Below the pieces are notes generated by a model that worked only from the letters and a program-made list of their open reading frames with translations, was not told the origin of the DNA and made no database searches. Shown here one piece after another: positions 1 to 32,130 of a DNA stretch of 32,130 nt. Source of the DNA: Salinivirgaceae bacterium (GTDB lineage Bacteria; Bacteroidota; Bacteroidia; Bacteroidales; SZUA-534); contig JAUXEM010000017.1 of the NCBI GenBank assembly GCA_030620515.1, positions 1 to 32,130 on the forward strand, read 5' to 3'. Each line of letters starts with the position of its first letter. Position 1 is the first letter of the stretch. A program made the position numbers and the translations under genes.

Positions 1-140
1 AAGTTAAAAAACGCAACCATAGCTGAGTTACTGTGAGTATTTTTAATTTTATATATGTGCAAAAGATGTTTATCAAAATCGGAAGTTATTTTTGAGTGAA
101 CCCTAAGTACTCTAGGCACTTTAAACTCTTCAACTTCCTC

Positions 141-1670
141 CTACTCCCACTCAATAGTTGCTGGTGGTTTTGAGCTTATATCGTAAACAACGCGGTTAAC
201 GCCTTTTACCTGATTAATAATTTTGTTCGATGTTTTGGCTAAAAACTCATATGGTAAATGACTCCAATCGGCTGTCATACCATCAGTTGAACCAACAGCA
301 CGTAAAGCAACAACATTCTCGTAAGTACGCTCATCGCCCATTACGCCTACCGACTGTACAGGTAATAGCATTGCTCCTGCTTGCCATACTTTATCGTATA
401 AACCTTCTGCTTTCAATCCACCAATAAAAACATCGTCCACATCTTGTAAAATACGAACTTTCTCGGCAGTAACATCGCTCAATATTCGTATTCCTAATCC
501 GGGTCCGGGAAAAGGATGACGTCCTAATAAGTCTTGACTAATTCCCAAAGCTTTACCCACACGACGAACTTCGTCCTTAAATAATAGATTTAATGGCTCT
601 ACAATTTTAAGCTTCATTTTATCGGGCAAGCCACCAACATTGTGGTGCGACTTAATAGTTGCCGATGGTCCTTTTACCGAAACCGATTCAATAACATCGG
701 GGTAAATAGTACCTTGCGCCAACCATTTAACATCTTGTATTTTATGTGACTCTTGGTCGAAAACCTCAATAAAGTTTTTACCAATGCTTTTGCGTTTAGC
801 TTCAGGCTCAGTAATACCGGCTAAACCTTCATAAAAAAGCTCTTTTGCATCAACGCCAATAACGTTTAAGCCCATGTGCTTATATGAATCTAAAACTTGC
901 TCAAATTCATTTTTACGCAATAGTCCGTTGTCAACAAAAATACAAGTAAGGTTTTCCCCAATAGCTTTATGCAACAATACTCCGGCAACCGTTGAATCAA
1001 CTCCTCCTGAAAGACCAAGTACCACCTTATCGTTACCCAACTTCTCTTTTAAACCATTTACAGTTGTTTCTACAAATGAATCGGGTGTCCAATTTTGTGA
1101 GCATCCACAAACATCAACAACAAAATTCTTAACAATGGTCATTCCCTCAGTGCTATGATATACCTCGGGGTGAAATTGAATACCAAAAGTAGTTTCGCCT
1201 TCAATTTCAAAAGCACCAACTTTCACATCAGCTGTACTGGCAACAATTTTATAATTATCAGGCAATGTTGCAATAGTATCGCCATGGCTCATCCATACTT
1301 GCGAGTTATTGCTAATGCCTTTAAACATTACGCTTTCATTATTAACATACTCAAGATTTGCTCTACCATACTCGCGATGTTTAGATGGCAGAACTTCGCC
1401 ACCAAAAAAGTGAGCTAAATATTGTGCACCATAACATACTCCCAATAAAGGTAATTTTCCTTTAATTTCAGATAAGTCAGGAATCAGAGCATTTTCATCG
1501 CGAACCGAGAACGGACTACCCGATAAAATAACACCTTTAAAACCATCATCTAACTTAGGAATTTTGTTGTACGGATATATTTCACAATACACATTTAACT
1601 CTCGCACTCTTCTGGCAATCAGCTGAGTATATTGCGAACCAAAATCGAGGATTAGAATTTTTTCTTGCAC
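141..1670 (-). CDS. guaA: GMP synthase (glutamine-hydrolysing)
   Basis: Converts XMP to GMP using ATP and glutamine, the last step of guanine nucleotide synthesis in the cytoplasm. The 509 residues have the full two-domain layout. The N-terminal class I glutamine amidotransferase carries Cys79 in LLGVCYG and His167/Glu169 in [11 protein letters not shown]. It is followed by the ATP pyrophosphatase domain with the PP-loop SGGVDS at 221-226 and the C-terminal dimerisation region ending in PPATIEWE. Length is normal for the family. The start is a GTG (complement of 1668-1670); no in-frame ATG lies close by. The gene is divergent from the B12 riboswitch operon and shares its promoter region; a minus-strand TATCTTTG -7 box lies at 1709-1716. 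Function is very secure; only the GTG start is open. Confidence 0.98.
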
Positions 1671-1704
1671 GCTATTCGTCTTTATAATTTATGCCTATAT
1701 TATT

Positions 1705-1744
1705 TTTGCAAAGATATAATAATAAGCATTACATTTGCACCAAA
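1705..1744. promoter_or_regulatory. Overlapping divergent promoters for guaA and the first B12 operon
   Basis: On the plus strand TTTG at 1705-1708 and TACATTTG at 1730-1737 are 21 bases apart, matching the Bacteroidota -33/-7 pattern (TTTG, about 19-21 bases, TAnnTTTG). This predicts a transcript starting right at the riboswitch P1 stem. On the minus strand TATCTTTG (complement of 1709-1716) lies inside the plus-strand spacer and could serve guaA; its possible -33 TTTG (complement of 1741-1744) is 24 bases away, a little far. The plus-strand promoter is well supported, the minus one less so. Confidence 0.65.
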
Positions 1745-1922
1745 ATGGTTTTACTGTGTTTTTTTTGCGCAGTAATGAAAAGGGAATCCGGTTAAATTCC
1801 GGAGCTGTACCCGCAGCTGTAATCCTGCATAGTACTTTTAGCAAACTCAAACCACTTTTTCGAATATTATCGAGATGGGAAGGAGCTAAAAGTCAGGAGA
1901 GCCAGAAGACCTGCCATATATT
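1742..1922 (+). ncRNA. Cobalamin riboswitch 1
   Basis: The aptamer core is complete. There is a P2 hairpin TTACTGTG/CGCAGTAA (1751-1774), then GGGAA, a P3 stem TCCGG/CCGGA (1787-1802) and the conserved GCTGTACCCGCAGC hairpin whose loop is L5 (CCCG, 1810-1813). A 9-bp long-range pairing links ACTTTTAGC (1833-1841) with GCTAAAAGT (1885-1893), followed by the B12 box GCCAGAAGACCTGCC (1901-1915). P1 can be closed by ATGG (1745-1748) with CCAT (1914-1917). It should repress the downstream dph6-like/btuF/btuF/cobO operon when adenosylcobalamin or a related corrinoid is plentiful. Exact ends are uncertain by some bases. Confidence 0.95.
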
Positions 1923-1960
1923 GCCTACAACAAAATATATTATTGTTTGGGTAAAATACT

Positions 1961-2057
1961 ATTGAGAAAATACAATTTCTCAATTAATAAAACTCGGATT
2001 TTCCGAGGAAATCAGGCTTCGGGAAAAAAGCTTAGGAATTTCATTATTTAGAAATCC
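1961..2057 (+). promoter_or_regulatory. Putative expression platform of riboswitch 1 (P13-like hairpin)
   Basis: Four hairpins follow the aptamer: ATTGAGAAA/TTTCTCAAT (1961-1984), CTCGGA/TCCGAG (1993-2007), AGGCTT/AAGCTT with loop CGGGAAAA (2014-2033), and a bulged GGAATTTC/GAAATCC (2035-2057). The third has a CGGG loop complementary to L5 CCCG of the aptamer, as expected of the L5-L13 kissing loop that forms the switch in many cobalamin riboswitches. The last hairpin is followed only by a mixed TCTTTT run, so a transcription terminator is possible but weak. The first gene starts about 170 bases further on, and no recognisable gene fills that gap. Confidence 0.5.
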
Positions 2058-2200
2058 ACCTCTTTTCCCTATAGTTTACTAAAAGAACAATTTATGTATA
2101 AAACAAATAGGACTATTACTAGTTATTTCAAGTATGCGAATAAACTATCATTTCCGATACTCATAGTCTAATATTTATATACTTAATAATCTACTAAAAA

Positions 2201-2863
2201 ATGAATGTATTTGTATCGTGGAGCGGTGGTAAAGATTGCATGTTGGCTCTTAACCGCATAATAAATGAAAAAAAACATAATGTAATTGCACTTGTAAATA
2301 TGTGTAATGCAGATGGCAAGCACTCAGGTTCGCATGGTCTAACTAAAAATATTATAGAACAACAGGCAAAAGAACTTGGTATTCCAATAATTCAGCAAGC
2401 TGTTAACGAAAAGGGCTACGAATATAATTTTAAACAAGTTATTTCGCAGCTAATAAAACATGGTGTACAAGGTGGTATTTTTGGCGATATATATCTTGAA
2501 GCGCATCACGAATGGATAACTCGTGTATGCTCTGAATTAAATATTACACCAATTTTTCCGCTTTGGCTAAATAATACTAAAGAGCTGCTGAATGAGTTTA
2601 TTGATTACGGTTTTGAAACAGTAACAGTTTCGGTAAATAGCACTCATCTTAGTAAGGAGTGGTTAGGGAAAATAATAAATAAACAGTTTCTTGAAGATAT
2701 TACCCTTTTAAATGGCATTGATGCCTGTGCCGAAAATGGCGAGTATCATAGCTTTGTTTTTAATGGCCCAATTTTTAATAAACCCATACAATTTACAATA
2801 GGTGAGCCTAGGTTCGAGAAAAACCACTGGCTTTTACCATTAACAATTGTTAATAATGCATAA
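2201..2863 (+). CDS. Dph6-like PP-loop ATPase (diphthine-ammonia ligase family)
   Basis: A 220-residue cytoplasmic ATP pyrophosphatase of the adenine-nucleotide alpha-hydrolase superfamily. The PP-loop SGGKD is at residues 8-12, and the Dph6 family signature GIDACAENGEYHSFVF is near 170-185; GDIYLEAHHEWI lies in between. In archaea and eukaryotes Dph6 amidates diphthine on elongation factor 2, a modification absent from bacteria, so the bacterial homologue must do something else. It is the first gene behind a cobalamin riboswitch and overlaps the next gene, a BtuF-like protein, by 8 bases, so a role in corrinoid handling, perhaps forming an amide on a side chain, is a reasonable inference but unproven. 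The ATG start is the only good one near the PP-loop. Family assignment is strong; the substrate is unknown. Confidence 0.88.
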   Translation: MNVFVSWSGGKDCMLALNRIINEKKHNVIALVNMCNADGKHSGSHGLTKNIIEQQAKELGIPIIQQAVNEKGYEYNFKQVISQLIKHGVQGGIFGDIYLEAHHEWITRVCSELNITPIFPLWLNNTKELLNEFIDYGFETVTVSVNSTHLSKEWLGKIINKQFLEDITLLNGIDACAENGEYHSFVFNGPIFNKPIQFTIGEPRFEKNHWLLPLTIVNNA

Positions 2864-3617
2864 ACAAATAGTAGCCTTAGCACCATCAATATCGGAAACC
2901 ATCTGCGCATTGGGTGCAGCTGAACTTTTGGTTGGTGTAACAGATTATTGCAACCAGCCTAAACATTGCCAAATATTACCAAAAATAGGTGGATTTACCA
3001 CACCCGATATTGATAAAATACTGGCGCTTGATCCTGATTTAATACTAGCCACTACTTTGCATATGGAAGATAAATTGGCAGTTTTTAAAGAGCATAAAAT
3101 AAAAGTTATTCGCATTGAGGCAAAGCAATTACTAGACAGTCCTGAAACAATAATTCAAATTGGCAAAGCAATTAATATGGAAGAAAAAGCTCAAAAATTA
3201 GCTCAAAAAATACAATTAAGAATTGATGCCATTCTTGAGAAAGCAAAAACAATAAACAAAAAAGTAAAAGTTTGTTATTTGTGCACCTCTACCCCATTTT
3301 GCTCGCACAAACCCAAGTGTCAAACCAATAAACTAATTACTTTGTTGGGCGGAAAATTAATAGATTATCCAGAAAAAAATTTGGCTGATGCTATTGCAAA
3401 TGCAAATCCAGAGGTAATTATTATTCCTTACAAAACCGATTCCAGTGATTATATAATACAAGCCAAATTTATAGAACAGAACAAACAAATACACCAAACC
3501 AAAGCTTTTACAAGCAATGCTGTTCTCAATATTAATGGCGAATTACTTTCACGACCCGGACCAAGAGCTGCTTTGGGCCTAAATATTCTATATAATTTAA
3601 TTCATTCAAAAAAATGA
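2856..3617 (+). CDS. Cytosolic BtuF-like corrinoid-binding protein, Cys-rich
   Basis: A 253-residue member of the BtuF/FepB-type substrate-binding fold: IVALAPSISETICALGA at the start, LLVGVTDYCNQP, IGGFTTPDIDKILALDPDLIL, then a long helix and a second lobe ending in LLSRPGPRAALGLNILY. I choose the ATG at 2856, not the TTG three codons upstream, because family homology begins at MHKQIVALAPS. This leaves no signal peptide, so the protein should stay in the cytoplasm, unlike classical BtuF. Seven cysteines occur before residue 156 (17, 32, 38, 140, 143, 149, 155), four of them in CYLCTSTPFCSHKPKC, a possible metal site. It overlaps the upstream gene by 8 bases and the downstream one by 4. No permease or ATPase partner is in the window. 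Confidence 0.85.
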   Translation: MHKQIVALAPSISETICALGAAELLVGVTDYCNQPKHCQILPKIGGFTTPDIDKILALDPDLILATTLHMEDKLAVFKEHKIKVIRIEAKQLLDSPETIIQIGKAINMEEKAQKLAQKIQLRIDAILEKAKTINKKVKVCYLCTSTPFCSHKPKCQTNKLITLLGGKLIDYPEKNLADAIANANPEVIIIPYKTDSSDYIIQAKFIEQNKQIHQTKAFTSNAVLNINGELLSRPGPRAALGLNILYNLIHSKK

Positions 3618-4426
3618 AAAAACTATTTTCAACATCAATATTGCTTCTATTAGTTGCGAGTATAACTTTTGCACAAAGTAACACACGAGTAGTTTCACTG
3701 TCGCCGGCGGCAACATTTAACCTAATGGAACTAGGTTGCGAAAAAAATATTGTTGGCTGTACAAGCTTTTGCGACTTAGCCGATAACGAAGATTTGGTAG
3801 TTGGCTCAGCAATTAGCATGAACACCGAAAAGCTACTAAGCTTAAAGCCCAATGTGGTTATTTACACAACAATGTTTAAACCCAACCAAATTAAACGAAT
3901 TGAACAATTGGGCATTAAAACCCAGCTTTTTGCATCGCCAAAAAACTGGAACGAAACATGCGAGCAATTTATACGCTTGGGAGCATTGGTAGGCAAAAAA
4001 CAAGAAGCTAGAGCTTACACCGATTCATGCAATAGCATTATGGATAGTATTATTCAGACTATACCCAAAGGCAATAAACCAAAAATATTTATAGAAATTG
4101 GTGCAAAACCCTTATTTACAGCAATACCCAATACCTTTATGCAAGATTATATTGACATTATTGGTGGCATTAATATTGCTGCCGACCAAACTATTGGCAG
4201 TATTAGTCGCGAAAAAGTAATTATGAAGAACCCCGACATTATAATTATTGTAACAATGGGGATTGTTAGTGCCGAAGAAAAACAAATTTGGGAAAGCTAT
4301 ACGGATTTAAGTGCTACAAAAAATAATAAAATTCTTGTGGTTGATGCGTCTCTATCGTGCCGTCCAACTCCACATAATTTTTTAAATACAATTATAAAAT
4401 TGAACGAGTTAATATACAACAAATAA
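3614..4426 (+). CDS. btuF: Periplasmic BtuF-like cobalamin-binding protein
   Basis: A 270-residue substrate-binding protein of ABC importers. The N-terminus MKKLFSTSILLLLVASITFA is a signal peptide, probably cut after Ala20 before Gln21; there is no lipobox cysteine, so the mature form should be soluble in the periplasm. It then shows RVVSLSPAATFNLMELGCE, IVGCTSFCDL and LLSLKPNVVIYT, followed by a second lobe with FIEIGAKPLFTA and CRPTPHNFLN, matching the BtuF/FepB fold. It overlaps the cytosolic paralog by four bases (ATGA), so the two are translationally coupled and under the same cobalamin riboswitch. Corrinoid as ligand rests on the riboswitch and neighbours; heme or iron-siderophore binding is the usual alternative for this fold. 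Confidence 0.85.
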   Translation: MKKLFSTSILLLLVASITFAQSNTRVVSLSPAATFNLMELGCEKNIVGCTSFCDLADNEDLVVGSAISMNTEKLLSLKPNVVIYTTMFKPNQIKRIEQLGIKTQLFASPKNWNETCEQFIRLGALVGKKQEARAYTDSCNSIMDSIIQTIPKGNKPKIFIEIGAKPLFTAIPNTFMQDYIDIIGGINIAADQTIGSISREKVIMKNPDIIIIVTMGIVSAEEKQIWESYTDLSATKNNKILVVDASLSCRPTPHNFLNTIIKLNELIYNK

Positions 4427-4560
4427 AAGAACGGAAAACGGAGACAGAAAAACGAAAAACAGAAATAGGAAAGAATATTAAACAAAAAAATATTTACTCT
4501 TTGTGCCTTTGTAGTAATAGCGGAGAACAGAGACAGGAGACAGGAGAAATACTGACAAAA
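4427..4560 (+). repeat. Degenerate purine-rich and CTTTGTG intergenic repeats
   Basis: Between btuF and cobO the DNA consists of ACGGARAAC-type units (4429-4470 and again 4520-4548) around a TTTGTGCCTTTGTAG block (4499-4514). The same units recur in at least six other gaps of this window. It is noncoding: the in-frame upstream extension of cobO through this stretch shows no homology to the family. Confidence 0.6.
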
Positions 4561-4572
4561 GAATGCAAAATT

Positions 4573-5109
4573 ATGAGTTTTGAACAAAAAGGACTAATAC
4601 ACGTTTACACAGGCGACGGAAAAGGAAAAACAACATGTGGCGTTGGTTTAGCCTTACGCTCGTTAGGTCATGGAAAAAGTGTAGTGTATGCACATTTTCA
4701 TAAAGAACCAGAAAAATATGGATATGCCGAAAAAAATATGCTCGAAAAAAATGGGGCTAAGGTATTTGGTTTCGCTAATGGTTGTCCTATGTTTAATAAA
4801 AATTTAAGCATTGAACAATTATCAAAAGAAGCCACAGAAGCTTTAGAATTCTTATCAGAATATTTAAAAAACAATACTGTTGATTTACTGATATTAGACG
4901 AAATAAATATCTCAACTTATTTAAAATGTTTAACTACAAAACAACTACTTGAGTTTATTTCAAAAAAACCTAAGGGAACTGAATTAGTCTTAACTGGAAG
5001 GTATGCTGAACAAGAAATTTTAGAACAAGCCGATTATGTAAGCTTTATAAAAAAAGAAAAACATCCCTACGACAAAGGTGTTAAAAGCCGAAAGGGCATT
5101 GAATATTAA
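4573..5109 (+). CDS. cobO: Corrinoid adenosyltransferase (CobO/BtuR type)
   Basis: Transfers the 5'-deoxyadenosyl group of ATP to the cobalt of reduced corrinoids, for both synthesis and salvage. The protein opens with a P-loop, LIHVYTGDGKGKTTCGVGLA, diagnostic for the CobO/BtuR family, and closes with the family signature LVLTGRYAEQEILEQAD, KHPYDKG and KGIEY. The Walker B-like strand LLILDEINI is in the middle. I start at ATG 4573 (178 residues), the usual family length; an ORF extends upstream to 4501 but only through repeat sequence. It is the last gene of the first riboswitch operon, 146 bases after btuF. No clear terminator follows. Confidence 0.95.
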   Translation: MSFEQKGLIHVYTGDGKGKTTCGVGLALRSLGHGKSVVYAHFHKEPEKYGYAEKNMLEKNGAKVFGFANGCPMFNKNLSIEQLSKEATEALEFLSEYLKNNTVDLLILDEINISTYLKCLTTKQLLEFISKKPKGTELVLTGRYAEQEILEQADYVSFIKKEKHPYDKGVKSRKGIEY

Positions 5110-5430
5110 TAAGTTAAAAAACAGCAATAAGTATCAAGTAAAGAGTAACGGAGAACGGAAACAGGAAAATACTGAACTGAAAAAACTTTGTAACTTCGTG
5201 TCTTTGTGGTTAAAAAGCAATAAGTATAAAATTAAAAAAAATATTTTTCAAACTCTTTTTAACCGACAACTCTAGTTCACTCTAAACTCTAAGAAATAAC
5301 AAGTTACGATTCCGTCCTATCTGCCCTGCCTATCGTCAGTCACCAAGGCTTACCTTCCTTTAAATTTATTTTATCATGGAATACAGACAGGTCTAGCGCC
5401 GCCAAGGCAGGTCTAATATCTAACAATATA
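5110..5430. other. Intergenic region with repeats, no gene
   Basis: The gap between convergent cobO and the helicase holds decayed repeats: AACGGAGAACGGAAACAGG (5148-5166), CTTTGTAACTTCGTGTCTTTGTGG (about 5187-5210, in short units) and CCTGCC-type GC-rich pieces at 5321-5330 and 5384-5411. CAGGTCTA occurs twice around 5388-5415. No convincing coding sequence and no clean intrinsic terminator are visible. Confidence 0.5.
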
Positions 5431-7572
5431 TTATTTAACAGTACTCTGTCCACAATCGCTACAATAATTTACATCAGTTTCTAACTGCATTCCACATTTT
5501 TGGCACTTAGCAACAGTCATAACGGTTACTTTAGGTATTGAAAAGTACCTGAGTGGTATTTCATCAATAAATTGCGATTCGTTATTACGTAATGTTATTA
5601 GGTTTATTTCGTCGCGCGCACGGGTTAGGGCTACATAAAACAAACGACGCTCTTCCTCTAACATTAACTGGAATTTTTCTTTGCGTATAATCTGGTAAAT
5701 TGCATCATTATACCAAATGTCGGGAAAACCACCATAACCCTGCAATAAACCAATAATAAAAACCACCTTAGCCTCCAAACCTTTAGCTGCATGAATAGTT
5801 TTTGCCGATACTAATAAATTCTCTTTTTGAAGCGCACGTTTATAGGGTTCATACATTTTTGTTCGCCTGTAAAGCACTAAAATATCGTTATTATTTAAAC
5901 CTTGTTCATAAAGCTTTTTTACACGATTAATTAAATACTCAACATCGTCGATACCCGCCTCATTTGCCGAATAAATATTTAGTTTGCTAAGTTTTTTATT
6001 AGATGCCTGTAGCTGCTTGTCTACTATAAATTTATTTTTACGAATAAGCTCGTTACTAGCCTCAACAATGGTTTGGTTGCTTCGGTAATTTACGTTCAGC
6101 TCTATTATTTTAGCCGAGGCAAAATATTTCTTGAAATTAACAATATACCTTACATCTGAACCACGAAAACCATACACACCCTGCCAATCGTCACCCACAC
6201 AAAACAAATTAGTATTATGCGAAATAATTTGCTGAATAAGCTCAATTTGCAAGCTATTAACATCCTGAAACTCATCAACCAAAATATGTGTATATCTATT
6301 ATTAACAAACTCCCTAACCTCAGCATGGTTCTTTAACAGCTCGACAGCTTGAATTGAAAGGTCGTTAAAATCGAGATACGATTTGTTAGTAAGGTAATTA
6401 TGAAAAGCTTTAATAAGAATTTGTGCAAGTTGGTAAAAATCTCGAACTCGTTGGTGTGGAGAATTTGCGCCTCGTTTAAAAACCGTTGACGAATGCACTT
6501 TTTCAACTTTAACTTTATCGAGGACCTGTAATACATCGCGGGCAAAATCTTTAACATGTACATGATAGCCTGAAAATTCTTCCTCGTAATTTAAAGCTGC
6601 ATTTGCTTGGTATGTTTTACTAAGCTGGCCCTTTATAATTCTCTCTAAATGTTTTGAGAATTGGTTTGAGTCTTTTGTCATTGTTTCAAAAGTACGAACC
6701 AAGCGTTTAGATGCTTTTTTAAATTGCTGTTCTTTATTTTGCATCGGACTACTTTTATCGCTAATATGCTCAAGATATAAATTACCCTCGGGAATATAAA
6801 AATCGGGTTTAAAATTAAAGTCGGCAAAATTAACAAGAGGCTCATACATGTATCTTATACTATGCCTGTATAACCAATCGGCTATAAACTGCTCCGATTT
6901 TGAGCGAACTTTTTCGCCACTCAATGTTGTAAATGGCTTGGCATAATTTTTTGAATTACATGGTTTACTTGTCTCTACTTTATCAACATAAAAATCAATA
7001 ATATATCGTTTTAAAGCAAGTAAAAAACTTGGTTTTTCGCAAGCCTCAATAAGAACCTTTTGCATAACCGACATTATGTTTTCGGGACACTGGTTCTCAT
7101 AATTACCTATTTTAGAATACGAGCTATGGGTAATTATTTTGAACCGATTGTCGAATTGATGCACTCCTTTATCGCGTAATAGCTTATAGCAAAAACTATG
7201 AAAAGTACATATTGTAATTTTACTTAACCACGGGTAACTATTCAAATACTGCTTTCGACACTCTGACTTTTCGTAACTACTTAATTCAGGTTGATTTATT
7301 ATTTTTTTAAACTCACCACTCTTATCAGCATCTTCGAGCAACCTATCAATCATTTCGTTGGCTGCATCTTTAGTAAATGTAATGGCAAGTATATTTCGCG
7401 GTTTTATATTTTTATTTAAAAGCAAATAATTTATTCGCCCAATTAAAGTATGCGTCTTACCTGAGCCGGCGCCTGCCAGCACCAATAAGCGATTATGCTC
7501 ATTGGTAACAGCATTCAGCTGTGCTTTATTCAAAGCAATTACCCTTTTACTTTTTGTATTTTCTGTTTTCAT
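5431..7572 (-). CDS. UvrD/Rep-family helicase with nuclease-like insert and zinc ribbon
   Basis: A 713-residue superfamily 1A DNA helicase. Motif I is GAGSGKT at 34-40, followed by ILAITFTKDAANEM (Ia), CTFHSFCYKLLR, ILVDEFQDVN (II), FCVGDDWQGVYGFRG (III), ELNVNYRSNQ (IV), KTIHAAKGLEAKVVFI (V) and RRLFYVALTRARDEI (VI). An insert around 215-275 contains SKSEQFIADWLYRHSI, YEPLV and KPDFYIPEGNLYLEH, resembling the PD-(D/E)XK/Vsr-like domain present in some UvrD-like helicases; the canonical final Lys is replaced by His here. The last 24 residues form a zinc ribbon with Cys690, 693, 704 and 707. It probably acts in DNA repair or recombination. It is monocistronic and divergent from btuB, unrelated to the flanking B12 genes by sequence. 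Confidence 0.92.
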   Translation of the reverse strand: MKTENTKSKRVIALNKAQLNAVTNEHNRLLVLAGAGSGKTHTLIGRINYLLLNKNIKPRNILAITFTKDAANEMIDRLLEDADKSGEFKKIINQPELSSYEKSECRKQYLNSYPWLSKITICTFHSFCYKLLRDKGVHQFDNRFKIITHSSYSKIGNYENQCPENIMSVMQKVLIEACEKPSFLLALKRYIIDFYVDKVETSKPCNSKNYAKPFTTLSGEKVRSKSEQFIADWLYRHSIRYMYEPLVNFADFNFKPDFYIPEGNLYLEHISDKSSPMQNKEQQFKKASKRLVRTFETMTKDSNQFSKHLERIIKGQLSKTYQANAALNYEEEFSGYHVHVKDFARDVLQVLDKVKVEKVHSSTVFKRGANSPHQRVRDFYQLAQILIKAFHNYLTNKSYLDFNDLSIQAVELLKNHAEVREFVNNRYTHILVDEFQDVNSLQIELIQQIISHNTNLFCVGDDWQGVYGFRGSDVRYIVNFKKYFASAKIIELNVNYRSNQTIVEASNELIRKNKFIVDKQLQASNKKLSKLNIYSANEAGIDDVEYLINRVKKLYEQGLNNNDILVLYRRTKMYEPYKRALQKENLLVSAKTIHAAKGLEAKVVFIIGLLQGYGGFPDIWYNDAIYQIIRKEKFQLMLEEERRLFYVALTRARDEINLITLRNNESQFIDEIPLRYFSIPKVTVMTVAKCQKCGMQLETDVNYCSDCGQSTVK

Positions 7573-7857
7573 TGGTTTAAAACAATATAAGATAATTGCT
7601 TCCCTCGCATAGCTTGTCCCGTTTATTTTGGGAATAGTTTTACTATTGTAAAAATAGTTATTGGTTTATTTATTACAAAAATTATTTTACACACTGAATT
7701 TTGAAGGCAATAATGACAGATTAAAAAACTATGTGCCTTTGTGGCAAAAACAAATACACCACAAAGGCTCAGCTAAATAAAGTCTGTATGTAAGCCTTAC
7801 AACTTTAACAAGGCAGACGTGTTTTTTTAAAAATTGTCCTAAAAAATATAAAAGTCA
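7573..7857. other. Intergenic region upstream of the second riboswitch
   Basis: No gene is seen. An inverted pair of repeat units, GTGCCTTTGTGG (7733-7744) and CCACAAAGG (7759-7767), can form a hairpin and belongs to the CTTTGTG family of intergenic repeats. The helicase promoter should lie near 7573-7680 on the minus strand, but I cannot place its boxes confidently. Confidence 0.4.
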
Positions 7858-7887
7858 TTTTAATTAAAAAAAAAACGGTTACATTTG
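7858..7887 (+). promoter_or_regulatory. Promoter of the btuB riboswitch operon
   Basis: TACATTTG at 7880-7887 fits the Bacteroidota -7 consensus and sits a few bases upstream of the riboswitch P1. Its surrounding 12 bases TTACATTTGCAC are identical to those of the first riboswitch promoter (1729-1740). The -33 region is a poor match (TTTT at 7858-7861, 18 bases away). Confidence 0.6.
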
Positions 7888-7892
7888 CACTC

Positions 7893-8102
7893 GAATTTTG
7901 GTTCTCAAACTACTTTTTTGTAGTTTTTGATAATAGGGAATCCAGTGATCTAGCTTTAGGCTAGAAAATCTGGAGCTGTACCCGCAGCTGTAAGTCCTCT
8001 AGCCTTAGGCTAGATAACTTTTGAACCACAGCCACTATTTAGCCTCAGGCTAGGTGGGAAGGCATCAAAAGTTGGGACAAGCCAGAAGACCTGCCTCAAT
8101 TC
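7893..8102 (+). ncRNA. Cobalamin riboswitch 2
   Basis: P1 pairs GAATT (7893-7897) with AATTC (8098-8102). P2 is CAAACTAC/GTAGTTT (7907-7926). GGGAA (7936-7940) precedes P3 TCCAG/CTGGA (7941-7973). The L5 hairpin GCTGTACCCGCAGC has CCCG at 7981-7984. A 9-bp long-range pairing joins AACTTTTGA (8016-8024) with TCAAAAGTT (8065-8073), and the B12 box GCCAGAAGACCTGCC is at 8081-8095. It is 52 bases upstream of btuB and should repress btuB, btuG and probably the downstream cob genes. Compared with riboswitch 1 it carries three extra, nearly identical palindromic hairpins, listed separately. Confidence 0.96.
7950..8053 (+). repeat. Three near-identical palindromes inside riboswitch 2
   Basis: CTAGCTTTAGGCTAG (7950-7964), CTAGCCTTAGGCTAG (7999-8013) and TTAGCCTCAGGCTAG (8039-8053) each fold into a 6-bp stem with a three-base loop. 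They lie at three different peripheral positions: inside P3, in the junction before the long-range pairing, and at the tip of the CAC/GTG stem before GGGAAGG. Riboswitch 1 has none of them. They leave the conserved core intact. Confidence 0.85.
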
Positions 8103-8122
8103 ATAACAAAAAAATTAATAAT

Positions 8123-8142
8123 AAACCTCGGGGAAAAGGTTT
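8123..8142 (+). promoter_or_regulatory. Putative P13/L13 expression platform of riboswitch 2
   Basis: AAACCT (8123-8128) pairs with AGGTTT (8137-8142) around the loop CGGGGAAA. The loop's CGGG is complementary to L5 CCCG (7981-7984), as in the known L5-L13 kissing interaction of cobalamin riboswitches. The hairpin ends 12 bases before the btuB ATG, so a kissing-stabilised P13 could block translation initiation. Pairing is seen in the sequence; the mechanism is inference from the riboswitch class. Confidence 0.6.
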
Positions 8143-8154
8143 TTAATTAAAACT

Positions 8155-10131
8155 ATGAAAAACTCAACACCTTTTTTAAGTACTAATTATAAACTGGTAG
8201 CTGCTATCTTTTTTTTAGCCGTTTTTACGAATATTGCTAATGCACAAGATTACCAAACCGACGATACTGTTCATGTTCAAGAGGTTGTAATATCTGGCGA
8301 AAGCATAAGCCGCTTTCAATCGGGTGCAAAAATTGAGAAAATACCTGCCAAACAATTTGAATTGGCACAAGATGGTAGCCTAGAACAACTACTAAGCCGT
8401 ACTACTCCTATTTCGTTAAAAGCAAACGCTGGTGCACTTTCAACCATACGTATTCGTGGCACAGCGCCCGACCATACCAGCATTAATTTTGGCGGTATAA
8501 ATATAAACTCGTTAACACTTGGGCACTCCAACGTAAGCAATGTACCTATGTATTTGTTCGACGAAGTTGCAATTCAATACGGTAGTTCAAGCTCGGTAAA
8601 TGGCTCAGGAAACATTGGTGGCGCTATACACTTAGGCTTAAAAAACTATTGGGTAAAAGGCTTTAAAGCCGAAGTAAGAACTGCTCATGGTTCGTTTGGA
8701 GAGCAATTATATGGAACTAAAATATTTTTAGGAAATGGTAAGTTTGAGTCAGTATCGAGAGCGTACTATTATTACAAAAACAATAATTTTACGTATATTA
8801 ATCCTAATGTTCGAGATTTCGAAAATCAAATATTTGAAGTTATAGACACTCAGCATAATGCTAACATTGAAAACATGGGCATTATGCAAGAGTTAAACTA
8901 CAAATTTGCAGAAAAAGAAGTTTTATTATTTAAAGTGTGGCTTGAAAACGATTGGCATTTTATACAACAAAAAATGCAAACAAATATAGCCAAACCTAAT
9001 TATCAAGAAACATATCAAAACAAGCACATACGAATATGGGCCGATTACAAGAATAGAAAAAATGCCTTTAAATACCAATTTGGGACAGGTTACGTAAACG
9101 ATAATTCAATACATAAAGGCAATGCACGTGATGCCATAAAAACCGAACGTTTTATTGGAAATGCTTTTATTGAACATGACTTTATAAATAACGCTAGTTA
9201 TAAGATTGGAACAAAAGCAGCACGTATTTACCCCAAAGTATATGCGTATCCTGTAGGTTTAGATTACGAAGATCGAATTGACCTTTATGCCTCATATAAT
9301 CATACTTTTTTTAACAAACTAAAGGCAACGGCAAATATTCGCAAAGGTTTTGTAACTAACTTTACTATACCTTTTACCCCTTCGCTTGGTGTAAACTACA
9401 TTGCGCTTTCCAAGGAAAAATATATTTTAAATATTAGCGGCAATATTGCAAAAAGCTACCGTGTACCAACCTTTAACGACAGGTTTTGGATACCCGGAGG
9501 TAATCCAGATTTAGAACCCGAACACGGCATGAGCTACGAAGCCGGAGCTAAACTAAGCTACTGCGACAATAATGTTTTTGGGAATTTAAAAGTCAACCTG
9601 TTTTACATGGATATTAACGAATGGATTCTTTGGCTACCAGGAGATACAACAAACTCGATGGGTTGGTATGCCGAAAACATACAAAATGTTGTAAGCAAAG
9701 GATTTGAACTAATGGTTGATGTAAATTACACTCTTTATATTGTTAAAATGCATTCAGGAATAAACTACACATTAACATCTACTCAACGTAAAGCATCTAA
9801 AAAAAGCTCTAATGCAATAAATCGTCAACTAGAGTATGTGCCTTTACATAGTGGTAACTTTTTTACAACCGTTACTCATAAAAAAATAAGCATATCAATA
9901 GATGCCAACTATATTCACGAGCAATATACAAACGAAGAGGAGAAAAATATTATTGACCCATATGTACTTTTGAATTTTGCCTTAAGCTACAATCTAAAAA
10001 TTAACAATAATAATAAAATAAGAATTAACGGAATGGTAAACAACATACTAAATACCAATTATATATCTGATTGGGAATATGCCATGCCACGAATAAATTA
10101 CAGAATAAGCTTAACATACAATTTCAAATAA
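8155..10131 (+). CDS. btuB: TonB-dependent outer-membrane cobalamin receptor, BtuB-like
   Basis: Imports corrinoids across the outer membrane with energy from TonB. A long N-terminus with a hydrophobic core ends in FTNIANAQ, a typical Bacteroidota signal peptide. The TonB-box-like stretch VHVQEVVISGE follows, then a plug domain (about 50-165) with IRIRGTAPDHTSINFGGI and the GSGNIGGAIHL motif. The rest is a beta-barrel with the usual SYRVPTFNDRFWIPGGNPDLEPE segment and a final strand YRISLTYNFK. The 658 residues are normal for the BtuB group. Corrinoid specificity is supported by the riboswitch directly upstream and by the lipoprotein partner 35 bases downstream. The ATG at 8155 gives a good signal peptide. 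Confidence 0.93.
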   Translation: MKNSTPFLSTNYKLVAAIFFLAVFTNIANAQDYQTDDTVHVQEVVISGESISRFQSGAKIEKIPAKQFELAQDGSLEQLLSRTTPISLKANAGALSTIRIRGTAPDHTSINFGGININSLTLGHSNVSNVPMYLFDEVAIQYGSSSSVNGSGNIGGAIHLGLKNYWVKGFKAEVRTAHGSFGEQLYGTKIFLGNGKFESVSRAYYYYKNNNFTYINPNVRDFENQIFEVIDTQHNANIENMGIMQELNYKFAEKEVLLFKVWLENDWHFIQQKMQTNIAKPNYQETYQNKHIRIWADYKNRKNAFKYQFGTGYVNDNSIHKGNARDAIKTERFIGNAFIEHDFINNASYKIGTKAARIYPKVYAYPVGLDYEDRIDLYASYNHTFFNKLKATANIRKGFVTNFTIPFTPSLGVNYIALSKEKYILNISGNIAKSYRVPTFNDRFWIPGGNPDLEPEHGMSYEAGAKLSYCDNNVFGNLKVNLFYMDINEWILWLPGDTTNSMGWYAENIQNVVSKGFELMVDVNYTLYIVKMHSGINYTLTSTQRKASKKSSNAINRQLEYVPLHSGNFFTTVTHKKISISIDANYIHEQYTNEEEKNIIDPYVLLNFALSYNLKINNNNKIRINGMVNNILNTNYISDWEYAMPRINYRISLTYNFK

Positions 10132-10166
10132 CTTTTTCTAAATATTTACAATCAAAAATAAAACAG

Positions 10167-11252
10167 ATGAAAAACAAATTTACTCTACTATTACTTATGG
10201 CATTTGCAGCCTTTACATTTACATCATGTAACGATAAAAATGACAATAATGACAATGCCGGAAAAGGTGGGAAATACATTATTAATTATGGTAGTTATAG
10301 TGGTGACAAAAGTACAGCATCCATTTTTGACACTAAAAACGACACTGTTACAAACAACTACTATAAAGCAGTAAACAGCGTTGCTATGGTGTCAAACTCA
10401 GCATACACTTACAATTTTAACAATAAAATATATTTTATGGGCAACAATACCGACCAAGTATTTTTTGTTGACGAAGATTCATTTGAGCAAACGCATAATG
10501 GTATTGCAGGTAATGATATTACAAAACCTCGTTACTGTATTGGCAAGGGCGATTATTTATATGTATCGTGCTGGGGTGGTGATGTTTGGAAAGATATTAG
10601 CCTTTCGTATATTGCTAAAATTAATATTAAAACAAATGAAGTTGAAGGTAAAATTACATTGCATGGCGGTCCCGAGGGATTAGCTATTGCAAATAATAAA
10701 CTTTATGCTGCTTTAAACTATAAAGACAGTGTTGCTGTTATAGATTTAAACACCGAGGTTATTTCCTATATTGCTACACCTGCTGTTAATACGTATTTTG
10801 TTAAAGATAAAGATGACAATCTGTATGTTTCTTTAATAAGCTCATATAGCAAACCATCTACAGAAACAGGTTTGGGTTATATAAATACCACCACTGATAA
10901 ACTTGATGCCGTTTATAAATTAGATGGTATAAGCTCATCATATGTAAACATTATGTCGGCAAATAACGATTTCTCTAAAATTTATGTAATGACATCAGCA
11001 TACGATGCAAATTGGAAGATTTCAGGTGCTGTTGCAACGTTTAATGTTGCATCAAAATCTTTCGATACCGATATGTTTGTCAAGGGAGTATCGGCTATGA
11101 ATGGTATTGGTGTTAACGATGACAATGTACTTGTATTTATATCGGAAGGTGTTACTGGAAATGGTTTGGTAAAAAAATACAAAAACGATGGGACTTTTGT
11201 TAAAGAATACGAAACAGGTATTGCTCCATATATGTTATTAACTGTTGACTAA
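10167..11252 (+). CDS. btuG: BtuG-like surface lipoprotein, beta-propeller corrinoid binder
   Basis: A 361-residue lipoprotein. The signal sequence MKNKFTLLLLMAFAAFTFTS leads to lipidated Cys21, followed by NDKNDNNDN, an acidic run like the surface-export signals of Bacteroidota. The mature part has repeated strand motifs (YIINYGSYSG, KIYFMGNNTDQVFFVD, LYVSCWGGDVW, IKTNEVEGKI, LYAALNYKDSVAVIDL, LYVSLISSY), typical of the YncE/DUF5074 beta-propellers. In gut Bacteroides, BtuG is such a surface propeller that binds cobalamin very tightly and hands it to BtuB; here the gene sits 35 bases after btuB. Assignment is by fold pattern plus synteny. The longer reading frame from 10071 is rejected since it would overlap btuB and bury the signal peptide. 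Confidence 0.8.
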   Translation: MKNKFTLLLLMAFAAFTFTSCNDKNDNNDNAGKGGKYIINYGSYSGDKSTASIFDTKNDTVTNNYYKAVNSVAMVSNSAYTYNFNNKIYFMGNNTDQVFFVDEDSFEQTHNGIAGNDITKPRYCIGKGDYLYVSCWGGDVWKDISLSYIAKINIKTNEVEGKITLHGGPEGLAIANNKLYAALNYKDSVAVIDLNTEVISYIATPAVNTYFVKDKDDNLYVSLISSYSKPSTETGLGYINTTTDKLDAVYKLDGISSSYVNIMSANNDFSKIYVMTSAYDANWKISGAVATFNVASKSFDTDMFVKGVSAMNGIGVNDDNVLVFISEGVTGNGLVKKYKNDGTFVKEYETGIAPYMLLTVD

Positions 11253-11810
11253 AGTCTTTTTGAAATTAGACTTAGGGGTTTAGGTATCTCCATACTTAAA
11301 TCACACATCTTGCAAAGGGATTCTAATGAATTTTCTTTGCAAGATTTTGTGGTAAAAACGGAGATCGGAGACCGAAATATGGAGAACGGGAAAAACTTTG
11401 CGCCTTTGTATCTTCGTGGTAAAAAGGGAAAATGGGGAACGGAAACAGGAGAAAGAAAAAAATTGAATAGTAGAATATTTAAATAACAGCTTTGCGTTTT
11501 TTTTACCACAAAGAGCTCAAAGTTAATTTCACAAAGAACACCAAGATGCAAATTAGCAAACAGTATCTTTTAATTAGTGCGTTCGTGGCTTTTTAATTGG
11601 GAATGTTAATATGTAGTAAAAGAAATTGAAAGGATTGAAAAAGATTAAATGAGATAGAGGGGATTGAACTAAAAAAAGATTGATAAATAAAATAATTCGT
11701 GCATTCGCGGCAAAAAAAGAAACCGTAAGAACGGAGAACGGAAAATGGAGACAAGAAATTGAAATAACTACTTTCTGACTTAATTTTATAGTAATACACA
11801 TAAGTGAAAC
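11253..11810 (+). repeat. Intergenic region filled with degenerate repeats
   Basis: The 558 bases between btuG and cobU have no supportable gene. They hold ACGGAGATCGGAGACCG (11357-11373), CTTTGCGCCTTTGTATC (11395-11411), GGGGAACGGAAACAGG (11434-11449), an inverted TTTACCACAAAG block (11501-11512), AATAATTCGTGCATTCG (11691-11707) and GAACGGAGAACGGAAAATG (11730-11748). ORFs reading through this stretch on the minus strand are low-complexity. Whether the btuB riboswitch transcript passes through to cobU cannot be told from sequence. Confidence 0.6.
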
Positions 11811-12320
11811 ATGGCAAAAATAACTCTTATTACAGGCGGACAGCGTAGCGGTAAAAGTAGCTTTGCTCAAAACAAAGCTCTTGAACTTTCTGAAAATCCA
11901 GTTTATTTGGCAACATCGCGAATTTGGGATACCGATTTTGAGCAGAGAATTAAACGTCATAAATCTGACCGTGGTGAAGAATGGGAAAATATTGAAGAAG
12001 AAAAGCAACTTGAACATCTGAAGCTAGAAAACAAAACCATTGTTTTAGATTGCATTACTCTTTGGTTGACTAATATTTTTCACGACAACAAATACAACTT
12101 GGAAAAATCGCTAAGCGAAGCAAAGATAATATGGACTGAACTTATAAAAAAAGACTGTACCCTTATTGTGGTTAGCAACGAACTAGGAATGGGTATGCAT
12201 GCCGAAACTGAGGTGGGTCGTAAATTTACTGACCTACAAGGATGGATGAATCAACATATTGCAAACCTTGCAGATGAAGTAATTCTGATGGTTTCAGGTA
12301 TTCCAATGACAGTTAAATAA
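11811..12320 (+). CDS. cobU: Adenosylcobinamide kinase / adenosylcobinamide-phosphate guanylyltransferase
   Basis: Phosphorylates adenosylcobinamide and then transfers GMP from GTP, giving adenosylcobinamide-GDP for CobS. The P-loop GGQRSGKS is at residues 9-16, YLATSRIWD follows, and RIKRHKSDRGEEW holds the histidine region that is guanylylated in CobU. LDCITLWLTNIF, VSNELGMGMHAE, GRKFTDLQGWMNQHIA and VSGIPMTVK complete the family pattern. At 169 residues it is at the short end of normal and complete. The ATG start directly precedes the first beta-strand. It begins the nucleotide-loop assembly block. Confidence 0.97.
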   Translation: MAKITLITGGQRSGKSSFAQNKALELSENPVYLATSRIWDTDFEQRIKRHKSDRGEEWENIEEEKQLEHLKLENKTIVLDCITLWLTNIFHDNKYNLEKSLSEAKIIWTELIKKDCTLIVVSNELGMGMHAETEVGRKFTDLQGWMNQHIANLADEVILMVSGIPMTVK

Positions 12321-12439
12321 TGAATAATAGAATGAGTAAATGATAGAATCAAAAATATTCAGTAAACAGTAAGCAGTCAAACTCGTAACATTGTTTTCAC
12401 TCTTTGCGACTTTGCGAAACAAAAAACTTTAAATAAACT

Positions 12440-13438
12440 ATGAAAGAACAACTTACACTCAAAATAAACAATAAAACCAAGCCTCCAGGGTCACTTGGAC
12501 AGTTAGAAGAAATAGCTATACAAATTGGTGCTGTTCAGAATACTTTAACACCTGCGCTAAAAAAGCCAACCATGCTAGTATTTGCTGCCGACCATGGCCT
12601 TACTGAAGAAGGCATTAGTCCGTTTCCAAAAGAAGTTACTTTTCAGATGGTAATGAACTTTCTTAATGGTGGTGCCGCCATAAATGTATTTTGCAAACAA
12701 AACGACATTGCTCTTAAAGTAGTAGATGCTGGTGTTGATTTTGAATTCCCAGAATCACCCAATTTAATAAATGCCAAAATTACCAATGGAACTAAAAATA
12801 GCCTTATAGAACCAGCTATGTCCATTGAAGAATGTAACGCCGCAATGAGTAAAGGAGCCAACATTGTAAAAACGGAAGCAAAAAACGATTGTAATATTAT
12901 TGGCTTTGGCGAAATGGGTATTGGCAACACATCGGCTGCTGCATTACTTATGCACAAATTTACTGGTTTAAGCATGCAACAGTGTGTTGGTGCGGGTACC
13001 GGATTTGATGATGCCGGAATAAACAAAAAGAAAAAAATTTTAATTAAAGTAGCTAACAAACACAAAGTAACTGAACCAATAGAAACACTTGCCGCTGTTG
13101 GTGGCTTAGAAATTGCCATGATGTGTGGTGCTATGCTCGAAGCTAAAAAGCAGAACATGGTAATTATGGTTGATGGTTTTATAGCTACATCAGCATTTTT
13201 AACTGCTTTTAAAATAGATAATTCAATTAAAAACAATGCAATATTCTGTCATACATCTGATGAAAATGGTCATAAATATATGCTCGATTACCTAGAGGCA
13301 AAAACTATTTTATCTATGGGATTAAGACTTGGCGAAGGTACAGGTGCTGCAATCGCTTATCCTATAATTAAATCGGCAGTTGCCTTTTTAAACGAAATGG
13401 CTAGCTTTGAAGATGCAGGGATTTCTAATAAAGAATAG
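12440..13438 (+). CDS. cobT: Nicotinate-nucleotide:dimethylbenzimidazole phosphoribosyltransferase, copy 1
   Basis: Makes the alpha-ribotide of the lower ligand base from nicotinate mononucleotide. The 332 residues follow the family closely: NNKTKPPGSLGQLEEIA at the start, FAADHGLTEEGISPFPKEVT, the GGAAINVF motif, VVDAGVDFEF, GFGEMGIGNTSAAA, GAGTGFDDAGI, GGLEIAMMCG, VDGFIATSA and the LRLGEGTGAAIAYP segment carrying the presumed catalytic glutamate. It is the more canonical of the two CobT proteins in this window. It is 119 bases after cobU; the gap has a CTTTGCGACTTTGCG repeat (12401-12415). The start ATG gives the normal N-terminus. Confidence 0.97.
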   Translation: MKEQLTLKINNKTKPPGSLGQLEEIAIQIGAVQNTLTPALKKPTMLVFAADHGLTEEGISPFPKEVTFQMVMNFLNGGAAINVFCKQNDIALKVVDAGVDFEFPESPNLINAKITNGTKNSLIEPAMSIEECNAAMSKGANIVKTEAKNDCNIIGFGEMGIGNTSAAALLMHKFTGLSMQQCVGAGTGFDDAGINKKKKILIKVANKHKVTEPIETLAAVGGLEIAMMCGAMLEAKKQNMVIMVDGFIATSAFLTAFKIDNSIKNNAIFCHTSDENGHKYMLDYLEAKTILSMGLRLGEGTGAAIAYPIIKSAVAFLNEMASFEDAGISNKE

Positions 13439-13624
13439 AAGTTAAAATACAGAACCTAGAATTAAGAATGAGTTTTTCAAGAATTAAAACGATGCACATT
13501 AATACCTTTGCAATGGAAGAAAAATAATTCGTGAATTAGTGGCTTGTATTTAATGCGAGAATGATTCAATGATAGAATAAAAATCTTTGCGCCTTTGTGC
13601 CTTTGCGAGCTTAAAAATATAACA
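13439..13624 (+). repeat. Intergenic repeats before cobS
   Basis: The gap holds AATAATTCGTGAATTAGTGG (13524-13543) and CTTTGCGCCTTTGTGC followed by CTTTGCG (13582-13604), three tandem copies of an 8-base unit. An ORF in frame with cobS begins in the last unit, which is a shadow of the repeat and not a true N-terminus. Confidence 0.6.
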
Positions 13625-14398
13625 ATGAACCAAATACGAATATTCCTAACAGCCATAATGTTTTATACACGCATTCCGATACCAAAAATAAAGGACTACA
13701 ACAATGGAATGCTAAGTAAATCTACGCGCTACTTTCCTCTTATTGGTTTAATTGTGGGAGTATTAACCGCTTTAGTATATTTTGGATTTTCGAAAATTCT
13801 ACCATCCGAAATAGCTATTTTACTATCAATGGCATTCTCTGTTTATCTGACAGGAGCTTTTCATGAAGATGGATTTGCCGATTTTTGCGATGGTTTTGGT
13901 GGTGGTTACACTAAAGAAAAAGTACTAACCATTATGAAAGATAGCCGAATAGGAACCTATGGCTCTGTTGGATTAATATTCATGTTGGCTACTAAATTTC
14001 TTGCTTTAAATGCATTAAATACTTCTTTACTAATTGGTATAATCATAGCCGGACATACATTTAGCCGCATAATACCTGTGGCACTCATTTACATTACACA
14101 GTATGTTCGCGAAGACGAAACCAGCAAATCAAAGCCCATTGGACATAGAGGAAGCTACTTGGCTTTATTCTTTGCAATCATTACTGGACTTGTTCCTGTT
14201 ATTTGGATAGGTTGGTTTGCTGCTCTAATATTTTCAATTGCAATTCTTTTTGTAACACTAATATTCAAAAGATATATAGTTAAAAAAATTGGCGGCTATA
14301 CAGGTGATGTTCTTGGTGCATTACAGCAAATAACTGAAGTGGTATTCTATTTATGCATACTTGTACTACAAAATAACGAAGCATGGAACTTGTTTTAA
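13625..14398 (+). CDS. cobS: Cobalamin-5'-phosphate synthase (adenosylcobinamide-GDP ribazoletransferase)
   Basis: Joins adenosylcobinamide-GDP to the alpha-ribotide in the inner membrane. The protein is a multi-span membrane protein: FLTAIMFYTRIPIPK at the N-terminus, hydrophobic segments around 40-80, 120-145 and 175-215, and the acidic active-site signature GAFHEDGFADFCDGFGGG followed by IMKDSRIGTYG, typical of CobS. The 257 residues from ATG 13625 are the normal size; ten more in-frame codons upstream come from repeat DNA. It overlaps cobC by 16 bases, implying translational coupling of the last two steps of cobamide assembly. Confidence 0.97.
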   Translation: MNQIRIFLTAIMFYTRIPIPKIKDYNNGMLSKSTRYFPLIGLIVGVLTALVYFGFSKILPSEIAILLSMAFSVYLTGAFHEDGFADFCDGFGGGYTKEKVLTIMKDSRIGTYGSVGLIFMLATKFLALNALNTSLLIGIIIAGHTFSRIIPVALIYITQYVREDETSKSKPIGHRGSYLALFFAIITGLVPVIWIGWFAALIFSIAILFVTLIFKRYIVKKIGGYTGDVLGALQQITEVVFYLCILVLQNNEAWNLF

Positions 14399-14928
14399 TC
14401 CGACATACGAAAGTAGCTGTTGAAAAAGGCATATGTTATGGTTTTACCGATGTGGATGTTGCATCTACCTTTAAAGAAGAGGTATTAGATACAGCAAACC
14501 AAATAAAGAGTCTTTCATTCGATGAAATTTGGTCGAGTCCACTTAGCAGGAGTTTAAAACTTGCAAAAGAATTATTTCCGCACCAAACTATAAATACTGA
14601 TGAACGACTAAAAGAACTTAACTTCGGCGATTGGGAAGGGCTTACATGGGAACAATTATTTGAATTATCTGAAGGCAAAAGCTGGATGGAAAACTATCTT
14701 AAAAATAGATGTCCCAATGGAGAATCGTTTCAAGACCAAATAAACAGAATTATCGATTTCTACAAAGAAAAAAAGAAAAGCTTTAACTATAAACGAATAG
14801 CAATTATATCCCATGGAGGAAGCATCCGAGCATTTCTATGTCATTTGCAAAATATGAATCCAGAAAAAGCTTTCGACATTGATATTGACTATGGAAGCGT
14901 AACAACACTAAATATAACAAATGATTAA
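14383..14928 (+). CDS. cobC: Alpha-ribazole phosphatase (histidine phosphatase family)
   Basis: Removes the 5'-phosphate from adenosylcobalamin phosphate or alpha-ribazole phosphate. The 181-residue protein starts MELVLIRHTK with the RHT triad (Arg7, His8, Thr9), followed by ICYGFTDVDV, IWSSPLSRSLKLAKEL, ERLKELNFGDWEGLTWEQL and IISHGGSIRAFLC with the second catalytic histidine. The pattern ICYG.TDV and FGDWEG is that of CobC and not of general phosphoglycerate mutases. It overlaps cobS by 16 bases and the second cobT by 8, within the nucleotide-loop block. Confidence 0.94.
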   Translation: MELVLIRHTKVAVEKGICYGFTDVDVASTFKEEVLDTANQIKSLSFDEIWSSPLSRSLKLAKELFPHQTINTDERLKELNFGDWEGLTWEQLFELSEGKSWMENYLKNRCPNGESFQDQINRIIDFYKEKKKSFNYKRIAIISHGGSIRAFLCHLQNMNPEKAFDIDIDYGSVTTLNITND

Positions 14929-15976
14929 AACAGACATACCAAATATTGCCCAACATCTTAAAGATGAAATACAGCTAAAGCTTGACAATAAGGCCAAACC
15001 AGTTGGTTCATTGGGTAAACTTGAAGAAATTGCACTCAGAATTGGCATGATTCAACATTCCCTTACTCCAAAATTCACTAAACCGGTAATACTAACTGTT
15101 GCAGCCGATCATCACATTACAAAAGAAGGTGTTAGCCCCTGCCCTGTTGAGATAACCTGGCAACAGGTAAATAATTTTTTAGCCGGAGGAGGGGGAATTG
15201 GTCTATTCTCAAAAGTTTATGGTATGGATTTATGGGTAGCCGATGCCGGTGTTGATTATGACTTTCCAATAAACGAAAAACTAATTAATGTTAAAATTAA
15301 AAAAGGATCCGCTAACTTTCTGTATGAACCAGCCATGACACTTACTGAATGTAAGCAAGCTATAAATAATGGTAAAGAAATAGTAAATAAATTTCATGAG
15401 CAAGGAACAAATATCATAGGTTTTGGTGAAATGGGCATTGGAAACACAACACCCGCCTCGGCGCTAATGTCAATTTTCTGCAACTTAACTATTGAGGATT
15501 GTGTTGGACCAGGTTCCGGACTTTCATATGACGGGGTTAGTCATAAAGCCAATGTAATTAAACAAGCAATAGAAAAACACGGAGTTTCAAGCAATCCAGT
15601 TGAAAACCTAGCTCGTTATGGCGGGTTAGAAATAGCCACTATTGCAGGCGGAATGTTGCAAGCTGCCGAAAATAAAATGATAATTATTACCGATGGTTTC
15701 ATTACCACTTCTGCACTATTAGTTGCTCAAGCTATTAATCCAAAAGTGCTCAATTATGCCTTTTTCTCTCATCAATCGAAAGAGCAAGGACATATAAAAA
15801 TGATTGAATTTATGAATGGAGATGCTATTTTAGATTTAGATTTGCGCCTTGGAGAAGGCACTGGTGCTACATTGGCATATTCAATTTTAAAAGGTGCAGT
15901 TGCCGTTTTAACTGACATGACATCCTTTGAAGAAAGTAAAGTGATTAATACAAGTCATATTAGAATTTCAAATTAA
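14921..15976 (+). CDS. cobT: CobT paralog, copy 2 (lower-ligand phosphoribosyltransferase)
   Basis: A second CobT homologue of 351 residues. It keeps DNKAKPVGSLGKLEEIALR, AADHHITKEGVSPCPVEIT, GFGEMGIGNTTPASAL, GGLEIATIAGG, TDGFITTSALL and LRLGEGTGATLAYS, so the main catalytic glutamates are present. It departs from copy 1 in regions that shape the active site: GGGGIGLF replaces GGAAINVF, AADHH replaces AADHG, and GPGSGLSYDGVSH replaces GAGTGFDDAGINK. It overlaps cobC by 8 bases, so it is expressed with cobS-cobC. It may activate another lower ligand base or form a heteromer with copy 1, as ArsA/ArsB do in Sporomusa and Veillonella. Family membership is certain; specificity is unknown. Confidence 0.95.
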   Translation: MIKTDIPNIAQHLKDEIQLKLDNKAKPVGSLGKLEEIALRIGMIQHSLTPKFTKPVILTVAADHHITKEGVSPCPVEITWQQVNNFLAGGGGIGLFSKVYGMDLWVADAGVDYDFPINEKLINVKIKKGSANFLYEPAMTLTECKQAINNGKEIVNKFHEQGTNIIGFGEMGIGNTTPASALMSIFCNLTIEDCVGPGSGLSYDGVSHKANVIKQAIEKHGVSSNPVENLARYGGLEIATIAGGMLQAAENKMIIITDGFITTSALLVAQAINPKVLNYAFFSHQSKEQGHIKMIEFMNGDAILDLDLRLGEGTGATLAYSILKGAVAVLTDMTSFEESKVINTSHIRISN

Positions 15977-16124
15977 TGAATACTTATATTGAACAATGAG
16001 TAATGGTTTATTTGCGACTTTTTATATTATTAACAAAAAGTAATTAGTAGGCAGCTAACTAAACTCGAAACCCGTAGCTCGAAACAAAATAATTAACAAA
16101 TTAGTGGCATAATAAATAATAAAC

Positions 16125-17612
16125 ATGAACAATATAAAAAAACTAAACTCTTTAATGTTTGTAGGTACCGGTTCCGATGTGGGTAAAAGTGTAATAAATG
16201 CAGCCTATTGCCGAATTCTAAAACAAGATGGCTACTCCCCTGCTCCATTCAAGGCTCAAAACATGTCGCTTAATAGCTTTGCTACTCCCAATGGTTTAGA
16301 AATTGGCCGTGCACAAGCAGTACAAGCCGAAGCATGTCAAATTCCTTGTAGTGTTGAAATGAATCCTATACTACTAAAACCAACCGATTACAAAACAGCC
16401 CAAGTGGTACTACATGGCAAACCAATTGGCAATCAAAGTGCAAAAGAATATTTTTTAGGAACCGACCGCGATAATCTTTTTGATGAGGTAGTAAAATCAT
16501 ATAAAACTCTTGCTGCAAATTTCAATCCCATAGTAATGGAAGGAGCTGGTAGTATATCGGAGTTGAATTTGCGCGATAAAGACATTGTAAATATGCGCAT
16601 GGCTATTGCCGCCAATGCTGCCACTTTTTTAATTGCCGACATTGATCGTGGTGGTGTTTTTGGTAGTATTTACGGTACCATTCAATTATTAAGCCCTGAA
16701 GAACGTAAGCATATTAAAGGCATTATTATTAATAAATTCCGTGGCGATATCGACTTATTTACAGAGGGTCGAAAAATGCTTGAAGAACTAACGGGCGTTC
16801 CCGTATTAGCTGTAATACCTTACTTTCGTGATATAAAAATTGAGCAAGAAGACTCTGTTGTTGTTGACAATTACCACGGAGTTAATGTAGCCAATAAATT
16901 AAACATAGCAGTCGTGTTACTTAGGCACATGTCTAACTTTACCGACTTTAATGCAATGGAGCATATTGATGGAGTTCACCTTTTTTACACAGCCGAGCCA
17001 ACCGAAGTTGAAAATGCCGATGTAGTTATTATACCAGGTTCAAAAAACACCATTTCCGATTTAGTTCAGTTGCGGAAAAATGGACTAGCAAAAGCTATTA
17101 TTTCAGCACACAAAAATGAGAAAGCAGTATATGGCATTTGTGGTGGCTACCAAATTATGGGTAAAACAATTAACGACCCCAATAGCATAGAAGGCGATGT
17201 AAGCACTATTCCTGGCTTAGGAATTTTACCAGTCAACACCGAAATACTGAAAAGTAAAACTACGGAACAATGTACTTTTAGTTTTCTTGACAGTTCAAAT
17301 AAGTGTGAAGGCTATGAAATCCATATGGGCAAAACTACTCTTGAAAACGCAAAGCCTTTGTGCAAAACAAAAAACGGAATTGAAGATGGTTGCTATATTA
17401 ATCCAAAAACTTGGGGAAGTTACATACATGGAATACTAGATAACACGGCAGTAATAAATTACATATTAGAGAATAATGGTATAAAAGAAAGGATTAAGCC
17501 ATTCAATTATTCTGAATTTAAAGAAGAACAATTCGATAAATTAGCAGACCATGTTCGTAAAAATACCGATATGCAACAATTTTATGAAATACTTAACAGT
17601 GAAATTAAATAA
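16125..17612 (+). CDS. cobQ: Cobyric acid synthase (glutamine-hydrolysing)
   Basis: Amidates side chains b, d, e and g of adenosylcobyrinic acid a,c-diamide to give adenosylcobyric acid. The N-terminal dethiobiotin-synthetase-like ATPase has the P-loop GTGSDVGKS at 14-22, KAQNMSLNSF near 43-52 and MEGAGSISELNLRDKDIVN. The C-terminal CobQ-type glutamine amidotransferase carries Cys339 in YGICGGYQIMG and His435 in WGSYIHGILDN. The 495 residues are full length. It follows the second cobT after 148 bases of mixed repeat sequence. cbiA, the paralog for the a,c-amidations, is not in the window. Confidence 0.97.
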   Translation: MNNIKKLNSLMFVGTGSDVGKSVINAAYCRILKQDGYSPAPFKAQNMSLNSFATPNGLEIGRAQAVQAEACQIPCSVEMNPILLKPTDYKTAQVVLHGKPIGNQSAKEYFLGTDRDNLFDEVVKSYKTLAANFNPIVMEGAGSISELNLRDKDIVNMRMAIAANAATFLIADIDRGGVFGSIYGTIQLLSPEERKHIKGIIINKFRGDIDLFTEGRKMLEELTGVPVLAVIPYFRDIKIEQEDSVVVDNYHGVNVANKLNIAVVLLRHMSNFTDFNAMEHIDGVHLFYTAEPTEVENADVVIIPGSKNTISDLVQLRKNGLAKAIISAHKNEKAVYGICGGYQIMGKTINDPNSIEGDVSTIPGLGILPVNTEILKSKTTEQCTFSFLDSSNKCEGYEIHMGKTTLENAKPLCKTKNGIEDGCYINPKTWGSYIHGILDNTAVINYILENNGIKERIKPFNYSEFKEEQFDKLADHVRKNTDMQQFYEILNSEIK

Positions 17613-17748
17613 TCCTCGGGGAACCAGCTGCAGTGTAACTTTGGCAGGTGAGTTATATCCAAAAAAATTAAATAAAGCAATATGCAAGCTCTATACCTTA
17701 TATCACCTTGTTACCTTGCTACCTTAAAACCCTAATACCTCTTTACAT
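17613..17748 (+). repeat. Short gap with ACCTTGYT tandem repeat
   Basis: Positions 17693-17730 contain ACCTT about every 9 bases (ATACCTTATATCACCTTG, then TTACCTTGCTACCTTA), a degenerate short tandem repeat different from the CTTTGCG type elsewhere. The left part, CCTCGGGGAACCAGCTGC (17614-17631), is markedly GC-rich for this genome; no known element is recognised. Confidence 0.45.
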
Positions 17749-18765
17749 ATGATAAACGGACACGGAAACGATTTACATAACTACCCAAATATTATTGCCG
17801 ATTTTAGCTCAAATGTTTGGTTCGAAGGCCCTAAACCCGAATTACTCAATTATTTGTGTAACCATATTAAAAGGATAGCAAATTATCCTGAGCCAAATGC
17901 TATTTCATTTACTCAAAAAGCAGCAAATTTCTACAAACTACCCAATAGTTTCTGCATAGCTACAAATGGCTCAGCCGAAGCTTTTTATCTAATTGCTCAA
18001 GCATTAAACAAAAATACAGCAACAATTATAGCTCCTGCTTTTGCCGAGTATGCAGATGCTTGCGAGCAGCACAATATTTCAGTTGAGTATATACTTAACT
18101 CAAACATTAACAGTAAACACCAATTTAATACTCAACTTGTTTGGTTTGCAAACCCAAATAATCCTGACGGTAAAGTTATTTCTACAACTACAATTGAGGC
18201 TTGGCTAAAAATGCATCCCAATACTACTTTTATTATAGATGAAGCTTATGCTGAGCTATGTACAAAATTTGAATCGTCTATTAGCTTAATTCAAAAATAT
18301 AAAAATCTGATTATTACAAAATCGTTCACGAAAGCCTTTGTCATACCAGGATTACGCTTGGGCATTATTTTAACATCCGATTCACATATTAAAAAATTAC
18401 ATAATTATCAAATACCATGGGCGGTAAATAGCTTAGCTATTGCAGCTGGTAATTATATTATAAATAACTATCAGTCTCTACTATTAGATAAAAAAATACT
18501 AACCAGATATTCTAAACAGTTACAGAAAAACCTAAATAGTATTCCAAACATTAATGTTTTAGAAGCTGACTGCAACTACTTTTTGGCAGAAACCAAACAC
18601 AAAACGGCAGCTGAATTAAAAGAATACTTAGCAAAAAATCACGGTTTACTTATTCGTGACGCATCAAATTTTAAAAGTTTAAGCTCAGGTCATTTTCGAA
18701 TTGCCATTCAGTCTGAACAAAATAATAACCTTTTAGTGCAAGCTCTAAAACAATGGATGCAATAA
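17749..18765 (+). CDS. cobD: L-threonine-O-3-phosphate decarboxylase
   Basis: A PLP-dependent fold-type I enzyme that makes (R)-1-aminopropan-2-ol phosphate for the nucleotide loop. The 338 residues resemble histidinol-phosphate aminotransferases: MINGHGNDLHNYPNIIADFS is the typical CobD start (GHGGN..., here GHGND). ATNGSAEAFY binds the cofactor phosphate, FANPNNPDGK and FIIDEAYAE are conserved, the PLP lysine is Lys195 in KSFTKAFVIPGLRLG, and the C-terminal FRIAIQ carries the carboxylate-binding arginine. It overlaps cbiB, whose product uses the aminopropanol phosphate, by 13 bases. There is no kinase extension on the protein, so its substrate must come from a separate threonine kinase. Confidence 0.92.
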   Translation: MINGHGNDLHNYPNIIADFSSNVWFEGPKPELLNYLCNHIKRIANYPEPNAISFTQKAANFYKLPNSFCIATNGSAEAFYLIAQALNKNTATIIAPAFAEYADACEQHNISVEYILNSNINSKHQFNTQLVWFANPNNPDGKVISTTTIEAWLKMHPNTTFIIDEAYAELCTKFESSISLIQKYKNLIITKSFTKAFVIPGLRLGIILTSDSHIKKLHNYQIPWAVNSLAIAAGNYIINNYQSLLLDKKILTRYSKQLQKNLNSIPNINVLEADCNYFLAETKHKTAAELKEYLAKNHGLLIRDASNFKSLSSGHFRIAIQSEQNNNLLVQALKQWMQ

Positions 18766-19703
18766 TAAATCAAACTCTAATAGCTTCGCTTATTATTGGG
18801 TTTATACTCGATAGTATTATTGGTGACCCACTGTGGCTACCACATCCCATAAGGCTATTTGGCAATATTATAAGTAAGGCAGAAAAAAAGCTCAACAAAA
18901 ATAAGCATCGCAAAATTAAGGGAGCAATAGTAGCTGTATCTTTAATTTCGTTAACTTGGTTAATACTATTCTTAATTTTCAAATATATTGAGGCTTATAA
19001 AATTCCATTAATTATAGCCACTAGCATTGGCGTATTTTATGGTATTGCTAATCATAGTTTAATTAAAGAGGCTTGGCGAGTTGAGAAAGCTATGCAAAAC
19101 GAAAGTATAGAGACAGCTCGTATTAAGCTTAGTTACATTGTTGGGCGCGAAACCAAACAATTAAATAAGCAACAGATTCGAACTGCAATTTTAGAAACAC
19201 TTGCCGAAAATTTAAGCGATGGTATAATTGCTCCGCTTTTATACTTTGCTATTGGAGGCGTTCCGCTAATGTTAGCATATAAAATGATAAACACTCTCGA
19301 CTCAATGATAGGATACAAAAACGAACGCTATAAACAATTTGGTTGGTTTGCAGCTAAAACCGACGATATTTTTAATTTTATTCCGGCTCGCATTACCGCC
19401 CTAATTATGGTTTTTATAACACTTAGCTATAGAGGCATATTATTTATTTTTAAATATGCAAATAATCATAGCAGCCCTAACGCAGGTTACCCTGAGGCTG
19501 CCCTTAGTGGTATACTTAACCTACAGTTTGGTGGCTCTAATTATTATCATGGTAAAATGGTACAAAAACCATTTATTGGCAATAATAATAGGTCTGTTAC
19601 ACATATTGATATTATTAAAGCCTGCTTAATTAATGCAGCCACATCTATTATTATGCTTAGTGCTATAATTATAATTTACCACTATGCAGCAGTCCTTGTC
19701 TGA
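18753..19703 (+). CDS. cbiB: Adenosylcobinamide-phosphate synthase
   Basis: Attaches aminopropanol phosphate to adenosylcobyric acid at the inner membrane. The 316-residue membrane protein shows the family signatures GFILDSIIGDPLWLPHPIRLFG, IVGRETKQLN, TAILETLAENLSDGIIAPLLY, NTLDSMIGYKNERYKQFGWFAAKTDD and SPNAGYPEAALSGIL. Hydrophobic segments lie near 10-25, 55-100, 160-180, 210-235 and at the C-terminus. It overlaps cobD by 13 bases (ATGGATGCAATAA junction). It is the last canonical cob gene; a P-loop NTPase follows 77 bases on. Confidence 0.96.
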   Translation: MDAIINQTLIASLIIGFILDSIIGDPLWLPHPIRLFGNIISKAEKKLNKNKHRKIKGAIVAVSLISLTWLILFLIFKYIEAYKIPLIIATSIGVFYGIANHSLIKEAWRVEKAMQNESIETARIKLSYIVGRETKQLNKQQIRTAILETLAENLSDGIIAPLLYFAIGGVPLMLAYKMINTLDSMIGYKNERYKQFGWFAAKTDDIFNFIPARITALIMVFITLSYRGILFIFKYANNHSSPNAGYPEAALSGILNLQFGGSNYYHGKMVQKPFIGNNNRSVTHIDIIKACLINAATSIIMLSAIIIIYHYAAVLV

Positions 19704-19780
19704 GATAAAAATTGAGAAATACTCTTCCATAATTAATAGGTATTTATAACAACCAATGCGTTAGTGCAATTCTTTTACAG

Positions 19781-20383
19781 ATGAAAAATAAACGAATTAT
19801 AATTACAGGTGGTGGTGGCTCAGGCAAAACATCTATTATAAATACTCTGGGCAAAAAAGGCTTTTCTACTTATCCAGAGGTGTCTCGTCAAATAATTAAA
19901 AAGCAACAGCTAATAAATGGAGATTTAACCCCATGGCAAAATCTTTCTTGTTTTGCAGAAGAGTGCTTATGCAGAATGGAAAAACAACTGGATAATAACC
20001 TTAATGAATTTTCATTTTACGACAGAGGTATTCCCGATATAATTGCTTACCTAAAAGTTAATAAATTTGAAGTTAAGGATAAGTACTTTGCAAAAGCAAA
20101 CCAATACTACAATACCGTTTTTATTTGCCCGCCCTGGAAAGATATATTTATTAACGATGCCCAACGACCCGAGACTTTTGAATACTCAAAAAGTATTTAT
20201 TTAAGCATTAAAAAGATTTACTCTGATTTAGGTTTTAAGTTAATAGAATTACCAAAAATATCGGTCAAATTACGAGTAAAAATTATTGAAAATTATATAA
20301 AATTGCACTCAAATAATCTTATTTTTCAAAACAACAATCACTATACAGTAACAGAAAACTCTTTTCCATCGGTAGCCAAATAA
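19781..20383 (+). CDS. P-loop NTPase/kinase-like protein (AAA_28 type) at the end of the B12 cluster
   Basis: A 200-residue cytoplasmic P-loop protein. The Walker A motif GGGGSGKT is at 10-17, followed by KKGFSTYPEVSRQIIKKQ and later FSFYDRGIPDIIAYL, a DRG motif seen in NadR/AAA_28-like small-molecule kinases. PPWKDIFINDAQRPETFEYS may form the lid and substrate region. The family includes nicotinamide riboside kinase-like and uncharacterised proteins, so a kinase activity is plausible but the substrate is not readable. The gene lies 77 bases after cbiB on the same strand and near cobD, whose substrate L-threonine phosphate needs a kinase not otherwise seen here. Its 3' end overlaps rnz on the opposite strand by 43 bases. 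Confidence 0.82.
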   Translation: MKNKRIIITGGGGSGKTSIINTLGKKGFSTYPEVSRQIIKKQQLINGDLTPWQNLSCFAEECLCRMEKQLDNNLNEFSFYDRGIPDIIAYLKVNKFEVKDKYFAKANQYYNTVFICPPWKDIFINDAQRPETFEYSKSIYLSIKKIYSDLGFKLIELPKISVKLRVKIIENYIKLHSNNLIFQNNNHYTVTENSFPSVAK

Positions 20384-21261
20384 CTATGCGGAAAAACTTC
20401 ACGAGCCTCATTCAATAAGATATTCAGGTTTTTATACCTATTAGAGAAATGCCCCAATAATAGTTTTCCAACATTCGCTTTTAAGGCAATTTCAGCAGCT
20501 TGTCTTGCGGTAGTATGCCCAGTTTGCTTGGCTCGTTTTTTACCTTCATCGGCAAAAGTAGACTCGTGATACAACAAATCAATTCCAGAAATCAGTGGAA
20601 CAATTTTTTCAAGCTTAGCAGTATCAGATACAAAAGCATAGGAACGGGCTTTGGGTGGCTTCAAAGTTAATTGTTCATTGGAATAAAAAGTTCCTTCAAT
20701 ATCTGTAAAACTATTCCCCTCTCTAATTCCATGTAACTCCTTTATGGGAATATTTAAGTGCGTAATCATATCCTTTCGCAAACTACGTAAGCGAGGTTTC
20801 TCTTTAAAAAGAAAACCACAGGTAGGTACTCTATGTCTAAGCGGAAAAGATTCAACGGTTAATTTATCGTCTTCAAACAAAAGGGTTAAGCCATCGTCGT
20901 AATGTAAAGCATGATATTTAATTTCATAACCTAAAGTATGATCGAAAGTGGCTAAGAAGGTATCGATAAGTCCTTTTAGCTTGTAAGGACCATAAATATT
21001 CAATGGATGTTTCCTATCTAATAAATTAAAAGTAGATATAATACCAAAAATACCAAGAAAATGATCGCCATGTAGGTGGCTAATAAATATATGATTTAGC
21101 TTTCCTGTTTTAACTTTAAACCTACGGAACTGAATTTGAGTACCTTCGCCACAATCTATTAAAAAAAAACGCTCAAGCACATTAAGTACCTGAGCGGTTG
21201 AAAATCGTTCGGGAGTAGGTAATGCTGAGCTACTCCCCAATATTCTTAAAGAAAAATCCAC
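20341..21261 (-). CDS. rnz: Ribonuclease Z (tRNA 3' endonuclease)
   Basis: A metallo-beta-lactamase-fold endonuclease that trims tRNA precursors at the 3' end. The 306-residue short-form protein opens with LRILGSSSALPTPERFSTAQ, has FLIDCGEGTQIQ, the zinc motif SHLHGDHFLG with His62, His64, Asp66 and His67, then FVSDTAKLE, YHESTFADEGKKRAKQTGHTTARQAA and LLLGHFSNRY. The start is GTG (complement of 21259-21261), placed immediately after the stop of the STAS gene with no gap, which implies coupled translation. Its last 43 bases are antisense to the end of the P-loop NTPase gene. Confidence 0.96.
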   Translation of the reverse strand: MDFSLRILGSSSALPTPERFSTAQVLNVLERFFLIDCGEGTQIQFRRFKVKTGKLNHIFISHLHGDHFLGIFGIISTFNLLDRKHPLNIYGPYKLKGLIDTFLATFDHTLGYEIKYHALHYDDGLTLLFEDDKLTVESFPLRHRVPTCGFLFKEKPRLRSLRKDMITHLNIPIKELHGIREGNSFTDIEGTFYSNEQLTLKPPKARSYAFVSDTAKLEKIVPLISGIDLLYHESTFADEGKKRAKQTGHTTARQAAEIALKANVGKLLLGHFSNRYKNLNILLNEAREVFPHSYLATDGKEFSVTV

Positions 21262-21612
21262 TTATACCTCTTCCTTAGTAATTATGGTAGCGGCTTCTTC
21301 TATAGTATTTGTAATGTTTAAAACGGTATCTAATTGAGAAATTGTTATTAATCTTTCTACAGCGGTTTGCAACCCTGACAATACAAATATTCCATTTGCA
21401 TTTTTACAAAGCCTATTGGCTACAAGAATAGCACTCAATCCTGAAGAGTCGCAATAACGGCAATTACTTAAATCAAGAATAATATTTTTCTCACCATTTC
21501 CGGCAATTAATACTAACTCAGATTTCAACGAAGGAGCGATATGTGTATCAAGCTTATCAATCATTACCTCTATCTGAGTATATTTATCAAGCTTTTCAAT
21601 TTTAAATTCCAT
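21262..21612 (-). CDS. STAS-domain protein (anti-sigma factor antagonist-like)
   Basis: A 116-residue single STAS domain. The strand-helix pattern and NIILDLSNCRYCDSSGLSAIL match anti-sigma antagonists; Ser56 or Ser57 in DSSG is the position phosphorylated by a partner kinase in the SpoIIAA/RsbV group. I use the ATG at 21612; the upstream TTG adds only two residues. The stop codon touches the GTG start of rnz, so the two form a transcription unit, an arrangement of STAS protein plus RNase Z. A possible -7 box TATATTTG lies at the complement of 21647-21654. No partner kinase or anti-sigma factor is in the window, so its circuit is unknown. Confidence 0.87.
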   Translation of the reverse strand: MEFKIEKLDKYTQIEVMIDKLDTHIAPSLKSELVLIAGNGEKNIILDLSNCRYCDSSGLSAILVANRLCKNANGIFVLSGLQTAVERLITISQLDTVLNITNTIEEAATIITKEEV

Positions 21613-21952
21613 GGGCAAATATTTACTGTTTACAATCGAATTTTATCAAATATAATAAAACTATTCCTCAATTCTACATAAAGTCATTTACTTTTTTTCT
21701 CATAATGAAAAAAAACAACTAAAATTAATTTCATCAATAATTTAAATCTATTTTTGATAGAGCAATAAATGAATAAGCTCGCAGCAAACTTACAAAGTAT
21801 CAAAAATAGAATTTATTATATTTCGCACCTATCTTTGTGCCATATAGCATTATCAAGGTCGGAGTATTAGGCGCATTCATACCGCTACGCTATCATGATT
21901 CGTTCAACTTACAAACCTTTTGCCTCGCCTTTATGATTTGAGTTTCACACAT
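21613..21952. other. Intergenic region, no gene recognised
   Basis: The stretch holds candidate promoter boxes: TATATTTG on the minus strand (complement of 21647-21654) for the STAS-rnz unit and TATCTTTG on the plus strand (21830-21837) with nothing coding behind it. Between 21840 and 21930 the base composition is less AT-rich than its surroundings. No tRNA or known RNA family is recognised. Confidence 0.4.
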
Positions 21953-21984
21953 AAAAAAAACCCAGAGTGCAATACTCTGGGTTT
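21953..21984 (-). terminator. Intrinsic terminator after rpsA
   Basis: On the minus strand AACCCAGAGT and ACTCTGGGTT form a stem of about 10 bp with a short TTGC loop, followed by eight T residues (complement of 21953-21960). It lies about 25-55 bases past the rpsA stop codon. On the plus strand the hairpin lacks a good T run. Confidence 0.9.
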
Positions 21985-22007
21985 GGAGTGTAATATAAAT
22001 TATTACT

Positions 22008-24176
22008 TTATTCTGCTTTTTCTTCGTCAGCTTTCTTGTCATCAGCTTTTGCTGCCTTTTTAGCTGCTGGTTTTTTAGCTGCTGGCTTTTTAGCTGTTGG
22101 CTTTTCTTCTTTAGCTGGAGCTTCAGTTTTAGCATCTTCTTTAACTTCTTCTTTAGCTGCTGCTTTAGTTTTAGTTTTTGTTTCTGCTTTTGCTTTTGCT
22201 TCTTCTTTTACAGGAGCTTCAACTTTAGCTTCTGTTTTTACAGGTGCTTCAACTTTAGCTTCTTCTTTGACTGTTTCTTTAGCTGGAGCTTTTTTAGCAG
22301 CTGGTTTCTTTGCAGCTGGCTTCTCTTCCGATTCCATCTTATCTTTAAGTGCAGCTAAAGCTGAAATGTCACCTAAAGTTGTTTTCTCCATGTTATCAGT
22401 CATTTTCTTAGATGTTTTTTTAGCTGATTTATTATCTACAGAGCGTCTCTCTCTGTCTTCAGCTCTTTTTACATCTTCGAATACACGTGAGTGGCTAACA
22501 ATAATTTTCTTACCGTCTTTGTTAAAGTCAATAACTTTAAATTGTAATTGCTCATCTAATTTAGCAGGTGTTCCTTCCTCTTTAACTAAATGCTTTGGAG
22601 TACAGAATCCTTCAACACCGTAAGGTAATGAAATAACGCCACCTTTATCAGCTAGCTCAATAATAGTACCTTCGTGAATTGAGTCAATCTGGAAAATTGT
22701 TTCAAACACATCCCATGGATTCTCTTCCAATTGTTTGTGTCCTAAACGTAATCTTCTATTGTCTTTGTCTATTTCTAAAACAACAACTTCAATATCAGCT
22801 GCTATAGAAGTGAATTCAGCTGGATGCTTAATTTTCTTAGTCCAAGAAAGATCAGAGATATGAATTAATCCGTCAACACCTTCTTCAATTTCAACAAATA
22901 CACCAAAGTTAGTGAAGTTGCGAACTTTTGCTCCGTGGTTTGAATCAACAGCATATTTCGATTCAATTTTATCCCATGGATCAGTCTTAAGCTGCTTCAT
23001 TCCAAGAGACATTTTTCTTTCGTCGCGGTCAAGTGTTAAAATAACAGCCTCAACTTCGCTACCAACCGATAAGAATTCATTAGCACTACGTAAGTGCTGC
23101 GACCAAGACATTTCAGATACGTGAATAAGACCTTCAACTCCTGCTGCAATTTCAACAAATGCACCATAATCAGCCATAACAACCACTTTACCTTTAACCT
23201 TATCGCCAACTGCAAGTTTTTCGTCTAAAGCATCCCATGGATGAGGAGTAAGTTGTTTAAGTCCTAATGCAATACGTTTCTTATCATCATCAAAGTCAAG
23301 AATTACTACATTAAGTTTCTGGTCAAGTTGTACAATCTCTTCTGGGTGTGAAATACGTCCCCATGAAAGGTCCGTAATGTGGATAAGTCCATCAACACCA
23401 CCAAGGTCAATAAATACACCATAAGATGTAATATTTTTAACAGTTCCTTCAAGAACTTGTCCTTTTTCAAGCTTAGCAATAATCTCTTTCTTCTGTTGCT
23501 CAAGCTCAGCTTCAATAAGAGCTTTGTGAGAAACCACAACGTTTTTGAATTCCTGATTAATTTTAACCACTTTGAATTCCATTGATTTCCCAACATATAT
23601 ATCGTAGTCACGTATTGGCTTAACATCAATTTGCGATCCGGGGAGGAAAGACTCTATACCAAATACATCTACAATCATACCACCTTTAGTACGACACTTA
23701 ATGAAACCTTTAATAATTTCGTTATTCTCAAGGGCTTCGTTAACACGATCCCAAGAACGTAATGCGCGTGCTTTTTTGTGCGATAATAATAATTGACCAG
23801 CACTATCTTCCTGGCTTTCTACAAATACTTCAACAGTATCGCCAATTTTTAAATCTTCGTTGTAACGGAATTCGTTCATGTTAACAACACCTTCCGATTT
23901 GTAACCAATGTTAATTAAAGCTTCGCGCTTATTCATTGCTACAACAGTACCATCAATTACTTCATTTTCTGAAATTGTTGATAGTGTTTGATCGTAAATA
24001 TCTTCTAATTTTTTACGATCAGCTGATTCATCAACCGCATCGCTTTCATAAGCATCCCAATCAAACTCTTCAGTTTTTGGTGCTACTTTTGTTTCTTTTG
24101 CCTCAACAGCTACCTGCTCTTGTGCCTCAACATTTTGCTCAACTTCCTGAGCCTTGTTTTCTTCTTTGTTTTCCAT
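22008..24176 (-). CDS. rpsA: 30S ribosomal protein S1 with long charged C-terminal tail
   Basis: Binds mRNA at the ribosome and supports initiation, important in Bacteroidota where Shine-Dalgarno pairing is weak. Six S1 OB-fold domains are seen at about 71-135, 153-220, 239-308, 324-395, 410-482 and 497-563; the middle ones are the clearest (VKNITSYGVFIDLGGVDGLI, VMADYGAFVEIAAGVEGLIH, FTNFGVFVEIEEGVDGLIHI). An acidic N-terminal 70 residues precede them. After TTLGDISALAALKDKME (about 599-615) comes a tail of some 105 residues made of Lys, Ala, Glu and Pro in repeated AAKKPAAKK and KEEAKVEAPVK units. The total of 722 is longer than the 557 of E. coli. A terminator follows; a promoter candidate is at 24229-24260. 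Confidence 0.97.
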   Translation of the reverse strand: MENKEENKAQEVEQNVEAQEQVAVEAKETKVAPKTEEFDWDAYESDAVDESADRKKLEDIYDQTLSTISENEVIDGTVVAMNKREALINIGYKSEGVVNMNEFRYNEDLKIGDTVEVFVESQEDSAGQLLLSHKKARALRSWDRVNEALENNEIIKGFIKCRTKGGMIVDVFGIESFLPGSQIDVKPIRDYDIYVGKSMEFKVVKINQEFKNVVVSHKALIEAELEQQKKEIIAKLEKGQVLEGTVKNITSYGVFIDLGGVDGLIHITDLSWGRISHPEEIVQLDQKLNVVILDFDDDKKRIALGLKQLTPHPWDALDEKLAVGDKVKGKVVVMADYGAFVEIAAGVEGLIHVSEMSWSQHLRSANEFLSVGSEVEAVILTLDRDERKMSLGMKQLKTDPWDKIESKYAVDSNHGAKVRNFTNFGVFVEIEEGVDGLIHISDLSWTKKIKHPAEFTSIAADIEVVVLEIDKDNRRLRLGHKQLEENPWDVFETIFQIDSIHEGTIIELADKGGVISLPYGVEGFCTPKHLVKEEGTPAKLDEQLQFKVIDFNKDGKKIIVSHSRVFEDVKRAEDRERRSVDNKSAKKTSKKMTDNMEKTTLGDISALAALKDKMESEEKPAAKKPAAKKAPAKETVKEEAKVEAPVKTEAKVEAPVKEEAKAKAETKTKTKAAAKEEVKEDAKTEAPAKEEKPTAKKPAAKKPAAKKAAKADDKKADEEKAE
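22011..22328 (-). repeat. Low-complexity repeat coding the S1 tail
   Basis: The DNA for residues 617-722 of S1 is a degenerate repeat of GCTGCTAAAAAGCCA-like and GAAGCTAAAGTTGAAGCT-like units (as read on the minus strand). AAKKPAAKK occurs near both ends and KVEAPVK appears twice in the middle. It also creates long meaningless open frames on the plus strand. Such a tract is prone to length change by slippage. Confidence 0.8.
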
Positions 24177-24228
24177 CTAAATTCAATACAATTAATAAGT
24201 TAGACATTATATTTAATATTTCGCAGCG

Positions 24229-24260
24229 CAAAATAACATTATTTGTATCAGAAACACAAA
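24229..24260 (-). promoter_or_regulatory. Candidate rpsA promoter
   Basis: On the minus strand TTTG (complement of 24257-24260) and TTATTTTG (complement of 24229-24236) are 20 bases apart, close to the Bacteroidota -33/-7 pattern though the second base of the -7 box deviates. It leaves a leader of about 45-50 bases before the rpsA ATG. Confidence 0.45.
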
Positions 24261-24447
24261 CAATTAGCTGTGTTTTTTTTTAGGATTTCATATATGGTAA
24301 TATATTGAACATGTGGGACTTTAAATAGCAATATTCTATACTTTCAATTAATCAAAATGCAGACAATAAATACACATATAAATAAAAATCTTCTATCTGC
24401 TTACAAAAGCAAATAAAAGATTATTAATTCAAGGTAAAAATGAGAAT

Positions 24448-24828
24448 CTACTTTTTAGCTTCTTCTCTTGATATTTTAAGCATATTTTCTAATTCTTTAG
24501 TAATATCTTTTTCATATTTATCGATAGTATCAATAGTTAAACTATTTCCCGACATCCAAAACTTCCCTCCTTCTTCATCTGGTCCTTTAATAAACACTAA
24601 TGTTTTTACCCTCTTTTTATGCTCTATACGTAATATTATTTTTTCATCGGATAAAAATCTTAAAGAAGTTTTTCCATCTTTAAGCGATGTTGCCCCTCGA
24701 ATTGTTTTAAAATTCTCTGTAATTTCATTTAATGTAGTTTCATATGATACTGGTATATACTGACCAAATATATTAGCACTAATAAATAGCACTCCTACAA
24801 ACAATGCAACTTTAAAAATATTTTTCAT
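24448..24828 (-). CDS. Small secreted protein of unknown function
   Basis: A 126-residue protein that I do not recognise. MKNIFKVALFVGVLFISANIFG is a signal peptide with a likely cut before Gln23 (GQYIPV), so the mature protein of about 104 residues is probably periplasmic. There is no lipobox. The mature part alternates strands and charged turns (SLRFLSDEKIILRIEHKKRVKTLVFIKG), then a short loop PDEEGGKFWMSGNSL and a charged helix at the C-terminus (KYEKDITKELENMLKISREEAKK). No catalytic motif is visible. It lies 271 bases upstream of the rpsA start on the same strand and stands alone. Confidence 0.7.
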   Translation of the reverse strand: MKNIFKVALFVGVLFISANIFGQYIPVSYETTLNEITENFKTIRGATSLKDGKTSLRFLSDEKIILRIEHKKRVKTLVFIKGPDEEGGKFWMSGNSLTIDTIDKYEKDITKELENMLKISREEAKK

Positions 24829-25138
24829 AATTTAAATAGCTAAAATTTATTCGTCGTCAAAACTACAAAAATAAATTCTCAATCAACAATAAAAATATTT
24901 ACCTATTACGGGTTTCCTAATTATAAAGTGTTGTATTATTAGCAATAAACAATACCTTATTAATCTTTATATTTTTATTGTATTTTAGCATTCTATAAAA
25001 ACAAAAAAAATGCAGCTCATACAAACATAACTACATACTTAGTTACTAGGGCTGTAGAAGGTTGAAATTTTATAATGCAATAGGGAAATTAATGTTTTTT
25101 AGATTAAAACTTTCTATTTGCAACAATAATAAAATAAA
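24829..25138. other. AT-rich intergenic region between divergent genes
   Basis: The 310 bases separate the small secreted protein (minus) from the nucleotide-sugar cluster (plus) and should hold both promoters. A TATTTGC just before the uxs start (25117-25123) resembles part of a -7 box, without a good -33 partner. No gene, RNA or repeat is recognised. Confidence 0.4.
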
Positions 25139-26089
25139 ATGAAAAGAATATTAGTTACAGGAGGAGCCGGTTTTGTAGGCTCGCATTTATGTGAAAGACT
25201 TTTAAATGAGGGTAATCAAGTATTGTGCTTAGATAACTATTTTACTGGTGATAAACGAAATATAGTTCATTTAATGGATAATCATTTTTTTGAGATTGTT
25301 CGTCATGATGTAACTGTTCCTTTCTATGCTGAAGTTGATCAAATTTACAACTTGGCATGCCCTGCTTCACCTGTTCATTACCAGTTTAATCCTATTAAAA
25401 CAACAAAAACATCGGTAATGGGCGCTATTAATATGCTTGGGCTTGCAAAGCGGATTAAAGCACGGGTTCTACAAGCATCAACAAGCGAAGTTTATGGTGA
25501 CCCCGAAGTTCATCCGCAAACCGAAAGCTATTGGGGACACGTAAATCCAATTGGTATCCGTTCGTGCTATGATGAGGGCAAGAGATGTGCTGAAACTCTA
25601 TTCATGGATTATTACAAACAAAACAATGTGGATATAAAGATTATTCGCATATTTAATACCTATGGACCTAAAATGCATCCCAACGATGGCCGTGTTGTTT
25701 CCAATTTTATTATTCAAGCTTTGCAAAACCAGGATATCACAATTTATGGCGATGGTTCACAAACAAGAAGCTTTCAATACGTTGATGATCTTTTAGAAGG
25801 TATGATTAGGATGATGAATACTGACAAATTTATTGGCCCTGTTAATATTGGCAACCCTGTTGAATTTACAATTCTTGAATTAGCTGAGATGGTTATTCAC
25901 CTAACAAACTCAAATTCGAAAATTATTAACCTACCAATACCACAGGATGACCCAACCCAAAGAAAACCTGATATTTCTTTGGCAAAAGAAAAGCTTGGTA
26001 ATTGGGAACCTCAAGTAGCGCTGAAAGATGGTTTAAAAAAAACCATTAACTACTTTGATAATTATTTAAAAGAAAACGAACAAGAATAA
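25139..26089 (+). CDS. uxs: UDP-glucuronate decarboxylase (UDP-xylose synthase), SDR family
   Basis: Converts UDP-glucuronate to UDP-xylose with bound NAD+. The 316-residue extended SDR has the Rossmann motif [11 protein letters not shown] at the N-terminus, [40 protein letters not shown] and the catalytic YxxxK within [12 protein letters not shown]. The run [14 protein letters not shown] is diagnostic for UXS among the SDR sugar enzymes; later [19 protein letters not shown] and [16 protein letters not shown] bind the nucleotide sugar. It is the first gene of a four-gene run for activated sugars; its stop overlaps the rfbC start by one base (TAATG). A role in surface polysaccharide is inferred. 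Confidence 0.93.
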
Positions 26090-26628
26090 TGAATATAATA
26101 AAAACACCTATTGAAGGACTTTTAATAATTGAACCACGTGTATTTAAAGATGCAAGAGGTTACTTTTTTGAATGCTATCAGGAAAAAAGCTATCATAAAG
26201 TTGGCATTAAGGCTAAATTTATTCAAGACAATGAAGCTTTTTCAAGCTATGGAGTTATAAGAGGATTGCATTTTCAACAAGGAGAATATGCGCAGGCTAA
26301 ACTGGTAAGAGTAATTAAAGGTGCTGTTTACGATGTGGCTGTTGATATAAGAAAAAACTCTTCTACTTTTGGACAATGGTTTGGTACAGAACTATCGGAA
26401 GATAATAAAAAGCAATTTTTTATTCCTCGAGGCTTTGCTCATGGTTACTCAGTTATTTCAGATACAGCGATATTTTCATATAAATGCGATAACGATTATA
26501 ATCCAAAAAGTGAAGGTGGTATCAACTTAAATGATAAAACACTGAATATTGATTGGAAGATTCCAATCGACAAACGAATTATTTCAGAAAAAGACATAGT
26601 TCTACCAGATATAAATACTTTGACATAA
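26089..26628 (+). CDS. rfbC: dTDP-4-dehydrorhamnose 3,5-epimerase
   Basis: Epimerises C3 and C5 of dTDP-4-keto-6-deoxyglucose in dTDP-L-rhamnose synthesis. The 179-residue cupin has FKDARGYFFECYQ, IQDNEAFSSYGVIRGLHFQ with the catalytic histidine, KLVRVIKGAVYDVAVDIR, FFIPRGFAHGYSVI and FSYKCDNDYNPKSEGGI. Length is normal for RfbC/RmlC. It is joined to uxs by a one-base overlap and to rfbD by an 8-base gap. rfbA and rfbB are not in the window and must lie elsewhere if rhamnose is made. Confidence 0.96.
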   Translation: MNIIKTPIEGLLIIEPRVFKDARGYFFECYQEKSYHKVGIKAKFIQDNEAFSSYGVIRGLHFQQGEYAQAKLVRVIKGAVYDVAVDIRKNSSTFGQWFGTELSEDNKKQFFIPRGFAHGYSVISDTAIFSYKCDNDYNPKSEGGINLNDKTLNIDWKIPIDKRIISEKDIVLPDINTLT

Positions 26629-26636
26629 GATTTAAT

Positions 26637-27521
26637 ATGATGGATAAAATAATAATTTTAGTTACAGGAGCAAATGGGCAATTAGGACAAGAGTTGCAAT
26701 TCTTATCGAAAAAGCATTCTGAATTTCATTTTTTATTTACAGATATTGACACTTTAGATATTACAAAATCGGGAGAAGCTGATTATTTTGTAGAGAAAAA
26801 CCCTGTTGATTTTATCATAAACTGCGCCGCCTACACTGCGGTTGACAAGGCAGAAGAAGATAGAGACAATGCATTTCTAATAAATACAGTAGCTGTTGAT
26901 TATTTGATTGATGCTGCAATTAAAACAGATGCTTGTTTAATACATATTTCGACAGATTATGTTTTTGATGGCACCAAGAATACTCCATACGATGAGGAAG
27001 ATGCTGCAATACCAGAATCAGTGTATGGTGATACAAAGAATGAAGGAGAAAAACTTATTTTATATGCCGATGTTAATGCATTAATAATACGTACATCTTG
27101 GTTGTACTCTACCTTTGGTAATAATTTTGTAAAAACAATGCTCCTATTAGGTAAAGAGCGCAATGAATTAAAGGTTGTCTTTGATCAAATTGGAACACCA
27201 ACCTATGCAAGAGAATTAGCTTCTGCCATACTTGAAATTATTGGTAAAATAAAATTAGATAAAAAAACTACTACTAAGGAAATTTACCATTACACAAACG
27301 AAGGTGTTGCTAGCTGGTACGATTTTGCTACCGAAATATTTAGAATTAAAAATATTAACTGTAAAACCTATCCTGTTGATAGTTCTGAATTTCCAACACC
27401 TGCTAAACGTCCGCATTTTTCTGTCTTAAATAAAACAAAAATTAAAAAAGATTTTGATTTATCTATTCCTCACTGGGTGGATAGCTTAAAAGAAATGCTT
27501 AATAATTTGAATACTCAATAA
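26637..27521 (+). CDS. rfbD: dTDP-4-dehydrorhamnose reductase
   Basis: Reduces dTDP-4-keto-L-rhamnose with NAD(P)H to dTDP-L-rhamnose. The N-terminal motif ILVTGANGQLGQELQ binds the cofactor; INCAAYTAVDKAEED, HISTDYVFDGTKNTPYDEED and VYGDTKNEGEKLI with the catalytic Tyr and Lys are all typical of RfbD/RmlD, as is the YHYTNEGVASWYDFA and RPHFSVLNKTKI C-terminus. Two tandem ATG codons at 26637 and 26640 are both possible starts, giving 294 or 293 residues; the open frame upstream to 26553 overlaps rfbC and shows no homology. It is 8 bases after rfbC. Confidence 0.95.
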   Translation: MMDKIIILVTGANGQLGQELQFLSKKHSEFHFLFTDIDTLDITKSGEADYFVEKNPVDFIINCAAYTAVDKAEEDRDNAFLINTVAVDYLIDAAIKTDACLIHISTDYVFDGTKNTPYDEEDAAIPESVYGDTKNEGEKLILYADVNALIIRTSWLYSTFGNNFVKTMLLLGKERNELKVVFDQIGTPTYARELASAILEIIGKIKLDKKTTTKEIYHYTNEGVASWYDFATEIFRIKNINCKTYPVDSSEFPTPAKRPHFSVLNKTKIKKDFDLSIPHWVDSLKEMLNNLNTQ

Positions 27522-27542
27522 TTCTATATAATAAATAACATT

Positions 27543-29279
27543 ATGCAAACAAATTTATTACAAGAAGTAAAAGCAAAAGCAAAAATCTGGCTTGATGGAG
27601 ATTACGATGAAGAAACGAAAAAGCGGGTAAAGCACCTTCTTGAAAATGACGAAGCTGAATTAATTGAATCATTTTATCGCGAATTAGAATTCGGAACAGG
27701 TGGTCTACGTGGTATTATGGGCGTAGGCACAAACCGAATGAATATTTATACTGTAGGAATGGCAACTCAAGGCTTGTGTAACTACATACTTCAACAATTC
27801 CCAAACCAAGATATTTCAGTAGCAATTGCTTACGACTGTCGTAATAATGGGAAGTTGTATAGCGATACTGCTGCTCAAATATTTTCAGCTAATGGCATTA
27901 AAGTATTTTTATTTGACTCGCTACGACCTACCCCTGAATTATCGTTTGCTATTAGACATTTAGGATGTAAAAGTGGCATTGTAGTAACCGCATCTCATAA
28001 TCCAAAAGAGTATAACGGATATAAAGTTTACTGGGACGATGGTGGTCAAATTATAGCACCACATGATAAAAATATAATTAACGAAGTCAAAAATATTTCA
28101 TCTATTAATGAAGTAAAGTGGAATGGCAATAACGATATTATAGTAACCTTAGACAATGAAATTGATAATATATATATTGAAAAAATAAAAGAGCTATCTC
28201 TCTCGCCTAATATTATTGAACAACAAAAAGATTTAAAAATAGTTTACACACCTATTCACGGAACCGGTGTAATACTTGCTCCAAAGGCATTAAAAGCTGT
28301 TGGATTTACTAATATTATTAATGTTCCTGAGCAAGATATGGTAGATGGCAACTTTCCTACTGTAAAGTCGCCAAATCCGGAAGAAACAGCTGCTTTAAAC
28401 ATGGCTCTTAATAAAGCAAAAGCAACCAATGCCGATATTGTAATGGCTACAGACCCTGATGCTGACCGAGTAGGAGTTGCTGTAAAAAACAATAAAGGTG
28501 AATTTGAACTTTTAAATGGCAACCAAACAGGGTCTTTTCTTATCTATTATTTAATTACTAAATGGAAAGAAAATGGTCTTCTTACTGGTAAAGAATACCT
28601 TGTGAAAACCATTGTTACTACTGAGCTAATTGCCGATATGGCAAAAGATTATAACATTGAATATTTTGATGTTTTAACTGGCTTTAAATTTATTGCCAAT
28701 ATTATTAAAGTAAACGAAGGTAAAAAGAAATTTATTGGTGGTGGCGAAGAAAGCTACGGATATTTAGCTGGTGAATTTGTGCGCGATAAAGATGCTATAA
28801 TGGCTTGTGTTTTAATTGCTGAAGCTACAGCATGGGCGAAAAGTCAAAACAAATCAGTATTTGATATTCTAGCTGAAATTTATCAGAAATATGGATTCTA
28901 TAAAGAACAATTAGTTAACCTTGTAAAGAAAGGTAAGACAGGGGCTGAAAAAATTCAACAAATGATGGTTGATTTTAGAGAAACTCCTCCAACTGAGCTA
29001 GGTGGATCAGAGGTCATACTAATAAAAGACTATGATGCTCAAATTGAAATTGATTTATCTACAGGCTTAAAAAAACCAATTAATTTACCAAGTTCAAATG
29101 TTTTACAATTTTTTACTGCCGACGGTTCCAAAATATCAGTCCGCCCATCGGGAACTGAACCTAAAATTAAATTTTACATTGGTGTTAAAGCAGATTTATG
29201 TTGTACAGAAGAATATGACAATGTAAATTCAAAACTAGAAACGAAAATAAAAAGCATCTGTAAAGATTTAAATATTTAA
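27543..29279 (+). CDS. Phosphoglucomutase/phosphomannomutase (alpha-D-phosphohexomutase)
   Basis: Interconverts hexose 1- and 6-phosphates, supplying glucose-1-phosphate for the nucleotide sugars made next door. The 578 residues contain GTGGLRGIMGVGTNRMN near the N-terminus, the phosphoserine loop VVTASHNPKEYNGYKVY (Ser151), the metal-binding loop ATDPDADRVGVAV, the sugar-binding GGEESYGYLAGE and the phosphate-binding RPSGTEPKIKFYIG. Length and motifs match the roughly 580-residue PgcA-like group of bacteria. It follows rfbD by 21 bases and is likely the last gene of the unit. Whether glucose or mannose phosphate is preferred cannot be read. Confidence 0.94.
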   Translation: MQTNLLQEVKAKAKIWLDGDYDEETKKRVKHLLENDEAELIESFYRELEFGTGGLRGIMGVGTNRMNIYTVGMATQGLCNYILQQFPNQDISVAIAYDCRNNGKLYSDTAAQIFSANGIKVFLFDSLRPTPELSFAIRHLGCKSGIVVTASHNPKEYNGYKVYWDDGGQIIAPHDKNIINEVKNISSINEVKWNGNNDIIVTLDNEIDNIYIEKIKELSLSPNIIEQQKDLKIVYTPIHGTGVILAPKALKAVGFTNIINVPEQDMVDGNFPTVKSPNPEETAALNMALNKAKATNADIVMATDPDADRVGVAVKNNKGEFELLNGNQTGSFLIYYLITKWKENGLLTGKEYLVKTIVTTELIADMAKDYNIEYFDVLTGFKFIANIIKVNEGKKKFIGGGEESYGYLAGEFVRDKDAIMACVLIAEATAWAKSQNKSVFDILAEIYQKYGFYKEQLVNLVKKGKTGAEKIQQMMVDFRETPPTELGGSEVILIKDYDAQIEIDLSTGLKKPINLPSSNVLQFFTADGSKISVRPSGTEPKIKFYIGVKADLCCTEEYDNVNSKLETKIKSICKDLNI

Positions 29280-29293
29280 TTTACCATATAATA

Positions 29294-29420
29294 AAACCAC
29301 TCTGAAAAGTCAAAATATTGAGATATAGTCATCCGATGAATTTGTAACCAACTGGTTAACAGATTGCGATTTTTAAGTATTTTGCAAATATATTCATCGG
29401 ATGACTTTTCGGAGTGGACT
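29294..29420. mobile_element. MITE-like element, about 127 bp, with candidate 9-bp target duplication
   Basis: Terminal inverted repeats CCACTCTGAAAAGTC (29297-29311) and GACTTTTCGGAGTGG (29403-29417) match at 14 of 15 positions. Inside them AGTCATCCGATGAAT (29327-29341) is an exact inverted copy of ATTCATCGGATGACT (29392-29406). CATATAATA stands directly outside both ends (29285-29293 and 29421-29429), as a target-site duplication would. There is no room for a transposase. The AT-rich 9-mer could be chance, and a structured RNA or attenuator after the phosphohexomutase is the alternative. Confidence 0.5.
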
Positions 29421-29460
29421 CATATAATAGATCTTTCGATTCTAGATTTTAGACCTTAAA

Positions 29461-29480
29461 CCTGCCTGCTGCAGACAGGT
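29461..29480. repeat. CCTGCC-type palindromic repeat
   Basis: CCTGCCTGCTGCAGACAGGT is an imperfect palindrome that stands out as GC-rich in AT-rich noncoding DNA. Related units are at 29726-29746, 31929-31944, 32031-32055 and 5384-5411. Confidence 0.6.
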
Positions 29481-29600
29481 AAAATATTACTATGATGATT
29501 ATTAGATATTTAAACCAAAAAATGATATGTTTATATATTATTGATTATCATTATATTACAAAGCATTGACGAACCATTGACCAAAAAGACTTAATACTAT

Positions 29601-29634
29601 GAGGTTATCTAGAATTAGATAACCTCTTTTGTTT
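29601..29634 (+). terminator. Strong intrinsic terminator
   Basis: GAGGTTATCTA (29601-29611) and TAGATAACCTC (29616-29626) form a perfect 11-bp stem with a four-base GAAT loop, followed by TTTTGTTT. It is 320 bases past the phosphohexomutase stop, which is far for its own terminator unless the MITE-like element was inserted between them. It could also end a short noncoding transcript. Confidence 0.85.
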
Positions 29635-29911
29635 ACAACCCAAATTGAGCGATTTGCTATTGCTCAATCGACTGAGGAACTGTAAGTTTCACAAATCTTA
29701 GTTTCACTTGATTTGTGATAAACAACCTGTCTGCTGAAGGCAGACAATTGCTAGGTCGGAATTAACTCTAAGTAAAGTATTTTTATTGCATTCAAATCAC
29801 TCAACTTAGGCATAAACAATTGGCAATTTGAAATGTTAATTTGAAAATACAGGAATTTTACTATTTTTGATATACTCAAAAGGTAAAATAAAGGGTTAAA
29901 AACGGAAGACT
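29635..29911. other. Upstream region of the acyl-CoA synthetase
   Basis: Hairpins are seen at ATTGAGC/GCTCAAT (29644-29668), CACAAATC/GATTTGTG (29690-29717) and the CCTGTC-type repeat TGTCTGC/GCAGACA (29728-29746, 7-bp stem, loop TGAAG). None carries a T run. No gene is recognised; the promoter of the following gene should lie within about 100 bases of 29912. Confidence 0.5.
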
Positions 29912-31819
29912 ATGAAAACGATTATAGAATTATTTGAAGAAAATGTAGTGAAGTATCCAAATAATCCAATGCTATGGGAAAAGAAAACGGATAAATATGA
30001 AAGTACTACCTATAGCAATGCAAAAAAACTAATTACTACTTACGCAGGTGGTTTACTTAGCATTGGTTTAAAAAAAGGTGATAGAGTAGCCTTGCTTTCT
30101 GAAGGTAGAAACGATTGGATTTATGCAGAATTAGCATTGTTATATTTTGGTGCAATAGATGTCCCTTTATCTGTAAAATTAGAAGCATCTGAAATACAGT
30201 TTCGAATAATGCATTCCAGAGCAAATATAATAATTGTATCAAAAAGACAAGCTGAAAAGGTAGAAGCCATAAGAGGTAATTGCCCTGAACTTAAGAAAGT
30301 AATTTATTTTGATGATAAAAAGAACTGCACAAATAATGATATCCTTTGGGATGATATTTATCAACATGGAATAACCTATAATCAAGAAAAACCAACGGCT
30401 ATTGACGAGGCAAAACAATTAATTTCTGGAGATGATATTGCTAACATTACCTACACCTCAGGTACAACTGCAGACCCCAAAGGTGTAATTCTATCGCATA
30501 GGAACTATACTGCAAATGTTGAACAGGCACTAAGTATAATGACTATTCCAGATACTTATAGAACTTTATTAATATTACCTCTTGATCACTGTTTTGCTCA
30601 CGTAGCAGGTATATATAGCTTTATAGCTAATGGGGCAAGTATGGCAACATTGCAAATGGGTGATACACCAATGCAAACTCTTAAAAATATACCTATTAAT
30701 ATTAAGGAAATTAAGCCTAATTTAATACTAAGCGTACCTGCATTGGCTAAAAACTTTAAAAAAAATATTGAAAAAGGAATTACCGATAAGGGAAAAGTAA
30801 CTGAATTGTTATTCAATTTTGCCCTTAAAACAGCATATAAATATAATAAAGACGGATTTAATAAAGGAACAGGATTAAGTTTTATTCTATATCCTCTAGT
30901 TAAAATATTCGATAAAATATTATTTAGTAAAGTAAGAGAAGTTTTTGGTGGTAAATTAGATTTCTTTATAGGTGGAGGTGCTATTCTGGATATTGAATTA
31001 CAGCGCTTTTTTTATGCTATTGGAATACCAATGATGCAAGGATATGGATTATCAGAAGCAACACCTGTTATATCATCAAATTCATTAAAAAAACATAAGC
31101 TAGGCTCATCTGGCTATTTGGTTAAACCACTTGATTTAAAAATACTTGATGATAATGGTAATTCATTACCCATAGGTGAAAAAGGTGAGATTGTTATTCG
31201 TGGTGAAAACGTTATGAAAGGCTATTGGAGAAATGATAGTGCTACTACAGAAACAATAAAAGATGATTGGCTACATACCGGCGACCTAGGTTATTTGGAT
31301 AAAGATGGCTTTTTATACGTACTTGGACGATTTAAAAGTTTACTAATAAGTGGCGATGGTGAAAAATATTCTCCTGAATCAATTGAAGAAACATTAGTAG
31401 CAAAGTCACCATTTATTGAGCAAGTTATGCTTCACAATAACCAAGATCCTTATACTATAGGCTTAATTGTACCAAACAATGAATTAATAAAAAAACACCT
31501 TGAACAAAAAGGTGTTGATGTTAGTACGGATAAAGCTAGAGAATTAGCCTTATCACTAATTCAAGACGAAATAAACCATTATAAAAAAGGTGGTAAATAT
31601 AGTGGGGAATTTCCTGAACGATGGTTGCCAACAGCAATTGGTATACTAAATGAACCCTTTACAGAACAAAATAAATTCATAAACAGTACTATGAAAATGG
31701 TACGCGGTAAAATAACAGAGCATTATCGCGATCGAATTGATTATTTATTCACTCCCGAAGCAAAAGACATTTCCAATAAAACTAATATTGAATCACTTAC
31801 TGAAATTTACAATAATTAG
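29912..31819 (+). CDS. Long-chain fatty acid-CoA ligase (AMP-forming)
   Basis: Activates fatty acids to acyl-CoA through an acyl-adenylate. The 635-residue protein has the adenylate-forming signature ITYTSGTTADPKGVILSHRN at about 179-198, LLILPLDHCFAHVAGIYSF, QGYGLSEATPVISSN, and WLHTGDLGYLDKDGFLYVLGRFKSLLI before the C-terminal swivel domain, with KYSPESIEE holding the usual post-hinge segment. Length is that of the large bacterial FadD15-like group. It is monocistronic, with noncoding DNA on both sides. The exact chain-length range cannot be read from sequence. Confidence 0.94.
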   Translation: MKTIIELFEENVVKYPNNPMLWEKKTDKYESTTYSNAKKLITTYAGGLLSIGLKKGDRVALLSEGRNDWIYAELALLYFGAIDVPLSVKLEASEIQFRIMHSRANIIIVSKRQAEKVEAIRGNCPELKKVIYFDDKKNCTNNDILWDDIYQHGITYNQEKPTAIDEAKQLISGDDIANITYTSGTTADPKGVILSHRNYTANVEQALSIMTIPDTYRTLLILPLDHCFAHVAGIYSFIANGASMATLQMGDTPMQTLKNIPINIKEIKPNLILSVPALAKNFKKNIEKGITDKGKVTELLFNFALKTAYKYNKDGFNKGTGLSFILYPLVKIFDKILFSKVREVFGGKLDFFIGGGAILDIELQRFFYAIGIPMMQGYGLSEATPVISSNSLKKHKLGSSGYLVKPLDLKILDDNGNSLPIGEKGEIVIRGENVMKGYWRNDSATTETIKDDWLHTGDLGYLDKDGFLYVLGRFKSLLISGDGEKYSPESIEETLVAKSPFIEQVMLHNNQDPYTIGLIVPNNELIKKHLEQKGVDVSTDKARELALSLIQDEINHYKKGGKYSGEFPERWLPTAIGILNEPFTEQNKFINSTMKMVRGKITEHYRDRIDYLFTPEAKDISNKTNIESLTEIYNN

Positions 31820-31872
31820 CATACACCTTAGTTGCGTAACTATTAAAGTTAACTATCTGATAGTCATAGTGT

Positions 31873-31900
31873 GAGTGCTTTTTTAACGGCACTCGTTTTA
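31873..31900 (+). terminator. Possible terminator after the acyl-CoA synthetase
   Basis: GAGTGC (31873-31878) and GCACTC (31889-31894) form a 6-bp stem with a 10-base loop, followed by GTTTTATT. It is about 55 bases past the stop codon. The short stem and interrupted T run keep this modest. Confidence 0.5.
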
Positions 31901-32130
31901 TTAGTATAAACTCCTATTAATTAATATGCCTGCCAAAAAGCAGGTAATTTAAACCCAAAAAGAAAATAACTAAACCCTATAACACGGAAAGCCTGCTTCT
32001 ATATTCTCTGCAAGAAAACTCCATTTTTTTTGCCTGCCTTGCCATCAGGCAGGATACGCTTGCTTCAAAATTGGTCATTTACGAAAGTAAACTCCCAATT
32101 TATCAGCTTCGCAAGCCTTAAAAATTAAGC
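31901..32130. repeat. Right-edge noncoding DNA with two CCTGCC palindromes
   Basis: CCTGC/GCAGG with an AAAAA-containing loop at 31929-31944 and CCTGCCTTG/CAGGCAGG around a CCAT loop at 32031-32055 belong to the same GC-rich palindrome type as the units near 29.5 kb. No gene can be supported before the window ends. Confidence 0.55.

Follow-up and report, generated by a model that had tools for sequence, protein, structure and literature searches.

An AAA_28 P-loop protein as candidate L-threonine kinase for cobamide synthesis in Bacteroidota

The final gene of a cobalamin (B12) gene run in a Salinivirgaceae bacterium probably encodes a P-loop L-threonine kinase that feeds CobD and is not homologous to PduX; we put the probability of this reading at about 0.72. 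The gene, called X here, occupies positions 19781..20383 on the forward strand of the window, the 32,130-nucleotide stretch of contig that was analysed. Beyond its predicted P-loop kinase fold, X belongs to B12 clusters, co-occurs with CbiB, lies in a genome where PduX was not detected, and, in two relatives without it, has its operon place taken by PduX; its substrate, catalytic residues and chemistry we infer. Threonine kinase, one of two roles that the initial annotation held credible, is on this evidence the best candidate, and the other, alpha-ribazole kinase, has lost ground.

X is an intact open reading frame with an ATG start. Its 200-aa product matches AAA_28 (PF13521, 1.7e-32) over residues 5-164 and profile positions 1-163 of 164, at 113.4 bits for a gathering cut-off of 27, in agreement with its earlier description as a kinase-like P-loop NTPase. 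AAA_28 was the sole match in the Pfam search, which returned no GHMP kinase N-terminal domain (PF00288, present in PduX), and the NCBIfam search returned no equivalog. The CobU family models of Pfam and NCBIfam did not match X either.

All genes of the run lie on the forward strand. A cobalamin riboswitch (7882..8112; RF00174, 83.2 bits) heads it, followed by a TonB receptor gene, an unnamed ORF, cobU (adenosylcobinamide kinase/guanylyltransferase, 11811..12320; NF004469 above cut-off), a first cobT (12440..13438; TIGR03160 above cut-off), cobS (13595..14398; NF001277 above cut-off), cobC (alpha-ribazole phosphatase, 14383..14928; TIGR03162 above cut-off), a second cobT (14921..15976), cbiP/cobQ (cobyric acid synthase, 16125..17612; PF07685 and PF01656), a cobD encoding a threonine-phosphate decarboxylase-like protein (17749..18765; best NCBIfam TIGR01140, 249.5 bits, below the cut-off of 290.55) and cbiB (adenosylcobinamide-phosphate synthase, 18753..19703; PF03186 3.3e-100, TIGR00380 above cut-off). 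X closes the run 77 nt after cbiB, in the position after cobD-cbiB that had been noted for it, and riboswitch to X would form a single transcript.

Several other features of the window were recorded. The two cobT copies are distinct paralogues, both above the TIGR03160 cut-off, and possibly represent two lower-ligand base specificities; a tandem cobT pair is also found in Marinifilum (L215 4034-6153), where a 382-aa ORF (6157-7305) lies between cobU and cobT. The unnamed ORF between the TonB receptor gene and cobU (10071-11252, 393 aa, no Pfam match) is conserved at this position in L036-L038 and L053 and is a candidate cell-surface B12-binding protein. A second cobalamin riboswitch (1729-1932) stands upstream of a PF01902 (diphthamide-synthase-family) ORF, after which come two Peripla_BP_2 (BtuF-like) ORFs (2201-4426 region).

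What supplies CobD with L-threonine phosphate in this organism? A BLAST search of the whole genome (96.5% complete) with Salmonella PduX (L143) gave no match. The genome has only three GHMP kinases, which from their sequences we named by eye as galactokinase-like, HddA-like and IspE-like, and none resembles PduX above noise. CobD is a single-domain protein of 338 aa, and therefore no fusion. With no PduX match, three GHMP kinases of other types and a single-domain CobD, the 96.5% complete assembly shows no known L-threonine kinase, so that the absence of a PduX-like gene and of a CobD fusion, first read from the window, holds for the genome assembly.

For the threonine kinase step, one review lists PduX and BluE alone (PMC7242693), and a survey covering 11,000 bacterial species excluded pduX from its definition of cobamide producers because the gene is absent in most verified producers (PMC6461909). 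PduX, the L-threonine kinase of Salmonella, shares with X the proposed reaction (L-Thr + ATP -> L-Thr-O-3-P) and the slot in the cob operon, which it takes in Cytophagales without X; in sequence and domain the two are unrelated, PduX being a GHMP_kinases_N protein and X a P-loop AAA_28 protein. BluE of Rhodobacterales is credited as a kinase for this step to Tavares 2018, as cited in PMC7242693, and was tested in PMC6249242. It has the proposed reaction and a gene beside cbiB/cobD in common with X. The Alloyangia pacifica protein at the BluE position (L059 13874-14668), presumably BluE by that position, is a remote PduX/GHMP relative and not a P-loop protein, and BluE may accordingly not be a separate fold, a detail on which the initial annotation, which called it a different kinase, differs. 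A title in the reference list of PMC6461909 describes MmCobD (MM2060) as a bifunctional kinase/decarboxylase. This enzyme supplies L-Thr-P at the same step, with the kinase activity inside CobD, whereas the kinase here would be a separate gene.

The conserved positions of X fall into motifs of a small-molecule kinase. Walker A (GGGGSGKT, residues 10-17, 19808..19831) and the Walker-B-like FYDRG (residues 79-83, 20015..20029), both singled out in the initial annotation, are present, with G10, G13, G15 and K16 invariant in 56-59 relatives and F79, D81 and R82 invariant as well. Between them lie E33-V-S-R36 (19877..19888), in which E33 and R36 are invariant, and P51-W52 (19931..19936), likewise invariant and found in 76 of 76 cob-linked relatives. 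The lid (residues 119-135, WKDIFINDAQRPETFEY, 20135..20185) carries the invariant R129 followed by P at residue 130; D86, P117, W119, D126 and Y147 complete the invariant set. The AlphaFold2 model has a pLDDT of 86, with residues 179-200 disordered. Its best structural match is the ribosylnicotinamide-kinase domain of NadR (8x7f; Z 19.0, rmsd 2.5 over 176 residues, 13% identity), followed by deoxynucleoside and thymidylate kinases.

In what respects is X a NadR? The NadR kinase domain (1LW7, 6GYE, 8X7F) shares with it the fold (Z up to 19.0), Walker A, the E..R pair, the D at the Walker-B position and the D..R of the lid, and differs in overall sequence (~13% identity) and in the residue at R82. 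Comparison with NadR, proposed at the outset, thus finds agreement in the fold; for the sequence, phmmer with X alone found no match among PDB sequences, and a profile of the X family reached NadR only at E=0.0047, beside low-complexity noise (protein A) among the top matches. The profile alignment pairs E33/R36 with the NadR 'EE.R', D81 with the D of 'F.D', and D126/R129 with NadR residues. Since the fold is NadR-like and the conserved residues align, the model would give X the machinery of a small-molecule phosphotransferase. That X is an ordinary NadR-type ribosylnicotinamide kinase, set near cob genes by chance, is nevertheless very improbable in spite of the shared Pfam family and the best fold match. 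Its cob linkage is far above chance, and the other AAA_28 gene of the genome, beside a PnuC-like gene, is significantly NadR-like, compared with E ~0.005 for the profile of the X subfamily. X itself is a single domain among cob genes, with neither a fused NMN adenylyltransferase domain nor a PnuC neighbour. The other AAA_28 gene (L062 2898-4033) overlaps the PnuC-like ORF, and the two are likely a nicotinamide riboside kinase and its transporter.

The acceptor substrate is not readable from the sequence or fold of X, and the nearest folds, those of nucleoside and nucleotide kinases and not of amino-acid kinases, count against a threonine kinase. Under the preferred reading, ATP would bind at the Walker A loop and X would use its gamma phosphate to phosphorylate free L-threonine on the side-chain hydroxyl. 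The acceptor hydroxyl may be activated by E33, which the comparison with NadR and deoxynucleoside kinases makes a candidate for catalysis, or else by D81, while R82 and the lid residue R129 may stabilise the phosphate in transfer. CobD would then decarboxylate L-threonine-O-3-phosphate to (R)-1-aminopropan-2-ol phosphate, which CbiB would join to adenosylcobyric acid.

X alone, used as query against 149 genomes from the window's order, recovered its own gene and four relatives. Three of these sit in cob clusters, arranged cbiP-cobD-cbiB-X (L054), cbiP-cobD-cbiB-X-cobU (L049) and X-cobU-...-cobS-cobC (L053); the fourth, from a genome that lacks CbiB, is a generic protein with K at residue 130 (K-type). 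AAA_28 itself scores above cut-off in 82 of the 149 genomes and is thus common, unlike the X subfamily. Full-length relatives of X in other genomes are 36-57% identical to it, which together with the AAA_28 match puts X well beyond a chance reading frame. In Hymenobacter swuensis, H. volaticus and Spirosoma oryzicola, annotated plasmids have X in cobQ-cobD-cbiB clusters under the bare name 'AAA family ATPase'.

A scan of genome contigs with the single sequence found no relatives; with a seven-member alignment it gave 80 loci that were kept. Home-made profiles placed a cob gene within ~8 kb in 69 of them, and in one further locus (L083) a cobalamin riboswitch lies directly downstream, so that ~70 of 80 are B12-linked. 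The loci were picked by similarity and not by location, but the query alignment was itself cob-linked, and the linked fraction therefore describes the X subfamily only. X mostly follows cbiB directly, the reading frames overlapping or near-touching: among the 27 measured junctions of cbiB and X the frames overlap in 13, and in 23 they either overlap or lie <=20 nt from each other. The order cbiP-cobD-cbiB-X is found in Cytophagales, Chitinophagales and Sphingobacteriales, and two Verrucomicrobia (L085, L117) have cbiP-cobD-cbiB-X-cobU-cobT-cobS-cobC, operons in which threonine kinase is the sole known step after cobyric acid without a gene.

Elsewhere X stands away from cobD and cbiB, after cbiP in Marinifilaceae (cbiP-X) and after cbiA in Chlorobi (cbiA-X). 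These positions would suit a non-catalytic or other late-pathway P-loop ATPase/GTPase accessory for cobyric acid or cobinamide formation (a chaperone, a regulator or a partial stand-in for CobU). We consider such a role improbable, given that fold and conserved residues match small-molecule kinases, that a separate cobU is present, and that it leaves the replacement by PduX unexplained. A kinase is not, for its part, a fixed tenant of the slot between cbiB and cobU: that rule was rejected, as two relatives have a PduO-type adenosyltransferase there.

How sharply does the subfamily differ from generic AAA_28 proteins? Residue 130 is P or W in 76 of 76 cob-linked loci and, in 15 non-cob-linked loci, K/R in nine, P/W in five and a gap in one. 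The idea that this residue marks B12 linkage without fail was rejected, because one member adjoining cbiB has K (G475) and another, in a genome without CbiB, has F (G478); P/W at this residue is thus a tendency. The generic proteins with K/R at 130 belong to the same family and have nearly all the conserved residues of X, but no cob linkage, and in two genomes one occurs as a second copy, separate from the one next to cbiB. A wide occurrence of homologues away from B12 genes, which the initial annotation had named as refuting its proposal, is accordingly found for AAA_28 overall and not for the X subfamily. Widespread proteins with a K/R lid away from B12 genes were seen in L060, L061, L130, L134, L139, L141 and L142; some are on plasmids of Klebsiella, Enterobacter and Azospirillum and are annotated only as 'AAA family ATPase'. 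In an unrooted tree, non-linked K-types fall between the P-types and the W-types, and four loci from Chlorobiaceae, for which no cob neighbour was detected, share a clade with cob-linked loci. A single origin of the cob-linked members finds no support in this tree, which counts against the threonine kinase reading; as they are not one clade, they may have been recruited repeatedly, or the K-type may be the derived state.

CobS attaches the lower ligand and CbiB the linker. Our draw of Cytophagales comprised 167 genomes, with CobS in 63 and CbiB in 19, all of the latter also CobS-positive; X, called at E<=1e-30, was present in 16. It occurs in 15 of the 19 genomes with CbiB and in 1 of the 44 with CobS and no CbiB (Fisher p=4.7e-10, shared ancestry ignored; the genomes in these counts are phylogenetically non-independent). 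By coordinates, 14 of the 15 X genes in the CbiB genomes are near cbiB. CbiB was also present in 20 of 20 other genomes with relatives of X that were tested, including Marinifilaceae and Chlorobi where X is not adjacent to it; a phylum-wide draw for CbiB was dominated by one family and little informative. In the Cytophagales X tracks CbiB, not CobS alone, which fits linker supply at the CobD/CbiB step and argues against alpha-ribazole or lower-ligand salvage.

Could X nonetheless phosphorylate the 5'-OH of alpha-ribazole, in the manner of NadR, to feed CobS? The closest fold, NadR's ribosylnicotinamide-kinase domain and then deoxynucleoside kinases, and the placement of X among cobU, cobT, cobS and cobC in several clusters speak for such a kinase. 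An enzyme of the CblS type would be expected with CobS regardless of CbiB, and the counts of 1/44 and 15/19 run the other way; CobT and CobC are already present in the clusters, and the operon of relatives without X holds PduX and no ribazole enzyme. We regard the alpha-ribazole kinase as quite unlikely.

The operon just mentioned provides the replacement on which the L-threonine kinase reading also draws. Four Cytophagales with CbiB are without X, and in two of them (G486, G502) a PduX-cbiP-cobD operon close to cbiB encodes a PduX homologue, a GHMP-domain protein 27-29% identical to Salmonella PduX; none of the 15 Cytophagales with CbiB and X has PduX. G486 and G502 look closely related, and the replacement may be one event. 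The PduX-type GHMP kinase genes recorded at L208 9892-10749 and L209 9925-10782 have no pdu genes within the 16-kb stretch. A proteobacterial metagenome-assembled genome (G452) has both a PduX-like protein and X, on separate contigs (L144, L105), and is a counter-example to replacement unless it is a mixed bin; either a mixed bin or true redundancy would account for it.

Exceptions of another kind count against the threonine kinase. The remaining two Cytophagales with CbiB (G509, G564) match neither X nor PduX, and in a Bacteroidales-like draw from the window's order 16 of 20 genomes with CbiB are without X. No PduX was found in those 16 by BLAST, and a small PduX profile gave no match in 15 of the cbiB neighbourhoods. 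Such genomes must have another supply of threonine phosphate, perhaps an additional L-threonine kinase or a bifunctional CobD. Bacteroidota with CbiB and without X or detectable PduX were recorded at L036-L048, L050, L051, L210 and L211.

Co-occurrence with CobD and CbiB would be identical if X phosphorylated another hydroxy-amine of the linker, be it free aminopropanol or ethanolamine, or L-serine (for norcobamides), and the sequence does not reveal the substrate. We think such a kinase unlikely. An aminopropanol kinase would make CobD superfluous, yet cobD adjoins in most clusters. Serine synthesis normally passes through L-serine phosphate, which lessens the need for a kinase dedicated to serine. 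The PduX in the operon of relatives speaks for L-threonine here too. A broader proposal, which we hold as doubtful, is that AAA_28 proteins form a class of P-loop kinases of free hydroxy-amino acids and similar hydroxy compounds, in which the P/W-lid proteins would be an independently evolved L-threonine kinase of the cobamide linker and the K-lid proteins would act on a related non-B12 substrate.

L-threonine kinase is a known function (EC 2.7.1.177), and the AAA_28 family appears to be new for it; our literature search, with most subscription papers outside it, met no proposal of an AAA_28 protein for this step, and priority is uncertain. If the L-threonine kinase reading is true, X would be a third, unrelated kinase whose presence marks synthesis of the CobD/CbiB type across many Bacteroidota, Chlorobi and some Verrucomicrobia. 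It would give a function to a protein annotated just as 'AAA family ATPase', fill part of the pduX gap and allow better prediction of B12 producers.
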